Assembly (NCBI GenBank): GCA_013152275.1
Contig: JAADGS010000026.1
Span: 44,029-108,028 of the forward strand
DNA length: 64,000 bases
Direction: 5' to 3'
Source of the DNA: Actinomycetota bacterium
GTDB lineage: Bacteria; Actinomycetota; Acidimicrobiia; Spongiisociales; UBA4744
Below the pieces are notes generated by a model. The model saw only the letters and a program-made list of their open reading frames with translations, made no database searches and had not been told where the DNA came from. Of this stretch, positions 1 through 64,000 are shown one piece after another; position 1 is the stretch's first letter, and every line of letters begins with the position of its first letter. A program made the position numbers and the translations under genes.

Positions 1-1
1 G

Positions 2-445
2 GGTGTGGTCTCTGGTCCGGTGTCATCCGATATCGAACAGGGCTCTGCCGTTTCTGAGCTGGGCGACGGCAGCGGCGCTCGGCAGGTCGACTGGGCCGGC
101 TCACCGTTCGTCGGACCTTCCGAGCAGCTCTCACCTGTCGCGTTCGCCTCTGTCACTTCCGCCTTGCCGTACGGTGCCGTCGATCCGGGTGCCATTCCTG
201 GTCCGTATGTCATCTACCGGATGGGGGACCAGATAGCGTTCGTGGGTACCGACCCGATCGTGTGCGTCATCCAGTCCCCAACCGGCTCCGCAGCCACTCT
301 TGGGTTGGATGCGTCCGACCCTACCTATCGTGACGCTGCCGGCCTCGGTACCGAGGTCTGGAACATCACGCATCCCGACGTCCACGTGTTCGACGACGAA
401 CTCACTATCACCATGCGAGGGCTCACCCCTGATGAAGACGTCTGA
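2..445 (+). CDS. Hypothetical protein, 3' part only
   Basis: The left window edge cuts this gene. About 147 codons of its 3' part are visible, open from the second base to a TGA. The fragment is rich in Gly, Asp and Pro, has no membrane segment and carries no motif I recognise. It ends about 40 bases before a lipoprotein gene on the same strand, so the two may be co-transcribed. That is inference from spacing only. The true start and any signal peptide lie outside the window. Confidence 0.55.
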   Translation, partial: GVVSGPVSSDIEQGSAVSELGDGSGARQVDWAGSPFVGPSEQLSPVAFASVTSALPYGAVDPGAIPGPYVIYRMGDQIAFVGTDPIVCVIQSPTGSAATLGLDASDPTYRDAAGLGTEVWNITHPDVHVFDDELTITMRGLTPDEDV

Positions 446-485
446 AGAAGCAAGCAAAACGTCATTTCCCAAAGGAGAGAATGAG

Positions 486-1904
486 ATGGCTCGGGTTGGA
501 GGACGGATGCGTCGTTTGACCGTCGTGATCGTGATGGCGGTGATCGCGACGAGCTGTGGCGGTTTCGGGTCGGGTCCCGGCACGTCTGCTCCGGCGGGTC
601 CGTCGGCTGTTCGGGCCGTTTCGGATGCCGGTGGTGTGCCTCTCTGCGACCAGCTTGTTCGTAGCAGTGCGCCTGCCGGGTGGTATCGGGACGCGCCGAT
701 CTATGTGGCGAACGAGATGCCCGTCCAAGCAGTTCGGGCGTGGGCGGAGACCAAACCCGGGTTTGAGGCGATCTGGGTCGATCGGGAGCATCTGGGTTGG
801 ATCACGGTCGCGTTCAGTACCGACGCCGAGGCACGCCAACGTGAGCTGGAGCGGACGTTCCCCGATGTGGGGGCGGTCGTGGTTCCGGTCGGATGGACGA
901 TGGCGGGCTTGGAGGCGTTGCAGCGCAGAGTCATCGACGAGCTTGGCCCGCTGTTTCCTTCGTCTTCTTCGGGAATCTCGATCACCAAGGGTGTGGTCGA
1001 TATCGGTGTCGGGGTGTTGACACAAGAGCGGCTCGATGCGATCGATGAGCGGTTCGCGGGGGAGCGGGTTTGTGTTTCCGGTGGCGATCCGGCCGACGCC
1101 CCGGTGGCCGGCCCTCAACCGTCTGGTGGGGACGGGTGGCGGCTGTTGGCCGACGAGGCCGGCGTCGGTGAGGTGTACCGGACGGGGATCGCTACCGACA
1201 CGGAGTCCTACGAGCGGCTGTGGGATCAGGTCGGACTCTCCGGCGATGCCCCCACGGTCGACTTCACGTCCCAGGTCGTGATCTGGTTCGGGGCGGTGTT
1301 CGGTTCGAGCTGTCCGAACATCCGCCTCGATGATGTCGTCGTCGACCGCGACCGCGCGCTCGTCTACGCCAAGATCGTCCTGGTGGACTCGCCGGCGGCC
1401 TGCACCGCTGACGCCAACCCGCACGCCTACCTGGTGGCGGTCGACCGGTCGGTGCTGCCGGTGGGTCGCTTCGCGATCCAACTCGACGCGGACGGTCCAC
1501 CGTCCGGGTTTCCTGGGGAGCGCACCATCGTCGATACCGACCTCTCGCAAGCGGGTGCGGTCGCTGCCCTCGGCCAGATCGGATCTGACCCTGCCCTCCC
1601 CGAACTGCGTTTCCTCGAGTCTGGGGGGATCATCGAACCGGGGATCGACACCGTGTACCGGTTCGACACCCGCTGCGGTGTGGCGTGGCTCGGTCGCCTC
1701 AACGACGTGTCCTGGCACACCGACAGCCCCGAAGCGGCCGGCGGTGTCATTCCCGCTGCGTGGCAAGACGCCATCGACGACGAGGGTTTCGTCGACGCGT
1801 CCGTCGTGTTGACCGTCACGCCGGAACCTAGGATCGCCGCCACCGTCAACGGCCAATCCGTCATCTACACGGCGACGGCCAAAGCCGTCCCGACCTGCCC
1901 ATAG
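486..1904 (+). CDS. Putative secreted lipoprotein of unknown function
   Basis: The 472-residue product starts with a short basic stretch, a hydrophobic segment and the lipobox-like end IATSC, so export and lipid anchoring at an N-terminal Cys are likely. The ATG at 486 is chosen because AAAGGAGAG lies about ten bases upstream and the signal peptide begins right there; a longer open frame exists but would bury it. A linker of Gly, Ser, Ala and Pro follows the Cys. The mature part holds several spaced Cys residues that could form extracytoplasmic disulfides. I recognise no enzymatic motif. The gene converges on the RNase P RNA gene. Confidence 0.75.
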   Translation: MARVGGRMRRLTVVIVMAVIATSCGGFGSGPGTSAPAGPSAVRAVSDAGGVPLCDQLVRSSAPAGWYRDAPIYVANEMPVQAVRAWAETKPGFEAIWVDREHLGWITVAFSTDAEARQRELERTFPDVGAVVVPVGWTMAGLEALQRRVIDELGPLFPSSSSGISITKGVVDIGVGVLTQERLDAIDERFAGERVCVSGGDPADAPVAGPQPSGGDGWRLLADEAGVGEVYRTGIATDTESYERLWDQVGLSGDAPTVDFTSQVVIWFGAVFGSSCPNIRLDDVVVDRDRALVYAKIVLVDSPAACTADANPHAYLVAVDRSVLPVGRFAIQLDADGPPSGFPGERTIVDTDLSQAGAVAALGQIGSDPALPELRFLESGGIIEPGIDTVYRFDTRCGVAWLGRLNDVSWHTDSPEAAGGVIPAAWQDAIDDEGFVDASVVLTVTPEPRIAATVNGQSVIYTATAKAVPTCP

Positions 1905-1935
1905 GGGACCCGGACCTTCGATCCGAGCGGGACCG

Positions 1936-1963
1936 CGAGAAGGCCCCCGAAGGGGCCCTCTCG
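1936..1963. terminator. GC-rich hairpin between convergent lipoprotein gene and rnpB
   Basis: CGAGA-A-GGCCCC pairs with GGGGCC-C-TCTCG around a short loop. The hairpin begins about 30 bases after the lipoprotein stop on the plus strand and a few bases after the 3' end of rnpB on the minus strand, so it may end transcription from both sides. No clear T-run follows on either side. Confidence 0.55.
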
Positions 1964-1968
1964 ATGGC

Positions 1969-2303
1969 GAGTCCGCCTGTAAGCCGGATTCTGTCCCGGG
2001 TCTCCCCGGGGACGGCCATCTATCTGGGACCGATGTTGCCACCGGCCTCGTGCGGCCTACCTGGAACATAACGGACGGGCAACCTCGTTCCTGCTTGGCC
2101 TTGCTCCGGGTGGGGTTTGCCGAGCCGCCCCGGTCACCCGGGACGCTGGTGGTCTCTTACACCACCGTTTCACCCTTACCTTTCGGCGGTCTGTTCTCTG
2201 TGGCACTTTCCGTCGGGTCACCCCGCCTGGGCGTTACCCAGCACCCTGCCCTGTGGAGTCCGGACTTTCCTCAGGTCGAAACCCGCGGCCGTCCGGCGAA
2301 CTC
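1969..2303 (-). ncRNA. rnpB: RNase P RNA, bacterial class A
   Basis: Read on the minus strand, the hallmark 5' block GAGGAAAGTCCGGACTCC and the following ACAGGGCAGGGTGCTGGGTA (P4 5' strand region) are present, as are an AAGGGTGAAACGG block and, near the 3' end, ACAGAATCCGGCTTACAG (P4 3' strand). The ends are set by a nine-pair P1 helix: GAGTTCGCC at the 5' end pairs with GGCGGACTC at the 3' end. The length of about 335 nt fits class A RNase P RNA, the catalytic subunit that trims tRNA 5' leaders. The exact ends are predicted from pairing, not measured. Confidence 0.95.
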
Positions 2304-2310
2304 ACGACAA

Positions 2311-2316
2311 ATCGTA
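2311..2316 (-). promoter_or_regulatory. Candidate -10 element of rnpB
   Basis: TACGAT on the minus strand ends seven bases before the predicted rnpB 5' end. I see no convincing -35 hexamer 17 bases further upstream, so this is a partial promoter match only. Confidence 0.4.
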
Positions 2317-2654
2317 CCCGAGTGGAGGAGATTCCGCCGATCTGAAACCACCCAGGGGGAGTGTGAGTCAAAGCGTCCGAGAAACGAGCCATCAACATAC
2401 GAGCGGTTCCTTCCTTCTCGTGGCCGTTGCTCGGTTGTGGGGAAGTCGTCGTCCCACAGCCCTCCAGAGACGTGGATGCCGGGATCATATCCCGGCATCC
2501 ACGCGCGAAGAGGGGCCTCGTTGCATCCACGACAGGTGGGCCCGTTGTCGAACGAGGGGAGATGGCTTGGCTGCTGCATCGCCTGTTTCATGCCGAACGA
2601 CCCGCAGCCCTGTGGTCGGGCGATCGAGGGCCGAAGTTCGTCACCGTCACTTCT
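2317..2654. other. Intergenic region upstream of rnpB
   Basis: About 340 bases separate the rnpB promoter from the end of the cyclotransferase-like gene. The only clear structure is the 14 bp inverted repeat at 2471-2503. Short open frames exist on both strands but lack ribosome sites and protein-like composition. I see no gene here. Confidence 0.5.
2471..2503. repeat. Perfect 14 bp inverted repeat
   Basis: CGTGGATGCCGGGA is followed by a five-base AT-rich loop (TCATA) and then TCCCGGCATCCACG. It would form a strong hairpin or cruciform. It lies about 150 bp before the rnpB promoter and 150 bp after the next minus-strand gene. It may be a terminator for 2655-3116 (no T-run) or a REP-like palindrome. 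Confidence 0.6.
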
Positions 2655-3116
2655 TCAGAACAGCGGCTCCTCGACGTACTCTTCGAGGCCTGCGACCCAG
2701 CCCATCGGCAGCTTCCAGTACCGGCCACCGTCGACGACCAGGCGCATGTAATCACGGCACGGCGTGAGCTCACCGTTGGGGGCGCCCTTGTGAACATGGG
2801 TGACGACCGGATGACGATGCCCCTCGCGATCTACCGCCTTGAACGCCTCTGATCGCTCCCTCCCCTCGGACTTCTCCGATTCGTCGAGACTGGCGAGTGC
2901 CTCGACCGGGATCTCGAACACCGCGCCCCACACCGTGTTGCCGGGCTCGGGTTTCACCGATGGCAGACCGCCGTCCCACGTGCCGTTCTGGTGGGGGAAA
3001 ACGAGGCGAGTTTCGGGAAGGTGGGCGATGAACCTGAACTGTGCTTCCGGGACGACGTCGAGGATGCGCCGTGGGGACAGAAGAGCGGCATAGGCAAAAT
3101 ACAGCGTTGTCTGCAC
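2655..3116 (-). CDS. Gamma-glutamylcyclotransferase-like (AIG2/GGCT fold) protein
   Basis: The 153-residue protein opens with YFAYAALLSPRRI, matching the nucleotide-like loop of GGCT/AIG2 proteins (usually YxAYGSNL). A SLDESEKSE segment near residue 80 may hold the catalytic Glu. Family members cyclise gamma-glutamyl compounds or act on gamma-glutamylamines; the substrate here is unknown. The usual GSN of the first loop is replaced by AAL, so activity is not assured. The GTG start at 3116 follows a GAGGAG ribosome site. It is divergent from whiB. Confidence 0.7.
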   Translation of the reverse strand: MQTTLYFAYAALLSPRRILDVVPEAQFRFIAHLPETRLVFPHQNGTWDGGLPSVKPEPGNTVWGAVFEIPVEALASLDESEKSEGRERSEAFKAVDREGHRHPVVTHVHKGAPNGELTPCRDYMRLVVDGGRYWKLPMGWVAGLEEYVEEPLF

Positions 3117-3243
3117 TCGATCTCCTCACCGGTTACGGGGGTGTCAGCTTAGTGAATCGGAATCCCGCGGGTCTTTCCGAGGGGGAACTTCATCGCGTCT
3201 GAGGGCGTCAGAGGGATGAAGAAGACGGCCGAAGGCGTTATAA

Positions 3244-3495
3244 GTGATGAACATGCAGAATTGGATCGAAGACGAGAGACTTCCCTGGGAAAGCGAAGCG
3301 GCGTGCCGTGGCATGGAGCCGGCCCTGTTCTTCCCCACGGTAGAAGCGGAGGTCGCCGAGGCGCTGGCAGTGTGCCGGGTATGCCCGGTGCGACAAGAAT
3401 GCCTCGAATGGGCGTTATCGACGCGAGAACGTCACGGGATCTGGGGAGGTACCACGGAACAGGAGCGCAGACGCCTCATGCGTCGCTCTGCGTGA
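3244..3495 (+). CDS. WhiB-family iron-sulfur transcription regulator
   Basis: The 83-residue product has the four conserved cysteines of WhiB proteins (C21, C44, C47, C53; the last three in VCRVCPVRQEC) and the turn GIWGG followed by a basic tail. WhiB proteins bind a [4Fe-4S] cluster and act with sigma factors in redox, stress or division control; they are essentially restricted to Actinomycetota and their phages. The GTG at 3244 is immediately followed by ATG at 3247 and then ATG at 3253, and GAAGG at 3231 is best spaced for the first. The subtype (WhiB1-7) cannot be told from sequence alone. Confidence 0.92.
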   Translation: MMNMQNWIEDERLPWESEAACRGMEPALFFPTVEAEVAEALAVCRVCPVRQECLEWALSTRERHGIWGGTTEQERRRLMRRSA

Positions 3496-3616
3496 ACTGT
3501 GCCTGGTCGCCCTGGGCTCGTTAGGCTTTGCGCGTCTGCTGCACGATGCCGGCCGTGATATCTGCCGTGTGTTGCCCGGTGGACTCCTAACCCCCATAGG
3601 TCTTGGAGGAGACAGC

Positions 3617-4792
3617 ATGAGCAGGGCCCCCGACCCACATGACTTCCTGGCAATCGATTCCCTCCTTTCGGATGAGGAGAGAATGATCAGGGACACAGTC
3701 CGGCAGTTTGTCGCCGATCAGGTGGTGACCGACGTCGCCGACTGGTTCGAAGCCGGGACGTTCCCGAGGGAGCTCGTGACCGGGATGGGAGAGCTTGGCC
3801 TGCTGGGCATGCATCTCGAAGGCTACGGGTGCGCGGGAACATCGGCAGTCGCATACGGCCTCGCCTGTCTCGAATTGGAGGCGGGCGATTCAGGCGTTCG
3901 TTCCTTCGTATCCGTCCAAGGATCTCTTGCCATGTTTCCCATCTGGAAGTATGGATCGGAGGAACAGAAACAGCAGTGGCTTCCCCGGATGGCTGCCGGC
4001 GAGGTCATCGGCTGCTTCGGCCTCACCGAACCCGACGCCGGAAGTGACCCGTCCGGCATGCGTACCAGAGCGCGAAGAGCCGGTAGCGACTGGGTGCTGA
4101 ACGGAACCAAGATGTGGATCACGAACGGTGGCATCGCGGATGTGGCCATCGTGTGGGCCATGACCGACCAGGGAGTACGTGGGTTTATCGTCCCGACGGA
4201 CACTCCCGGGTTCTCCACGAACAACATCCACAAGAAGCTGTCGCTACGAGCGTCCGTCACATCCGAACTGGTGCTCGACGATGTACGGCTACCCGCCGAC
4301 GCGGTGCTCGCCGGGGTCACGGGTATGCGCGGGCCGCTGTCATGTCTGACCGAAGCCCGGTACGGGATTCTGTTCGGAGTCATGGGTGCCGCGCGTTCGT
4401 GCTACGAAGTGGCACTCGACTACTCGAAAGAGCGACACCAGTTCGGAGCGCCACTTGCCGCGTTTCAACTGACACAGAAGAAACTCGTGGACATGCTGGT
4501 GGCCGTCAACCGGGGAACGCTGCTCGCGCTGCACCTCGGCCGGCTCAAGGACGGCGGCGGACTCCGTCATGAGCAGGTTAGTTTCGGCAAGTTCGACAAC
4601 GTTCGCAACGCGCTCGAAGTCGCCCGCACCGCCAGGGGGATCCTCGGTGCGAACGGCATCACGCTCGAATACCCCGTGATGCGCCACATGAACAATCTGG
4701 AGTCCGTCTATACATACGAGGGCACCAACGAGATCCAAATGCTGATCCTTGGCAGCACGATCACCGGTGTGTCGGCATTTCTGGCGCCCTGA
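3617..4792 (+). CDS. Acyl-CoA dehydrogenase, glutaryl-CoA dehydrogenase-like
   Basis: The 391-residue flavoprotein has the acyl-CoA dehydrogenase layout: helical N-terminal domain, GCFGLTEPDAGSDPSGM (FAD and substrate region) and a C-terminal domain with the catalytic Glu in TYEGTNEIQMLILG. The RSFVSVQGSL segment matches the Arg/Ser substrate-carboxylate site of glutaryl-CoA dehydrogenases, which convert glutaryl-CoA to crotonyl-CoA in Lys/Trp catabolism. The ATG at 3617 has GGAGGAG just upstream. Its stop overlaps the next start (TGATG), so the Fur-family regulator is probably co-transcribed. A closely related substrate cannot be excluded. Confidence 0.88.
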   Translation: MSRAPDPHDFLAIDSLLSDEERMIRDTVRQFVADQVVTDVADWFEAGTFPRELVTGMGELGLLGMHLEGYGCAGTSAVAYGLACLELEAGDSGVRSFVSVQGSLAMFPIWKYGSEEQKQQWLPRMAAGEVIGCFGLTEPDAGSDPSGMRTRARRAGSDWVLNGTKMWITNGGIADVAIVWAMTDQGVRGFIVPTDTPGFSTNNIHKKLSLRASVTSELVLDDVRLPADAVLAGVTGMRGPLSCLTEARYGILFGVMGAARSCYEVALDYSKERHQFGAPLAAFQLTQKKLVDMLVAVNRGTLLALHLGRLKDGGGLRHEQVSFGKFDNVRNALEVARTARGILGANGITLEYPVMRHMNNLESVYTYEGTNEIQMLILGSTITGVSAFLAP

Positions 4793-5223
4793 TGGAAGCC
4801 GAAGCACTGGTCCGTGACCTTCGTTCGGAGGGGCTGCGCATCACGGCGGCGCGCAGGGCGATGTGCGATGCACTGGCCGGGGGCCGAGGTGAGCATCTCA
4901 ACGCCACCGAGATCCGTCAGCGGGCAGAGGAGGCGTCCGGTATCCGTATCGACCAGTCGACCGTGTATCGCACGATCGATGTTCTCGAACGGCTCGGTGT
5001 TCTGCATCACGTGCACCTTGGCCACGGCCCGGCCATCGTCCATCTGAGTGCAGAAACCGACCACCAGCATCTCGTCTGTGAACACTGTGGGAAGACGGTC
5101 GACATCCCGATCGACGAGGTCGTGGAGGCCTTCGAGACCGTCGCCCGGCGCCACTCGTTCACCAGCGTTCAAGGATCCCACTTCGCCATCGTCGGGACCT
5201 GTGAGGACTGCACAAACGGTTGA
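4792..5223 (+). CDS. Fur-family metalloregulator, probably nickel-responsive (Nur-like)
   Basis: The 143-residue protein has the Fur winged helix (residues about 1-80, with QSTVYRTIDVLERLGV as recognition region) and a dimerisation domain with HLVCEHCGK and GTCEDC, the two CxxC pairs of the structural zinc site. His-rich spots (HHVHLGHG and ETDHQH) are likely regulatory metal ligands. It starts inside the stop of the acyl-CoA dehydrogenase gene and lies directly upstream of a Ni/Co ECF transporter carrying a Nur-type operator, which favours a Nur-like repressor over Zur, Fur or PerR. The metal assignment is inference from context. Confidence 0.85.
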   Translation: MEAEALVRDLRSEGLRITAARRAMCDALAGGRGEHLNATEIRQRAEEASGIRIDQSTVYRTIDVLERLGVLHHVHLGHGPAIVHLSAETDHQHLVCEHCGKTVDIPIDEVVEAFETVARRHSFTSVQGSHFAIVGTCEDCTNG

Positions 5224-5353
5224 CCCCCATTCGAGAGCCGCGGCGGGCCGTGTCTTTCGAGAGGTGAAGCCGATTCCGAGCGGGAGGAATGTACCGGCCG
5301 GCGTTGATCCTTTCGTGGATGCCGCTCAACCCGCAGCGCGGTTGCGGGGCGCG

Positions 5354-5359
5354 TATACT
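5354..5359 (+). promoter_or_regulatory. Candidate -10 box of the nikMNQO operon
   Basis: TATACT matches the -10 consensus at five of six positions and lies 35 bases before the nikMN start codon. No good -35 hexamer is visible at the usual distance, which would fit a weak or regulated promoter. Transcription would begin in or beside the adjacent inverted repeat. Confidence 0.5.
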
Positions 5360-5364
5360 CGTTG

Positions 5365-5382
5365 TTGCAAGGCGCATGCAAT
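5365..5382 (+). promoter_or_regulatory. Nur-type operator (TGCAA-N5-ATGCAA)
   Basis: TTGCAA-GGCGC-ATGCAAT is an inverted repeat. From memory, the Streptomyces Nur box is tGCaa-N5-ttGCAA, and this site differs at one base. It starts five bases after the -10 candidate and ends 12 bases before the nikMN ATG, so a bound repressor would cover the transcription start. The neighbouring Fur-family gene is the obvious candidate regulator. Confidence 0.65.
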
Positions 5383-5394
5383 AAGGACCCTTGG

Positions 5395-6354
5395 ATGCAC
5401 ATTCCCGACGGTTTCATCAATGGGCCCACGTCCGTCGGTGCAGGTTTGGTCGCTGCCGGGGGCCTCGCAGCCGGGCTGAAGCAGGCAGGTCGTCGACTTG
5501 CCGATCGCCACGTACCCCTCGCCGGTCTTGCAGGCGCGTTCATCTTCGCCGCGCAGATGATCAACTTTCCTGTCGGAGTGGGGACATCCGGGCATCTGAT
5601 CGGTGGTGGTCTCGCCGCGGTACTCCTCGGCCCGTGGCTCGCAACGGTCGTCCTGTCGGTGGTCCTCGGCGTGCAGGCCCTCATCTTTGCCGATGGGGGA
5701 GTCTCGGCACTCGGGCTGAACATCATCAACATGGCGATTCTCGCGCCGTGGTCCGCCTGGCTTCTCTTCAAGTTGATGCGTGCGTTCCTTCCGAGGACGC
5801 AGCGGGTGGTGGCCATATCGGCGGGCATCGCTGCGGCCTTGTCTGTGGTCGTCGCCTCCCTCGGATTCGTGGCGGAGTACGCCATCGGGGGGACCGGGGG
5901 GGCGCCTGTCACGACGGTCCTGATCGCAATGGGAGGCGTGCACGTCTTGATCGGCATCGGGGAGGGTCTGATCACGGCAGCGATCGTCGCTGCAGTCCTT
6001 GCCGCCAGACCGGACATCGTCGCGGGGGCGGACGATCTGCTGGACAGCTCACCGCCGGCCTCCCGCAAGATCGGACGGTTCGTCGCCGTAGGCCTCGGAG
6101 TGGCCCTGCTGGTCGCAGCGTTCCTCAGCCCCTTTGCGAGTAGCAGCCCGGACGGTCTGGAGCGGGTTGCCGCCGATCAGGGGTTCGCGGAAACGGCACT
6201 GCCCGGCGTCATCGGCGAACATTCTCCGTTCGCCGGATACGAGTTCGGATCCGAGGGTGGTCTCGCGACCGCGGCGGCCGGCGTTGTCGGCGTGGGGGTC
6301 ACCTTCGGTGCCGGGTACCTGATCGTGCGTCTGAGGCGGCGAACCAAGGCATGA
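5395..6354 (+). CDS. nikMN: ECF transporter substrate-capture protein, fused NikM/CbiM-NikN type
   Basis: The 319-residue membrane protein begins with MHIPDGF, the N-terminal metal-binding signature of CbiM/NikM S components, in which the N-terminus and His2 take part in Ni or Co binding. Six or seven membrane segments follow to about residue 210. The C-terminal part carries a further membrane segment and SPDGLERVA, the PDGLE motif of NikN/CbiN-type components, so both are fused here. The ATG at 5395 is fixed by that motif and has AAGGA upstream. It overlaps the next gene by ATGA. Ni is preferred over Co only because of the operator type. Confidence 0.9.
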   Translation: MHIPDGFINGPTSVGAGLVAAGGLAAGLKQAGRRLADRHVPLAGLAGAFIFAAQMINFPVGVGTSGHLIGGGLAAVLLGPWLATVVLSVVLGVQALIFADGGVSALGLNIINMAILAPWSAWLLFKLMRAFLPRTQRVVAISAGIAAALSVVVASLGFVAEYAIGGTGGAPVTTVLIAMGGVHVLIGIGEGLITAAIVAAVLAARPDIVAGADDLLDSSPPASRKIGRFVAVGLGVALLVAAFLSPFASSSPDGLERVAADQGFAETALPGVIGEHSPFAGYEFGSEGGLATAAAGVVGVGVTFGAGYLIVRLRRRTKA

Positions 6355-7115
6355 GCGGCTTCCACACCCATGCCCTGTACCGGCACGAGCACAGCGTGCT
6401 GCACGACCTCCCGGCACAGGTGAAGGTGACGGCGCTCGTGCTGTTCGTCGCCGCCGTCGTCGCAACGCCCCGCGAAGCCTTTTGGGCGTTTGGGTTCGAA
6501 GCGGCCTTGCTCGTGGGAGCGCTCGCCGTGGCACGCATTCCGTTCGGTTTCGTGGCGCGCCGTCTGCTCATCGAGGTTCCGTTCATGGTCTTCGCCATCC
6601 TCATGCCCTTCCTCGGTGTGGGCGACCGGACCTCCGTCCTCGGAGTATCCCTTTCGATCGCAGGCCTGTGGGGTGCCTGGACGATTCTGGCCAAGGGCAC
6701 ACTCGGGTTGGTGGCATCGGTCTTGATGGCCGCGACAACCGAAATCCCCGATATTCTCGATGGTCTCGAACGCCTGCGTGTGCCCCGGTTGGTGACCGCG
6801 ATCGCGGGATTCATGGTTCGGTATCTCGACGTGATCGCCGGAGAACTTCGGCGGATGAGAGTGGCGATGATCGCACGAGGCTATGACCCGACCTGGGTCG
6901 GTCAGGCGGGTCCGATTGCAGCGTCGGCGGGCGCGTTGTTCGTGCGCTCCTACGAGCGGGGCGAGCGGGTTCACCAGGCCATGCTCGCAAGGGGCTATAC
7001 GGGGGTCATGCCGCCTTCCGACACCACTGCGGCGACCCCGAAGGACTGGATGATCGGCTCCGCGATCCCGTTGCTCGCCTGGGTGTTCGCGATCACTGCG
7101 CTGATGGTGCGATGA
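6351..7115 (+). CDS. nikQ: ECF transporter transmembrane (T) component, CbiQ/NikQ
   Basis: The 254-residue membrane protein has the T-component layout, with several hydrophobic segments and two coupling motifs, MIARGYD near residue 175 and MLARGYTG near residue 215. These short helices grip the ATPase subunits in ECF transporters. It overlaps nikMN by four bases (ATGA) and nikO by four bases, so the three proteins are translationally coupled in one operon. It acts in the inner membrane, linking ATP hydrolysis to movement of the metal-binding S component. Confidence 0.9.
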   Translation: MSGFHTHALYRHEHSVLHDLPAQVKVTALVLFVAAVVATPREAFWAFGFEAALLVGALAVARIPFGFVARRLLIEVPFMVFAILMPFLGVGDRTSVLGVSLSIAGLWGAWTILAKGTLGLVASVLMAATTEIPDILDGLERLRVPRLVTAIAGFMVRYLDVIAGELRRMRVAMIARGYDPTWVGQAGPIAASAGALFVRSYERGERVHQAMLARGYTGVMPPSDTTAATPKDWMIGSAIPLLAWVFAITALMVR

Positions 7116-7828
7116 GTACCCCTGCTCTGGAAGTTCGAGACCTCAGCTATTCCTATCCGGACGGACGCAGAGCGCTCGACAAAGCAGAGTTTCACATTCA
7201 CCCGGGGGAACGTGTGGCCCTGTTGGGTCCGAACGGGGCAGGCAAGACCACGCTGGTGCTGCATCTCAACGGTATCTTGCGGCCGAGCTCCGGAACGGTC
7301 CGTGTCGCCGGACTCGAAGTGACCGAGGCGAATTTCATGGAGATCCGACGAAGGGTGGGTCTCGTCTTCCAAGACCCCGACGATCAGCTGTTCATGCCCA
7401 CCGTTCGCAGAGACGTTGCGTTTGGACCTGCCAACTTCGGGGTGTCCGGAGAAGACCTGGATCGGCGCGTGCTCACCGCTTTGGCGTCGGTGGGTATGGA
7501 AGCGGAGATCGACCGCGTACCGCATCATCTGAGCCTGGGAGAACGGCGGCGCGTGGCGGTTGCGACCGTTCTCGCCATGAAGCCCGAGATTCTCGTCCTG
7601 GATGAGCCTTCGTCGAACCTCGACCCTGCCGGCCGCAAGGAGCTCGGCGTCATCCTGACGGATCTGGACGTCACCATGCTCATGGTTACGCACGATCTTC
7701 CGTATGCCCTCGAGTTGTGCGAACGAGCGCTTGTGATGAACGAGGGCAGGATCGTTGCAGACGGGCCGACGAGCCAAGTCCTCGCAGACCACGACCTCCT
7801 CTCGACACATCGCCTCGAGATGCCGTAG
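7112..7828 (+). CDS. nikO: ECF transporter ATPase, CbiO/NikO
   Basis: The 238-residue ABC ATPase has Walker A LLGPNGAGKTTL, the Q-loop FQDPDDQLF, a signature in the form LSLGERRRVAVA, Walker B ILVLDEPSSNLD and the switch His in MVTHDL. It energises Ni/Co uptake through NikQ. It is the last gene of the transporter operon. Its TAG stop codon is also the first bases of a mini-copy of the intergenic MITE-like repeat, so the present C-terminus may have been set by that insertion. Confidence 0.92.
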   Translation: MSTPALEVRDLSYSYPDGRRALDKAEFHIHPGERVALLGPNGAGKTTLVLHLNGILRPSSGTVRVAGLEVTEANFMEIRRRVGLVFQDPDDQLFMPTVRRDVAFGPANFGVSGEDLDRRVLTALASVGMEAEIDRVPHHLSLGERRRVAVATVLAMKPEILVLDEPSSNLDPAGRKELGVILTDLDVTMLMVTHDLPYALELCERALVMNEGRIVADGPTSQVLADHDLLSTHRLEMP

Positions 7829-7888
7829 CGCCTCGACGGACAACGTTCGTGGCACTCTGCCCGGCACGGGGGGCTGCCAAGACGCTAG
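7826..7888 (+). mobile_element. Mini-copy (63 bp) of the MITE-like repeat
   Basis: TAGCGCCTCGAC at the left and its imperfect inverse ending GCCAAGACGCTAG at the right match the ends of the longer element that follows directly. The interior is mostly lost. Its first three bases are the nikO stop codon and its last CTAG is shared with the next copy, giving a tandem arrangement. Confidence 0.6.
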
Positions 7889-8051
7889 TGCCTCGGCCGG
7901 CAACCTTTGCGGCGTTCTGCCGGTCAGGAACACCGCTTGCTGCGTTCTCCACCTCGACGCACCTGTGCCGATGCGCCTTCGTTGTGCGGCCTTGCCATCG
8001 GCGTTCCTGCCTCGGCATCGACACCCCGAACGTTACTGGCCAAGACGCTAG
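7885..8051 (+). mobile_element. MITE-like intergenic element, full copy 1
   Basis: This 167 bp unit starts CTAGTGCCTCGGCCGGCAAC and ends GTTACTGGCCAAGACGCTAG, which are imperfect inverted repeats of about 20 bp. It shares its first 39 bases exactly with copy 2 (14636-14799, opposite orientation). It contains no plausible gene. A non-autonomous transposable element is the simplest reading; no transposase is in the window. Confidence 0.75.
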
Positions 8052-8087
8052 AAGCGGTTGTGTCCCTCGACTCGGGATGACAAGAAA

Positions 8088-8696
8088 TCAGCCGCCGGAT
8101 TGCTTCTGGGTCTGACCCTCATTGAGATCTCCCGGCGTTCCACCCGCCAGCAGCGTGTCGATCGTGCTGCTGATCTCGAACGGCGAGAGGGGACCAGTCT
8201 TCTTGGCCATGATCGTCCCGTCGGGTGAGATGAAGAACGTTTCAGGGACGCCGAATACGCCGAAGTCGATCGCAACTCGCGATTCCGGGTCGATGACGTA
8301 GGCCGTCTTCTCCGCTCTGCCGAACTGGTCGAGAAACGCGATCGCCCGGCGTGGCTCATCTTGGTAGACGACTCCAACGAAACGCACGGGTTCGTCGGCG
8401 TATGCGGCGGCCGCCGCCTCCAGAACCGGATGTTCCTGCCGGCAGGGAAAGCACCAGGAGGCCCAGAAGTTCACCACGACGACGTTTCCTCGCAGGTCCG
8501 CGAGGCTGAGCACGCCATCCTGCTCGAGGTACGCCAACGAGTCCTCAGGGGCGGGCTTGCCGATGAGGGGGGAGGCGATCAGGCTCGGGTCCTTCCCGAA
8601 CCCACTGCTGAACACAACGACCATCGCGATCACGATCGCGAGAATCGCAGCGAGACTCAGCCACATACCGATCCTTGGTCGCGTGGTCTCGCTCAT
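8088..8696 (-). CDS. ccmG: Thiol-disulfide oxidoreductase CcmG/DsbE
   Basis: The 202-residue protein has one N-terminal membrane anchor (residues about 12-32) and a thioredoxin-like domain with WCFPC (C82, C85) and the cis-Pro region VPETFFI. CcmG proteins reduce or hold apocytochrome c cysteines outside the membrane so that heme can be attached. Its start overlaps the ccmF stop (ATGA), and it is the last gene of a nine-gene minus-strand operon. A second thioredoxin-like gene heads the same operon, so the two may share the reductive steps. Confidence 0.88.
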   Translation of the reverse strand: MSETTRPRIGMWLSLAAILAIVIAMVVVFSSGFGKDPSLIASPLIGKPAPEDSLAYLEQDGVLSLADLRGNVVVVNFWASWCFPCRQEHPVLEAAAAAYADEPVRFVGVVYQDEPRRAIAFLDQFGRAEKTAYVIDPESRVAIDFGVFGVPETFFISPDGTIMAKKTGPLSPFEISSTIDTLLAGGTPGDLNEGQTQKQSGG

Positions 8697-10726
8697 GCCG
8701 GCTGTCCGGTCGTCGTCAGTTCTTCACGAGCGGGCTTACGCACCAGCCACGCCCACAGGCCGCCGACACTGACCAGGAACCCGCCGGCCCAGACCATCCA
8801 GAGCACGGGGAACCAGAACAGGTCGAGCGTGACCTGCCTCTCATCGATCGCCCGCAGTGACAGGTAGAGGTCGCCGGCCAGAGACCCGCGAACGTCGGGA
8901 GACGCCACGGACTCGCGACCGTTGGCGTACTGGTTGAGGCGTGGCTGCAACTCTGCGACGACGCGTCCGTTCTTGACGACTTGTATGAGTGCTCCGGTCA
9001 CGAACCGGTTCGATTCGACCCTGTCGAACGTGTTCACATAGGTGAGGTCGAATCCGGCGAACCGAGTCGTGTCTCCAGGAGTGAGTTGTACCTGGTTGCG
9101 AAGTGAGAGGTTCGCGGAGAGTGCGATTCCGATCACCAGGATTGCCACCGCGACATGTGCGATCTGTCCGCCCCAGTATCCGGGATCGGAACGCATCGTG
9201 TACAGCGACGCCGCGGCGAGATTCTCCTGGCGACTCTCGGCGCGTCTGCGGCTCGTGTCCCAGAGTTGGCGGGCGACGACGGCGATGACGAACGTGCCGA
9301 GCAGAATCGCCAGGACGACCGAGAGGCTGCGTCTGCCGAACACGATTCCGACGGCGGTGACCGCGAGGGCAAACCGCAAGGGATTTCGGATACGGGCCCA
9401 CACGACCGCTCCTCGCGCGGAGCGCCAAGGAGTGATCGGGCCGACCGCCATCGTCAGCAGCAAGAGGAAGCCGATGGGCACGGCGAGTCTATCGAAGAAG
9501 GGACGACCGACCCCGACTTCGGACCCGGTGATGGCGTCGATGATGAGTGGATACAACGTCCCGGTCAGGACGACGAAGGTGAACACTGCCAGGATGAGGT
9601 TGTTGGCGAGCATCATTCCTTCGCGGCTGGCGAGGGAATCGAGCCGAGGCGCGGAAGCCACCATGTGCGAGCGTGTGGCGAACAGTCCGAACGACAAGAC
9701 AAGCGTCACCGCGAGGAACCACAACAATGCGGGACCGATCGGTGACTGCGTGAAGCTGTGCACCGAGTTGATGATCCCCGAACGTGTGATGAACGTTCCG
9801 AGGATGGTCAGTGAGAACGTCGAGATGACGAGGACGAAGTTCCAGCTCTGCAACATGCCGCGCCGCGACTGCACGGCGGCAGAATGCAGGAACGCGGTGG
9901 CGGCCAGCCACGGCATGAACGAGGCGTTCTCCACCGGGTCCCACGCCCAGAAGCCGCCCCAGCCGAGCACCTCATACGACCAGAGACCGCCGAGTACGAT
10001 GCCGGCGGTCAGGAACACCCAGGCGACGAGGGTCCATGATCGGGTCCGCCTGAGCCAGTCCGTCCCGCCGGAACCGATCATGAGTGCGGACATGGCGAAG
10101 GCGAACGGTACCGACATTCCCACGTAGCCGATGTAGAGCATCGGCGGGTGGATTGCCATGAGCGGATGGTTCTGCAGCAGTGGGTTCGGTCCGAAACCTT
10201 CGAGGGCCGCTTGCGCGTGGACCCATGGGAATGGGCTTGTCGCCATGCAGCCCACTTGCGCCGCCTGCGTGCAGACCTCGAACGGATTCGAGATTGTCAA
10301 CATCATTCCGAAGAAGAACGTCGAGATGATCCCCATGATCGCCAGCGCCCCCGCTCCGAGAGCATCAGGTTTGTGAAGGCGTTGTGACGCGAAGTACACG
10401 GTGGCGACAAAGACGGCCAGGATGAATCCCCACAGGACGATACTGCCTTCGAGCGCAGCCCATGCCGATGCCATCTTGTACAGAAGTGGGGTGCTCGACG
10501 TCGAGTTGTTCGCAACGTACGCGAGAGAGAAGTCGTTGCTCAGCAGTCCGATCTCGAGAGCGAGCATCGCCAGGATCCCACCGCCGAGGAGTCCGTACAC
10601 CGGGTACTTCAGTCTGGTCACCGGTGTCTTCGTGGATGCAAACTGGACTTTGAACCCTTGAAAGGCGAGTGTGATCGAGGAGATCAGTGCAATCAGAACG
10701 CCAAGAATGCCGAGTGTCGCGGCCAT
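8693..10726 (-). CDS. ccmF: Cytochrome c heme lyase subunit CcmF
   Basis: The 677-residue polytopic protein carries the periplasmic tryptophan-rich heme-handling motif WGGFWAWDPVENASFMPWL near residue 240 and the HPPMLYIGY segment of the CcmF/NrfE family. Some 13-15 hydrophobic segments are visible. CcmF joins heme from holo-CcmE to the CxxCH of apocytochrome c. Length is close to the proteobacterial proteins. It starts four bases after ccmE and overlaps ccmG. I found no CcmH or CcmI gene next to it. Confidence 0.95.
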   Translation of the reverse strand: MAATLGILGVLIALISSITLAFQGFKVQFASTKTPVTRLKYPVYGLLGGGILAMLALEIGLLSNDFSLAYVANNSTSSTPLLYKMASAWAALEGSIVLWGFILAVFVATVYFASQRLHKPDALGAGALAIMGIISTFFFGMMLTISNPFEVCTQAAQVGCMATSPFPWVHAQAALEGFGPNPLLQNHPLMAIHPPMLYIGYVGMSVPFAFAMSALMIGSGGTDWLRRTRSWTLVAWVFLTAGIVLGGLWSYEVLGWGGFWAWDPVENASFMPWLAATAFLHSAAVQSRRGMLQSWNFVLVISTFSLTILGTFITRSGIINSVHSFTQSPIGPALLWFLAVTLVLSFGLFATRSHMVASAPRLDSLASREGMMLANNLILAVFTFVVLTGTLYPLIIDAITGSEVGVGRPFFDRLAVPIGFLLLLTMAVGPITPWRSARGAVVWARIRNPLRFALAVTAVGIVFGRRSLSVVLAILLGTFVIAVVARQLWDTSRRRAESRQENLAAASLYTMRSDPGYWGGQIAHVAVAILVIGIALSANLSLRNQVQLTPGDTTRFAGFDLTYVNTFDRVESNRFVTGALIQVVKNGRVVAELQPRLNQYANGRESVASPDVRGSLAGDLYLSLRAIDERQVTLDLFWFPVLWMVWAGGFLVSVGGLWAWLVRKPAREELTTTGQPA

Positions 10727-10730
10727 TCGA

Positions 10731-11150
10731 TCAGCCCCCCTTTGCCGGTACGAGCGTCTCGTGCTTGTCGTCTTTTGCGTTGTACTGCTCGTCGTGTTTG
10801 ACGATCAGCACGTCAGAGACGAAGTGGGAACCCTGCCATGAACCCTCGACAACGGCGCCGGCTCCGCCCTGGAATAGCTGCGGCGGGGTACCTTCGTTGT
10901 CGACGTCGATCGTGCTCTGCCCATCGGTCACCTGAAAGCTGACGCCGGTGGGAGTTGTCTTGATGCTGCCTTCGACGACCAGTCCTCCGAGGCGGAACCG
11001 TTCACCGTCCGGGAAGTCGGCGCGCTGTTGCAGCGCCTCGGTGGGGGTGAGGTAGTAGACGAGGTTCTTGTTGAGGTTGCCGAACGCGAAGAAACCGACC
11101 GCGATCAACACCACGATGATGGCCGGAATGATGAACCAGCGATGTGTCAT
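10731..11150 (-). CDS. ccmE: Heme chaperone CcmE
   Basis: The 139-residue protein has an N-terminal membrane anchor, a beta-barrel (OB-like) domain with FRLGGLVVEGS, and the heme-binding stretch KHDEQY, where H119 would bond heme covalently and Y123 serve as ligand. This is the canonical His form, not the Cys variant known from some archaea. CcmE receives heme from CcmC and passes it to CcmF. Its start codon overlaps the ccmD stop (ATGA). Confidence 0.93.
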   Translation of the reverse strand: MTHRWFIIPAIIVVLIAVGFFAFGNLNKNLVYYLTPTEALQQRADFPDGERFRLGGLVVEGSIKTTPTGVSFQVTDGQSTIDVDNEGTPPQLFQGGAGAVVEGSWQGSHFVSDVLIVKHDEQYNAKDDKHETLVPAKGG

Positions 11151-11281
11151 GGTCGGTCACCTCTCTTGAATCGTCTGGAGACGGAACGGAGGCGCACCAC
11201 GAGGCTGATGGCGTAGATCGCTATGAACCCGTAGACGAGACAATAGGCAAAAACCACCCAACTTCCAGTGAACTCAGTCAT
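11147..11281 (-). CDS. ccmD: CcmD-like small membrane protein
   Basis: A 44-residue frame starts with ATG at 11281 and encodes MTEFTGSWVVFAYCLVYGF, then a single membrane helix and a basic tail (RRFKRGD). CcmD is a small helix with a basic C-terminus that helps release holo-CcmE from the CcmABC complex. Position between ccmC and ccmE is conserved in System I operons. The frame overlaps ccmC by eight bases and ccmE by four. Identification rests on size, topology and position. Confidence 0.8.
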   Translation of the reverse strand: MTEFTGSWVVFAYCLVYGFIAIYAISLVVRLRSVSRRFKRGDRP

Positions 11282-12023
11282 CGGTGTCACCTCCCAGGAT
11301 CGGGGCCGTTATGCCGGCTCCGGCGATCTCCACATTCTCGTTTGCTTCTCGTTGTTCGATGGCATCTGCCATCTGTGCGATCCACACCCGGGTCACCATG
11401 AACGCCAGATAGATCAGGGTGAAGGCGGCCAGATTCACCATCAGCGCCCGCAACATCAGAGGATCGATGGAGGGGTTGCCGGCACGCTCGAACGTCTGGG
11501 GGCGCAGCACCGTTGCCGTCTGATGCAGCGTGCGCCACCACGTCACGGAGAAGTGGACCAACGGGACCTGCACGAACGCGATGATGCCGAGCACTGCGGC
11601 GCGTTTCGCTCTCATATCCGGGTCCGCGATGCTGCGCCGCAAGGCGAGGTAGCCGAGATAGATGACGAGGGTCAACGCGGTGAGCACCAGCCTGGCGTCA
11701 CCCCAGTCCCAGAACGTTCCCCAGACGGGCCGTCCCCACAGCATGCCGGTGACGAGTGCCGTGCCGGTGAAGAAGACGCCCATCTCCGCCGAGCTGGCGG
11801 CGACTCTGTCCCAGGAGTGCTTCTTGGTGACGAGATAGCCGATACCGGCGACCAGCACGACTCCAAAGGAGAGGTAGGCGAGCCATGCCGACGGGACGTG
11901 TACGTACATGATCTTTTGGAAGATTCCCTGGAACTCGTCGAGCGGTGCGGTGATGCCGAATGTCAATCCGACGGCAACACCGACGACCGCGAGTGCCGAG
12001 AGTATCTGGACGGAACGCTTCAA
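11274..12023 (-). CDS. ccmC: Heme handling protein CcmC
   Basis: The 249-residue protein has six membrane segments and the external tryptophan-rich motif WGTFWDWGDARL near residue 105, flanked by conserved His residues in YVHVPSAW and VHFSVTWWRTLHQ. CcmC loads heme onto CcmE. The TTG at 12023 is chosen because GAGGAG lies upstream and it overlaps the ccmB stop (TTGA); a longer open frame would add a Cys/His-rich leader unlike the family. Confidence 0.93.
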   Translation of the reverse strand: MKRSVQILSALAVVGVAVGLTFGITAPLDEFQGIFQKIMYVHVPSAWLAYLSFGVVLVAGIGYLVTKKHSWDRVAASSAEMGVFFTGTALVTGMLWGRPVWGTFWDWGDARLVLTALTLVIYLGYLALRRSIADPDMRAKRAAVLGIIAFVQVPLVHFSVTWWRTLHQTATVLRPQTFERAGNPSIDPLMLRALMVNLAAFTLIYLAFMVTRVWIAQMADAIEQREANENVEIAGAGITAPILGGDTDD

Positions 12024-12700
12024 CGGGATGTCTCCTCGAGTGGGCGGGCAGTGATTACACCGACGACGGTGAGGGCAAGGTTCATGGCAATAAGCAAAAT
12101 GATCCAATTAAGGATACTGCGATCTAATCGAAGCGCTTCCACCACTTGTGACGAAGCGATGAGGAGCGGAACGGAAAGGGGGGCGACGAGCAGAGGGGCG
12201 AGCGTTGCGCGAGTTCGGAGGCCGGCTGTCACGCTTCCTGCCAGGGTGCCGATCAGGGCCAGGCCGATGGCGACGAAGAGGACGATCAGCACGAGCCAGC
12301 CCCAACCGCGAATCGGAGAAGGGTTGTACAGCACGATATCGAGGGGTGCGAGCACGAGTTCGAACCCGAGCAAGAGCAGGGCACTGGCAGCAGAGCGGCC
12401 TATGAACGTCGCAGCAGGGTCTATACCCAGCAACGTCAGGAGCTCTCGCTGTGCCGGTTCGTCGGTCGCCGACTGGCGGAAGGCGACCAACATGCCGAAC
12501 AAGAGGGTGATGGCGAAGAACATGCCCGGTCCGATTCGCGCGAGCATCGCCTTTTCCGTCCCGATCGCCATAGGGATCAGGAGCAGTGCGACGGCGCCGA
12601 AGGGAACGGTGATCGACAGCACCTCTCCTGCCCGCCCTTCGATCTTGAGATCCTTTCGCATGATCTCGAACGCCTGACGCCAGAACTCACGTGCACTCAT
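12020..12700 (-). CDS. ccmB: Heme exporter permease CcmB
   Basis: The 226-residue protein has six hydrophobic segments and the family pattern: an N-terminal MRKDLKIEGR before the first helix and FRQSATDEPAQRELLTLLGI in the first long loop. With CcmA it forms an ABC-type complex that powers release of holo-CcmE. It overlaps both ccmA and ccmC by four bases. Confidence 0.9.
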   Translation of the reverse strand: MSAREFWRQAFEIMRKDLKIEGRAGEVLSITVPFGAVALLLIPMAIGTEKAMLARIGPGMFFAITLLFGMLVAFRQSATDEPAQRELLTLLGIDPAATFIGRSAASALLLLGFELVLAPLDIVLYNPSPIRGWGWLVLIVLFVAIGLALIGTLAGSVTAGLRTRATLAPLLVAPLSVPLLIASSQVVEALRLDRSILNWIILLIAMNLALTVVGVITARPLEETSR

Positions 12701-13353
12701 GTTGCGACCAGACCCTCGACCGCAGTCCCGCCGACGAGCTCATAGGTTCGTTCCACCAGAGGGAGCATTCGGTTCGGCTCATGGGAGACGAGCACGACAC
12801 ATCCGCCCCGTTGCTTCACCTCCGCGACGGTTGCCTCGACCAGCATGGCGGCCATCTTGTCGAGGCCTGCATGAGCTTCATCGAGGAGGAGCAGGTCGGG
12901 CCGCGTCATGAGCACGCGAGCGAACTCCACCCTTCGCAGCATCCCGTGAGATGAGTGATCGGCTCTGCGGTCCATGGCACCCCCCAACCCCACTTTCTCG
13001 AGGGAGCGCTTCACTCTCGCGTTCGCGATGCCGGCGAGGCGTGCAACGAATTCGAGGTTCTCTTCGAGAGTCAGTTCACCGTAGAGGGCGGGGAGATGCC
13101 CGAGGAGCGCCATACGGCGTCGAATCGCCGGCGACGGCTCGCGGCCGAGGGGTGCCCCCAGCACCGTTCCTTTGCCTTCCGTGGGGCGCAGCAGGGTGGC
13201 GAGAACTCTGAGAAGTGTCGACTTGCCGGAGCCGTTCGGACCAACGATGCCGATGCCTTCACCGGGATCGACGCGGAGGGAGACATCGCGCAGAACGGTG
13301 AGCCGGCCGAACCGCACGCCGATGCCATCGAGCTTGATCAACGGTACGTTCAC
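12697..13353 (-). CDS. ccmA: Heme exporter ATPase CcmA
   Basis: The 218-residue ABC ATPase has Walker A IVGPNGSGKSTLL, Walker B LLLLDEAHAGLD and switch His in LVSHEPNR. The signature is degenerate (HSSHGMLRRVEFARVL in place of LSGGQ). CcmA hydrolyses ATP to drive holo-CcmE release from CcmC-CcmD. It overlaps the lgt-like gene upstream and ccmB downstream by four bases each. Confidence 0.9.
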   Translation of the reverse strand: MNVPLIKLDGIGVRFGRLTVLRDVSLRVDPGEGIGIVGPNGSGKSTLLRVLATLLRPTEGKGTVLGAPLGREPSPAIRRRMALLGHLPALYGELTLEENLEFVARLAGIANARVKRSLEKVGLGGAMDRRADHSSHGMLRRVEFARVLMTRPDLLLLDEAHAGLDKMAAMLVEATVAEVKQRGGCVVLVSHEPNRMLPLVERTYELVGGTAVEGLVAT

Positions 13354-14042
13354 GAGTCCGGAATGTTACGGGATCGCGCCGCGATGACTCGAATCGAGAA
13401 ACTGATCAGACCCACCGCCACTCCGGTCATGTACCAGGGGCCTGGGTCGGCGCCGAGGCCAAGCCTCAACGGTTCCGTCATGAGTCGAACACCGCCGGCA
13501 ATCACGAGACTCGCGGAGGCGATCACGCCGGGTGGGGCTTTCGTCCGGAGGGCAACGAGCGCGACAGCACCGCCAAGGAGCAGGATTGCCGCGTAGATCT
13601 CGACGGGATGGCGTTCGATGGTGCTTCCGGGAAGCGTGATCGCCCATGGCACAGACGTCGTCGTTCCGGCGCACGCCGAGCGGAGGAGACAGCCGGCCTG
13701 CCATCCGGCGAGGCCTGCGATGCCGGCAGGTGCGAGCAGATCCAGCGTCGGCCAGAAGTCATGTCGCGCCGTCCACGCCAGATAGGCCAGCGAACCCAAC
13801 GCCGCGAAGCCTGTGTCGACACCCCCGCGGATGAAGAACAGATCGAGTGGGTGGGTGATGGGGTTCGTTCCCTGCAAGACCATGGCGGCGACTCTCCCGA
13901 CCGCCAGGCCGGACCCCGTGGCCCCCAGTACGATGTCGATGAGGTCCTTTCGATCCGTCGTTCCTCGCACCCGCTCGATCCGCAGGGTTGCGAGCGCGGC
14001 GGCAATGCCCAAGAGAGCGGCTCCGAGCAGGGTGAACTCCAC
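13350..14042 (-). CDS. Lgt-like polytopic membrane protein in the ccm operon
   Basis: The 230-residue protein has about seven hydrophobic segments and the RHPVEIYAA motif, matching RHPxQLYEA of prolipoprotein diacylglyceryl transferases, plus a GCLLRSACAGTTTSVPWAI segment where Lgt has its glycine-rich region. Several Lgt catalytic Arg positions are not obvious, so transferase activity is uncertain. The GTG at 14042 follows GAGGTAG, part of the preceding gene's end. It lies between a tlpA-like lipoprotein gene and ccmA with four-base spacing or overlap. It could modify the neighbouring lipoprotein or serve in redox or heme handling; both are inference. Confidence 0.7.
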   Translation of the reverse strand: MEFTLLGAALLGIAAALATLRIERVRGTTDRKDLIDIVLGATGSGLAVGRVAAMVLQGTNPITHPLDLFFIRGGVDTGFAALGSLAYLAWTARHDFWPTLDLLAPAGIAGLAGWQAGCLLRSACAGTTTSVPWAITLPGSTIERHPVEIYAAILLLGGAVALVALRTKAPPGVIASASLVIAGGVRLMTEPLRLGLGADPGPWYMTGVAVGLISFSIRVIAARSRNIPDS

Positions 14043-14046
14043 GCGA

Positions 14047-14529
14047 CTACCTCAAGAGATCATCGATCTGGATCGCGAGCGTCTGCTCGTCGATCATTCC
14101 GTTGTGGGCGAAACGTAGTTCTCCGCCGGGAGCGAAGAAGAACGTGTGGGGTACACCCGTGGAGCGTAGGACCGCGGGGATCGCAGATCTCGGATCGAAG
14201 TACTGTTCGAAGTCGAGACCGTACCGAGCGATGAATCGTCGGGCGCCCGTCTGAGTGTCGTTCACATCGACACCGATGAACCGCACGCGGGATCCGAACT
14301 CCTCGTATGCCTGACGGAGGAGTGGCGCTTCGGATCGACATGGCCCGCACCAGGAAGCCCAGATATTGACAATGACCGGTTTGTCCGAAGCTCTCAAGAG
14401 TGCCAAGAACTCGTCTGAGGAAATCGTCGGTAGTGGTTCGGCGGATGTCTCCGGCGGTGTTGCCGTGCAGCCGCCGGCGAGGAGAACGATCACGAGCGCG
14501 GCAGGAAGAAGGCGTCGAAGATGCGACAT
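14047..14529 (-). CDS. TlpA/ResA-like thioredoxin-fold lipoprotein
   Basis: The 160-residue protein has a signal peptide ending in the lipobox LAGGC (C21), a short linker and a thioredoxin-like domain with WCGPC (C61, C64) and the cis-Pro segment GVPHTFFF. TlpA/ResA proteins reduce cytochrome c cysteines or CuA-site proteins on the outer face of the membrane. As first gene of the ccm operon it may supply reductant in place of the missing CcmH. The start is set by the signal peptide; no strong ribosome site is visible, which may mean a short or absent leader. Confidence 0.85.
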   Translation of the reverse strand: MSHLRRLLPAALVIVLLAGGCTATPPETSAEPLPTISSDEFLALLRASDKPVIVNIWASWCGPCRSEAPLLRQAYEEFGSRVRFIGVDVNDTQTGARRFIARYGLDFEQYFDPRSAIPAVLRSTGVPHTFFFAPGGELRFAHNGMIDEQTLAIQIDDLLR

Positions 14530-14635
14530 GTGGGCCGCATGGTATCGAGGCTCAGAGAACGAACACTCCCTTCGCCCCGGCGTCGCCGTTCGCCGACGTT
14601 CCTCCGAGGCAACGGAAGAAAAGCTCCTTGTCTTG

Positions 14636-14799
14636 CTCGTGCCTTGGCCGGTAACGTTCGGGTGTCGATGTCGAGGCAGGAGCACCGATGGGAAGGCCGC
14701 ACAACGAAGGCGCACCGGCAGGTGCGTCGAGGCGGAGAACGCGGCAAGCGGCGCTCCTGGCCGGCAGAACGCCGCAAAGGTTGCCGGCCGAGGCACTAG
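14636..14799 (-). mobile_element. MITE-like intergenic element, copy 2 (inverted)
   Basis: This 164 bp unit is the inverse of copy 1, with its CTAG end at 14799 and a CTCG variant at the other end. It fills most of the divergent gap between the tlpA-like gene and glgC, ending nine bases before the glgC start codon. Native glgC promoter or leader sequence would have been displaced. Confidence 0.75.
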
Positions 14800-14808
14800 C
14801 GTGAGCGC

Positions 14809-16035
14809 ATGATTCCCCGGGTCCTTGCCATCGTTCTTGCCGGAGGCGAGGGAAGCCGCCTCTTCCCCCTGACCCGTGATCGTGCGAAGCCCGCCGTACC
14901 GTTCGGTGGAGGGTACCGTCTCGTGGACTTCGTCCTGTCCAACCTCGTCAATGCCGGCTTTCGCAGAATCGTGGTCCTGACCCAGTACAAGAGTCACAGT
15001 CTCGACCGCCACCTTGCGCAGACGTGGAGGCTGTCCCCGCTCCTTGGCAGCTACGTCGCAGCCGTGCCCGCACAGATGCGCCGTGGGCCACAGTGGTTTG
15101 CCGGTTCCGCCGACGCGATCTACCAGAACCTGAACCTGATCGACGATGAGCATCCGGACCATGTGCTCGTGTTCGGTGCCGATCACATTTACCGGATGGA
15201 TCCCCGACAGATGCTCGAGCAGCACATGGACACAGGGGCAGGGGTCACCGTCGCCGGCATCCCGGTACCGATCGAAGAAGCGAGTGCGTTCGGAATCATC
15301 GATGCGTCCGAAGATGCGAAGATTCGCAACTTTGTCGAGAAGCCGGAGCAGCCGCCGCCAATGCCCGGTGATCCCACTCGTTCGTTCGCTTCGATGGGCA
15401 ACTACATCTTTCATACCAAGACGATGGTCAAGGCATTGCGGGAGGATGCGGAGGACCAGGACTCGCGACACGATCTGGGCGGCAACATCATCTCGAGCCT
15501 GACCGAGCATGGTGACGCGTACGTGTACGACTTCGCAGGCAACCGGGTTCCCGGTCAGACGGATCGAGAACGCGGCTACTGGCGAGATGTCGGTACGTTG
15601 GACGCCTACTACGAGGCCAGCATGGACCTCATCGCCGTCAACCCGGTGTTCGATATGTACAACGAACAGTGGCCGATTCTCACCTGGGATTTCCCCCGTC
15701 CTCCCGCGAAGTTCGTCCACAATGTCGAAGGTCGTCGTGGCAGGGCGTTGAACTCCCTTGTCGCCAACGGGACCATCGTTTCAGGCTCGGTGATCCGCCA
15801 GTCCGTGGTCTCTTCGAGAGTGCGTGTGCACTCGTATGCGACGGTCGAGCAGTCGGTTCTCTTCGAGGGAGTGAGTGTCGGTCGCGGTGCCGTCGTGAGA
15901 AGAGCGATCATCGACAAGAACGTCCAGGTACCGGACGGGTTCCAGCTGGGTGTGGATCCGGACAGAGATGCAGAACGGTTCACCGTGTCATCCGGAGGGG
16001 TCGTGGTGATCGGCAAGGGCGATTCGCTGCACTGA
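14809..16035 (+). CDS. glgC: Glucose-1-phosphate adenylyltransferase
   Basis: The 408-residue enzyme makes ADP-glucose from glucose-1-phosphate and ATP for glycogen synthesis. The N-terminal pyrophosphorylase domain has [41 protein letters not shown] and VEKPE; a left-handed beta-helix domain follows with [14 protein letters not shown]-type hexapeptides. Length fits bacterial GlgC. The ATG is directly preceded by a copy of the MITE-like repeat and lacks a strong ribosome site, so expression signals may come from the element. glgP lies further along in the window. Confidence 0.95.
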
Positions 16036-16129
16036 GCCGTCGGTTCTCGGTCTTCAGTCATCGGAAAGAGCCCCAGTCTTGCCCGGAGGTCGTGCAACGA
16101 TGCCGGCTGCCGTACGAAGTACCTCTTGT

Positions 16130-16148
16130 AGGCGAACTCTGTTCGCCT
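16130..16148. terminator. Hairpin between convergent glgC and minus-strand gene
   Basis: AGGCGAAC and GTTCGCCT form a perfect eight-pair stem with loop TCT, with a possible CTCT/AGAG extension. It lies about 95 bases after the glgC stop and overlaps the stop codon of the minus-strand gene at 16147. No T-run is present. A bidirectional terminator is plausible. Confidence 0.5.
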
Positions 16149-17277
16149 AGAGAACCCTTCGGAAGACCCGATGGTTCTTGTGTGGTATCCCTCCGATGTT
16201 GATGAGGTCGCGACGCATCTGAACTGCCGTCTCGGCGACCTGAGTCAACTCATATCGGTCGAACCCGGCTCGCTGGAACACCTCGGCGAGTTCGCGGTAC
16301 AGGAGGGCGTTGCCACCTCTACGCTGATACTCGGGGAGGATTCCGATGCCGTTGGCAACAACCCAGCTGGTGGTACGAAGCTCCCTGAGGAGTGACACGG
16401 CCGCGAGGGAGAAAAGCCGGCCTCCCATCTTCTGAAGAGAGCCGGACACGTCCGGGAACGTGAGCACGAATCCGACGGGTTCGTCGTCGCTGGTGACGAT
16501 GAGCTTGAGCAGGTCCGGTCGAGCCACGGGGATGATCTGCTTGACGACGAAGCTGACTTCCGCGTCGGTGAGGGGCACGTACTCCCAGTTGTGGACGAAC
16601 GAGTTGTTGTAGGTGCGTGCGATCCGTTCCGCCCAGCGGTAGATCTCCCAGCGGGAGCGGAAACGGTGGACTCGGAGCCCTGAACGGCGCGCCGCGCGCT
16701 CGGCGATTCTCGGGATACGAGGATCGAGGGAGAACGTCGACGGGTCGATGACGTGGGAGATGAAGTCGATTTCCTTGACGAAGCCGTTCTCCTTCGCCAG
16801 CCGGATGTAGTAGGGGAAGTTGTAGTTGAGCATCGACATCGTCTGGCGCTGCTCGTACCCGCGTTCGAGCATGCCGTAGCCATCGAACGGGCTCAATCCT
16901 TTGGGGCCGATGACCGCTTCCATGCCTCTTGCCGCGGCCCAGTCGAACGTCCGCTCGAACAGTGCTGCTGCCGCCTCGGAGTCATCCTCGACATCGAAGA
17001 AGTAGAACTCCGCCTCTCGACTGTCGTGGGTCGCGTTGAAGCGGGTGTTCTCGAGCGCGCCGATGCGGCCGACGTCTCGACCATCCCGTACGGCGATGAA
17101 GAAGTCCGCAACGGAGTGTTCATAGAACGGGTGCTTCTTCGGGTTGAGCATCGTGGCGATGTCCATCTTCAACGGAGGTACCCAGAACGGATCGTTTTTG
17201 TACAGCCGGTAGGGGAGGTCGATGAAACGCTTCACTTGCGCCCGGTTCGTGACGTCGACCTTCTCGATCGTGAGCAT
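16147..17277 (-). CDS. GNAT-like N-acyltransferase (YghO-type family)
   Basis: The 376-residue protein has the family's N-terminal signature IDLPYRLYKNDPFWVPPL, a central EAVIGPKGLSPFDGYGML segment and a C-terminal GNAT-like part (GIGILPEYQRRGGNALLYREL, the acyl-CoA binding pattern). Members are widespread but poorly described. It ends an apparent three-gene unit with a CDP-alcohol phosphotransferase (1 bp away) and an LPLAT-type acyltransferase, which suggests a lipid headgroup or acyl modification. The substrate is unknown. Confidence 0.7.
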   Translation of the reverse strand: MLTIEKVDVTNRAQVKRFIDLPYRLYKNDPFWVPPLKMDIATMLNPKKHPFYEHSVADFFIAVRDGRDVGRIGALENTRFNATHDSREAEFYFFDVEDDSEAAAALFERTFDWAAARGMEAVIGPKGLSPFDGYGMLERGYEQRQTMSMLNYNFPYYIRLAKENGFVKEIDFISHVIDPSTFSLDPRIPRIAERAARRSGLRVHRFRSRWEIYRWAERIARTYNNSFVHNWEYVPLTDAEVSFVVKQIIPVARPDLLKLIVTSDDEPVGFVLTFPDVSGSLQKMGGRLFSLAAVSLLRELRTTSWVVANGIGILPEYQRRGGNALLYRELAEVFQRAGFDRYELTQVAETAVQMRRDLINIGGIPHKNHRVFRRVL

Positions 17278-17278
17278 G

Positions 17279-17956
17279 TCAGTGCCTTCCTGTGTCCTCC
17301 ACGGCGAGGTTTCGTGCTTCCCGGATCGCGGATACGACGAAGATCACGATCAGGACCGCGGCGAGAGCCCCAATCACCAGGTCATAGACCCCGACGGTAC
17401 CAAACACGGTGCTGATGTAGGGAATCGGACCGAAGAAGAGCAGAGCGTTGAACCCGATGATGATGGCTCGCACTTCGGTGGGTCCGAACCGCCCGTAGGA
17501 GATCTGGAACACGCCGCGCACATACGTTGTCAGGTAGACGTAGATGGAAAGGAGCAGGTAGCCCACGAGAGCGACGGCGGCAACGTTGAACGAAACGTAC
17601 GGAGAAAGCCCAAGACCGAACGCCACGAGCGTCTCGCTCACACCGTCGACGGCATGATCGACGAAGTAACCGTACTTTGGCCGTTCGATTCTCCGGTATC
17701 TGGCGATCGTTCCGTCGAGGGAATCCCCGAACCAGTTCACGACGAGACCGAAGCTGGCGAGCCAGAGAAACCACGGCGAAGCGTTACTGGCCCAGTAGCC
17801 GCCGAAGGTCATCAGTGATCCGACGATTCCGATCAGTGTGAGGGTGTCTGGTGTCATCCGCTCGGGCATATGCTTGGAGAGCCAGCGCAATGCGGGGCGT
17901 TCGAGAGGTCCGAGCAGGATGTCGTTGACTCGTTCGTGGGACGGGGACTCGCTCAT
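17279..17956 (-). CDS. CDP-alcohol phosphatidyltransferase family protein
   Basis: The 225-residue membrane protein has the complete family motif D-x2-DG-x2-AR-x8-G-x3-D-x3-D in GDSLDGTIARYRRIERPKYG and YFVDHAVD, near residues 80-105. Such enzymes move a phosphate-linked group from a CDP-alcohol to another alcohol, giving phospholipids such as phosphatidylglycerol or phosphatidylinositol phosphate. The acceptor here is not evident. The ATG at 17956 overlaps the stop of the upstream acyltransferase gene (ATGA). Confidence 0.85.
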   Translation of the reverse strand: MSESPSHERVNDILLGPLERPALRWLSKHMPERMTPDTLTLIGIVGSLMTFGGYWASNASPWFLWLASFGLVVNWFGDSLDGTIARYRRIERPKYGYFVDHAVDGVSETLVAFGLGLSPYVSFNVAAVALVGYLLLSIYVYLTTYVRGVFQISYGRFGPTEVRAIIIGFNALLFFGPIPYISTVFGTVGVYDLVIGALAAVLIVIFVVSAIREARNLAVEDTGRH

Positions 17957-18867
17957 TCGGCCTCCTCGGCATCGGGCCATACCGGGAAGAACATCAGCCA
18001 CTGCTCGGGGTGGGCACGAATGATGCGCTCTACCTCGGCGAGCGTCTCACGCCACAGCGTGCCGGCGACGTCGTCCTCTTCTATCTCCAGTGGATCGATC
18101 TGACTTCCGATGTTCAGACGGTACCGATCGTCGGGGGTTCGTTCCACCGAGATGATCTGCAGCAGAGCATCGGTCGATGCCGCGAGCCTGGCAAACCCAC
18201 TCCACAGGCGTGCGTCCTTGCCGAAGAACGTCGTTGTCTGCGCTCGTTTCCTTGGAGGAGGTGGCCGATCGACCGACGTGACCACGACGCCGCCGTTGCG
18301 CAGACGGGTTGCAGCTTCTCGCAGCGCATCGCCGGAGGACGGGGTGAGGATGAGTCCTTTGGTGGTCCGCAGGTCATTCATGAGTTCATAGCCGGATGGG
18401 GGGAGCGCGTAGGAAAGAACCTGGATGTCGTAGGTGCCTGCGTGGGGGGAGGCGGCCAAGCCGATCCCGGCGAGGTCCAGAGTGCTGACGTGTGGGGCCA
18501 CGATGAGAATCCCCCGGCCGGGACGGTTGGCCGGATCGAGGATCTCCCAGAGTGCCTGCGGCATTTCGACCAGGCGCCGGTTCTCTTCGATGGTCCCCCC
18601 GAGGGCGCGAAAGAAGTCGTAGCTTCCGCTTGCCGCGTGGAACAGGACCTCGTGGACGTAGGAATCGAGTCGAGGGTCGTCAGGGGTGGTGTCGAGGACG
18701 ACGGCCAGATTGGCTCGGATCGTTCGTGTGAGCGGCGTGTCGCGACGGGCGATCCAGCGTGTGATCCTTCTGAGCACGGCGTAGCCGAACCGGCGTGGAA
18801 CGAGAGCGCTGAGACGCATCGCGAGTCGGGTACCGGTACCTGTGACGAGAAAGTGCTGAAGGTTCAC
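17953..18867 (-). CDS. LPLAT/HtrB-type lipid acyltransferase
   Basis: The 304-residue protein has the HxxxxD acyltransferase box in APHVSTLDLAG (residues about 144-154) and an overall layout like lauroyl transferases and the actinobacterial PatA phosphatidylinositol mannoside acyltransferase. A Gram-positive-type cell would not need lipid A acylation, so a PatA-like role on a membrane glycolipid is more likely. It is the first of three tightly linked lipid genes. No mannosyltransferase (PimA) is adjacent, unlike the mycobacterial locus. Confidence 0.75.
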   Translation of the reverse strand: MNLQHFLVTGTGTRLAMRLSALVPRRFGYAVLRRITRWIARRDTPLTRTIRANLAVVLDTTPDDPRLDSYVHEVLFHAASGSYDFFRALGGTIEENRRLVEMPQALWEILDPANRPGRGILIVAPHVSTLDLAGIGLAASPHAGTYDIQVLSYALPPSGYELMNDLRTTKGLILTPSSGDALREAATRLRNGGVVVTSVDRPPPPRKRAQTTTFFGKDARLWSGFARLAASTDALLQIISVERTPDDRYRLNIGSQIDPLEIEEDDVAGTLWRETLAEVERIIRAHPEQWLMFFPVWPDAEEAE

Positions 18868-19006
18868 GAACGATCGTGTGCAGCGTAGCCGTGTGGTGCT
18901 GCGGGAATCCAGGCAGCGTATGCGGGAGACGGAGGCGGACGTCGGCTTCGAGGCATCTCGGGCGGTGGTCCCACGGTTGTACGCTGGTGACTGCTGAAAG
19001 GATCAC

Positions 19007-19414
19007 ATGAGAGAACCGGCCACACATCTGCACATCGATCACCGGTTGTGTGGTCTGCCCGAGCTGCTCGAAGAAGGGCGGTCCGAAGTTCGGATGATCA
19101 CCACCGAAGCGATGGCCGTCGATGACCGAGGGCTGGTGCACGGCGGGTTCATGTTCGGACTTGCCGACTACGCGGCCATGCTGGCGGTGAACGATCCGAA
19201 TGTCGTGCTGGGAAGTGCCGATGTTCGCTTCAGGGCCCCGGTGCGGGTTGGTGATGAGGTCGTGGCGACGGCCAGGACGATGTCGGCCGATGGGCGGCGC
19301 CGAGAAGTCGAAGTGACCGTGGACCGTGAGGGAGAGACCGTGATGGGCGGTATCTTCACGTGCTTCGTCTTGGACCGTCATGTTTTGGAGGGTGACGACG
19401 ATGCACGGCGGTGA
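19007..19414 (+). CDS. Hotdog-fold thioesterase
   Basis: The 135-residue protein has the PaaI/4HBT-like motif GLVHGGFMFGLADYAAMLAV followed by the hotdog strand ADVRFRAPVRVGDEV. These enzymes hydrolyse acyl-CoA thioesters; the substrate is unknown. The ATG at 19007 follows AAAGGA. It overlaps the downstream ThDP enzyme by 14 bases, so the two are translationally coupled and probably act in one pathway. Confidence 0.8.
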   Translation: MREPATHLHIDHRLCGLPELLEEGRSEVRMITTEAMAVDDRGLVHGGFMFGLADYAAMLAVNDPNVVLGSADVRFRAPVRVGDEVVATARTMSADGRRREVEVTVDREGETVMGGIFTCFVLDRHVLEGDDDARR

Positions 19415-21116
19415 CCGCATCGCCCGGGTACTCGTCGGCCATCAGGTCGAAACATTGTTCACGCTGTGTGGGGGACACATCTCACCGATCCTTTCCGGCG
19501 CGAAGGCCGCCGGTATCCACGTCGTCGATACACGACACGAGGCCGCAGCGGTATTTGGCGCCGACGCCACGGCTCGATTGAGCGGTGTGGCCGGCGTCGC
19601 TGCGGTCACCGCCGGGCCCGGTGTCACCAACGCCTTGACAGCCGTCCAGAACGCCTACCTGGCCCAGTCCCCGGTGGTGGTGCTCGGCGGCGCCGTGGCG
19701 ACGGCTCTGAAGGGCAGGGGGGCGCTGCAGGACATCGACCAAGCCTCGGTCGTCCGCCCGCATGTCAAGGAGCTGTTCAGGGCTCGTCGGGTGCGGGATC
19801 TCGAACCGATGTTGTCCGAGGCGTTCCGAGTGGCCGTGTCGGATGTGCCCGGGCCGGTATTCGTCGAGGTGCCCGTCGACCTGCTGTATGCCGAGCAGAC
19901 GGTTCGCGGCCTGTACCTGTCGGGAGGCGCGCCGAAGAGTCTCGCCGGTCGGCTGACCCGCCGCTATCTGCAACGGCATGTCGACCGCCTGTTCTCCGAC
20001 ACCGACGGAGAGTTCGTAACCCGTCCGGCTCGGGTCCCTGTGCCCTCGAGGCTTGATGTGGAGCGGGCCGCAAGGTTGATTGCAGAGGCGAGCCGTCCGG
20101 TCCTGATCGTGGGCAGCGGTGCGATGCTGCTCCCCACAGAGGCTGCTGATGTTGCCGCAGCGGTGGAGGCTCTGGGCATGCCCACATGGCTGGCGGGAAT
20201 GGCCCGGGGGCTTCTCGGGGTACGCCACCCGTCGCACCTGCGCCACCGACGTCGGGAGGCGCTGCGGGACGCCGATCTGGTGGTGCTCGCCGGTATGCCG
20301 ATCGACTTTCGGCTCGACTACGGACGGGTGATCGGTCGCAACACGAACCTCGTCACGGCCGGCAGGGATGAACGTTCGCTGTCGAAGAACCGTGCACCGA
20401 CGGTGGCGGTTCCCGGCGACGCGGGACGTTTTCTCCAAGAGCTCGCGCAGCTTTCCGGAGGACATCGGTTCGATGCCTGGTTGGAGCTGCTCCGGGGCCG
20501 CGATGTCGAGAGGGACGGCGAGATCGATCGGCAGGGCCGCGAACCCGTCGACCCGATCAACCCTCTCGGGCTTCTCCAACGCATCGACGCTGCGATGGCC
20601 GCCGACAGCGTCATCGTCGCCGACGGCGGCGACTTCGTTGCCTCTGCGGCGTACATCCTGTGGCCCCGCGGTCCGCTGCGGTGGCTGGACCCGGGTGTCT
20701 TCGGAACGCTCGGCGTCGGCGCCGGATTCGCGATGGCTGCGGCGTTGACGCATCCGGGCACGGAAGTGTGGTTGATGTACGGCGATGGTGCTGCAGGGTT
20801 CAGCCTCATGGAGTTCGATACGTTCGCTCGTCACGGATTGGGGGTCATCGCCGTGATAGGAAATGATGCCGGATGGACCCAGATCGCCCGCGATCAGGTG
20901 ACAATCCTCGGCGACGATGTGGGCACCGTCCTGTCACCATCGGACTACCACCTCGTTGCCGAAGCTCTGGGCGGGGTGGGGTTTCTGCTCGACTCCCCGG
21001 CGGACATCGATGGTGTGCTCACCGAGGCGAAAGCGCTGGCCGCGTCGGGTCGCGCGGTACTGATCAACGCCCGCATCGGCAAGACGGAGTTTCGCAAAGG
21101 CTCGATGTCGATGTGA
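19401..21116 (+). CDS. ThDP-dependent acetolactate-synthase-like enzyme (2-hydroxyacyl-CoA lyase type)
   Basis: The 571-residue enzyme has the three-domain layout of the family: PYR domain with the catalytic Glu in [20 protein letters not shown], a central domain, and a PP domain with the ThDP/Mg motif GDG-x24-N in [10 protein letters not shown] and [20 protein letters not shown] resembles the ILVBL/HACL branch more than true IlvB, and no small regulatory subunit is nearby. Cleavage of 2-hydroxyacyl-CoA, or carboligation, is likely. The ATG at 19401 has GGAGGG upstream within the thioesterase gene. Confidence 0.8.
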
Positions 21117-21185
21117 TGTGAAGTGCCGGACCTCTCCCTTTCCGGGGATGTGGTGACGAGTGCGAGGGAGCTCGCCGACGGATAC

Positions 21186-21375
21186 ATGGCACGCATCTCG
21201 ACGGCGATGCATCGCTCATCGACACAACTCACCCTGGCAGTGTCGTGGGATCGGACCGGCGTGATCTGCACCGACCCGTTACGTCTTCCGGCCGTTCGAA
21301 GCCGACGGCACCAGCCCTTAGGTTCGCCCCGCGCTCTTGCATCGAAAGTCGCGATACGAAATCCGGAACACCTGG
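21186..21375. repeat. Decayed intergenic repeat, family B, long copy
   Basis: The first 80 bases match 46511-46588 at roughly two thirds identity, including CATCTCGACGGC. The last part, CGCCCCGCGCTCTTGC and GTCGCGATACGAA, matches sites near 32190, 53180 and 61000. It fills most of the 280-base gap between two convergent genes, and I see no gene or terminator there. Confidence 0.5.
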
Positions 21376-21396
21376 TACCGGGTACCAGGGTCGGCA

Positions 21397-22254
21397 TCAG
21401 GGTGTCGGTACCTGCAAGGTCACCGTGCCGTTCCAGGTGCCGGCCGTGACATCCTTGGCGTACGTGACCTGGATGGGTAGCTCATAGGTGCCGGGCGCGA
21501 CTCCCGACACATCGAGACGGAACGCGGCGTAGTCGGATTCGCCGTCTTCGAGCCTGGCGTCATGGGCGAGGCTGGTGAAGGTTCTGCCCGCCGGGTAGGC
21601 CACGACGATGCCCGACGGTGGGTCGACGGTCATCTGGACGTCGTCGAGGCGAGGGGCTTTGCCGAGGAAGCCGATGTCGACCCAAGTGGCCGCTCCGTCG
21701 GCGGTGACGGTGGTGGTCACCTGTGCGAGGTCCGTTCCCGTGAACGACGTGACCGGAACTCTCACGGTGAAGTCCTTGGTGTGTGACCTGCGTCCAGAGG
21801 TGTAGGTTGCGGTCAGTCCGAGAGTCACACTCCCAGGAGTCTCGTAGGGGACCGTGATGTGGATGGCAGTGAAATCGATCTCTCCGTTGGAAAGGGTCGC
21901 GTCGGCCATCAGTGATGTGTAACTTCCGGTGTTCTCCGGATAGCGGATCTCCCAGCCCGGCTCCGGATTCTTGACCGTCACCTTGAAGTCCTTGGCATCG
22001 CCGCCCCTGGACTCCCAGAGGACCTGGATCCAAACCGAGTCACCGGCGACCACCGCGCCCGTTCTGGCCGTGAGTAGACGCACGGTCACGCCGTTGCCCA
22101 TGCCCATGCCCGAGCGCCTTCCCATGGCGGTCGTGGTCTGCGCAGCGGCGGGCGACATGCCGGAGATGAGCAGGAGAGCAGCGACGGTGGTGACAAAACT
22201 CGCCTTCGCGAAGGCTATCCGTTGGTGGCGGCCGGCGGGGGTCAGGTGTTGCAT
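21397..22254 (-). CDS. Secreted protein with two tandem beta-sandwich-like repeats
   Basis: The 285-residue protein has a signal peptide (hydrophobic residues about 20-33, then SPAAA before QTTT). The mature part contains two related units of about 100 residues (67-166 and 176-283), each with TSL-x2-DA-x-L-x2-GE-x-D-x2-A (113-130 and 227-244) and alternating strands, suggesting Ig-like domains. There are no cysteines in the repeats and no anchor. The ATG at 22254 lies inside the upstream lipoprotein gene (13 base overlap). The function is unknown; adhesion or an envelope role is possible. Confidence 0.7.
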   Translation of the reverse strand: MQHLTPAGRHQRIAFAKASFVTTVAALLLISGMSPAAAQTTTAMGRRSGMGMGNGVTVRLLTARTGAVVAGDSVWIQVLWESRGGDAKDFKVTVKNPEPGWEIRYPENTGSYTSLMADATLSNGEIDFTAIHITVPYETPGSVTLGLTATYTSGRRSHTKDFTVRVPVTSFTGTDLAQVTTTVTADGAATWVDIGFLGKAPRLDDVQMTVDPPSGIVVAYPAGRTFTSLAHDARLEDGESDYAAFRLDVSGVAPGTYELPIQVTYAKDVTAGTWNGTVTLQVPTP

Positions 22255-22535
22255 CGTTGGTCGTAGGCCTCTTGCACCTTCTGGCGCAGATCGAATTGGC
22301 TGGTCAGATTGTCTTTGAAGTGCCGGTACTGCGCGACGGACACGCCGTTGCCGGCGAGGCGACCGTCCAACTCGGCTTGAATGTCCGCCTGCGTGTCGAA
22401 CGTGAAGCGCTGGACGTCGCACATCCATCGTCCTTCGATGGACGCCAACAGGTCGGCATCGTAAGAGGGCGCACACCCGGCCACCAGGATGGCCACGATC
22501 ACGGCGATGGCGACGGCGACAGTGACTCTTCGCAT
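22242..22535 (-). CDS. Small putative lipoprotein
   Basis: The 97-residue product has a signal peptide ending in LVAGC (lipobox, Cys about residue 20) and a mature part of some 75 residues, mostly helical and polar, with two further Cys (in RWMCDV and QRCNT). The ATG at 22535 is chosen because the signal peptide begins there. It overlaps the secreted two-domain protein gene by 13 bases, so both products are likely made together and meet outside the membrane. Confidence 0.65.
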   Translation of the reverse strand: MRRVTVAVAIAVIVAILVAGCAPSYDADLLASIEGRWMCDVQRFTFDTQADIQAELDGRLAGNGVSVAQYRHFKDNLTSQFDLRQKVQEAYDQRCNT

Positions 22536-22741
22536 GAACTCGACATCGGCCGATACCCGCGGCGGCTTGAGGAAGAGATTGGGCCGGGAGATACGACGAG
22601 GGGTCATGCATGGAGAGCAGGGAGGCGTGCGCCGACAGGGCTTCGTCGGGATTGTGAGAAGACGTGCCCGATCGGCACGCGTATGCACGAGAGACCGTGG
22701 GTCATGTCGAGAATGAATGCCGCCATGAGGCGTGCGACAGG

Positions 22742-24715
22742 CTACGGGCGCACGTATCGACCCAGTGCACGATCCAGTTCCGGCCGGCCGACGACCAATT
22801 CGCTCTTGCCGTTCCGCAGCACCGTCAAGGCCGCTTCACGCAGCATCCCGGCAAGGTCGGCAAATGACAGGCCGTCGGTGCGCCGGGCCAGCTCATCCAG
22901 GTCCACATCGTCGGCAAAAGGTACATCCGACAAGCCCAGCAGGGCTCGGCGGGCATCAACTCCCGGCACGCCCAACTCCAGGTGCACCTCGAACCTTCCG
23001 GCTCGCAACAGCGCCGGGTCGATCAGATCCGGACGGTTCGTGGCTCCGATCACCGCCACGTTGCCACGTTCGGCAACGCCGTCCATCTCGGTGAGGAGCG
23101 CCGCTACCACCGAGTCGGTCACCGACGTGGTCGAACGTCCCCGCACCGGTGCCAGGGCGTCGAGCTCGTCGAAGAACAGGATCGCCGGCGAAGCCGCTCT
23201 CGCCCGGGCGAAGATCTCCCGAACGCCACGCTCGGACTCTCCGACGAACTTGTCCAGCAGCTCCGCACCCTTGATCGGAAAGAACGCCGCGCTGGACTCG
23301 TGTGCCAGCGCTCGCACGACGAAGGTCTTGCCCGTCCCTGGGGGCCCGTACAGCAGGACTCCTCGGGGTGGGTCGATGCCGAGCTGTTCAAATCGCCCGG
23401 GGCTGGTCACAGGCCAGATCACGGACTCCGTCAGCCGTTGTTTGACGTCTGACAGGTTCGCCACCTTCTCGAACCCGTACGACGGCACTTCGCCCATGGC
23501 CGTCGAACCCAGCGACGGTACGGTCGACTCGACCGCCTCGAGGAGCAGGGCGGTCGTCAACTCCCCACCTCGGCGAGTTGCCAAAGCGGACGCGTGGACG
23601 ACCGCCGCGGTGATGTCCGCACCGGAGAACCCGGCCGACCGGGCTGCCAACAGATCGAAGTCGAGATCCCTCGACGGTATCCGCTCCGTTGCCGCTTCGA
23701 ACAGAAGCCGGCGCCGTTGCAGATCTGGTGGTGGGACGGTCAGTGTGCGGGGGAGCAGTGCCGACCCTGCCAGGATGTCATCCAGCGTCGCCGCCGACGT
23801 CACTCCCAGAACGCACGCCACACCGGAACGCTCCGCTATGGCGTCGAGGAACCAGCGCAAGATCGCAGCCACCTGGGTGCGAAACGGTGCCAAGCCCTCT
23901 TCGCCGGCGACCGTCTCTACGCGGTCGACGAACAGCACCGCCGGTGCGGTGACCTGTTTCACGGCCTTCTCCAACACCGTCAACAGCCGGTCCGGTTTGA
24001 AGACCAGGTTGAGGTTCACCTCGGTCATCGCGGCGCCGGCCGCAGCTGCGGCAGCACCCACCAGTTCGGACTTGCCGCACCCGGTCGGTCCTTCGAGCTG
24101 CACACCGGCGACCTTCGGTAGGCCCCAGGCCGAGGGCAGGTCGTCGGGCGATGTCAGGAGCGTCAGCCATGCGGTGAGTGTCTCCAACTCCTCGTCGAGC
24201 CCGGCGAGGGCCGCCAGGTCGCGGGTACGACGCGGCGGCGCCACCGATGCGGCCGGAACAACGATCGACTCGGGCACGAACCGGGTGGCGGCGGTCACCA
24301 TCCCTGCAGGGCCGGGGAAGACCGTCACGATCCGCAGAGGTACCGGACGATCGCCGCCGTCCGTGTAGGAAGGGTCTACCGCGAGCACATCACCCGGAGT
24401 GACAGGCCGACCCTGCAACGCGTGCACGAGTGTGCGGGCGTCGAGCGGAAGGTTGTCACCGGTGATCGTGACCATCTCTGCAGTGGGCAGTATGGCTCGT
24501 CGTACCTCGACCACCTGGCCGGTCGTGACACCCGCGTTCGTGATCGCCTCGGGACCGAGTCGCAACGCGTTGATCTCGGACAGGTCGGCGGGATGAACGA
24601 TCGTATGGGTCGCACCGACCCGGATCACACCGCCGCCGGGCAGACCCATCGCCGAGAGCAGCGTCGCGTCGGCACCCGCAGTCGGGTCGGTGCCGGGGCG
24701 GACGGTGAAACGCAT
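22742..24715 (-). CDS. Cdc48/VAT-like double AAA ATPase with degenerate first AAA domain
   Basis: The 657-residue protein has an N-terminal Cdc48-type domain (residues about 1-155) and two AAA modules. D1 has Walker A GPTGCGKS (209-216) but its Walker B reads LFVDRVE, with Arg in place of the catalytic Glu (265), and lacks the paired arginine fingers. D2 is canonical: GPPGTGKT (457-464), ILFFDELDA (D516, E517), GATN sensor and R571/R574 in LLRAGRFE. D1 probably binds but does not hydrolyse ATP. Cdc48-like proteins unfold or extract substrates. The ATG at 24715 fits the domain start. Confidence 0.9.
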   Translation of the reverse strand: MRFTVRPGTDPTAGADATLLSAMGLPGGGVIRVGATHTIVHPADLSEINALRLGPEAITNAGVTTGQVVEVRRAILPTAEMVTITGDNLPLDARTLVHALQGRPVTPGDVLAVDPSYTDGGDRPVPLRIVTVFPGPAGMVTAATRFVPESIVVPAASVAPPRRTRDLAALAGLDEELETLTAWLTLLTSPDDLPSAWGLPKVAGVQLEGPTGCGKSELVGAAAAAAGAAMTEVNLNLVFKPDRLLTVLEKAVKQVTAPAVLFVDRVETVAGEEGLAPFRTQVAAILRWFLDAIAERSGVACVLGVTSAATLDDILAGSALLPRTLTVPPPDLQRRRLLFEAATERIPSRDLDFDLLAARSAGFSGADITAAVVHASALATRRGGELTTALLLEAVESTVPSLGSTAMGEVPSYGFEKVANLSDVKQRLTESVIWPVTSPGRFEQLGIDPPRGVLLYGPPGTGKTFVVRALAHESSAAFFPIKGAELLDKFVGESERGVREIFARARAASPAILFFDELDALAPVRGRSTTSVTDSVVAALLTEMDGVAERGNVAVIGATNRPDLIDPALLRAGRFEVHLELGVPGVDARRALLGLSDVPFADDVDLDELARRTDGLSFADLAGMLREAALTVLRNGKSELVVGRPELDRALGRYVRP

Positions 24716-24904
24716 CGAAGCAATCGTAGGTCGTGGTGGGAGTCGTAGGAAACGTCGGTTCTCGGAGGCGGCAGACTCCGGTACGAGGCACAACGCGCCC
24801 GGTGTCGTGATCCGTGGCCGTTTCACGGCCCATCGTCGCATCGGGACGGTCGTGAGCCTGGTTTCGGGCAAGGCCTCCGTGGCGTGTCGCTCGACACGAC
24901 GACA

Positions 24905-26551
24905 TCAACGACGAGAGTCGACGTTCGCCAAAGAGAGCTCCGGGATCGGTCTACACGGCAGTGCCAGTGGTCCTGAGGCGTCCAGGAGACGAACGCGGCT
25001 ACCGGCGAGCCATTGCCATATGAGATGAGCCTCTTCGGCGACCTGGACCGATGGCGGCGTCGGCGGCCACTCGTCTTCCAGGGTGGCGGTCGTGGAAGTG
25101 AGGGCCGGACCGGTCGACCCATTCCACGAGAGGACGAGACGGCCCCGTTCGATGAGGGCACCGTCGCCGCCATCGGATTCAACCCGGAGCAGTCCGGCCC
25201 GGTTGAGGGCATGCCACTCACGGCGGCGCAGCAATGCCCTCGCCAGGGCACGATATCGGTCACGAGCCCACGTGGCCTCCTCAAAACGCCGGAGTGCCGC
25301 CATGTGCGACATCTTTGCTGCAAGCGGATCGAGGAGCAGGGAAGGATCCGCGGCGATGCCTCGACGGAGGAGATCCACGATCGACGCGTATGCCGTCTCG
25401 GAGAGGCTCCCATCGCACGGGCACATCGACACGCCAAGTTGGGCGGCGGCACACCGTCCGTTGCGTTCACCCGGTCGGACGGTGCAGCGTCGAATCGGCA
25501 GAGCATCCCAGATGGCGGTCATCACGAGTTCGGCACTTCGTCGGCTTCGGAACGGCCCCAGGTAGGCCAGACCGTCCTCCCGCTGGGTGCGTACGAGGGA
25601 CAACCGTGGAAAGGCTTCCTTGGTCAGCTTGACCCAATGCGACGACTTCGGCGGCTTCGAGCGGCGATTGTGACGAGGTCGGTAGGCGTGGATCAGTCGC
25701 AACTCGGTGACTTCGGCCTCGAGTTCGGTCGCGCAGACACGATGCTCGATCCTGTCGAGTTCCTGCAACATCGTCGTGACGGTCCGGCGATGGTCGCCAT
25801 AGAAGTAGCTGCGGACCCTCGTTCTCAGGTTCTTGGCCTTGCCTACGTAGAACACGGTGTCGTTGCGATCGTGGAACAGGTAGACGCCCGGCCGGCGGGG
25901 TAGTGCATCGGTCAGATGGATCTTCGCATAGTGTTCGGACCCGCGTGCCGTCGGAAGTTGGAGAAGATCCTCGAGGGCGGTCACTCCGAGCGTTCCTGCC
26001 CGCTCGAGCAGACGATGCAGGATCCAGGCAGTGGCCCGCGCATCTTCGAGTGCGCGATGGGTGGGTTTGATCGGTGCACGAAAATGTGCAGCAAGCGTCG
26101 CCAACTTGAAGTTGCGAACCTCCTTGCGTACGAGGCGGCGCGCCAGACCCAGTGTGTCCACCCACCGGTTGCCGAGCTTCCCGTATCCGAGATCGAGCGC
26201 TGCCGCGTTGAGGAACGACAGGTCGAAGCGAACGTTGTGGCCAACGATCACCGCACCGCCGAGGAACTCGAGGAATGCGGGGAACACCTCGGCGATCTTG
26301 GGGGCGTTGATCACCATCGCGTGCGTGATTCCCGTCAGGATCGTGATGAACGGAGGGATCTCGCATCCTGGGTCGACGAGGGTCTGGAACGATCCGATCT
26401 CCTCGCCGCCTCGATACAGGACGGCGCCGATCTCGGTGATCGCGCAGTTCGGCGGCGTGGTGCCGGTGGTTTCGAGGTCGAGGACACAGAATGGTACGTC
26501 GCACAACGGTGCGCCCATCTCGTCAAAACTGCGCTGCACCGCGAGTGTCAC
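24905..26551 (-). CDS. DnaQ-type 3'-5' exonuclease fused to UvrC-like GIY-YIG nuclease
   Basis: Residues about 20-185 form a DEDDh exonuclease: D25 and E27 in VLDLETTG, D110 in GHNVRFDLSF, and H165 and D170 in THRALEDA. Residues about 218-300 form a GIY-YIG domain (PGVYLFHDRN, VFYVGKAKNLRTRVRSY). The rest resembles the middle of UvrC, but the RNase H-like second nuclease and HhH tail are absent, as in Cho-type proteins. Such fusions are known from actinobacteria. The GTG at 26551 lies 13 bases after a LexA box, so SOS control is likely. It may act in excision or processing of damaged DNA. Confidence 0.9.
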   Translation of the reverse strand: MTLAVQRSFDEMGAPLCDVPFCVLDLETTGTTPPNCAITEIGAVLYRGGEEIGSFQTLVDPGCEIPPFITILTGITHAMVINAPKIAEVFPAFLEFLGGAVIVGHNVRFDLSFLNAAALDLGYGKLGNRWVDTLGLARRLVRKEVRNFKLATLAAHFRAPIKPTHRALEDARATAWILHRLLERAGTLGVTALEDLLQLPTARGSEHYAKIHLTDALPRRPGVYLFHDRNDTVFYVGKAKNLRTRVRSYFYGDHRRTVTTMLQELDRIEHRVCATELEAEVTELRLIHAYRPRHNRRSKPPKSSHWVKLTKEAFPRLSLVRTQREDGLAYLGPFRSRRSAELVMTAIWDALPIRRCTVRPGERNGRCAAAQLGVSMCPCDGSLSETAYASIVDLLRRGIAADPSLLLDPLAAKMSHMAALRRFEEATWARDRYRALARALLRRREWHALNRAGLLRVESDGGDGALIERGRLVLSWNGSTGPALTSTTATLEDEWPPTPPSVQVAEEAHLIWQWLAGSRVRLLDASGPLALPCRPIPELSLANVDSRR

Positions 26552-26563
26552 GGTTCCCGTCTT

Positions 26564-26579
26564 CCGAACATGTGTTCGA
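26564..26579 (-). promoter_or_regulatory. LexA (SOS) box before the DnaQ-UvrC gene
   Basis: CGAAC-ATGT-GTTCG is a perfect inverted repeat matching the Gram-positive and actinobacterial LexA consensus (CGAAC-N4-GTTCG, with a flanking A extending one arm to GTTCGA). It ends 13 bases before the GTG start. A weak -10, TAGCAT, at the end of the neighbouring repeat would lie directly upstream, so LexA binding would block transcription. Confidence 0.75.
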
Positions 26580-26581
26580 TG

Positions 26582-26704
26582 CTAGTGCCTCGACCGGCGA
26601 CCTTCGCGGTGTTCTGCCGGCCAGGAACGCCGCTCGCTGCGTTCTCCGCCCCGACGCACCTGCCTCGGCATCGACACCCCGAACGTTACCGGCCAAGGCA
26701 CGTG
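26582..26704 (+). mobile_element. MITE-like intergenic element, copy 3 with internal deletion
   Basis: This 123 bp unit starts CTAGTGCCTCGACCGGCGAC and ends GTTACCGGCCAAGGCACGTG. Relative to copy 1 it lacks about 44 bases between two CCTG repeats, which points to slippage or short-repeat deletion. Its left end is three bases from the LexA box. Confidence 0.75.
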
Positions 26705-26726
26705 TCGGGATGAGTGACAGGAACGG

Positions 26727-27557
26727 CTACCGGTTGTCGGCTGTCGCTTGTCGACGGGTTGAGCGTTGACGGACGGCCTCGTACAGCATCACACCCGCGG
26801 CCATCGCCGCGTTGAGGCTGTCCGCGTCACCGAGCATCGGGATGCGGACCAGCTCATCGGCAGATCTCATCCACATCTCGGACAGGCCGTATTGCTCCGA
26901 GCCGATCGCGAGCGCACTCGGTCCCCGGTAGTCGGCTTCCCAGTGGAGGCGTTCGGCGGCCGGGGTGGCGGCAAAGGTCTTGACATCGCGCGCCGCGAGC
27001 CATGCCAACGTCTCGGTGCTCGATGCGATGGCCAGCGGCACGAGGAACAGGCATCCCAACGACGCCCGCACGGCGTTCGGATTGAAAGGGTCGGTCGTCG
27101 GGTCGGAGACGATCACCGCATCGACCCCGGCGGCGTCGGCGGTCCTCAGCATGGTGCCGAGGTTCCCAGGCTTCTCGATCGACTCGACGACCAGCACGAG
27201 CGGGTTCTCTTTCAGCACGATGCGGTCCAGTTCCGTCGGAAACTGTCGGGCAAGACCGATGAGACCTTCCGGTCGGTCCCGGTAGCTGATCTTGCGGAAA
27301 GGGTCTTCGGCGAACTCGATGAGGCGAGCGCCGGCGGCTCCGGCGGCCTCGAGGAGAGAGTGCTCGTTGGGGCCAAGGAACAGCGGAGGGCAGTAGGCGA
27401 CTTCTTCGAGTTGGATGTGGGAGGCGATCGCCCGGGTGAGTTCTCGATACCCCTCGATCATGAAGAGACCCTCGGCATCGCGATGACGCCGGTTACGGAG
27501 CCGCACGAGACGCTTGACACGCGGATTCTGAGTCGAGGTGATGCGAGATTCGGTCAC
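26727..27557 (-). CDS. TrmH/SpoU-family RNA 2'-O-methyltransferase
   Basis: The 276-residue SPOUT enzyme has the three family motifs: ESIEKPGNLGTMLRTADAAG, ALAIGSEQYGLSEMW and VRIPMLGDADSLNAAMAAGV. An N-terminal substrate-binding domain (residues 1-100, ITSTQNPRVKRLVRL) is typical of 23S rRNA Gm methyltransferases. The exact target nucleotide is not predictable. Its ATG overlaps the stop of a 78-codon gene (ATGA). It is the last gene of a minus-strand run starting at pntAA. Confidence 0.88.
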   Translation of the reverse strand: MTESRITSTQNPRVKRLVRLRNRRHRDAEGLFMIEGYRELTRAIASHIQLEEVAYCPPLFLGPNEHSLLEAAGAAGARLIEFAEDPFRKISYRDRPEGLIGLARQFPTELDRIVLKENPLVLVVESIEKPGNLGTMLRTADAAGVDAVIVSDPTTDPFNPNAVRASLGCLFLVPLAIASSTETLAWLAARDVKTFAATPAAERLHWEADYRGPSALAIGSEQYGLSEMWMRSADELVRIPMLGDADSLNAAMAAGVMLYEAVRQRSTRRQATADNR

Positions 27558-27790
27558 GACTTCGGCTCCAGGCGGGTCTCCTCGAGAGGCTTCGCCGTCA
27601 GATTCGTGCGAACGTCGGGCGCCGCAGCGCCGATACGCTCGTACGCCGGCAACATTCCCACGCCATCACCCCCGCCTTCGCCGGGACGGGCACCCGTGGT
27701 GACGCCATTGCCGCCGGAGTGAAGGTCGCGGATCGGTTTCATCTCACCATTCACATCCCGGGCCCCCTGCGTTGTGGAGGCCCTGGTCAC
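27554..27790 (-). CDS. Small Gly-rich hypothetical protein
   Basis: A 78-codon frame begins with GTG at 27790, overlapping the thioesterase stop (GTGA), and ends overlapping the methyltransferase start (ATGA). Overlap at both ends is the main support for a real gene. The product is rich in Gly, Arg and Thr, with no Cys and no membrane segment, and is probably disordered. I do not recognise it. It could be a fortuitous open frame filling an operon gap. Confidence 0.45.
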   Translation of the reverse strand: MTRASTTQGARDVNGEMKPIRDLHSGGNGVTTGARPGEGGGDGVGMLPAYERIGAAAPDVRTNLTAKPLEETRLEPKS

Positions 27791-28566
27791 ACTTGGTCCA
27801 CATACAGGCTCTGGAGGGAACGCCCAAGAGGGCCCTGCTCATCGTACAGGGACGACTGGGCCAGGCCGACACCGTGCGGTTGGAGGATGGTGTTCGCATG
27901 CATCAACACCCACTCTCCGGCGGGCTCGCGATGCAGATAGACGGTCAGATCCGGGTTGATATAGAGGAATTGCCGCCAATGCACCATCGAGGAGATTCCA
28001 TTCCCGCAGTCTGCGGCGGCGAGCACGCGTTGCAGCGGCGTGGGGGGCTGCTCATCCACGACATTGGGCATCAGGCGGATCCACGCCGTTGCCGAACCGA
28101 TCTGCGTCATGGATCCTTCGACGAAACGAACATCGAGGGCATCGGTGACGAAACTCACCGAATCCCAGGAGAAACCGACACCGGACGTGCACTCGTCGGG
28201 CAGGCGCCACGGTACGACGGCTGGGACCGGCGGCAGATCGAGACCCTCATGGCGACGGATCCTGAGCGCGCGTGCCGCCGCCACCGGAGTGCCATCGACA
28301 GCCAGCGACGCGGTGACGATCTCGACACGTTTGCCGGATCGGACGACCGCCGCCGTTGCCTCGATCTCCGCGATGGGTACCGGGCGCAGGAACTCTGCCG
28401 TGAAGCGTGACGTGAACATCGCCGGTGTGCCGACGCTCTCCATCGCGTGGGCCATGAGCGCCGCGGGTGGCCCTCCATGCTGGGCATCCGGGCTCCAGGG
28501 CCCAGTGGTCAGTTCGGTCGAGCGGAACGTGGTGGCGTCGATCCGCTCGTAGAGGGGTCTCACCAT
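27787..28566 (-). CDS. Acyl-CoA thioesterase family protein (double hotdog)
   Basis: The 259-residue protein has two hotdog halves; the first carries SPDAQHGGPPAALMAHAME, the TesB-like helix start, and FTAEFLRPVPIAEIEATAAV, the long hotdog strand. Members hydrolyse acyl-CoA esters in fatty acid turnover. It overlaps the nitroreductase gene by seven bases upstream and the small Gly-rich gene downstream. The substrate is unknown. Confidence 0.75.
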   Translation of the reverse strand: MVRPLYERIDATTFRSTELTTGPWSPDAQHGGPPAALMAHAMESVGTPAMFTSRFTAEFLRPVPIAEIEATAAVVRSGKRVEIVTASLAVDGTPVAAARALRIRRHEGLDLPPVPAVVPWRLPDECTSGVGFSWDSVSFVTDALDVRFVEGSMTQIGSATAWIRLMPNVVDEQPPTPLQRVLAAADCGNGISSMVHWRQFLYINPDLTVYLHREPAGEWVLMHANTILQPHGVGLAQSSLYDEQGPLGRSLQSLYVDQV

Positions 28567-29150
28567 CGCTCCCGGTGGAAGATCTCGTCCATCGGCCGTC
28601 GCCCTCGTCCGAGAGAGCCGGAGCGTCGGTCGGGAGCCGGGTGACCGATCGTCACGACACCGATCGGGAAGACCGACTCGGGTATGCCGAGCAGATCGCG
28701 AAGACCCGGAACGGAATGCACTCCGAGGAATCCCGCAGCGAGCCCCTCATCGACGGCTGCGAGTAACAGCAGCATCATCGACGCTCCCGCATCAACCCAC
28801 CAATACGGCACGGGCCACTCGATCTCCCTGCCACCGGGGACCGCCTTGTCCGGCTCCGCGTACCGGCGGCGGTATGCCTCCTCGGACACACAAACGACGA
28901 CATGTACCGGTGCTCGGCCGATCCAGGGGTCGAAGCCCTTGTCGACATACCCGGATTCCCCGGCAAGGTTCGCGATCGTCTGCCGGGTCGTGCGGTCGGT
29001 GACCGCAATGAACGACTGCCCTTGCGTGAATCCGGCACTGGGCGCCCTTGCCGCACAAGAGACGATCCGGTCGATCGTTCGAGGGTCGACCGGATCGTTG
29101 GTGTAGTTGCGCACCATGCGGCGGTGCCGTACCACGTCGGAGAACTCCAA
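28560..29150 (-). CDS. Nitroreductase-family FMN oxidoreductase
   Basis: The 196-residue protein has the family N-terminus VVRHRRMVRNYTNDPVDP with FMN-phosphate-binding Arg residues, AARAPSAGFTQGQSF, and the dimer-core segment DAGASMMLLLLAAVDEGLAAGF. Such enzymes use NAD(P)H to reduce nitro, quinone or flavin substrates; the natural substrate is unknown. It begins five bases after pntB, so it may share the transhydrogenase operon and its NADPH. Confidence 0.85.
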   Translation of the reverse strand: MEFSDVVRHRRMVRNYTNDPVDPRTIDRIVSCAARAPSAGFTQGQSFIAVTDRTTRQTIANLAGESGYVDKGFDPWIGRAPVHVVVCVSEEAYRRRYAEPDKAVPGGREIEWPVPYWWVDAGASMMLLLLAAVDEGLAAGFLGVHSVPGLRDLLGIPESVFPIGVVTIGHPAPDRRSGSLGRGRRPMDEIFHRERW

Positions 29151-29154
29151 CGCC

Positions 29155-30534
29155 CTACAGCTCCTTCACGGCGGCGATGATGTCGCTCATGGCTTTCTTC
29201 GCATCGGAGAAGAACATCAGCGTGTTGTCCTTGTAGAAGAGGGGGTTGTCGATGCCGGCGAAACCGGGAGAGAGGCTCCGTTTGATCACGATCGCGTGTT
29301 TCGCGAGGTCGACATTGAGAATCGGCATTCCGTAGATCGGACTGGAATCGTCATCACGAGCCGAAGGGTTCACGACGTCGTTCGCACCGACGACGAGAGC
29401 AACGCTGGTTTGAGGGAAGTCGTCCTCGATCTCGTCGAGCGCGAACAGCTTCTCGTAGGGGACATCGGCTTCTGCGAGCAGCACATTCATGTGTCCCGGC
29501 ATGCGCCCTGCAACAGGATGGATGGCATAGCGAACTTCGACGCCGCGCTCTTCGAGCAGATCGGCCAGCTCACGCAGGTTGTGTTGTGCCTGAGCGACGG
29601 CCAAGCCGTATCCGGGCACAACGATGACCGAGTCGGCGTACCCCAGGGTGATCGCGACATCCTCGGCCGAGGCACTGTGCACGGGCTTCTCCTCGTCACC
29701 TGCCGGGCCGGCGCCCTCGTCGCCACCGAAGGCGGCGAAGAGAACGTGGCCGAGCGTACGGTTCATGGCCTTGACCATGATGTTGGTGAGGATCAGCCCG
29801 GAAGCTCCGACCAGCGCGCCAGAGATGATCAGAGCGTTCTCGCCGATCACGAACCCTGCCAGCGCCGCGGCAATTCCAGAGAACGCGTTCAAGAAGGAGA
29901 TGACGACCGGCATGTCCGCGCCGCCGATCGGAATCACACGAACGATGCCGAGCAGGAGTGACAACGCGAGCAGGATCCACATGACCAGCGAACTCCCGCC
30001 GACGATCAGCCACACGACAAGGGCGACGACGACGATCGCAAGGAGGGCATCGCCGACCTTCTGACCCGGATATCCGAACGGCCGTCCCGGGACGAGGCCC
30101 TGGAGTTTCGCGTAGGCGACAAAGCTTCCCGAAAGGGTGACTCCACCGACCAGGATGGTCAGAGCAACGGTGATCGCTGCGCGGAGATCGAATGTGGGAC
30201 TTCCGGACTTCTCGATGAATTCGGCCGCTGCCACCAGGGCGGATGCTCCACCGCCAAAGCCGTTGAACGCGGCGACGAGCTGTGGCATCGCCGTCATCTC
30301 GACCGTCTTGGCGAGGACGAGTCCGATGCCGCCACCGACGACGAGGCCGGCGACGATCACCCACGGATTGAGGATCTGGTACCGAACCAGGGTGACGATG
30401 ATCGCCAGGAGCATGCCGAGCGCACCGATCTGGTTGCCGCGCCGTGCCGTGGCCGGGCTCTGCAATCGTTTCATACCGACGATGAACAACACCGCCGCGA
30501 TGAGGTACAGATAGCCTGCGAGAACCTGGCTCAT
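29155..30534 (-). CDS. pntB: Proton-translocating NAD(P) transhydrogenase subunit beta
   Basis: The 459-residue protein has about nine membrane helices and a C-terminal NADP-binding domain (dIII) with VPGYGLAVAQAQHNLREL, HPVAGRMPGHMNVLLAEA, GANDVVNP and GMPILNVDLAK. The enzyme moves hydride between NADH and NADP+ coupled to proton flow. The ATG at 30534 overlaps the pntAB stop region. Upstream extension of the frame is not needed, as the membrane domain is complete. Confidence 0.95.
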   Translation of the reverse strand: MSQVLAGYLYLIAAVLFIVGMKRLQSPATARRGNQIGALGMLLAIIVTLVRYQILNPWVIVAGLVVGGGIGLVLAKTVEMTAMPQLVAAFNGFGGGASALVAAAEFIEKSGSPTFDLRAAITVALTILVGGVTLSGSFVAYAKLQGLVPGRPFGYPGQKVGDALLAIVVVALVVWLIVGGSSLVMWILLALSLLLGIVRVIPIGGADMPVVISFLNAFSGIAAALAGFVIGENALIISGALVGASGLILTNIMVKAMNRTLGHVLFAAFGGDEGAGPAGDEEKPVHSASAEDVAITLGYADSVIVVPGYGLAVAQAQHNLRELADLLEERGVEVRYAIHPVAGRMPGHMNVLLAEADVPYEKLFALDEIEDDFPQTSVALVVGANDVVNPSARDDDSSPIYGMPILNVDLAKHAIVIKRSLSPGFAGIDNPLFYKDNTLMFFSDAKKAMSDIIAAVKEL

Positions 30535-30815
30535 GACCGGTCCTTGCTCTTGAACATCTCCAGCATCCGGTCCGTGACCATGAATCCGCCTACGACGTTG
30601 ATCGTCGCGAACGAAACGGCCAGAAAGCCGAGAATGATGCCTGCCATACCGCCGTAGCGACCGGCGACGACCAGGGCACCGATGATCGTGATGCCCGAGA
30701 TCGCGTTCGATCCGGACATCAGCGGCGTATGCAACGTTGGCGGCACTTTCGTGATGACTTCGAACCCCACGTACGCCGCGAGAACGAAGACGGTAATGGA
30801 GATCAGCAGGTCCAT
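30531..30815 (-). CDS. pntAB: NAD(P) transhydrogenase membrane subunit alpha-2
   Basis: The 94-residue protein holds three membrane helices including the family stretch YVGFEVITKVPPTLHTPLMS. In E. coli this is the C-terminal part of PntA; here it is a separate gene, as in Rhodospirillum and related three-subunit enzymes. It overlaps pntAA (TGATG) and pntB. Confidence 0.93.
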   Translation of the reverse strand: MDLLISITVFVLAAYVGFEVITKVPPTLHTPLMSGSNAISGITIIGALVVAGRYGGMAGIILGFLAVSFATINVVGGFMVTDRMLEMFKSKDRS

Positions 30816-31954
30816 CAGTTCGTCCCTCCTTCCAGCAAGGATCGCACACGTTCATTGACGACCTTGCCACCATGGGTGATGCAGGCGCCCGCGGTGATCT
30901 CTTCCTCGAGATCGATGCGCAGCCCTTCCTCGTGTACGAGATACGTGAGGAGGTTCAATGTGTTGCGTGCAAACATCTGGCTCGTGTTTGTCGCAACGCC
31001 GCTCACGAGGTCGGTGGGGGCGAGGATCTTGACACCGTGGTGCACGACGACCTCGTCGGCCCTGCTGAGTTCACAGTTGCCTCCGGTTGCGACGGCCAGG
31101 TCGACGATGACCGAACCAGGATGCATCGCCTCGACCATCTCACGGGTGATGAGCAGCGGGGCCCTCTTTCCGGGGATGGCCGCCGTCGAGATCACGACAT
31201 CGTTGCGAGCAACATGCTCGCCGAGCTGCATGAGGAGGCGTTTCTGTGCGTCCTCTTCCAGCTCGCGGGCGTAGCCGCCGGCCACCGCATCTTCTTGCTG
31301 CGCGACCTCGAGTCGCACGAATCGGGCACCGAGGCTCTCCACCTGTTCTGCAGCGGCTGCACGAACGTCGTATGCGGAGACCACGGCTCCAAGACGTCGG
31401 GCCGTGGCGATTGCCTGGAGTCCCGCGACGCCCGCGCCGAGGACGAGCACCTTGGCCGGCGCGATGGTCCCCGCCGCCGTGGTGAGCATCGGGAAGAACT
31501 TTGTGATCGTGGTGGCTGCTTCGAGCACCGCCTGGTATCCGGCTGCGGTTGCCTGGGAGGACAACACATCCATCGATTGTGCCTTGGTCGTGCGCGGGAC
31601 CGTTTCGAACGCCAAGGCGGTGACATTCGCAGCGGCGAGCTTCGCGACGGTCTCCGGCTCGTCGAGAGGCTGCAGCAGGCCGATGAGCACGGCCCCGGAG
31701 CCGAGCATGGCGATCTGCTCGTCGCTCGGCGGTCGCACCGTGATGACGACATCGCTGCCCCACGCGAGAGACGCCTCCGGTACGACGGAAGCGCCCACAG
31801 CCTCATACTCTTTGTCCAGGAAACCGGCGGCATCGCCGGCTCCTCTCTCCACCATCACCTGAAACTTCTGTTTGACGAGCCTGGCTGCGACGTCCGGGGT
31901 GATGGCGACTCGTCGCTCTCTTGGAGCGGTCTGATTGGGCACACCTATCTTCAT
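30815..31954 (-). CDS. pntAA: NAD(P) transhydrogenase subunit alpha-1 (NAD-binding)
   Basis: The 379-residue soluble subunit has the AlaDH/PNT N-terminal domain (MKIGVPNQTAPRERRVAITP), RTTKAQSMDVLSSQATAAGY and a Rossmann NAD site VLVLGAGVAGLQAIATARRLGA near residue 175. It presents NADH to PntB. It is the first gene of an apparent seven-gene minus-strand run that ends with the SpoU gene at 26727. Confidence 0.95.
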   Translation of the reverse strand: MKIGVPNQTAPRERRVAITPDVAARLVKQKFQVMVERGAGDAAGFLDKEYEAVGASVVPEASLAWGSDVVITVRPPSDEQIAMLGSGAVLIGLLQPLDEPETVAKLAAANVTALAFETVPRTTKAQSMDVLSSQATAAGYQAVLEAATTITKFFPMLTTAAGTIAPAKVLVLGAGVAGLQAIATARRLGAVVSAYDVRAAAAEQVESLGARFVRLEVAQQEDAVAGGYARELEEDAQKRLLMQLGEHVARNDVVISTAAIPGKRAPLLITREMVEAMHPGSVIVDLAVATGGNCELSRADEVVVHHGVKILAPTDLVSGVATNTSQMFARNTLNLLTYLVHEEGLRIDLEEEITAGACITHGGKVVNERVRSLLEGGTN

Positions 31955-32289
31955 TATCGTCCACCTCGAGGATGCACTTCTCGAAGCTGCAATCTATTGG
32001 AACCGGTGCCGATTCCCAAGTTGGGTCCGAGGCACCCCCAGGGGGTACTCATCGGCCTGACGTTGGAGCCCGTCGAACGCTGCATGACACGTCTGGACGG
32101 CGCCGAGGATCTCGGCCGGGAGGCCGGCTTCGAGCAGCGGGTCACCGACGGGCCGTCGTCGACAAGAATCGCGATGCCCGCCCCACGGTCCTGGGGCCGG
32201 AACGGTCGCGATATGAAGGTACGAAATGCCAAGCGCCGGGTGTGAGGCATCCGGTACCCGCATCACGCCGGCTCGGGTAACTTGGAGCA
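31955..32289. other. Divergent intergenic region before pntAA and the ATP-grasp gene
   Basis: This 335-base gap must hold the promoters of both flanking genes. No strong promoter was found by eye. A decayed family-B repeat occupies about 32180-32235. No other gene is supported. Confidence 0.5.
32180..32235 (+). repeat. Decayed intergenic repeat, family B
   Basis: CGCCCCACGGTC followed after a short spacer by GGTCGCGATATGAAGGTACG and AAATGCCAAG aligns with 60990-61043 (CGCCCCGCGGTC, GGTCGCGATACGAAGTACG, AAGTGCAAG). Differences are scattered single-base changes and small indels. Confidence 0.5.
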
Positions 32290-33675
32290 ATGGATACCAA
32301 GTACTACCGGGACCTCGTTCGGCCGCTTGTCGAAGGGCGCAAGTTCATCCTCGCCGGAGAACCTCTGGCCGGCTATCCGAGACTCGTGAAGCAGCTTCGT
32401 TCTCTCGGCGCCGACCGGCTCTTTCTCATTGCTTCCGGTCGAGGAACCGGCGATCTCCCATCGGAGGAGGACGCCGAGTGGGTGATGCTCGACGTGTCCG
32501 CCAGCGACATCATGGAGGAGATTCGGGTGACGGCGGCCGCACTGAGACGTCCGCCGCCGAGGGTCGAGGCCGCGTTGGATGCCTGGGATCCGGAAGGATC
32601 GGCGAACGTGCTCGGTCATCCGTTCTATGCGGACGCCCACATCGCCGGTCGACGGGTGTGGGGTAGGCGCCGTCCAGAGTGGGAGGCACTCGAGGACAAA
32701 GTGTGCGCCGACGCCGTGTGGGACGCGGCGGGGATCCCCAGGGCGCCGTCAGAGGTCGTTGCCGCCGTCCGCGATGACCTCCTCTCCGGACACCGCCGAC
32801 TGGACCGGGGCCTTGGCACCGCCTGGGCGGGTGACACGATGGAGGGTTTCAACGGGGGAGCGGTCTATGTGCGTCGGGTTCGAAACGATGCGGACGCCCG
32901 TGAGGCCTGTGGGTTCTTCGCCAAGCACTGTGATCGCGTTCGGGTGATGCCGTTCCTCGAAGGCATTCCGTGCTCGATCCACGGCATGGTGTTTCCCGAT
33001 GAAACGATCTCGTTCCGGCCGTGCGAGATGATCACATTGCGCCCCGAATCGGGTGGCAAGCTCCACTATGGAGGCGCAGCGACGTTCTGGGATCCGTCCG
33101 CCGCCGATCGGACGGAGATGCGGGCGGCGGCCGAGGCCGTGGGCAGTGTCCTACGTGAGTCGGTCGACTATCGAGGCGCGTTCACGATCGATGGTGTTAT
33201 GACGGAGGACGGCTTTCGTCCGACAGAGTTGAACACACGCTTCGGTGCATCGATCCGTGGGTTGCTGGCCGGTGTTCCGGACCTTCCGTTCAGAGTCATC
33301 CAGGCCGCCCTGATCGAAGGTGAACCGCTCGAATACCGTTCACGTGAGTTGGAGCGACTCATCGTCGATTCGGCGGACGAGCATCGCGGCGGCGGTGCCC
33401 TGGCAACAGTCGACCGACGGCAGGCGGAGACGGACACGAGGCATCTGGTTGCCGACGGCGCAGGTTATCGGGAGGCGCGAGGCGGTGAAGAAGCGGACGC
33501 GACGTTGCAGTTCGGCCCCGGTGGCCTCGGAGGGCTCGTGTTCTTCCGTCCCGATCCGGAGCGAACGCCGGTCGGCCCGTCACTGGCGCCGCTCGCCGCG
33601 GCCGCACTGGGCCTGGCCGATGAGATGTGGAATCTTGGTATCGGATCTCTCGCGCCGGCTCGTTCGGTGCGGTGA
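32290..33675 (+). CDS. ATP-grasp-fold protein of unknown function
   Basis: The 461-residue protein has an ATP-grasp pattern: a nucleotide-binding middle with EDKVCADAVWDAAGIPRAP, a substrate strand VRVMPFLEGIPCSIHGMVF and the Mg/ATP-binding end FTIDGVMTEDGFRPTELNTR, near residue 310, with acidic and Asn ligands. ATP-grasp enzymes join a carboxylate to an amine or thiol through an acyl phosphate. The substrate is unknown and no peptide or carrier gene is adjacent. It is followed by a NatAB-type exporter; a functional link is speculative. Confidence 0.7.
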   Translation: MDTKYYRDLVRPLVEGRKFILAGEPLAGYPRLVKQLRSLGADRLFLIASGRGTGDLPSEEDAEWVMLDVSASDIMEEIRVTAAALRRPPPRVEAALDAWDPEGSANVLGHPFYADAHIAGRRVWGRRRPEWEALEDKVCADAVWDAAGIPRAPSEVVAAVRDDLLSGHRRLDRGLGTAWAGDTMEGFNGGAVYVRRVRNDADAREACGFFAKHCDRVRVMPFLEGIPCSIHGMVFPDETISFRPCEMITLRPESGGKLHYGGAATFWDPSAADRTEMRAAAEAVGSVLRESVDYRGAFTIDGVMTEDGFRPTELNTRFGASIRGLLAGVPDLPFRVIQAALIEGEPLEYRSRELERLIVDSADEHRGGGALATVDRRQAETDTRHLVADGAGYREARGGEEADATLQFGPGGLGGLVFFRPDPERTPVGPSLAPLAAAALGLADEMWNLGIGSLAPARSVR

Positions 33676-33697
33676 TCCCGTCCCGGGGAGCTTCTTC

Positions 33698-33738
33698 GTT
33701 TGGCGGCAGTGGACGGCAACTGGCAAAATGCGCCAAAC
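33698..33738 (+). promoter_or_regulatory. Inverted repeat before natA
   Basis: GTTTGGCG and CGCCAAAC are separated by 25 bases with a smaller CAGT/ACTG repeat nested inside. The structure ends just before the likely ribosome site (GAGGTGA) of natA. It could be an operator or an RNA fold that affects translation; it includes an alternative ATG at 33728. Confidence 0.35.
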
Positions 33739-33748
33739 TGAGGTGAAG

Positions 33749-34627
33749 ATGCTGAGTCTCGTCGACCTGCACAAACGCTATGGGAAGGTGGTCGCTCTCG
33801 ATGGAGTGAGTTTCGACGTCGTCCCGGGGAGGATCGTCGGTTTTCTCGGGCCAAACGGCGCCGGCAAGACGACCGCCATGCGATGCATCTTTGGCCTGGT
33901 TCGCCCTGACGCCGGGGAGGTCCGATGGAACGGGGCACCGGTCGGAGACCGCGACTATCTGCGCTTCGGGTATATGCCGGAAGAGCGCGGGCTGTATCCG
34001 AAGATGAAGATCCGAGAGCAACTCGTCTACTTTGCTCGACTGTCCGGAGTGAGCGCCTCGCACGCGGCGATCTCGGCCGATCGGTGGCTCGACCGTCTCG
34101 GGCTTGCCGACCGTGCCCAGTCGAAACTCGAAGAGCTTTCTCACGGGAATCAACAACGGGTGCAACTGGCCGTTTCGCTTGTGCACGACCCGATGGTCGC
34201 AGTCCTGGATGAGCCGTTCTCGGGTCTCGATCCGATCGGGGTCGAAGCCATGGCGCGCACGCTGCGCGATCTCGCAGAGGCGGGCGCAGGAATCGTGTTC
34301 TCGAGTCATCAACTCGATCTCGTTCAGGACGTATGTCAGGACGTCGTGATCATCAACGAGGGCAGAGTGGTCCTGTCCGGCGAACTCGCCGAACTGCGTG
34401 ACGGTTCCGAGCAGCGCCATCTGGCGGTCACCGTCGAGGGCAAGCCCTGGGCTCCCGATCTTCCCGGTGTCGAATCGGTCGGTTCGAACGGCGACCGATA
34501 CCTCATTCGGGCGGAGACCGACATCGGTGCGCTCTTGGAGCAGGCGCGGCGAGATGGAGAGGTTACGAGTTTCACCTTCGAGCCACCGAGCTTGTCTGAC
34601 CTGTTCAGAGGGGCCGTGCGGCAATGA
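33749..34627 (+). CDS. ABC exporter ATPase, NatA-like
   Basis: The 292-residue ATPase has Walker A FLGPNGAGKTTAM, signature LSHGNQQRVQLA, Walker B VAVLDEPFSGLD and a switch His in FSSHQLD, followed by a C-terminal domain of about 70 residues typical of NatA/DrrA-type exporters. The ATG at 33749 has GAGGTGA upstream; the in-frame ATG at 33728 is a possible alternative. It overlaps the permease gene by four bases. Exported substrate (Na+, drug or lipid) is unknown. Confidence 0.85.
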   Translation: MLSLVDLHKRYGKVVALDGVSFDVVPGRIVGFLGPNGAGKTTAMRCIFGLVRPDAGEVRWNGAPVGDRDYLRFGYMPEERGLYPKMKIREQLVYFARLSGVSASHAAISADRWLDRLGLADRAQSKLEELSHGNQQRVQLAVSLVHDPMVAVLDEPFSGLDPIGVEAMARTLRDLAEAGAGIVFSSHQLDLVQDVCQDVVIINEGRVVLSGELAELRDGSEQRHLAVTVEGKPWAPDLPGVESVGSNGDRYLIRAETDIGALLEQARRDGEVTSFTFEPPSLSDLFRGAVRQ

Positions 34628-35814
34628 GTGCGCTGCGGCAAGTGCTGCTGGTTGCATGGCGAGACTTCTTTCAGCGCGTCCGCAGCAAGGCTTTCCTGGT
34701 GTCCATGCTCATCATCGTTGCGCTGGTGGCAGGCGTCGGACCGCTCATGACGCTCGAGGGCAAGACACCACAGCCGTACACGATCGGTGTGGTTGGTGCG
34801 GTTCCCAACGATCTGGAGCTGGCGCTCGATACGGCTGCCTCGGCGTTTGATCGGAAGGCGAAGATCGTGACTTTCGACAGCGTGGATGCCGGTGATGTCG
34901 CTCTGACCGACGGTCACGCCGATGTCGTGCTGGTGAACGGCACCGAGCTCGTGTGGAAAGAGGCGCCGAGGCCGCAACTGGAAGCCATCGTCACTTCCGC
35001 GGTCCAGGGTTTGGAGCGGCAGCGGACGGTTGCCGAACTCGGTCTCAGTGACGAGGAAGCCGCACGACTCCTCCATCCCACTCCGCTGCAGACACGCTCT
35101 TTGACCGAACCCGATCCGAGTGCGGGACCGCGAAGGATCGCCGGCTACGTCGGGTCGATCCTGCTGTACATCTCGATCCTCATGTTCGGACAATTCGTGA
35201 TGCTCGGCGTGATGGAAGAGAAGCAGTCGAGGGTCGTCGAGGTCGTGTTGTCACGGACACGCCCAAGCCGGCTGCTGGCAGGCAAGGTGCTGGGGATCGG
35301 CACACTGGGTTTCCTGCAGCTGGTCGTGCTGGGCGGCGCCGCGCTGCTCACGCTGAGTGCGACGCACGCCGTCAACGTCGATCTGGGCGGGATCGGGTTG
35401 CGAATCGCCGGCGCCGTGCTGTTCTGGTACTTGCTCGGCTACACGTTGTTCGCCGTTGTCTACGCCGCCCTCGGGGCGACGATCTCACGTCAGGAAGACG
35501 CACAGGGAGTCGGCATGATTCCGATGCTCGGCATTCTGCCCGGATTCATCCTCTCGATTGTCGCCCTCGACGATCCGAACGGAATGCTGCCTCACCTCGG
35601 TTCGATCATTCCGCCGTTTTCTCCGTTCGTGATGCCGATCCGCATGACCGTCACGTCGGTTCCTCTCTGGGAGGTCGCGTTGTCGATAGCGCTCATCCTC
35701 GCGGCGACCTATTGGGTGCTGCGCCTGGGTGCGCGTGTCTACGAGGGATCGATCCTGCGGATCGGGGCGAAGACGCGACTGCGCGATGCGCTGAAGGCCG
35801 ATTCCGAAGCCTAG
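34624..35814 (+). CDS. ABC-2 type exporter permease, NatB-like
   Basis: The 396-residue permease has one N-terminal helix (VSMLIIVALVAGVGPLM), a large extracytoplasmic domain (residues about 50-170) and five further helices from residue 175, with MEEKQSRVVEVVLSRTRPSRLLAGK, the ABC-2 coupling segment. This layout is typical of NatB. It pairs with the ATPase just upstream and ends before a strong hairpin. Confidence 0.85.
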   Translation: MSALRQVLLVAWRDFFQRVRSKAFLVSMLIIVALVAGVGPLMTLEGKTPQPYTIGVVGAVPNDLELALDTAASAFDRKAKIVTFDSVDAGDVALTDGHADVVLVNGTELVWKEAPRPQLEAIVTSAVQGLERQRTVAELGLSDEEAARLLHPTPLQTRSLTEPDPSAGPRRIAGYVGSILLYISILMFGQFVMLGVMEEKQSRVVEVVLSRTRPSRLLAGKVLGIGTLGFLQLVVLGGAALLTLSATHAVNVDLGGIGLRIAGAVLFWYLLGYTLFAVVYAALGATISRQEDAQGVGMIPMLGILPGFILSIVALDDPNGMLPHLGSIIPPFSPFVMPIRMTVTSVPLWEVALSIALILAATYWVLRLGARVYEGSILRIGAKTRLRDALKADSEA

Positions 35815-35821
35815 AACCTCT

Positions 35822-35870
35822 GAACCCAGGGCTCGTAGGGGTCGCCACGACCCCTACGAGCCCTGGGTTC
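35822..35870. terminator. Perfect 23 bp hairpin after natB
   Basis: The arms 35822-35844 and 35848-35870 are exact inverted repeats (GAACCCAGGGCTCGTAGGGG and three more bases) around a CCA loop. The hairpin starts seven bases after the natB stop and ends 37 bases before the next start. It has no T-run, so it may be a rho-type or processing barrier, or a REP-like palindrome. Confidence 0.6.
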
Positions 35871-35907
35871 AACGAGGTCTACTGTTGGGACGACAAAGGA
35901 GGCGCCT

Positions 35908-36801
35908 GTGAGCGAGAAGGTCGGGTTCATCGGAATGGGAATCATGGGCGCGGGGATGGCCCGCAACCTCATCGAGAAGGGCTTCGACGTCACCGTCTGG
36001 AACCGGACGTCGAGTCGGATGGAACCACTGATAGACGCGGGAGCATCTTCCGCGGAATCTCCAGCGGACGTTGCCCGACGATGTGAAACCGTCGTGATCT
36101 GCGTCTCCGACACGCCCGACGTGCAGGAGGTCGTCCTCGGCGAACGGGGCGTGCTCGAGGGGGTTCGGCCGGGATCTCTGGTGATCGACCACTCGACGAT
36201 CAGCCCCTCCGCAACCGTGGAACTCGCCAAGGCGGTCGAGGAACGGCAGGCGCATTGGCTCGATGCACCGATCAGCGGAGGAAGCGAGGGGGCGGCGCGT
36301 GGGACCCTCGCGATCATGATCGGGGGCGACGATGCCCAGGTGGAGCGCGCTCGTCACCTCATGGAAGCGTATGCAACGACGATCACGCATGTGGGTGGTC
36401 AGGGTGCAGGCCAGATGGTCAAACTCGTCAACCAGATTCTCGTCGTGATCAACGGGTTGGCCGTCGGGGAGGCGCTGCTGTTCGCACAGGCCGCGGGTCT
36501 GGACCTGACCAGGACGCTGAAGGCGGTCGAGGGAGGCAGCGCCGGCTCGTGGATGCTGTCGAACCGGGGCCCACAAATGATCGACCGGGACTGGCGTCCC
36601 GGTTTCACGATCGATCTGCAACAGAAGGATCTGCGTCTGGTTCTGGAAACTGCCGACGAGATCGGTGTCCCGGCGCCCACGACCGCACTCGTGTTCCAGA
36701 TGTATCGGGCGTTGCAGCATCGGGGTCTCGGCGCCGAAGGGAATCACGCACTCGTCAAGGCACTCGAGCAGATGGCCGGGATCGCCGTCGGAGACGTCTG
36801 A
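35908..36801 (+). CDS. 3-hydroxyisobutyrate dehydrogenase-family oxidoreductase
   Basis: The 297-residue enzyme has the Rossmann start VGFIGMGIMGAGMARNLIEKG, substrate loop DAPISGGSEGAARGTL and catalytic Lys in GQMVKLVNQ (about residue 171). The family includes 3-hydroxyisobutyrate, tartronate semialdehyde and related beta-hydroxyacid dehydrogenases; which acid is used here is unclear. The GTG start has a strong AAAGGAGG site. Confidence 0.88.
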   Translation: MSEKVGFIGMGIMGAGMARNLIEKGFDVTVWNRTSSRMEPLIDAGASSAESPADVARRCETVVICVSDTPDVQEVVLGERGVLEGVRPGSLVIDHSTISPSATVELAKAVEERQAHWLDAPISGGSEGAARGTLAIMIGGDDAQVERARHLMEAYATTITHVGGQGAGQMVKLVNQILVVINGLAVGEALLFAQAAGLDLTRTLKAVEGGSAGSWMLSNRGPQMIDRDWRPGFTIDLQQKDLRLVLETADEIGVPAPTTALVFQMYRALQHRGLGAEGNHALVKALEQMAGIAVGDV

Positions 36802-36808
36802 GCCCGTT

Positions 36809-36851
36809 CTCGTCGATGCCGGCCACAACAGGTGCTGCCGGCATTGACGAG
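36809..36851. terminator. 15 bp hairpin after the dehydrogenase gene
   Basis: CTCGTCGATGCCGGC pairs with GCCGGCATTGACGAG (one G-T type mismatch) around a 13-base loop, eight bases after the stop. It may terminate transcription before the tricorn gene. No T-run follows. Confidence 0.45.
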
Positions 36852-36998
36852 ACGTCTCCGGGCGAGCTCCGGGCAGCCTCGTCACCGGTCCGGGCTCCGA
36901 CCACCGAGACTCATGAGCGGTCGGTGGGCGCAATCCGCCAGGGTCGGCTCAGCGCAGGGCGTTCGGTAGCATCGGAAACGTTCGAGTGAGGAGACCGC

Positions 36999-39900
36999 AT
37001 GGCGACCGCGTCCGGCTACTACCGACATCCGACCATCCACGGTGAACGCATCGTCTTCGTCAGTGAAGACGACCTGTGGGTCGTGGGAGACGACGGCGGC
37101 ATCGCCCGGAGGCTTACGGCGAGCCCTGGAACGATCACGTTTCCCAGGTTCTCACAGGATGGTGTACAGGTGGCGTTCACCGCGCGAGACGAAGGCCACC
37201 CCGAGGCGTACGTCATGGACGCGGATGGTGGGCCGCTGCGTCGACTCACGTGGATGGGTTGCCTCACGCAGGTTGTCGGCTGGACTGCCGACGGTGAGAG
37301 GGTCATCGTCGCCTCGGACTTCCAGCAGCCATTCACCGGTGCCATGCAACTGCACACGGTTCCCTTGGACGGCCGGGCGACCAAGCCGATGAATGTGGGG
37401 GTGGCTCGCGCCATCGACTTTCAGCCGGGTGGCCCTGGTGTCGTGCTCGGGCGAAACACCTACGATCCGGCTCGCTGGAAACGGTACCGGGGTGGGACGG
37501 CGGGCACGTTGTGGGTCGACCGGCACGGTGACGGGACGTTCGTCAAGTTGATCGACCTTGCCGGGAACGTGGCATCACCGATGTGGGTCGGAAGCCGCAT
37601 CTACTTCATCTCCGATCATGAAGGCGTGGGCAACCTGTACTCGTGTACGCCGACTGGACGGAATCTGCAGCGTCACACGGATCATGAGGACTTCTATGCG
37701 CGATTCGCGTCGACGGACGGACGGCGGATCGTCTACCACGCCGGAGCCGACCTTTGGCTCCATGACCTGCGCTCTGGCGACAACCGGCGTCTCGATGTCG
37801 ACATCCCGGGTTCACGCAGCCACAGGAATCGCAAGTTCATTTCCCCAGGCGGCTACCTGGAGCGCATCGATTTGCATCCCAAAGGGCATTCTCTCGTGGC
37901 AACGGCCAGGGGCGCGGTGGCGTCCATGCCGTTGTGGGAAGGGGTGCCCGTGCGACACGGGACGACCTCGGCAGTCCGCTACCGGCTCGCTTCGTGGCTC
38001 CCGGACGGTGATCGTATCGTCGCCACGACCGATGAGCACGGCGACGAGGAACTGATCGTCTTCTCCGGCGCTGCATCGGCCGAAGTGCTGAAGATCGATG
38101 TGGGACGGCCGGACTCGTTGCTCGTCGCACCTGCAGGCGACGATCGGGCCGTGGTCACCAACCAACGCCAGGAAGTGCTCATTGTGGATCTCGCCTCCGG
38201 TGACGTCACGAACGTCTACCACAGCCCGTACGAGCGGATTCAGGGGACCGCGTGGTCGCCCGACGGGCGCTGGCTGGCATTCTCGGCTTTCGTGAGCAGT
38301 CGGGCCGCTTCGTTGTTCCTGTACGACACAGAGGAGGGAAAGCTCACGCAGGTCACGCGTCCGGATTTCGTGGACGTGCGTCCTTCGTTCGACCCGAACG
38401 GCAAGTTCCTGTACTTCATTTCCCTGCGTGTGTACGACCCGGTCTACGACAGCCTGTACTTCGATCTCGGCTTTCCGAAGGGGATGCGCCCCCACCTGAT
38501 CACCCTGTCCGCATCGGACGTCTCGCCGTTCTCGGCAGCGACGAGACCGCCGCGCGCCCCCGGAGAGGCCAACGGGGCCGAAACTCCCAAGGGCGCCAAG
38601 CCCGACAAGGAGGCGGGCCCGGTGTCGGTGACGGTCGATCTGCCCGGGATCGAAGATCGCGTGGTCGCCTTTCCGGTACCCGAAGGCCGGTATCAACGTG
38701 TCCACGGTGCCGAACAGAAGGTCATGTTCTCTTCCCGTCCCATCGAGGGCAGTCTCGATTCCCGCTGGAGCGACACGGAGGAGGAGCCCAAGAGCAAGCT
38801 CGAGGCCTACGACTTCAAACAGGACAAGGTCGAGACGGTGATGGAAGGAATCTCCGACTTCTCGGTCTCGGCCGATGGAAAGGTGTTGGGTATCCGGGTG
38901 GCCAGGAAGCTGCGGGTCGTTCCCGTGTCGTTCAAAGATGCCGATGCAAAGTCTGCCGAACCGGGTAGAGAGTCCGGGTGGGTGAACTTGGACCGGATTC
39001 GTCTCGAGGTCGTGCCAGGCGACGAGTGGCAGCAGATGTTCCGAGAGGCGTGGCGTCTCCAGCGAGACCAGTTCTGGCGTCCCAACATGTCGGGAGTCGA
39101 CTGGGAGGCCGTTGCGAGGAGGTATCTGCCGCTGGTCGACCGGGTGGGCTCTCGGGCCGAGTTCTCCGACCTCATGTGGGAGATGCAGGGCGAGTTGGGG
39201 ACGTCGCACGCCTACGAGCTTGGAGGCGACTACAAGCCGGAGCCGCGGTGGCTCCAGGGTTTCCTCGGTGCAGACCTCAGTTTCGATGGAAGAGCATGGA
39301 AGGTCGAGCGAATACCGCGCGGCGACTCCTGGCGGTCCGATGCCGCTTCGCCCCTGTCTGCTCCCGGCCTCGACATCAAGGTGGGCGATCGGCTCGTCGC
39401 CATCGAAGGCACGACGGTCGGCACTCGAACGTCGCCGTACGCTGCGCTGGTGGATCGGGCGGGCAGGCCCGTCGCGTTGACGGTTCGCCGTGGGCGCCGC
39501 AAGCCTCGTACGGTGATCGTCGAGACGTTGCAGGACGAATTCGGGCTGCGATACCGCGACTGGGTCGAAGCCAATCGGGAGAGGATCCACGCCGAGACGG
39601 ATGGACGAGTCGGCTATGTCCACATCCCGGACATGGGGCCGCGTGGCTACGCGGAATTCCACCGGTACTACGGCATCGAGGTCGACCATGAGGGGCTGAT
39701 CATCGACGTACGGAACAACCGAGGAGGTCATGTCTCACAACTGCTCCTGGAGAAGTTGCGCCGTCGCCGGATCGGGTATGACTTCACGCGGTATGGGCGA
39801 CCGGAGTCCTACCCGGTGGATGCGCCGATGGGGCCGATGGTTGCGCTCACCGACGAGCATTCCGGATCGGACGGCGACATCTTCAGTCACTCCTTCAAAC

Positions 39901-40223
39901 TCTTCGGTCTGGGACCGCTGATCGGGAAACGAACGTGGGGTGGGGTCGTCGGCATCTTTCCCAGGCACGCGCTCGTCGACGGGACGATCACGACGCAGCC
40001 CGAGTTCTCCTTCTGGTTTGAAGACGTGGGCTGGGGTGTCGAGAACTACGGAACCGATCCGGACATCGAGGTGGAGATCACGCCGCAGGATCACGCCGCA
40101 GGAAGAGATCCACAACTCGATCGTGCGATCGAAGAGATCCTCGAGATCATCGAGGAGCAGCAACCAGGCTTGCCTGTGGTTCCCGAGCCACCATCCCGAC
40201 GCACGTCTGGGCTACCACACTGA
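36999..40223 (+). CDS. Tricorn protease homologue
   Basis: The 1074-residue protein has the tricorn layout: two beta-propellers (WD/TolB-like blades with SPDG and TADG turns, to about residue 690), a helical domain with the catalytic His in GTSHAYE (H737), a PDZ-like domain (about 760-840) and an S41-type serine protease domain with the nucleophile in GSDGD (S957-D958). Tricorn trims peptides released by proteasome-like proteases. Homologues occur in archaea and some bacteria, including actinomycetes. No aminopeptidase cofactors are adjacent. Confidence 0.93.
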   Translation: MATASGYYRHPTIHGERIVFVSEDDLWVVGDDGGIARRLTASPGTITFPRFSQDGVQVAFTARDEGHPEAYVMDADGGPLRRLTWMGCLTQVVGWTADGERVIVASDFQQPFTGAMQLHTVPLDGRATKPMNVGVARAIDFQPGGPGVVLGRNTYDPARWKRYRGGTAGTLWVDRHGDGTFVKLIDLAGNVASPMWVGSRIYFISDHEGVGNLYSCTPTGRNLQRHTDHEDFYARFASTDGRRIVYHAGADLWLHDLRSGDNRRLDVDIPGSRSHRNRKFISPGGYLERIDLHPKGHSLVATARGAVASMPLWEGVPVRHGTTSAVRYRLASWLPDGDRIVATTDEHGDEELIVFSGAASAEVLKIDVGRPDSLLVAPAGDDRAVVTNQRQEVLIVDLASGDVTNVYHSPYERIQGTAWSPDGRWLAFSAFVSSRAASLFLYDTEEGKLTQVTRPDFVDVRPSFDPNGKFLYFISLRVYDPVYDSLYFDLGFPKGMRPHLITLSASDVSPFSAATRPPRAPGEANGAETPKGAKPDKEAGPVSVTVDLPGIEDRVVAFPVPEGRYQRVHGAEQKVMFSSRPIEGSLDSRWSDTEEEPKSKLEAYDFKQDKVETVMEGISDFSVSADGKVLGIRVARKLRVVPVSFKDADAKSAEPGRESGWVNLDRIRLEVVPGDEWQQMFREAWRLQRDQFWRPNMSGVDWEAVARRYLPLVDRVGSRAEFSDLMWEMQGELGTSHAYELGGDYKPEPRWLQGFLGADLSFDGRAWKVERIPRGDSWRSDAASPLSAPGLDIKVGDRLVAIEGTTVGTRTSPYAALVDRAGRPVALTVRRGRRKPRTVIVETLQDEFGLRYRDWVEANRERIHAETDGRVGYVHIPDMGPRGYAEFHRYYGIEVDHEGLIIDVRNNRGGHVSQLLLEKLRRRRIGYDFTRYGRPESYPVDAPMGPMVALTDEHSGSDGDIFSHSFKLFGLGPLIGKRTWGGVVGIFPRHALVDGTITTQPEFSFWFEDVGWGVENYGTDPDIEVEITPQDHAAGRDPQLDRAIEEILEIIEEQQPGLPVVPEPPSRRTSGLPH

Positions 40224-40225
40224 AC

Positions 40226-41434
40226 ATGGACGAATACGACCCTCGTGTGCTGGGAGCGGCGATCCGGGCGGCTCGCAAGGCGTTGAGAGACCTCGACGAG
40301 GATCAGATCCTCCCTTCACTGCGCCGGGTCGCTGCGTCCACCGCCCGTCTGTTGCCACCGCCACTCGCCCGATCGTTGCTTCGGGACCTCGACAGGTTCG
40401 CGTGGCTACGGGACAAGGCCGTCGGGGCATGGCCGAAGATCGAAGAGGCGGCAGACGAGGATGCCGCCTCTGCCGCGTTTCTGTTGCGACCCGAAGGATG
40501 GGAGCAGGTCGTCGAGGCTGCTGTCGCGGCGCGGTCTCACCGGGATCTCGTCGGCTGTGTCGAGCGCCTCGAGGCGCGGACGCGTGACCTGGAGCAGCAG
40601 CTCGGCGTGGAACGTGAGCGGGCGGACAAGGCTCGCGCCGGCGCGGCGGAGGCCGAGCGGCGTGCGAGGCGTCGAAGTCACGAGATCTCCGAACGGGTGC
40701 AAGAGGCCCGACAGGCGGAACGGCTCGAGAGACTGGCGGCGGAGTCGCGGGTGGCTGCATTGGAGCGAGATATCGAGCAGGCGATCGGGGATCTGGCCGA
40801 GGCCGATGGCAGAGTGGCGTTCTTGCGCGACGAGCTGCGGCGTGCACGGCGGGCTTCGAGTGCCTCGATTGCCACGCGCGCTCCTGACGTGTGGTCGATA
40901 CGGGACCCGGTCGCGTTGGCTTCGTTGCTCGATCAGATCGTGGCTTCGGCTCGGGCCGATCCGGCTCCGATGCAGGCGCCCGAGGTTGGCCCTTCGCCGC
41001 CTCTGACGCTGCCTGCGGGTGTCCGGCCGGACGACGGAGTGGCGATCGAGTGGTTGTTGGGTCAACAGGAACCGTTCGTGATGATCGTGGACGGGTACAA
41101 CCTGTCGCATCAGTGGCCTGAACCGCTGACTCGTGAGGACATCAACCACCGTCTCGCCCGCGTGCGCCGGCTGGCCGTGGCACCGGTGAGGCTGCTGGTC
41201 ATCTACGATTCGACGCTGTCGGGCGGTGAGGAGAGTGGGCTCGGTCCCGGAGGGATCGAGGTTCGCTTCACCGACGAAGGAACGATCGCCGACGACGAGA
41301 TCATGTGGCTGAGCGGGACGGTCGACGGGAACGTGGTGGTCGTGAGCTCGGACAGAGAAGTCAGAGAGGGCTGTCCGCGGGCGCTTTGTCTGTGGAGCCA
41401 GGCCCTGAAGGAGTGGCTCTCCCCGCCCACATAG
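40226..41434 (+). CDS. NYN-domain (YacP/Rae1-like) protein with coiled coil
   Basis: The 402-residue protein has an N-terminal helical part, a long Arg/Glu-rich coiled coil (residues about 110-215) and a C-terminal NYN/PIN-like nuclease domain with the acidic residues of that fold: VDGYNLSHQW, TDEGTIADDEI and VVSSDREVRE. The YacP relative Rae1 cleaves mRNA at the ribosome. The actinobacterial form with a coiled coil is little studied. It begins three bases after the tricorn stop, so both are probably co-transcribed. Confidence 0.8.
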   Translation: MDEYDPRVLGAAIRAARKALRDLDEDQILPSLRRVAASTARLLPPPLARSLLRDLDRFAWLRDKAVGAWPKIEEAADEDAASAAFLLRPEGWEQVVEAAVAARSHRDLVGCVERLEARTRDLEQQLGVERERADKARAGAAEAERRARRRSHEISERVQEARQAERLERLAAESRVAALERDIEQAIGDLAEADGRVAFLRDELRRARRASSASIATRAPDVWSIRDPVALASLLDQIVASARADPAPMQAPEVGPSPPLTLPAGVRPDDGVAIEWLLGQQEPFVMIVDGYNLSHQWPEPLTREDINHRLARVRRLAVAPVRLLVIYDSTLSGGEESGLGPGGIEVRFTDEGTIADDEIMWLSGTVDGNVVVVSSDREVREGCPRALCLWSQALKEWLSPPT

Positions 41435-41602
41435 CCGACGGCTCGACCCTTCTTGCATGCGTTGGTCGGTGATGCTGCGGTGCACGCGCGTGAACGGATG
41501 ATGGGTTGCCTGGTTCGCCGTCAGAGACGTGTCGACCCGTCCCCGTTTTCTGTCACACCCGGTTCGTATGCTGATCACAGATGGACTGGAGGTATCGAAG
41601 CC

Positions 41603-41851
41603 ATGAAGATCAGTTGTGATGAATGCACGATGCAGCACTCGACGGCATGTGCCGACTGTGTGGTGACCTACCTGCTGCGCGAGGCGGCAGGACCGTTGGA
41701 ACTGGGTGGGGACGAGGCGGAAGCCCTTGGGCAGATGGCGTCGGTGGGGCTGCTTCCTCCGCTTCGCCTGGTACGTCGCGAAGGGACCTGCCGAATGATC
41801 CCGTCGGGGGCGTCGACGTCGGTCGAAGGCCGCGCGGTACTCGCCGACTGA
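41603..41851 (+). CDS. Small Cys-rich protein, probable zinc-binding
   Basis: The 82-residue product starts MKISCDECTMQH and has two CxxC pairs (C5/C8 and C16/C19) plus one later Cys, a pattern suited to a structural zinc. No membrane segment is seen. The ATG at 41603 has GGAGG about ten bases upstream. Function is unknown. The 168-base gap before it shows no other gene. Confidence 0.65.
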   Translation: MKISCDECTMQHSTACADCVVTYLLREAAGPLELGGDEAEALGQMASVGLLPPLRLVRREGTCRMIPSGASTSVEGRAVLAD

Positions 41852-42042
41852 GACTTGCGTGATCCGGGAGATCCGTTCGGCGGGCGGATCGCCCTCTGGC
41901 GGTCGGCATCGAGCCACCGGCAAGAGCCGTGACGCTCGTACCCGGGGGGCCGGGGCAGGTTGCGATGGTGAATGCGAAGTGCCCCGTGCCAAGTGCCCGG
42001 CACGAGATGCGCCGACCGAAGCGAGGTTCCTATGCTCAGAGG

Positions 42043-43161
42043 ATGACCGATCGGGTGGCCCAGGACCTGCGAGCCATCGCCGTGGCCAAAGGGTTGAGCG
42101 GGTTCGGCATCTGCACGGCCGAGCCGTTCGAAGACGTGCGTTGTTCCATCGAAGCGCGTAAGGCCGATGGAATGGCCGGACGGTTGACATTTACGTTCGT
42201 CAACCCGGAACGGTCCACAGACGTACGATTCAGTTTTCCGTGGGCGCAGCGGCTCGTCGTCGGTGCTGCTGCCTATGTGGCCGAAAGTGGAAGCCCTCCC
42301 CCGCGAAGGGCACGCGAAGGCAGGATTGCGCGCTTCGCCACGCGAGACGCCTACGCGCCGCTTCGGCAGGCCCTCGGCGGCATCGCAGAGCATCTGAGGG
42401 CAGAGGGGCATGAGGCCGAAGTCCTTGTGGACGACAACCGTCTCGTGGACCGTGCCCCGGTGGTACGGGCCGGCGTCGGTTGGTGGGGCAAGAACACGAT
42501 GGTGCTCGCTCCCGGTGTGGGCCCATGGCTCTTGCTCGGGACGGTGGTGACCGACGCTCCGCTGGAAACGACAGAAGGGGAGTTCAGGACCTGCGGGAGT
42601 TGCAGTGCGTGTCTGTCGGCGTGTCCGACAGGTGCGCTCTCGAGCCCGGGCGTGCTCGACGCACGCCGCTGTCTGGCTGCGATCCTTCAGGCACCCGGCG
42701 TGATCCCGAGAGATCTCCGGAAACCGATGGGGGATCGTATCTACGGCTGCGACGATTGCTCGGAGGCATGCCCGCCCGGTCGCAGGCATCTGCGCGATGC
42801 GGGTGTATCGCGGGCGGGAATCGTCGACCTCCCGGCCATCTTGAGAAGCTCCGATCGCACGATCCTGGATCGATACGGACACTTCTACATTCCGCGCCGT
42901 CAGGCTCGCTATCTTCGGCGCAACGCTCTCGTTGCCATCGGCAACACCGGGGACGCATCTTTCGTGAACCTGCTGGCAGGCTATGTGGCACATCCGGATT
43001 GGATTCTTCGCCTCCACAGCGCCTGGGCACTCGGTCGAATCGGAGGTCCGTTCGCGATCGCCGTGTTGAGAGCGGCTCAGCAACAGGAGGTTCATGGCAA
43101 GGTCCAGGAGGAGATCGTGCTCAGTCTCCGAGACCTGGGTGGGCGCGACCAGGTACGCTGA
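42043..43161 (+). CDS. queG: Epoxyqueuosine reductase QueG-like
   Basis: The 372-residue protein has the QueG core (VDDNRLVDRAPVVRAGVGWW, then GKNTMV), a ferredoxin-type cluster region with C184, C187, C190 and C194 (CGSCSACLSACPTGA) and a second group C236, C239, C243 (CDDCSEACPP), plus HEAT-like helices at the C-terminus. QueG uses cobalamin to reduce epoxyqueuosine to queuosine in tRNA. The ATG at 42043 is chosen because it fits the family start; an upstream extension would be unlike the family. Confidence 0.85.
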   Translation: MTDRVAQDLRAIAVAKGLSGFGICTAEPFEDVRCSIEARKADGMAGRLTFTFVNPERSTDVRFSFPWAQRLVVGAAAYVAESGSPPPRRAREGRIARFATRDAYAPLRQALGGIAEHLRAEGHEAEVLVDDNRLVDRAPVVRAGVGWWGKNTMVLAPGVGPWLLLGTVVTDAPLETTEGEFRTCGSCSACLSACPTGALSSPGVLDARRCLAAILQAPGVIPRDLRKPMGDRIYGCDDCSEACPPGRRHLRDAGVSRAGIVDLPAILRSSDRTILDRYGHFYIPRRQARYLRRNALVAIGNTGDASFVNLLAGYVAHPDWILRLHSAWALGRIGGPFAIAVLRAAQQQEVHGKVQEEIVLSLRDLGGRDQVR

Positions 43162-43166
43162 ACTGG

Positions 43167-43814
43167 ATGCCCAGACACGTGATCTGTCCGAACTGCGGAG
43201 CTCGCAACACCGTGGGAGCGTTGTGGTGCGGACAGTGCTACCGGCCGTTCGCTCAGGAGACCGAGGGAGCGGATGCGGAGCACCCCGAACCTGACATCAT
43301 CGCGACCGCGCAAGGGCAGATCGCGATGGACCTGCCCCTTCCCGAGACGCCGCGCCTCGGTGGGGGAGCGTGGACATGTCCGGTGTGCGGAGTCGGCAAC
43401 CCGCTCGCCGACTCGTACTGCGCGGCGTGCGGAAGTTCGATCTTTGAAGCGTTCAAGACAGAGGAACAACAATCGGTGGACGCTCGCGGCGCCGTGTTGC
43501 GCGGCCTTTTGCTTCCGGGGCTGGGACACGCGTATGCCGGCCAGGCTCTCCTCGGTGTGTCGGTGGGAGCGCTCGTCGCGATGAGCCTCCTCTTGGGCGT
43601 AATGCTCATCACTCACGACGTCCTCTTCGCCGGGATCCTGTTCGTTGTCGTCGGGGTGGGGGTGTGGGGGATCGGTGTGCTCGATGCCTTTCGGTGGGCC
43701 CGGGGCGAGACCCACGGAATCATGCTTCGGCCGCGTGTGCTCACCGCGCTCGTCGGCGCCGTGCTGCTGGTGCTCATCATCGTGATGGTCTCGGCACAAG
43801 GGACGCAGCGATGA
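43167..43814 (+). CDS. Zinc-ribbon membrane protein
   Basis: The 215-residue protein has two zinc ribbons, CPNCGARN-x8-CGQC near the start and CPVCGVGN-x8-CAACG near residue 75, followed by three or four membrane helices that begin around LLLPGLGHAYAGQ. That last motif recalls small TM2-type membrane domains. It overlaps the next gene by ATGA and starts five bases after queG. Function is unknown. Confidence 0.7.
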   Translation: MPRHVICPNCGARNTVGALWCGQCYRPFAQETEGADAEHPEPDIIATAQGQIAMDLPLPETPRLGGGAWTCPVCGVGNPLADSYCAACGSSIFEAFKTEEQQSVDARGAVLRGLLLPGLGHAYAGQALLGVSVGALVAMSLLLGVMLITHDVLFAGILFVVVGVGVWGIGVLDAFRWARGETHGIMLRPRVLTALVGAVLLVLIIVMVSAQGTQR

Positions 43815-44071
43815 GATCGGCGTACGGTGTCGCTCTCATAGTGGGGCTGATCGCACTGATTGCATGGGTGATCGCGGTTGCTGCGTCTCGGACCGACGCC
43901 GGCAATCCGGAGCAGCGATTCGGCTTGTTGGGCCGGCGCGTTGTCGGTGCGCTGATCGCGTTCGGGATGGGGGGTCTGTCGGCGGCCTACGGGGGTTGGC
44001 CTGCATGGGCGGCGATCGTTGCTGCGTTCGTCGCGGCAGGAGCGGCGATCTGGTACGTCGGAACGGTGTGA
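43811..44071 (+). CDS. Small two-helix membrane protein
   Basis: The 86-residue protein has an N-terminal helix (GVALIVGLIALIAWVIAVAA) and two short hydrophobic stretches at the C-terminal end, separated by a basic segment. The start overlaps the zinc-ribbon gene (ATGA) and the stop overlaps the phosphoesterase start (TGATG), which supports a real coupled gene. I do not recognise the family. Confidence 0.6.
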   Translation: MRSAYGVALIVGLIALIAWVIAVAASRTDAGNPEQRFGLLGRRVVGALIAFGMGGLSAAYGGWPAWAAIVAAFVAAGAAIWYVGTV

Positions 44072-44835
44072 TGTTGCTCGTGTCCGATGTCCATGGGGCC
44101 TTCTCGGCGCTCGCGCGTGTGGCGCGGAGTGGCGAGCCCCTGCTCGTTCTCGGTGACTTCATCAACTTCATCGACTACCGCACCAACGAGGGGATTCTCG
44201 CCGATGTACTCGGAACGGCCTTCGTCCAGCAGGTGTCTCGGTACAGGGCGGACGGTGACTATGCGGCGTCGAGGCGTTTGTGGAAGGAACGGTTCGGGGG
44301 AGATGCAACGCAGGTTCGTGAAGCGATTACGCGAGCAGTCGACGTTCAGTATGCGGCGGTCAGGGCCGCCCTGGAGGGTACCGAAGCCTATGCGACCTAC
44401 GGCAACGTCGACTGGCCGGGGCTGCTTCGGCGCTCGCTTCCCGACGGTGTGCAGTTCGTAGATGGTGAAGCGATCGAGATCGAGGGTGTCACGGTCGGTA
44501 TGGTCGGTGGTGGGTCTCCGACGCCGCTGGGTGTGCCAGGAGAGGTGTCCGAGGGCGAGTTGGCTCGCAAGCTGGACGGACTCGGTCCGGTCGACGTGCT
44601 GTGCACACACCTTCCGCCGGCCATTCCCTCCTTGCATCGTGACGTTATCACCGGTCGGCTGGAAGGTGGTTCACGGGCGGTGCTCGACTATCTGCGCACC
44701 AGTCGGCCGACACATCATTACTTCGGTGACATCCATCAGCCGCAGGCGGCGCGCTGGAGGGTCGGCGGTACGATTTGCGTGAACGTCGGGTATTTCCGAG
44801 CGACGCGACGTCCGGTGCGACACGACGTTTCGTGA
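44071..44835 (+). CDS. Calcineurin-like metallophosphoesterase
   Basis: The 254-residue protein has the dimetal motifs DVHG (VSDVHGAF), GD (LGDFIN), GNVDW in place of GNHD/E, THLPP and GDIHQP. It therefore should bind two metals and cleave phosphoesters, though the GNVDW variant is unusual. The substrate is unknown. It is the last of four tightly coupled genes from queG onward. Confidence 0.8.
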   Translation: MLLVSDVHGAFSALARVARSGEPLLVLGDFINFIDYRTNEGILADVLGTAFVQQVSRYRADGDYAASRRLWKERFGGDATQVREAITRAVDVQYAAVRAALEGTEAYATYGNVDWPGLLRRSLPDGVQFVDGEAIEIEGVTVGMVGGGSPTPLGVPGEVSEGELARKLDGLGPVDVLCTHLPPAIPSLHRDVITGRLEGGSRAVLDYLRTSRPTHHYFGDIHQPQAARWRVGGTICVNVGYFRATRRPVRHDVS

Positions 44836-44877
44836 GCCCGACGGTGGGCTACCCTTGGATAACGAAGAGGAGCGAGA

Positions 44878-45324
44878 ATGAGCGAAGGTACGGTCCAGAG
44901 CATCGAGATTCCTGCGCCTGCCGGGGAGATCTTCGACGTGCTCGCCGACCTCGAGCGTTATCCCGAATGGATCACCGCGATGCGGTCGGTGGTCGTCCTC
45001 GAGCGAGATCCCGACGGCCTTCCCGCTCGAGCGGAGTTCGAGGTCGACGCGATGGTCAAAGTCATTACCTATGTGCTCAACTACACCTTCGAGCGTCCCC
45101 ACGTGATGTCCTGGGTGGCCGAGCCGGGTGACGACATTCGGGAAATGGTCGGTTCGTACGAACTCAACGACATCGAGGGGGGCGGGACGGACGTGATCTA
45201 TGCGTTGCGTGTCGATTACGGTTTCCCACTTCCAGGTTTTCTCCGGCGTCAGGCCGAAAAGCAGCTTGTTTCGACAGCGCTGCGCGGGTTGCGAAAGCGG
45301 GTGCGGCAAGTCGGGGAGGACTGA
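44878..45324 (+). CDS. SRPBCC (START-like) protein
   Basis: The 148-residue protein has the SRPBCC start IEIPAPAGEIFDVLADLERYPEWI and alternating strands with a long C-terminal helix. These folds bind hydrophobic ligands; some act as cyclases or carriers. GAGGAG precedes the ATG. Its stop overlaps the start of the ArsA-like gene (TGATG), so the two products may work together. Confidence 0.8.
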   Translation: MSEGTVQSIEIPAPAGEIFDVLADLERYPEWITAMRSVVVLERDPDGLPARAEFEVDAMVKVITYVLNYTFERPHVMSWVAEPGDDIREMVGSYELNDIEGGGTDVIYALRVDYGFPLPGFLRRQAEKQLVSTALRGLRKRVRQVGED

Positions 45325-46490
45325 TGCGGATCCTCCTCGTGACCGGTAAGGGTGGCGTCGGCAAGACAACGATCTCGGCGGCGACCGCCCTGAAGGCAAC
45401 CGACCTGGGGTACCGGTCGCTGGTGGTCTCCACGGATCCGGCGCACAGCCTCTCCGACGCGTTTGCGCTTCCTCTTGGAGATGAACCGCGCGAAATCGTC
45501 CCCGGCCTCCACGCCCAGCAGATCGACACACAGAAGCGGCTCGAATCCTATTGGGGGGAGATTCGCAATCAGCTGATGGCCATCCTCGACTGGGGCGGTG
45601 TGCGCGGTATCGAGGCCGAGGAATTCCTCGTGTTCCCCGGTATGGATGAGCTGTTTGCACTCATCGAGGTTCGGGCCCAGGCGATCTCCGGACGGTATGA
45701 CCTCGTCGTCGTCGACTGTGCGCCGACGGCCGAGACCCTGCGACTGCTGTCCCTTCCGGAGGTCCTGTCCTGGTACTTCGACAAGATCTTCTTCACCCAA
45801 CGCCGGCTCATGCGGGCTGCAAGGCCCGTCCTGAGCCGTGTGACCGACCTTCCGCTGCCAGGCGAGAAAGTCTACGACGCGGCAGAGAATGTGTTCACGA
45901 GTATCGAGAAGGCACGAACATTGCTGCTCGACCCGAAGGTCACGACTGCGAGGTTGGTGGTGAACCCGGAGCGTATGGTCGTGAACGAGGCTCGGAGGAC
46001 CTATACATACCTGACCCTGTTCGGCTACGCGGTCGATGGGGTCGTGGTCAACAGGGTTCTTCCCGACGCCGTGAACGATCCGTACTTCGAACGGTGGCGA
46101 GAGATTCAGGCCGAACATCTCGAGCGAATCGACGAGTCGTTCGCGGACGTGCCGGTGCTCCGACTTCGACTCTTCGACGACGAGATGGTGGGGGAGGAGC
46201 GCCTGCGGGCACTCGGGGAGGAACTGTACGGGGACACGGACCCGATCACATCGTACGTGGGAAACCGTCCGTTCCGTGTGGTCGAGCACGAAAAGGAAGT
46301 GCGTCTCGAGCTCTCTTTGCCCTTCGCGACGAGCGAGGACATCGACGTCATGCGTGACGGTCACGAGGTGTACGTGACCGTCGGCCCGTACCGGCGCTCG
46401 TTTGTCCTCCCCGATTCGCTCCAGCGTCGGGAGATCGCCGGGGCCAAGCTCTCCCAAGGTGTCCTGACGATCGAGTTCGTGGAGCGCTAG
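45324..46490 (+). CDS. ArsA/GET3-family ATPase with C-terminal Hsp20-like domain
   Basis: The 388-residue protein has the deviant P-loop GKGGVGKTT (residues 8-16), STDPAHSLSDAF and DCAPTAETLRLL, all typical of ArsA/GET3. Residues about 310-388 (VRLELSLPFATSEDIDVMRD and on) match the alpha-crystallin-like ArsA_HSP20 domain. No arsenite Cys triad or ArsB is evident, so a chaperone-like or membrane-protein role is more likely than arsenite export. It faces a stand-alone hsp20 gene. Confidence 0.88.
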   Translation: MRILLVTGKGGVGKTTISAATALKATDLGYRSLVVSTDPAHSLSDAFALPLGDEPREIVPGLHAQQIDTQKRLESYWGEIRNQLMAILDWGGVRGIEAEEFLVFPGMDELFALIEVRAQAISGRYDLVVVDCAPTAETLRLLSLPEVLSWYFDKIFFTQRRLMRAARPVLSRVTDLPLPGEKVYDAAENVFTSIEKARTLLLDPKVTTARLVVNPERMVVNEARRTYTYLTLFGYAVDGVVVNRVLPDAVNDPYFERWREIQAEHLERIDESFADVPVLRLRLFDDEMVGEERLRALGEELYGDTDPITSYVGNRPFRVVEHEKEVRLELSLPFATSEDIDVMRDGHEVYVTVGPYRRSFVLPDSLQRREIAGAKLSQGVLTIEFVER

Positions 46491-46510
46491 GAGACGGCTG
46501 AGCACTCCAT

Positions 46511-46625
46511 CGGACACATCTCGACGGCCGTGCATCTTTGACCGACGCAGACCAACCTGATCGTGTCATCGAATCGGCCCGGCGGGAGCCGTATCGACCC
46601 GAGGTTGTGATACGAAGTACCGGGC
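46511..46625. repeat. Decayed intergenic repeat, family B
   Basis: CATCTCGACGGCCGTGCATC and the next 55 bases align with 21190-21266, and GTGATACGAAGTACCGGG at the end matches the family core. It lies between convergent genes. The reverse strand keeps a similar peptide frame in both copies (CV-x2-RC-x-AVEM). Confidence 0.5.
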
Positions 46626-46697
46626 AGGGCGAGCGAGGCAAGCCAAGACGCGGCGATGGCCCGACGAGTGCCGGGCCATCGGTGTGCTGTCGCCGTG

Positions 46698-47117
46698 TCA
46701 GTCTGCGATGTCGACCTTGACCTTCTTGGGGAGAACTTCCGGGCGCTTGGGAATGGAGATCTCCAAGATGCCGTCGCGGTAGGCGGCACTGATCTTGTCG
46801 GCGTCGTACTCGTCCGGCAGGTAGATGGCCCGTTGGAACTCACCGTGAGCAATCTCCCTGCGATGATATCCCTTGCCCTCTTCCTCCTGGTCGAAAGAGC
46901 GGGAACCGGAAATCACCAACTCGGAGTTCTCGATGGTGACGTCGATATCTTCGGAGCGCATTCCGGGCAGCTCGGTTCGGACGATGAGAGCGTCTTCGCG
47001 ATCGAAGACGTCGACTCGGGGAATCCACGGCCGGTCGACCGGTGTGCCGAATCCCTCGAAGAACTGGTCCAGGTCCCTTGCGACGCTGAACGGATCATAA
47101 CGGAGCAGAGCACGCAT
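46698..47117 (-). CDS. Hsp20-family small heat-shock protein
   Basis: The 139-residue protein has the alpha-crystallin domain from about residue 35 (PRVDVFDREDALIVRTELPG to YRDGILEISIPK, the typical A-x-x-x-n-GvL-like motif near the end) and a C-terminal KVKV tail resembling the IxI motif. It holds unfolded proteins. A GAGGAG site precedes the ATG, and a candidate promoter lies about 40 bases upstream. No HAIR or CIRCE element was seen. Confidence 0.92.
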   Translation of the reverse strand: MRALLRYDPFSVARDLDQFFEGFGTPVDRPWIPRVDVFDREDALIVRTELPGMRSEDIDVTIENSELVISGSRSFDQEEEGKGYHRREIAHGEFQRAIYLPDEYDADKISAAYRDGILEISIPKRPEVLPKKVKVDIAD

Positions 47118-47158
47118 GACGTTTCTCCTCTCTGTAGGTGCTCAGTAAATCTAACAAC

Positions 47159-47187
47159 AGAATAGTCAGATTCCATTCCAAGTGCAA
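47159..47187 (-). promoter_or_regulatory. Candidate promoter of hsp20
   Basis: On the minus strand TTGCAC and TATTCT are separated by exactly 17 bases and end about 40 bases before the ATG. The hexamers match the sigma70-type consensus at three and four of six positions, so support is moderate. Confidence 0.45.
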
Positions 47188-47250
47188 CTAGAGATATGTC
47201 TTGGCGGCAAGGCATCCTGCTCGTGTGTGGGCCATCGGTAGGATAGATTC

Positions 47251-48177
47251 ATGGCGGTAATCGGTATCGACCTGGGCGGCACGAAGATGTCGGGCGGTGT
47301 CGTCTCGGCGGATGGAAGCGTGGCGCACAGGGTCGAACGTTCGCGGCCTCGGGACTCCGCGGGAATGGTCGAGGATCCCAAAGCACTCGTGCGGCAATTG
47401 ATCACGCCAGAGATCCGTGGGATCGGCCTGGGGGTTGCCGGGCTCGTGACGGCGGATGGGATCATGGAATGGGGTCCGAACGTTGTCGGCAGACGCATCG
47501 CGTTTCGGAGGATCCTGCACGAGGAGTTCTCTCTTCCTGTCATCGTCGACAACGACGCCAATTTCGCCGCGCTCGCGGAGGCGACGCTCGGAGCCGGAGT
47601 GGGCCATCGCTCGGTTCTGATGGCGACGCTCGGAACGGGGATGGGTGGAGGATTGGTCATCGATGGCGAGGTGTATCGCGGCAGAGGGTTCGCCGGTGAG
47701 ATCGGCCATGTCGTCGTGGACGTCGGTGGGCCACTGTGCACGTGCGGTCGGCAGGGTTGCTGGGAGACGTTTGCCTCCGGGCGGCGACTCGATCAAATGG
47801 CACGAGATGCCGTCGCAGCGGATCCCCACGGAAGAATCGGCAAGCTTGCCGCGGGGGCGATACCCGACGGGCGCCACCTCACCCAGGCTGCGATCGACGG
47901 GGATGCGGAGGCGCGTGGGCTCGTTGCAGAAGTCGGCGGATGGCTTGGCGTGGGGCTCGCCAATCTGATCGCCGTGCTCGATCCCGACGTGGTTGTGGTG
48001 GGCGGCGGTGTTTCGCGTCTCGGAGAGATCCTCCTCCGGCCCGCACAGCGTGCCATTGCTGCAACACTGGAAGGGTACGATGTACGCGCGCCGACTCCGG
48101 TCGTGGCGGCTGCTTTCGGCGAGGATTCGGCACTGGTGGGCGCAGGCCTGGCGGCCGCGAAGGAGTCCGATGTCTGA
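47251..48177 (+). CDS. ROK-family sugar kinase (glucokinase-like)
   Basis: The 308-residue kinase has the ATP motif IGIDLGGTKMSGG, DNDANFAALAEATLGAG, ATLGTGMGGGLVIDG and the ROK zinc motif GEIGHVV followed by CTCGRQGCWE. ROK kinases phosphorylate glucose or related sugars. AGGA precedes the ATG by seven bases. It is divergent from hsp20 and overlaps the YkvA gene by eight bases. Glucose is the likely but unproven substrate. Confidence 0.9.
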   Translation: MAVIGIDLGGTKMSGGVVSADGSVAHRVERSRPRDSAGMVEDPKALVRQLITPEIRGIGLGVAGLVTADGIMEWGPNVVGRRIAFRRILHEEFSLPVIVDNDANFAALAEATLGAGVGHRSVLMATLGTGMGGGLVIDGEVYRGRGFAGEIGHVVVDVGGPLCTCGRQGCWETFASGRRLDQMARDAVAADPHGRIGKLAAGAIPDGRHLTQAAIDGDAEARGLVAEVGGWLGVGLANLIAVLDPDVVVVGGGVSRLGEILLRPAQRAIAATLEGYDVRAPTPVVAAAFGEDSALVGAGLAAAKESDV

Positions 48178-48589
48178 CACTCTGTATCCCGACGAGGTCA
48201 TCGGGCCCGACGGTGCCCGATCCGGTGGCGCTCACCGCCCGCTCAAGGAGGCGATGCTGGCGCTTCCGAACATGGTCAAGCTCGTCGGCCGGCTGGTTCG
48301 TGACCCGAGGGTCCCCGCTCGGAGCAAGGCGTTCGCCATTCTCGCCGCGGGGTACGTACTGTCGCCCATTGATCTGGTACCCGACTTCATTCCGTTTCTC
48401 GGCCAGTCCGACGATGCTCTTGTCGTGATTCTGGCTCTACACCGGCTGATTCGTTCGGCGGGAGAAGACATCGTACTGGAACACTGGGATGGCTCCCAGG
48501 ACGTGCTTGCCATCGTCGAGAACGTCGTGGACCTTGCTGCGGGCCTGGTTCCGGCGAGGCTGTCCTGGTTGGCACGGCGGCTCGGTTGA
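48170..48589 (+). CDS. YkvA-family (DUF1232) membrane-associated protein
   Basis: The 139-residue protein carries the DUF1232 motif PARSKAFAILAAGYVLSPID and LVPDFIPFLGQSDDALVV. Family members are small, widespread and of unknown function. AAGGAG precedes its ATG inside the end of the kinase gene. Its stop overlaps the TTG start of the next gene (TTGA). Confidence 0.85.
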   Translation: MSDTLYPDEVIGPDGARSGGAHRPLKEAMLALPNMVKLVGRLVRDPRVPARSKAFAILAAGYVLSPIDLVPDFIPFLGQSDDALVVILALHRLIRSAGEDIVLEHWDGSQDVLAIVENVVDLAAGLVPARLSWLARRLG

Positions 48590-49383
48590 GGATCCCGGTC
48601 TCCGTCACGCTTCCACAATTCACGGGTGACCCGGATACGGTGCCGGCGGCTGCGGTGCGCGCCGAATCGCTCGGGTTCGACGGGGTCTTCCTCTTCGACC
48701 ACCTCTTTCCCCTCGACGACAGGGATCGACCGATAGTCGAGTCGTTCGTTGTGCTTGGATCGGTGGTCGCGGCGACACATGAAATCCGGGTCGGCACCCT
48801 GGTCCTGCGCGCTCCGATGAGGAATCCGGAGGCTGCCGCTCGAGCGGTCCTGACGGCCCAGGCACTCGGTGGAGGAAGAGTCACGTGCGGTCTCGGCACC
48901 GGTGATTCTCTTTCTCGTCCCGAGTTCGATGCGTACGGGATCACTTTTGGAAGTGTCGAAGAGCGTCTTTCCATGGTGAGCGAGACGATCGAAGCGATTC
49001 GTCGGCGTGAGCTGCCGGTCTCGGATCGGGTGCCGATCTGGGTTGGGGGCACGTCACGAGCCGTTCAGGACCTTGCCGCTCGATCGGCCGACGGCTGGAA
49101 CGTGTGGGCGGCGGAAGCCGATTGGCTCGCCAGGCGCCGTCACGATGCGCCGGTTGCGGGAACGATCAGTTGGGGCGGTCAGGTTCTGCTTGCCCGCGAC
49201 GATGCGGATCTCGCGGATGCCGTCGCTCGGCGTGGATCGACCAGGGGAGTGATGACCGGAACGGTTGCATCCCTTCCCGGGAAGCTTCGGCGACTTGCCG
49301 ATGCAGGGATCGACGAGTTCGTGCTCTCCCTCCTTGGCAACACGTGGGATCTGTTTGCGGCCGAAGTACTCCCTCTCCTCTGA
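48586..49383 (+). CDS. LLM-class oxidoreductase, probably F420-dependent
   Basis: The 265-residue protein has the luciferase-like TIM barrel pattern: AESLGFDGVFLFDHLFPLDD, ATHEIRVGTLVLRAPMRNP and GLGTGDS. The PIWVGGTS strand follows. Such proteins commonly use F420 or FMN; F420 use is the common case in actinobacteria. The TTG start is supported by its overlap with the previous stop. The substrate is unknown. Confidence 0.82.
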   Translation: MRIPVSVTLPQFTGDPDTVPAAAVRAESLGFDGVFLFDHLFPLDDRDRPIVESFVVLGSVVAATHEIRVGTLVLRAPMRNPEAAARAVLTAQALGGGRVTCGLGTGDSLSRPEFDAYGITFGSVEERLSMVSETIEAIRRRELPVSDRVPIWVGGTSRAVQDLAARSADGWNVWAAEADWLARRRHDAPVAGTISWGGQVLLARDDADLADAVARRGSTRGVMTGTVASLPGKLRRLADAGIDEFVLSLLGNTWDLFAAEVLPLL

Positions 49384-49455
49384 GTCGCGAGTTGCCTCAC
49401 CGGTAACCCCCGTACCGGGTACGTGTCAACTACCCTGCCGGAAACGGAGGTCAAG

Positions 49456-50625
49456 GTGCAGTTCCGGCGTATTGAGAATCTACCGCCCTATGTGTTCGCA
49501 GAGGTCGATGCCGCGAAGCGGGAAGCGCGTCGCGCCGGTGTGGATGTCATCGACCTCGGATTCGGGAATCCGGACATTCCATCGCCACCGATCGCCGTCG
49601 CCAAGCTGGTCGAAGCGGCCCAGAACCCGAGGAATCACCGGTACTCCGCATCACGCGGCATTCCCAACCTGCGCAAGGCGGTCGCAGCCCGATACCGGCG
49701 GCGATTCGACGTCGAGATCGATCCCGAAACCGAGGTCATCACGACTATCGGTGCGAAGGAGGGTCTGGCCCACCTCATGTGGGCGCTCGTGCAGCCGGGA
49801 GATGTGGCCCTCGTGCCCGAGCCCAGCTATCCGATTCACATCTACGCAGCCGTGCTGGCAGGTGCAGATGTGCGACGTGTCCCGCTGGGACTGGGGGAGG
49901 ACTTCTTCGGCCGTCTCGCCACCGTCTTCTCCGACAGCTGGCCCCGACCGCGGGTCATCCTCACCTCGTTCCCCCACAACCCGACGACCTCCTGCGTAGA
50001 TCTGAGCTTCTTCGAGCGACTCGTCGCCTTCGCCAAAGAGAATGAAGTGATGCTCGTCCACGACTTCGCATATGCAGATATCTCGTTCGATGGATACGTG
50101 CCTCCGAGTCTCCTCGAGGTGCCGGGTGCCAAAGACGTCGGCGTGGAGCTCTACACGATGACGAAGGGACATTCGATGGCGGGATGGCGTATCGGCTTCG
50201 CCGTCGGCAACAGGGAGATGATTGCTGCGCTGGCGAAGCTCAAGTCGTATCTCGACTACGGCACGTTTCAGCCGATCCAGATCGCATCGATCGTCGCTCT
50301 CAACGAAGGCGACAGCTATGTAGCCGAGGTGCGCGACATCTACCGGACACGCAGGGACGCGTTGATCGACGGACTTGCGAGGGCTGGATGGGAGATTCCC
50401 CGCCCTCAGGGGACGATGTTTGCCTGGGCCCCCCTTCCGTCCGGATTCGAAGACCTGGGATCGCTCGCGTTCGCCTTCGAACTGCTCGAGGAGGCGAAGG
50501 TGGCGGTCAGCCCCGGTGTGGGGTTTGGGCCCCACGGCGAGGGTTTCGTACGTTTCGCCCTCGTCGAGAACGAGCATCGCATCCGCCAGGCGGTGCGGGG
50601 GATCAAGCGGTTTCTGGAGCGATAG
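49456..50625 (+). CDS. Class I aminotransferase, AlaC-like
   Basis: The 389-residue PLP enzyme has [10 protein letters not shown], the Schiff-base Lys in [15 protein letters not shown] and a C-terminal [16 protein letters not shown]. It is closest in pattern to AlaC and LL-diaminopimelate aminotransferase-like enzymes that make alanine or related amino acids. The GTG at 49456 follows GGAGG and matches the family N-terminus; a GTG 33 bases upstream is possible. Confidence 0.85.
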
Positions 50626-50827
50626 CGCTTCACCTGCCATCACCTGCGGTATCGCCGGCTGATGCACGGCCCGGATCTCGAAAGTGCCGAGGGTTTCGGT
50701 TGACGTGCCGCCTGCCGGCTCCCGGTTGCCCACCGGAACCGCGACGCTCGCCCTGCGGTACCGGGGTCCAGGTGAGGCCGGGGCGCCGGGTACCGAACAC
50801 CAAGTCCGTGAGAGCCTTGTGGCAGGG

Positions 50828-52957
50828 CTAGTGCTGCCTGCTCAGCGGAAGATAGGCGTTGGTCGCATACTCCTTGACCATGCGGTCCGACGAGAAGGCG
50901 ACCACGGTGGAACGTATCGCTTCTCGCATCATGGCGACCCAGCCGTGAGGGATCCCATCGTCTTGCCGGTCGTAGTACTTGGGGACGACTTCGTCCTGCA
51001 ACGTCCGATAGAGGGCGATGGCGTCTTCGTTGTCCTGGGCGGCGTGATCACCGTTACCCCACTCGAGGCCGAACGCCCAACCGTTCTTCCCGTTGTGGCC
51101 TTCCAACCACCAGCCATCGAGGATGGAGAGGTTCAGTCCTCCGTTGATCGCTGATTTCATCCCGGACGTGCCGGAGGCCTCGAGCGGCGGTCGGGGGTTG
51201 TTCAGCCAGACATCGACTCCTTGAACGAGGTATCTGGCCATTCGCATGTTGTAGTTCTCGAGGAAGTGCACGTGGCCGCCCAGTTCGGGAGTTCGCGACA
51301 ATTCGACGATGCGGCGAATCAGTCCTTGACCGTTCTGGTCGGCCGGGTGTGCCTTGCCGGCAAAGAGGATTTGTACCGGCCGGTCGGGGTTCGTGAGAAT
51401 CGCCTGGAGCCAGGGCATGTTGTGGAACAGGAGCAGGGCTCTCTTGTACGTGGCAAACCTCCGGGCGAAACCGATGGTGAGGCGGTCCGGAGCGAGGATA
51501 TTCGCGACGGCGCGCAAGGCGTCCGGGGACGCTCCCTGCCGCGCCTGCTGCTCCAAGATCCTGCCTCGAGCGAATCGAGAGAGGAGACGCTTCTCGCCGG
51601 CATGGATCTCCCACAGCCGTTGATCGGAGATCTCGTCGAGTCTGCTGATCGCCGAGGGATCGTCGATCAATGTGCGGTGCCACTGCGGGCCATAGATCTC
51701 GGTGAGGAGTCGCTGGTAGCCACGGCTGAGCCATGTGCTCGGATGGATTCCGTTGGTGATTGCTGCGGCACGTCCGGGAAGGAGGTGGGCCCAGTCACGC
51801 GAAACGATTTCGGCGTGACGTCGGCTCACGCCGTTGATGAACGAGGCGGACCGTATCGCAAGAGCCGTCATGTTGAAATGCTGCTCGTCACCCTCATGCG
51901 CGGCGCCCATTCCGGCGAGTTGTCCCATGTGGATGGACAGGCGGCGGGGCATGTCGCTCAAGTACTTCTCGACCAACGGGAAGTCGAAGACTTCGTTTCC
52001 TGCGGGCACCGGTGTGTGCAGAGTGAAGGACGTCGTCGCCTTGACCTTCTGCCGAGCCTGTTCCGGCGTGCTGCCGTCGGCGATCAGGCGGGCTGTTCGC
52101 TCCAGCACGCTGAGGGCGGCGTGACCCTCGTTGACATGCCATGTGGTTGGTTCGATTCCGAGCGCAGCCAGTGCCCGCACGGAGCCGATGCCCAGGATGT
52201 ACTCCTGCACAAACCGCATCTCGCGGCCCCGAATGTACAGCGTGTGGGTGATCGGCCGATCTGCATCGTCGTTCTCTTGCAGGTCGGTGTCGAGCAACAG
52301 GATCGGTACGCGACCGACCTGGACCTTCCACACGCCGACCCTGATCTGTCGCCCAGGCAGATCGACATCGACTTTGAGCTGGCCTCCGGTCGGTCCGGCA
52401 ACTTGCTGTGTCGGTAGGCGCACCGGGTCTACCACGGGATAGGTGTGCTGTTGGTCTCCGACGGCGTCGACTTCCTGGCGGAAGTACCCTCGCCGATAGA
52501 GGAGACCGCAGGCAACGAGCGGAACGCCGAGATCCGAGGCGGATTTCGTGTGGTCACCCGCCAGCACGCCCAGTCCACCCGAGTACGTGGGGAGCAGGTT
52601 GTCGACTCCGTATTCGGCACAGAGGTAGGCGATGGGTCCCGCCGAGCCAGGTTCCATCGAAGCCCACCACGTGTTCTCCGGACGCATGTACGCGTCGAAG
52701 CGGCGGATCAGCTCTTCATAGAGGTCCTGAAAGTCACTGCTTTCCTCCAGGTTTCGCCACGTGGAGCGGTCGACGGCTCCGAGAAGCTCGACCGGGTTCC
52801 GGTAGCGAGTCCACAGATCTGCGTCGATCATTCGCCAGAGGCGGCTGCCGCCCGACCATGTCCACCACATGTTGTATGCGAGGTCATAGAGTCGTGAAAA
52901 CGCCGAGGGCAGCGGCAGTTCACCATCGGGCAGTACGGGGATCTGTACATTCGTCAC
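50828..52957 (-). CDS. glgP: Alpha-glucan (glycogen) phosphorylase
   Basis: The 709-residue GT35 enzyme has the AEYGVDNLLPTYSGGLGVLA segment, HVNEGHAALSVLE, and the PLP-binding region EASGTSGMKSAINGGLNLSI with the Schiff-base Lys. It releases glucose-1-phosphate from glycogen. It belongs to the shorter bacterial/archaeal branch rather than the MalP/E. coli GlgP branch, as judged by the N-terminus. The GTG at 52957 is a likely start; an in-frame ATG at 53086 would add a Pro/Arg-rich leader. Confidence 0.9.
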   Translation of the reverse strand: MTNVQIPVLPDGELPLPSAFSRLYDLAYNMWWTWSGGSRLWRMIDADLWTRYRNPVELLGAVDRSTWRNLEESSDFQDLYEELIRRFDAYMRPENTWWASMEPGSAGPIAYLCAEYGVDNLLPTYSGGLGVLAGDHTKSASDLGVPLVACGLLYRRGYFRQEVDAVGDQQHTYPVVDPVRLPTQQVAGPTGGQLKVDVDLPGRQIRVGVWKVQVGRVPILLLDTDLQENDDADRPITHTLYIRGREMRFVQEYILGIGSVRALAALGIEPTTWHVNEGHAALSVLERTARLIADGSTPEQARQKVKATTSFTLHTPVPAGNEVFDFPLVEKYLSDMPRRLSIHMGQLAGMGAAHEGDEQHFNMTALAIRSASFINGVSRRHAEIVSRDWAHLLPGRAAAITNGIHPSTWLSRGYQRLLTEIYGPQWHRTLIDDPSAISRLDEISDQRLWEIHAGEKRLLSRFARGRILEQQARQGASPDALRAVANILAPDRLTIGFARRFATYKRALLLFHNMPWLQAILTNPDRPVQILFAGKAHPADQNGQGLIRRIVELSRTPELGGHVHFLENYNMRMARYLVQGVDVWLNNPRPPLEASGTSGMKSAINGGLNLSILDGWWLEGHNGKNGWAFGLEWGNGDHAAQDNEDAIALYRTLQDEVVPKYYDRQDDGIPHGWVAMMREAIRSTVVAFSSDRMVKEYATNAYLPLSRQH

Positions 52958-53318
52958 AGCCCAGAGAGGATAGTCCTCTACGGCGCCGGAGTCTTCACAA
53001 GATGCCCGTCGCAGTCTGAGAGCCTGCCGAGCAGTGCACGGCGTGCCTCTTGGAGCCGGCGGCGGGGGATTGCCTGGCGAAATCACGGGCTCAAGTCCCG
53101 TCTTCGCTTCATCAGATTCTCCGCGTCGATGAGGCCTGCCGGTCGACGCGAGGTGTTACGTCCGGGCTCCGATGGCCGCCCCGCGGTTTGACATCAAAAG
53201 TCCATCGCGACACGAAACAGGAAGTACGCAGTAGGAAGCACGCGAGCGAAGCGGGCCGCCGATGTGCGCACCGCCGCCACCCGGCGGGTGTACTGTGCAC
53301 CGCGAAACGGGAGGTTGG
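52958..53318. other. Divergent intergenic region before glgP and ltaE
   Basis: This 361-base gap holds a small hairpin near 53079-53110 and a decayed family-B repeat near 53178-53235. The plus-strand gene is preceded by GGGAGG. I see no other gene; a possible N-terminal extension of glgP falls here. Confidence 0.45.
53178..53235 (+). repeat. Decayed intergenic repeat, family B
   Basis: CGCCCCGCGGTTTGACATC and TCGCGACACGAAACAGGAAG align with the same blocks near 21330 and 61000. The core is interrupted by a short insertion (ACAG). Confidence 0.45.
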
Positions 53319-54368
53319 ATGGCGTTTGTAGAGGGCATCGCGGATTTCCGATCCGATACGGTGACCAGGCCGACTGCGGAGATGCGTAGAGCGATGGCCG
53401 AGGCCGAGGTCGGAGACGACGTCTACGGAGAAGATCCGACCGTGAATGCGCTCGAGCAGGAAGCTGCAGCCGCAGTCGGGAAAGCGGCAGCGGTATTCAC
53501 CCCGACGGGCAGTATGGCAAATCAATTGGCTTTGAACACACTCGTCCGGCCAGGGGACGAAGCACTCTGTGTGGCGAGCGCACACGTGCGCCAGTACGAA
53601 GTCGGGGCTGCTGCAGCCATCTCGGGGGTTCAGTTCAGAACGGTGGAGTCCTGTGACGGGGGCATTCTGCCCGAAGATGTCGAGGCCGCCGTTGCGGGCG
53701 CCGGCTACCACCTGCCTCGCGTGAGCCTCCTCGTCTGGGAGAACCCACTGACCTCGACGGGGGGTACCGTCGTTGCACTCGAGACCATGCGAGCGACCAC
53801 CGCTACGGCGAGACGTCTCGGAATCCCCGTGCATCTGGACGGAGCGAGGATCTTCAATGCGGCGCTGGCGCTCGGTGTGGAAGCCACATCGATTGCCGCC
53901 GAGGCCGATACGGTGATGTTTTGCTTTTCCAAAGGGCTCGGCGCTCCCATCGGGTCGGTGCTCTGTGGTTCCGAGGATGTCATCGAAGAGGCGAGGTTTC
54001 GCCGTAAGCGTCTCGGTGGCGGTATGCGGCAGGTCGGCGTCATCGCAGCCGCAGCTCGGGTCGCGCTGCGTGACCGGGACCATCTCGAGGCCGATCACAG
54101 GCTGGCTCGTCGCCTCGGTGAGGAGATCGCAGAGCGGTTTCCCTCTTCGGTGAGAATGGAGCAGATCCAGACGAACATGGTGATCGTCGACAGTGAGGGC
54201 TTGCCGGTCGATGTCGACGCGCTGATCGGCAGCCTCGCCGACGTCGGTGTCCTTGTGGGAGAGATGTCTCCTGGGATCCTGCGTTTCGCGACACACCGGG
54301 ATGTGGACGATCGAGATGTCGACCGGGTGCTCGGGGTGCTCGAAACCTTGCCTACGGAGTCCGGGTAA
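53319..54368 (+). CDS. ltaE: Low-specificity threonine aldolase
   Basis: The 349-residue PLP enzyme has [44 protein letters not shown] and the Schiff-base Lys in [10 protein letters not shown] (K205), typical of threonine aldolases that split L-threonine or allo-threonine to glycine and acetaldehyde. The ATG at 53319 follows GGGAGG. Some family members act on other beta-hydroxy amino acids. Confidence 0.9.
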
Positions 54369-54399
54369 CCGGAGTCCGTGCTGTCGGGTCTGAATCCCC

Positions 54400-55326
54400 G
54401 TGCGTTTCGCGATCCTCTTTCCGGGACAAGGCAGTCAGCGCGTCGGCATGGGCGCCGACCTGTTCGATGCGCGCCCCGACCTGCTCGGTGAAGCCGCCGA
54501 TGAGATCCTTGGATGGTCGCTGAGAGATGTGTGCCTGAACGGCCCGGAAGAGGCCTTGACGAGAACCGATCGCGCCCAGGCGGCCCTGTTCGCTCTCGGC
54601 TATGCAATGTGGGCCGAGTTCTCGGCATGCCTCGACACCGCACCTGTGGCCGCTGCTGGGCACTCCCTGGGCGAATACACGGCACTCGCGGCCGCAGGAG
54701 CGTTCGACTATCGAACTGCGCTCCGCCTCGTCTCGATTCGCGGAGAGGCGATGGCCGCGGCTGCAGATCGGGAGCCGTCCGGGATGGCTGCGCTGATCGG
54801 CGTGGACGAAGAGAAGGCCGAAGCCATCAGTGCGGGTCGGAGAGCCGACGGTGGCCGGATGTGGGTCGCGAACATCAACGCTCCCGGTCAGATCGTTGTC
54901 GCAGGGGGTCGAGCGGACATCGACTGGATCGTGGCGAGGGGGCGGGATCTCGGTGTGCGGCGCGTCATTCCACTCAACGTCGCCGGTGCCTTCCACTCAC
55001 CGTTCATGGCCACTGCCGCTTCTCGAGTGGGCGAAGCGTTGCGTGACGTCGCGATGGGACCGTTTTCGTTCCCGGTGTACGCAAATGTCACGGGACATCC
55101 CTACCCTGAGCGCCAAGTCGCCGATCTCCTTGAACGCCAGGTCGTCGAACCGGTGCGATTTGCCGAAGTGCTCAAGAACATGGATGTGGATGCCTTCGTT
55201 CATGTTGGACCGGGCGACGTAACCGCCGGGATGGCCAGGAAGACGGTGAAGGACGCCGTCGTGATGGTTGCCGGGGATACGACGAGCCTTGTAGCAATCG
55301 CACAACGACTGAGCGAGGAGCGATGA
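54400..55326 (+). CDS. fabD: Malonyl-CoA:ACP transacylase
   Basis: The 308-residue enzyme has FPGQGSQ, the nucleophile motif GHSLGEYTAL (S89), the loop GAFHSPFM with the catalytic His, and a Gln in NAPGQIVVAG. It loads malonyl groups onto ACP. It starts with GTG and overlaps fabH by four bases, opening a type II fatty acid synthase operon. Confidence 0.95.
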   Translation: MRFAILFPGQGSQRVGMGADLFDARPDLLGEAADEILGWSLRDVCLNGPEEALTRTDRAQAALFALGYAMWAEFSACLDTAPVAAAGHSLGEYTALAAAGAFDYRTALRLVSIRGEAMAAAADREPSGMAALIGVDEEKAEAISAGRRADGGRMWVANINAPGQIVVAGGRADIDWIVARGRDLGVRRVIPLNVAGAFHSPFMATAASRVGEALRDVAMGPFSFPVYANVTGHPYPERQVADLLERQVVEPVRFAEVLKNMDVDAFVHVGPGDVTAGMARKTVKDAVVMVAGDTTSLVAIAQRLSEER

Positions 55327-56408
55327 CGAACGCCACGATCACCGGATGGGGAAGATGCGCCCCCCCGACCGTCCTTTCCAACAAAGATCTCGAGAAGCTC
55401 ACCGACACGTCGGGCGAGTGGGTTATGACCCGCACCGGTATCGAAGAACGCAGGATCTCCCATGTTGGGACCTCCGATCTGGCGGCGGTTGCCTCATTTC
55501 GCGCTCTCGCTGCAGCAGGCCTTGAGCCGTCAGATCTGGATCTCATCGTCTTGGCCACATGCACGGGCGATTCGGTCATCCCCAGTCCGGCAACCCTGCT
55601 GCAGGCGAAGCTCAAGGCCGTCAACGCCGCGGCATTCGACCTGAATGCAGCATGCTCGGGTTGGATCTACGGCCTCGATGTCGCCACACAGATGATCCGG
55701 GGTGGAGGGCATCGCCGGGTGCTGCTCGTTGCCGCCGAGCGTCTGTCTCACTATCTCGACTTTACGAATCGCAGCACGGCCGTTCTCTTCGGTGACGGGG
55801 CAGGTGCCGTCATCCTGGAGCCGACCGAGGGTGAAGACGGCGTCCGCTCCGTCACCATCGGTTCGGACGGCGAAGCCGCAGGGTTGCTCTGTGTTCCAAA
55901 CGTCGGGACATCGGGCGATCGCTACCAGGGGCCGGACAGGTCCGCCTACGGAGTCGTGATGGACGGTCCGGAGGTGTTCAAGCGAGCCGTCAAAGCGATG
56001 GGCGCCGCCGCGATCAAGGTCGTGAATGACGCAGGCCTCGATCTGGCGGATATCGATCTTCTCATCCCTCATCAGGCGAACATTCGGATCATCGACGCCA
56101 CCGCCCGGCGGCTGAGACTCAAGCCCGGCCAGGTGTTCGTGAACATACAACGCTACGGCAACACATCCGCCGCGACGATTCCGATGGCGTTGACCGAGGC
56201 ACTCGAGGGGGGCAACGTTCATCCGGGAGACAACCTGGTGTTTGCGGCTTTCGGTGCGGGACTGACCTGGGCGGCGGCGCTCGTCCGGTGGGGCGAACGT
56301 ACGACGCCGCTCGGAACGAGCGACGCAGAGTTGCCACCGACCGATGCGGATGTCTTCTCACTGCTGGAGGGGAACGTTCGGTTTTTCGGAAATGGGGTCA
56401 GATCGTGA
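55323..56408 (+). CDS. fabH: Beta-ketoacyl-ACP synthase III
   Basis: The 361-residue enzyme has the triad Cys in NAACSGW (C111), His in PHQANIRII and Asn in RYGNTSAATIP, so it starts fatty acid chains from acyl-CoA and malonyl-ACP. About 30 residues beyond the usual C-terminus (after AALVRWGERT) are extra and may be unstructured. It overlaps both neighbours by four bases. Confidence 0.95.
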   Translation: MTNATITGWGRCAPPTVLSNKDLEKLTDTSGEWVMTRTGIEERRISHVGTSDLAAVASFRALAAAGLEPSDLDLIVLATCTGDSVIPSPATLLQAKLKAVNAAAFDLNAACSGWIYGLDVATQMIRGGGHRRVLLVAAERLSHYLDFTNRSTAVLFGDGAGAVILEPTEGEDGVRSVTIGSDGEAAGLLCVPNVGTSGDRYQGPDRSAYGVVMDGPEVFKRAVKAMGAAAIKVVNDAGLDLADIDLLIPHQANIRIIDATARRLRLKPGQVFVNIQRYGNTSAATIPMALTEALEGGNVHPGDNLVFAAFGAGLTWAAALVRWGERTTPLGTSDAELPPTDADVFSLLEGNVRFFGNGVRS

Positions 56409-57139
56409 GCAGAGTCGCATTGGTCACCGGTGGATCTCGCGGCATCGGCCGAGCCATCGCCCTGCTACTCGCCGAGCGCGGGCATCGTGTTGCGGTCAAT
56501 TACTCGAAGGGTGCCGAGGCTGCAGAGGGAGTCGTTGGCACCATCATCGAGCGTGGTGGAGACGCGTTGGCGGTACAGGCAGACGTGGGGTCCAACGACG
56601 CCGTCACTTCGATGTTCCAGCGCGTCGCCGATCGGCTGGGCCCGGTCGACGTGCTCGTCAACAACGCAGGCATAACCCGTGACGCGCTATTGCTCAGAAT
56701 GAACGTCGACACGTGGGATGAGGTCATCCGGACCAACCTGACATCGGTGTACCTCTGCACCAAACATGCCCTCCGTTCCATGGTGCGAGCCCGGTGGGGT
56801 CGCGTCATCACGATCGGCTCGGTGGCGGGTCTTGCGGGGAACCCGGGCCAGGCCAACTACGCGGCCACAAAGGCGGCGATCGTCGGGTTCACGAAGTCTG
56901 TGGCCAAGGAGGTCGGATCCAGGGGGATCACGGTCAATGTGATCGCTCCGGGATTCGTGGAGACCGATCTGACTGCCGGTCTGCCGGAGGAGACGAAAGC
57001 GGCTGCCACGGCCTCCATTGCTCTCCGGAGATGGGGAACTCCGGCGGAGATCGCGTCTGCAGTCGGCTATCTTGCATCGGACGAAGCTTCGTACATCTCG
57101 GGTCACGTGCTCGTTGTGGACGGAGGGTTGGCTCTATGA
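56405..57139 (+). CDS. fabG: 3-oxoacyl-ACP reductase
   Basis: The 244-residue SDR enzyme has TGGSRGIGRA (NADPH site), NNAGITRD, the catalytic Ser and YxxxK in ITIGSVAG and NYAATKAA, and PGFVETDLT. It reduces beta-ketoacyl-ACP in chain elongation. The GTG at 56405 overlaps the fabH stop (GTGA). Position in the fab cluster supports FabG over other SDRs. Confidence 0.93.
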   Translation: MSRVALVTGGSRGIGRAIALLLAERGHRVAVNYSKGAEAAEGVVGTIIERGGDALAVQADVGSNDAVTSMFQRVADRLGPVDVLVNNAGITRDALLLRMNVDTWDEVIRTNLTSVYLCTKHALRSMVRARWGRVITIGSVAGLAGNPGQANYAATKAAIVGFTKSVAKEVGSRGITVNVIAPGFVETDLTAGLPEETKAAATASIALRRWGTPAEIASAVGYLASDEASYISGHVLVVDGGLAL

Positions 57140-57154
57140 CAGAGAGGAAGAATC

Positions 57155-57400
57155 ATGGATCGAGCGGAGATCGAGGTCAGGCTCAAGAACCTCCTCGTTT
57201 CGGAACTGGGAATCGACGAGACGAAGATCACGCCGGAGGCGAGATTCGAGACTGATCTCGAAGTCGACTCACTTGGTGTCGTCGAGCTGCTGATGGCTCT
57301 CGAAGATGAGTTCGGGGTCACGATTCCGGACGAGGATGCCGAAGGCATCGGGACCGTGAGCCAGGCCGTCGACGTGGTCATCGCCAAGCTCGGGGCCTGA
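57155..57400 (+). CDS. acpP: Acyl carrier protein
   Basis: The 81-residue acidic protein has the phosphopantetheine site DSLGVVELLMALEDEF (S39) and the expected four-helix pattern. It carries growing acyl chains. GAGAGGAAG precedes the ATG. It sits between fabG and fabF as in most FAS II operons. Confidence 0.96.
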   Translation: MDRAEIEVRLKNLLVSELGIDETKITPEARFETDLEVDSLGVVELLMALEDEFGVTIPDEDAEGIGTVSQAVDVVIAKLGA

Positions 57401-57405
57401 TCGAC

Positions 57406-58653
57406 GTGCATGGTCTTGACCGGCGTGTTGTCGTTACCGGGTTGGGAGTCATCAGCCCCATCGGGAATACCGTGGAGGACTACTGGAGTGCCCTGCTCTC
57501 CGGAACGTCGGGCGTTGGACCGATCACGTTGTTTGATGCTTCGCAACTGCCTGTCCGATTCGCAGGCGAGGTCAAGAACTTCGACCCCGAGGAGTACATG
57601 GCCCGGCGCACGGCCCGGCGCATGGATCGATTCGACCAGTTTTTCTACGCTGCAACCACCCAGGCTCTCCTGGACGCGGGAATCGACTACTCCGACGACC
57701 CTGACTCCGGCACCCGGGCAGGTGTGGTGGTCGGTTCGGGCATCGGAGGGCTCATGTCGATGCAGGAAGGTATGGATACGATGCGGACTCGGGGTGCCGA
57801 GCGGATCTCTCCCTACCAGGTGACGAGAATGATCCCGAACATGGCTGCGGGAGACGTGTCGATCGGATTCGGGTTGCTGGGCCCCGTGACCTGCACGGTG
57901 ACTGCCTGTGCTGCGTCCACAAACGCGATCGGTGACGCGGCCGAGATCATTCGGAGAGGTGCTGCCGACGTGATGGTGTCCGGTGGCGGCGAAGCCTCGA
58001 TCTGCGAGTTCGGTATTGCTGCCTTCGCCCAGGCGAGGGCGGTGAGTACCCGCAACGAAGACCCGCAAGGAGCGTGTCGCCCCTTCGATGCGACTCGCGA
58101 CGGGTTCGTGATGGCGGAAGGGGCCGGCTCCCTCATTCTCGAGGAACGTGAACATGCGCTGGCACGAGGAGCGCAGATCTACGCGGAGCTGCTCGGCTAC
58201 GGGATGTCCTCCGACGCCTACCACATCACGCTGCCCCGCCCTGGTGGCGTGGGAGCAGCCCGAGCGATGCAGGCAGCCCTGGACGATGCCGAGATCGAGC
58301 CGTCACAGGTCGGCTACGTCAACGCCCATGGCACCTCGACGCCGGCGAATGACGTGACCGAGACGGCGGCGATCAAGCTCGTTTTCGGTGAGCACGCCGC
58401 ACGGCTCGCGATCTCGTCGACGAAGTCGATGACCGGACATCTTCTCGGCGGTGCCGGTGCGGTCGAGGCGATCGCCGGCATCCTCGCCATGCGCGACGGC
58501 GTGCTTCCCCCGACGATCAACTACCACAATCCCGACCCCGAATGTGATCTCGACTACGTACCGAACGAAGCCAGGAAGCAGGATGTCGGGATTGTCATGA
58601 GCAACTCGTTTGGCTTCGGCGGGCACAACGCGGTGCTGATCTTCGGCAGATAG
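57406..58653 (+). CDS. fabF: Beta-ketoacyl-ACP synthase II
   Basis: The 415-residue condensing enzyme has the Cys/His/His triad in VTACAASTNAIGD (C168), NAHGTSTPANDVTE and GHLLGGAGAVEA. It elongates acyl-ACP with malonyl-ACP. The GTG start is five bases after acpP. No dehydratase (FabZ/A) or enoyl reductase is in the window, so those steps are encoded elsewhere. Confidence 0.95.
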   Translation: MHGLDRRVVVTGLGVISPIGNTVEDYWSALLSGTSGVGPITLFDASQLPVRFAGEVKNFDPEEYMARRTARRMDRFDQFFYAATTQALLDAGIDYSDDPDSGTRAGVVVGSGIGGLMSMQEGMDTMRTRGAERISPYQVTRMIPNMAAGDVSIGFGLLGPVTCTVTACAASTNAIGDAAEIIRRGAADVMVSGGGEASICEFGIAAFAQARAVSTRNEDPQGACRPFDATRDGFVMAEGAGSLILEEREHALARGAQIYAELLGYGMSSDAYHITLPRPGGVGAARAMQAALDDAEIEPSQVGYVNAHGTSTPANDVTETAAIKLVFGEHAARLAISSTKSMTGHLLGGAGAVEAIAGILAMRDGVLPPTINYHNPDPECDLDYVPNEARKQDVGIVMSNSFGFGGHNAVLIFGR

Positions 58654-58705
58654 AGGGTGATGCCGGTCGTGAGACACGTAGTCGGTGGATCGTATTCCGT
58701 AGTGT

Positions 58706-58730
58706 GAATTTCGTGCCTCGTATCCCGACC
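58706..58730 (-). repeat. Short copy of the family-B core, inverted
   Basis: TTCGTGCCTCGTATCCCGAC is the inverse of the GGTCGCGATACGAAGTACGA core with three changes. It lies in a 214-base gap after fabF with no other feature I can support. Confidence 0.4.
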
Positions 58731-58867
58731 GTGAGGCGATGCAGGACCGATGGGCGGGCGTGGGGGCTCGCGCGTAGGCCTTGCGACCATGCCCATCTGG
58801 CTGCATCGGAGACGTGTGCCAGGTGTTGCTCGGCCGGCTCCTGATGAATCGGAAGTAGCCTGATGTC

Positions 58868-59368
58868 GTGAATTGGCCCGGCGAGTTCGTCTTCTGTCCC
58901 CGGTGTGGGATGCGTCTTGGTCGGCGTACGGTGGACGGACGCGACCGAGTCGCATGTCAGGCGTGCTCTTACGTCCACTTCCGCAACCCTGCCGTCGGGG
59001 CGGCGGCGATCGTCCGTGACGAGTACGAGCGTCTCCTCCTCGTGCGAAGGGCCTCGGGTCGTCTCAAGGGTCTCTGGTCGGTACCGGCTGGATTCGTCGA
59101 ATACGGCGAGGACATCAGAGACGCCGCAGCTAGGGAGTTGCTCGAAGAAACAGGTCTCGAGGCGCGGATCGGAGCGGTCGCGTTCGTGGCCTCCAATTTC
59201 CACGATCCTGCGAAGCTGACCGTCGGGGTGTGGTTTCATGCGACAGTCACCGGCGGCCGTTTGCAGGCAGGCGATGACGCAGCAGAGGCCCGGTATTTCT
59301 CTCTCGATCATCTGCCTTCGCTTGCATTCGAGACGGATCGAGAGCTCTTCACGCAGCTCGCCAAGTGA
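58868..59368 (+). CDS. Nudix hydrolase with N-terminal zinc ribbon
   Basis: The 166-residue protein has a zinc ribbon (FCPRCGMRL and ACQACSYV) and a complete Nudix box, GFVEYGEDIRDAAARELLEE followed by TGL (GX5EX7REUXEEXGU). This layout is like the ribbon-Nudix part of NADH pyrophosphatases and related hydrolases. The true nucleoside diphosphate substrate is not known. It starts with GTG. Confidence 0.85.
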   Translation: MNWPGEFVFCPRCGMRLGRRTVDGRDRVACQACSYVHFRNPAVGAAAIVRDEYERLLLVRRASGRLKGLWSVPAGFVEYGEDIRDAAARELLEETGLEARIGAVAFVASNFHDPAKLTVGVWFHATVTGGRLQAGDDAAEARYFSLDHLPSLAFETDRELFTQLAK

Positions 59369-59427
59369 ATGGACCGGCTGCATGATCCGGATCACTTCTG
59401 AACCGAGCGGCTTGGCACGGTAGACGC

Positions 59428-59963
59428 ATGAAGCGCAGCCCCTTTGCCGAGCCTGTCTTGCACATCGATGTGGACTCGTTCTTCGTTGAAATCGAACGAC
59501 GTGACGACCTGTCGTCGTGCAGCCGCCCCGTTGTGGTCGGTGGCATGGAAACCGGGGGAGCGGTCGCGTCGGTGTCCCACGAGGCAGGCGCGAACGGAGT
59601 GGCCTTCGCGATGCCCCCGCGCGTTCGGCGGGTCTGTAGCGACCCCGCGGTCCTGCCGGTCGATCACGTCAGATACCGGGAGGCGTCTGGGGACGTCTTC
59701 TCGATCTTCCGGAGCTTCACACCGCTCGTCGAAGGAGTCTCGACAGATGAGGCGTTCCTCGATGTATCGGGTCTCGAGCAGCACCACGTGGGTTCCGAAC
59801 AGGTGGGCGGCTTTGAGCGCGCATGCGAAGGGCAGGGAAGCTTGGAAAGCTGCCGGTCGTGAAGGTCCGTACCAGATTCGGGGACCATGCCATGGTGCCG
59901 GCCCGCCTCGCAGCAACCTCCGAGGCAATACCGGAACGAGGGGTATCATGGGTGCAGATGTGA
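59428..59963 (+). pseudogene. dinB: Remnant of DNA polymerase IV (dinB)
   Basis: The first 120 codons match the Y-family polymerase palm: VLHIDVDSFFVEIERRDDL, SRPVVVGG, VASVSHEAGANGVAFAMPPR and STDEAFLDVSG with the catalytic acidic residues. After that the sequence degenerates and stops at 59862. A second frame from about 59847 to 59963 encodes KLPVVKVRTRFGDHAM, resembling the little-finger end (TVTLKxRFxDF). Some 200 internal codons are missing and the frames differ, so this is a deletion remnant. Y-polymerase next to DUF3040 is conserved gene order in actinobacteria. Confidence 0.75.
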
Positions 59964-59979
59964 TTGAGGACTATCGACT

Positions 59980-60300
59980 ATGCCATTAGATGAGCGCGAA
60001 CAGAAGATCCTTCAGGAGATCGAGCAGGGCCTCTACGCCGAGGATCCGAACTTGGTGCGCAAGGTCGGCAAACTCGGCAGGGTCCCTTCGAGACGAGCAA
60101 TGATCGCGGCGATCTTCTTTCTCTTGGGACTGGCGATGACCCTGGGAACCTTCGCCTTCAATCAGTGGCTCGCCCTCGGCGGGTTCGTGGTCATGGTGCT
60201 CGCCGGAAGCGCTTTCGTGCACGCCCACAGGGCAATCACAGGGACTGAGGATGCGAGGTGGATGCCCCGGTTTCTGGGTGGAAAACGCAAACGGCAGTGA
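59980..60300 (+). CDS. DUF3040 membrane protein
   Basis: The 106-residue protein starts MPLDEREQKILQEIEQGLYA and EDPNL, the DUF3040 signature, and has two membrane helices (about 40-60 and 62-82). It is common in actinobacteria beside dinB/dinP and upstream of the mraZ division cluster. Function is unknown. The start lies 17 bases after the dinB remnant. Confidence 0.88.
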   Translation: MPLDEREQKILQEIEQGLYAEDPNLVRKVGKLGRVPSRRAMIAAIFFLLGLAMTLGTFAFNQWLALGGFVVMVLAGSAFVHAHRAITGTEDARWMPRFLGGKRKRQ

Positions 60301-60397
60301 CCGTCTCGCGACGCTAGAGTGAGAGTCCCGGCGCCCATATGCCGGTTCGGAGTTGGCGGTCGTCGTGGCCGCCCATTACATCGGGGAGAGATGACAG

Positions 60398-60889
60398 GTG
60401 GATGGATTCACGGCGCAGCAAGCTTCCAAGCTGACCGGTTGCACAGCACATCAGCTCAGGTACTGGGATCGTGTCTCCCTTCTCGAACCTTCCTTGCAGA
60501 GCACCGGCGGCCGTCCTGGTGTGCGGCGGCTCTACTCGTTTCGAGACCTCGTTGCATTGCGCGTGATCAAGAGCCTGCTGGACAATGGGATGTCCGTGCA
60601 GCGGGTCCGCAGAGCATGGGGCTACCTTCGGCGCAATGGTGGCATGGACCGCCATCTGGCCGAGGTGAAGCTGGTGACCGATGGTCAGAGTATTTTCTCC
60701 ATCACCGAGGATGACGAGCAACTTCTCGACGCTCTTCGAGGGGGACAACTTGCGTTCTTCGTCGCGATCGACAGCATCACGCGCTCCGTCGAAGACGATG
60801 TGAGCAAGTTCGAACTCGATCGTGAGCGTTTTCTCGAGATGATCCGCTGGAGCGAAGAAGGCGTCAACGAGGAAGCCGTGGACGGCTGA
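60398..60889 (+). CDS. MerR-family transcription regulator
   Basis: The 163-residue protein has an N-terminal MerR helix-turn-helix with LTGCTAHQLRYWDRVSLLEP and a wing RRLYSFRDLVALRVIK, followed by a C-terminal region of about 85 residues without the usual Cys metal ligands. The GTG start has GGGGAGAG upstream. The target and ligand are unknown. Nothing else nearby is an obvious regulon. Confidence 0.88.
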   Translation: MDGFTAQQASKLTGCTAHQLRYWDRVSLLEPSLQSTGGRPGVRRLYSFRDLVALRVIKSLLDNGMSVQRVRRAWGYLRRNGGMDRHLAEVKLVTDGQSIFSITEDDEQLLDALRGGQLAFFVAIDSITRSVEDDVSKFELDRERFLEMIRWSEEGVNEEAVDG

Positions 60890-60989
60890 GCCGGCAGCCG
60901 GTTTCCCATGGCCGGTGGTCGGTGCGGCGCCGGGTTGTCTTTTGCGGCTCGCGGCGTTCTCTTCCTCGACACGCCTGAGCCGCTACACC

Positions 60990-61043
60990 CGCCCCGCGGT
61001 CTTGCACAGGCCCGCGGTCGCGATACGAAGTACGAAGTGCAAG
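60990..61043 (+). repeat. Decayed intergenic repeat, family B
   Basis: CGCCCCGCGGTCTTGCACAG and GGTCGCGATACGAAGTACGA, then AGTGCAAG, give the clearest version of the core shared with 21330-21370, 32180-32235 and 53178-53235. It lies between convergent genes. Confidence 0.5.
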
Positions 61044-61049
61044 AGCGGT

Positions 61050-63407
61050 CTAAGTGGACCCTCCGGGTCGCAACAATGACTTCAGGCGCAACCTCGCTCG
61101 AATACGATCTCCGATCGGGTGGATGGTTCGCAGGTATGTCTCGGTTTCTGCAAAGGACGCGGCTGCCCGGTCGATGAGCCGATCGTCGAGACGTCCCTGC
61201 GGTCCGAACACCTGTGCCGTGACGCCATCGGCGAGGGGGCCCATCGAGTGGTGTACCGACGCTGCCACCTCCAGGGGTGTCCAGGAGGGTGAAGATACGT
61301 CTCCGTAATCGGTGAGCCGATCGACGATCTCATCCCAGGCGCCCGAAATATCGCCATCTCGAAAGCGAGCGAGTCTTCTCCGTCTGCGGATCGCTTTCGC
61401 CATCGGCACCGATGAGAACATGAGCAACACCGCAAGCAGGACGAGTCGTGTCGGCGTGACGATTCGTAGTGGAGTCCGATCCGAGTCCGCCGAGGAGGAT
61501 CCGGGCACGAGTTGTCGCTCGTCGAAGTTGGGATCGAATTGTCGTGGCGCAGCGGGCTTTTCCACATCGGGCGATTCTGTCACTTCGGGCGGCGGAGGGA
61601 TGTACTCGCGAGGGTCGAAACCGACGGTGCTCATCGTCGACGGATTGTCGCCGAGTGATCGCGGTGTCGGATCGAATCGAACCCAGCCTTGGTTGTTCAT
61701 CCAAAGTTCCACCCAGGCGTGGGCATTGCGATCCCGGACGATGATCGTTCCATCCGCCTGGACTTCTCCGGGCCCGAATCCGGTGACGACTCTGGCGGGG
61801 ATTCCGATCGAACGAGCCATGACGGCCATTGCCGTCGAGAACTGCTCGCAGTAGCCGGTCCGGTAGCTGGGGCTGTCGGTCGTGAAGAGCCAGTCTGCAA
61901 GATCCTTGCTCGCGTGGCCCGGGTCGACGTCGAGTGAGTACGTGAAAATGGTTGGATCACGAAACCAGGCCTCGAGCAGGAGCGCCTTCTCGAACGCGCT
62001 GGTGCCGCCCTCGGTGAGTGCGCGTGCCTGGGTGCGGATGATCGGGTCGAGCGTCGGAAGCTCCAGGGCGTCGGAGAGCGAGGCAGGCCTGTTGATCGCC
62101 GGTGTCGGAACCGCCTTTCCATCGAACGCGCCGCGGTCGGCAGCCTCCTGGAAAATGGGGGTGAGTCTGCCCCCGGTGCTTGCGAGGGCGTTCAGGTCCG
62201 GTGCCGGCATCAGTGCGGCTTCCTGGTAGGTGAGGTCTTCCCAGGTGAGCAGGTCGAACTGGATGGAACCATCGGTCCGGACGCGAAAGCTGTCGTTGAA
62301 CAGTGCCGAGTCGGAACCCAACCACGTGGGGGAGTACACGATCGGCAGGTAGTTCTGACGGAGTTTCGCGATCGTCACGGACGCAGACACCGGGACGACC
62401 GGGCCGAAGAACGACATGTCCGGATCCTCCCACACGTTGCTGTCGGGTCCGTGGGTTTCTCGCGCCTTGGGGATCCAGTTCTCACCGTCGAACGTTTCGA
62501 GGGTGATCAGCTCCCAGTAGATGGATGAAGGGTCCACATCGCCTTCGACTCTCGCAGTGAAGACGGGTGTGTCGGTTTGCGAGACGAGTTGCTGTCGGAT
62601 ACCGGTGAAAAGGTTATAGGACACTCCGACGAGGATCCCTCCGCCGATACTCGTGTGGCTGCGCCAGTCGATGAGACCGGTGGGGGGGATCACTTTGGAG
62701 ACGAGTCCGGTGCCGCCGAGCGCGATCAGGACCGAGATGGCGACGAACGCGCCCGGATACACGTATGCAGGCCTGGCAGGACCGCCTGAGCTTCGCATCT
62801 GGAGCGTCGATGACGATCGTTGATCCTCGGCCACGGCGATGAACGCCAACGCCACGGCCCCGAGAAATGCGGCTTTCCACAGGAGTCCCGGAGCTGCCTG
62901 GTCGATGACCGCCAGCTGAAGGTAGAACAGCAGCGGTGGTGCAAGAGCGATGATGGGATGTCTGTGGCGGATACTCCACGCCATCAGAGCCGCCAAGCCC
63001 CAAAAGATGGCGGTAAGGATGAGGACGAGCCCGGCGACCGGTGAGACAGGGGCGACACCGAGCCGAATCAGATCGGTGCCCAGGCGAAGCTCTGCCAGGA
63101 ATGCAGGCAATGTACCGGAGCTCGGTAGCAGTCCGAAGGTGAGCGTTCCGGGTACCGTAATACGCAGGCCGACGAGGGTCAGCGCACCGGCGTTGGCAAA
63201 GATGGTGGTCCACCGGCCTCGCAGGGCCCAGGTGATGATGCCTCCCATGACCGCCCCGGCGGCCACGGCGATCGGCCAAGGCGCTCCCTCGACCGAGGGT
63301 CGCAGGAGGCGTTCGAGGCGCAGAATCGCCAGCGCCATGCCGGCAGTCCCGGCTATCCAACTCCAGCGGTTGCCCATGGCATCGCTTTCATCCAGGCGGT
63401 GGCCCAC
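61050..63407 (-). CDS. TgpA-like membrane transglutaminase-family protein
   Basis: The protein of up to 785 residues has five or six N-terminal membrane helices, an external domain, and a transglutaminase-like core with the Cys in RTGYCEQFSTAMAVMARS and IGIPARVV, the His in RNAHAWVELW and a following Asp in GWVRFDPTPR. A final membrane helix and a basic tail follow. GTG at 63407 has GGAGAGG nearby; ATG at 63377 is an alternative. With the DUF58 gene upstream it forms the conserved TgpA-DUF58 pair (often with a MoxR ATPase). Confidence 0.88.
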   Translation of the reverse strand: MGHRLDESDAMGNRWSWIAGTAGMALAILRLERLLRPSVEGAPWPIAVAAGAVMGGIITWALRGRWTTIFANAGALTLVGLRITVPGTLTFGLLPSSGTLPAFLAELRLGTDLIRLGVAPVSPVAGLVLILTAIFWGLAALMAWSIRHRHPIIALAPPLLFYLQLAVIDQAAPGLLWKAAFLGAVALAFIAVAEDQRSSSTLQMRSSGGPARPAYVYPGAFVAISVLIALGGTGLVSKVIPPTGLIDWRSHTSIGGGILVGVSYNLFTGIRQQLVSQTDTPVFTARVEGDVDPSSIYWELITLETFDGENWIPKARETHGPDSNVWEDPDMSFFGPVVPVSASVTIAKLRQNYLPIVYSPTWLGSDSALFNDSFRVRTDGSIQFDLLTWEDLTYQEAALMPAPDLNALASTGGRLTPIFQEAADRGAFDGKAVPTPAINRPASLSDALELPTLDPIIRTQARALTEGGTSAFEKALLLEAWFRDPTIFTYSLDVDPGHASKDLADWLFTTDSPSYRTGYCEQFSTAMAVMARSIGIPARVVTGFGPGEVQADGTIIVRDRNAHAWVELWMNNQGWVRFDPTPRSLGDNPSTMSTVGFDPREYIPPPPEVTESPDVEKPAAPRQFDPNFDERQLVPGSSSADSDRTPLRIVTPTRLVLLAVLLMFSSVPMAKAIRRRRRLARFRDGDISGAWDEIVDRLTDYGDVSSPSWTPLEVAASVHHSMGPLADGVTAQVFGPQGRLDDRLIDRAAASFAETETYLRTIHPIGDRIRARLRLKSLLRPGGST

Positions 63408-64000
63408 GCCTCTCCAGGTCGGATGGAGACGATTATCGCGCCACCGCGGCCGAAGCTGACAGGTGCCGGATTCGAAGAGACGGTGAGCAGCACCGTTGCT
63501 CCTGCGTGGTGGGTGAGGTGCCCTGTGACGGAGGACACCTGCGGGTCGGGCGTCCCTGTGACGATGACAAGCGTGCCACCCCGGCCTTTCAGGCGAAGAC
63601 GGGTCGCCGCCGAGCTGAAATCGAAGGCAGGGATCGGCTGCAGTCCGGCAAGTACCCGCATGGCAGCCTCGTAGGGGTTCACATCCAGACTCGTGAGGTC
63701 ACCTCCGGTCCACAGGTCGGCTTCAAGTCCGGCCGAGAAGAAGTGGTGAATTGTCGAAGCCGCCCCGCGTATTGCAGTTTCGAATGCTTCCTGGCTGCCG
63801 TAGACGGCAGATCTGGGATCGACGACAACGAGCGCACGCGGTTCCCACGGTGCCTCGAACTGACGGATCATCATTTCATCGCGCCGTGCCGTCGTCGGCC
63901 AGTGGACCCTTCGTAGATCGTCGCCGGTCTGGTACTCGCGCAGGCTGAAGAAGTCTTCGCCGCCTCGCTGGACGGTTTCGGAGCGTGCCGCCTGCATCGA
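63353..64000 (-). CDS. DUF58 protein, 3' part only
   Basis: The right window edge cuts this gene. The visible 215 codons contain the DUF58 hallmark FSLREYQTGDDLRRVHWPTT and ARRDEMMIRQFE, followed by a vWA-like fold (VVVDPRSAV). Its stop lies inside the start of the transglutaminase gene, so the two are coupled. Its partner MoxR ATPase is expected just beyond the edge. Confidence 0.85.
   Translation of the reverse strand, partial: SMQAARSETVQRGGEDFFSLREYQTGDDLRRVHWPTTARRDEMMIRQFEAPWEPRALVVVDPRSAVYGSQEAFETAIRGAASTIHHFFSAGLEADLWTGGDLTSLDVNPYEAAMRVLAGLQPIPAFDFSSAATRLRLKGRGGTLVIVTGTPDPQVSSVTGHLTHHAGATVLLTVSSNPAPVSFGRGGAIIVSIRPGEAWATAWMKAMPWATAGVG

Follow-up and report, generated by a model that had tools for sequence, protein, structure and literature searches.

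A Cpa-related double-ring AAA protein of Acidimicrobiia with a conserved basic residue in place of the D1 Walker B glutamate

Can one ring of a Cdc48-type ATPase give up its catalytic glutamate and still be kept? The question is raised by a gene in a 64,000-nucleotide stretch of contig JAADGS010000026.1 (assembly GCA_013152275.1, an actinomycetotal genome of the class Acidimicrobiia), hereafter the window. Its initial annotation described a Cdc48-like protein in which the first AAA ring, D1, has an Arg where the Walker B Glu is expected and looks inactive, and the second ring, D2, is intact.

One degenerate and one intact AAA module

The annotated interval, given without a strand, is exactly the coding sequence, which translates from the minus strand; read on the plus strand, the same interval is interrupted by stops. 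The choice of ATG is supported by the alignment of relatives, whose consensus begins MRFxVR. Pfam finds two AAA stretches, two AAA_lid_3 stretches and one CDC48_2 stretch in the 657 residues and, together with the predicted structure, delimits an N-domain followed by two tandem AAA modules, the layout of two-ring Cdc48-type proteins (Table 1). The score with the NCBIfam CDC48 model (TIGR01243) is 340.6 bits, below the cut-off of 802.65. This is the only double-ring copy in its genome: the other matches there cover one AAA module each and are FtsH- or ARC-like by length and place; a second, canonical Cdc48 was not found among them. A 703-codon open frame (22257-24368 of the window, plus strand) runs antisense to most of the gene and is probably a by-product of GC-rich codon use.

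Table 1. Features of the AAA gene, its product and its upstream neighbours (window coordinates)
Feature	Coordinates	Strand	Details
Cdc48/Cpa-like double-ring AAA protein	22742..24715	-	657 aa; ATG 24713-24715, stop 22742-22744
N-domain	24236..24715	-	residues 1-160; CDC48_2 match at residues 95-144
D1 AAA domain, catalytically degenerate by its motifs	23516..24232	-	about residues 162-400; D1-only AlphaFold2 model and structure match
D1 Walker A GPTGCGKS	24068..24091	-	residues 209-216 (G209, K215, S216)
D1 Walker B LFVDRVE	23915..23935	-	residues 261-267; Arg265 codon CGC at 23921-23923
D1 Arg-finger stretch GSALLPR	23747..23767	-	residues 317-323; neither finger Arg present
D2 AAA domain, catalytically intact by its motifs	22745..23503	-	residues 405-657; Pfam AAA 453-582, AAA_lid_3 603-639; motif counts
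D2 Walker A GPPGTGKT	23324..23347	-	residues 457-464; K463, T464 in 66/66 order-clade proteins with letters
D2 Walker B ILFFDE	23165..23182	-	Asp516, Glu517; D and E in 64/64 with letters
D2 Arg fingers R571, R574 (RAGR)	22994..23005	-	R at both in 63/63 with letters
DEDD exonuclease + GIY-YIG (UvrC-like) protein	24905..26551	-	189 bp before the AAA ATG; Pfam RNase_T, GIY-YIG; synteny
SpoU-family RNA methyltransferase	26727..27557	-	next neighbour upstream

In D1, the Walker B Asp264 is kept and Arg265 replaces the Glu. The two finger columns hold G317 and L320, with R323 falling in the next, non-finger column, and sensor-1 has Ser307 in place of the Asn of canonical proteins (a residue placed by eye, the automatic alignment being off by one column there). 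Inspection of the sequence near Arg265 revealed no clear substitute Glu: E267, two residues further, is an ordinary acidic position, and E217 is the residue next after the P-loop. D2 is canonical at K463, T464, D516, E517, N560, R571 and R574. The motif reading of the initial annotation, i.e.: a kept Walker A, Arg for Glu and no Arg fingers in D1 next to an intact D2, was thus confirmed. A same-genus relative, 88% identical, has the same D1 residues and the D1 motif is clade-wide (see below), ruling out a sequencing error or a lone mutation.

AlphaFold2 modelling of the whole protein with 58 sequences gave a pLDDT of 83.2 and a pTM of 0.47, a value at which the predicted arrangement of the domains is unreliable; the N-domain forms a block with pLDDT 80-95 as far as residue 150. 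When D1 was modelled alone (residues 160-402; pLDDT 91.0, pTM 0.86), a complete AAA module was predicted, and its best structural match was D1 of p97 (9mpr_C, residues 198-463; Z 23.6, rmsd 3.2, 239 residues aligned). The Walker B strand of D1 is predicted at residues 259-264, ending right before Arg265, as the D2 strand (511-516) is predicted to end right before Glu517.

Conservation of D1 within the order

Searches covered 247 genomes of the class, 138 of the order, 198 of the phylum and a named genome collection (37 loci). Copies were merged into 95 distinct proteins, of which 70, some of them fragments, belong to the window's order-level clade of Acidimicrobiia (hereafter the order clade); before counting, the FtsH/ARC-like loci (L002-L004) were omitted, and so were L087, L124 and all copies of the gene in the window itself. 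Aligning actinobacterial Cdc48-like proteins at the D1 Glu column, a check that the initial annotation had proposed, gave 61 Arg, 5 His, 1 Gly and 3 gaps in the order clade: the residue is basic in 66 of 67 proteins and Glu in none. The single Gly comes from L051, a protein cut short by a contig end, which is similar to the window's protein no further than residue 263. Canonical CDC48s have the Glu in 4/4 proteins of the 95-protein set and in 10/10 of a larger, overlapping set, in which the Asp-Glu pair and the R-x-G-R-F finger motif are both found in all ten. Cpa-type proteins (n=21) have 10 Gly, 9 Asp, 1 Asn and 1 gap at this column.

Like the Glu, the sensor Asn is missing from D1 of all order-clade proteins with a letter at its column. 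The first Arg-finger column is variable (6 Arg and 10 Lys out of 67) and the second is never Arg (60 Leu, 6 Phe, 1 Tyr). Among Cpa-type proteins an Arg aligns at the second finger column in 13/21, suggesting that their D1 is less uniformly degraded there. D2 shows no departure from the canonical residues at its catalytic columns in any order-clade protein with letters there (63 to 66 proteins per column). The loss of Glu and sensor Asn across the clade, and of Arg at the second finger, lend good support at the level of sequence to the view that D1 is inactive-looking, and likewise to the stronger statement that D1 of the window's protein is catalytically dead.

The nucleotide-binding motifs of D1 are less uniform. 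The Walker A Lys column has 56 Lys, 10 Arg, 1 Gly and 3 gaps; the residue that follows is neither Ser nor Thr in 12 of 67 proteins; and the Walker B Asp column has 60 Asp, 3 Asn, 2 Lys, 1 Gly, 1 Met (in L051) and 3 gaps. These replacements suggest that the holding of nucleotide may be lost in some lineages, and that D1 nucleotide binding may be changing within the clade. Lys is replaced by Arg in L118, L117, L131, L064, L106, L126, L035, L067, L040 and L042, and by Gly in L140. Across 53 full-length relatives (at least 600 residues long and at least 57% identical), E217 is present in all, as are G362 and D367 of the sensor-2 stretch GFSG.D, and F363 and S364 are present in 52.

We sought to establish if the basic charge is maintained. 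In a full-protein tree of 69 of the 95 rows (those shorter than 550 residues and 16 named near-copies or extra rows were omitted), the clade accounts for 52 rows and a total of 18.2 changes per column. Over these branches the Glu column shows zero changes between basic and non-basic residues and needs 2 steps where the median D1 column needs 8, suggesting that the charge is maintained; it is one of 5 all-basic columns among the 226 of D1. The mean number of steps per column is 13.7 in the N-domain, 9.8 in D1 and 6.0 in D2, which indicates that D1 is constrained, though less so than D2. Neutral decay of D1 is therefore disfavoured, both by the column that stays basic and by the greater conservation of D1 over the N-domain.

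Kinship with Cpa and other asymmetric double rings

A D2-only tree, rooted on FtsH, was computed from 20 order-clade, 12 Cpa, 10 canonical and 3 outgroup rows. The order clade groups with Cpa (support 98/98), with the 10 canonical CDC48s outside; one outgroup row (ARC-like) landed among the latter. Cpa alone is weakly supported as a clade (78/46), and the order clade sits on a long stem (length 0.92 in the D2 tree and 2.88 in the full-protein tree). As judged from these sequences, the window's clade is a divergent Cpa-related branch, either sister to Cpa or nested in it. The altered D1 would then most simply have been inherited from a common ancestor with Cpa, and the charge reversal would be peculiar to this order. 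Four loci from genomes of the same phylum (L143, L144, L158 and L159) encode canonical CDC48s with an intact D1 (Asp-Glu and finger motif) that fall apart from Cpa in the D2 tree.

The window's protein has in common with Cpa (Msm0858/Rv0435c; PDB 5e7p; PMC6017811) the N-D1-D2 layout, the intact D2, and a D1 with an altered Walker B and without the sensor Asn. Ziemski et al. 2018 (PMC6017811) describe Cpa as carrying the sensor Asn and the Arg finger solely in D2, with mildly degenerate D1 motifs, and our motif alignment places both in D2 only in the window's protein too. The same paper reports nucleotide-dependent hexamers, proteasome binding and the lack of an HbYX C-terminus for Cpa; the window's protein, which ends in VRP, likewise has no HbYX.

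The two also differ. Identity to Cpa-type rows is 32-38%; the D1 Glu column is Arg or His in the order clade and Gly, Asp or Asn in Cpa; and the D1 Walker B Asp, kept in 60/67 order-clade proteins, is found in 0/20 Cpa rows. Both the D1 pore stretch and the C-terminal tail are shorter in the order clade. The pore-loop-1 stretch has 7 residues in 20/20 order-clade rows, 10 or 13 in the 12 Cpa rows and 13 in 10/10 canonical ones, and the tail after the D2 lid measures 4-12 residues in the order clade, 22-30 in 11 of 12 Cpa rows and 8-39 in canonical proteins; the twelfth Cpa row, with a tail of 0, is taken to be L047, whose match ends at its contig end. The gene neighbourhood differs as well: a nuclease gene adjoins the window's AAA gene instead of psd-pssA. 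The psd-pssA-cpa operon is absent at the window's locus, where the neighbours encode the nuclease and a SpoU-family protein; according to PMC6017811 this operon is limited to Cpa branches 1 and 2, branch 3 being without it. With canonical CDC48s (VAT, p97) the window's protein has in common the fold of N, D1 and D2, and differs in having neither the D1 Glu nor the R-x-G-R-F fingers that they keep.

Asymmetric double rings have precedents. According to Kienle et al. 2016 (PMC5070193), D1 of Pex1/Pex6 is severely degenerate and adds nothing to the ATPase activity but might help the hexamer to form, and NSF has a degenerate D2 in which the gamma-phosphate is touched by a Lys. Both combine one working ring with one degenerate ring, as here, although in D1 for the former and D2 for the latter; they are eukaryotic, and our trees were built without them. 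D1/D2 asymmetry has been described in print for Cpa, Pex1/Pex6 and NSF and is a known trait of the Cpa family, so that a weak D1 by itself brings nothing new. The novelty lies in a divergent branch related to Cpa whose D1 carries a conserved charge reversal, whose D1 pore-loop stretch and C-terminal tail are both shorter, and whose gene is steadily linked to a nuclease gene. We found no literature report of a Walker B Glu replaced by arginine, which is weak evidence of absence. The clade amounts to a natural experiment in which the catalytic Glu of D1 became a conserved basic residue, and it could show what D1 does without ATP hydrolysis.

The nuclease neighbour and the possible role of D1

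The gene directly upstream encodes a nuclease whose counterpart we take to be Rv2191. Its product scores 580 bits with NCBIfam NF005907, above the cut-off of 454. In the 138 genomes of the order, 65 have both genes, 4 only the AAA gene (these are 68-77% complete), 30 only the nuclease gene and 39 neither. With the count restricted to genomes listed as 90% complete or more (n=81), the figures are 37 with both, 0 with the AAA gene alone, 19 with the nuclease gene alone and 25 with neither, all uncorrected for kinship and based on rounded completeness figures with no contamination filter. In these counts, AAA presence (69/138) stands for matches of about 40% identity or more, some of them fragments, read apart from FtsH-like matches of about 30%; for a gene split over two contigs the N-terminal piece was counted; and the nuclease was scored as absent where no match reached E 1e-60.

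The nuclease gene lies upstream of the AAA gene and on the same strand in 61 of the 62 contigs that carry both, with a gap, measured between match ends, of less than 200 bp in 37 and more than 200 bp in 24. In G207 it lies downstream, and in 5 further genomes the two genes are on separate contigs. Six of the wide gaps were inspected by eye, and the open frames inside them vary between loci. The nuclease gene is likewise duplicated in G201 and G293, the two genomes with a second full-length AAA copy, and each AAA copy there has a nuclease gene upstream (gaps of 47 and 1644 bp in G201, and of 50 and 43 bp in G293); these are metagenome bins, and the duplicated pairs could possibly reflect mixed strains. 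Of 12 regions from genomes lacking the AAA gene, 10 have the nuclease gene near SpoU, the two sharing a strand in 8 and lying on opposite strands in 2; no AAA-protein match (E 1e-4) was found in the 12 regions, three of which hold less than 3.7 kb downstream of the nuclease. Since this pair persists without it, the AAA gene may simply have kept its place in an ancestral gene arrangement.

Two other leads were set aside. A prcB match, found in 42/42 carriers of the AAA gene, is found in 20/20 listed same-order non-carriers as well, so that co-occurrence with the 20S proteasome, expected of a Cpa protein, has no power as evidence; the window's own genome has two proteasome-family genes side by side. 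The other lead was a role in anti-phage defence. Of the PADLOC matches of the AAA protein, only mad8 (37.7 bits, residues 205-320) falls in D1 and the others fall in the D2 module; those of the nuclease fall in its exonuclease part. The top-matching stretches of the AAA protein in PHROGs are all inside D1 or D2.

The account towards which we lean, with guarded confidence, is that of a Cpa relative, probably hexameric, with D2 as its sole ATP-driven motor, D1 as an organising ring that would not hydrolyse ATP, and a role in a DNA-repair-related step, as suggested by the adjoining nuclease gene. D1 lacks the Glu, the sensor Asn, a second Arg finger and a pore-loop stretch of canonical form, while retaining a predicted AAA fold, the sensor-2 stretch and, usually, the Walker A Lys; it might keep both the N-domains and the hexamer positioned and signal to D2 via the linker. 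At the Glu position, the basic residue would most likely stabilise the resting D1 ring and perhaps, by analogy with the Lys in the degenerate D2 of NSF, contact the phosphates of a bound nucleotide. According to PMC5070193, the Asp of the GAD motif in Cdc48 D1 touches the D1-D2 linker and does not face the nucleotide; its retention here speaks for linker contact rather than for nucleotide binding. The putative substrates would be proteins that the machine remodels or clears in that repair-related step. The suggestion of the initial annotation that D1 serves as a fixed assembly platform fits this account, by analogy with D1 of Pex1/Pex6 and D2 of NSF (PMC5070193).

The Walker A replacements bear on a second reading, possible if doubtful, in which D1 is a purely structural pseudo-ATPase with no bound nucleotide, its basic residue filling the pocket through salt bridges, e.g. 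with E217 or the Walker B Asp. The invariance of E217 fits this, as does the replacement of the Walker A Lys in 11/67 proteins and of the Ser/Thr after it in 12/67, and Pex1/Pex6 D1 provides a precedent (PMC5070193). Yet the Lys is kept in 56/67, and an unused P-loop would be expected to have decayed further. A more elaborate reading, which we regard as unlikely, takes the Arg or His as an intrinsic lock that would hold the D1 nucleotide unhydrolysed, making D1 a permanent collar of a machine that clears proteins from DNA lesions with the nuclease.

Motif loss must be read as inactivity with caution, given what is reported for M. smegmatis Cpa (Msm0858): PMC5515868, citing Unciuleac 2016, states that both its domains were reported to hydrolyse ATP despite altered D1 motifs. 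Slow hydrolysis by D1 of the window's protein, along the same lines, seems improbable to us. In our alignment Msm0858 D1 has Ala-Asp instead of Asp-Glu, and the Asp in its Glu column might still act, whereas the Arg or His of the order clade is expected not to; the order clade also lacks the sensor Asn, and its second finger column is Leu, Phe or Tyr in 67/67. A D1 ring that functions solely when a different AAA protein joins it and supplies the missing residues is very improbable. The two full-length copies in 2/138 genomes speak for such mixed rings; against them, both copies of G201 (L099 and L055) share the same Asn-Arg D1 motif, and the window's own genome has a single double-ring copy.

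Linkage to the gene of a DNA-repair-type nuclease offers a testable connection for bacterial Cdc48-like proteins, about whose roles little is known, in addition to their published links with the proteasome and with lipid genes. Elsewhere in the window (17279-18867, minus strand), a CDP-alcohol phosphatidyltransferase gene lies beside that of a lipid-A-type acyltransferase homologue, and the same block is found in the same order in the relative L052.
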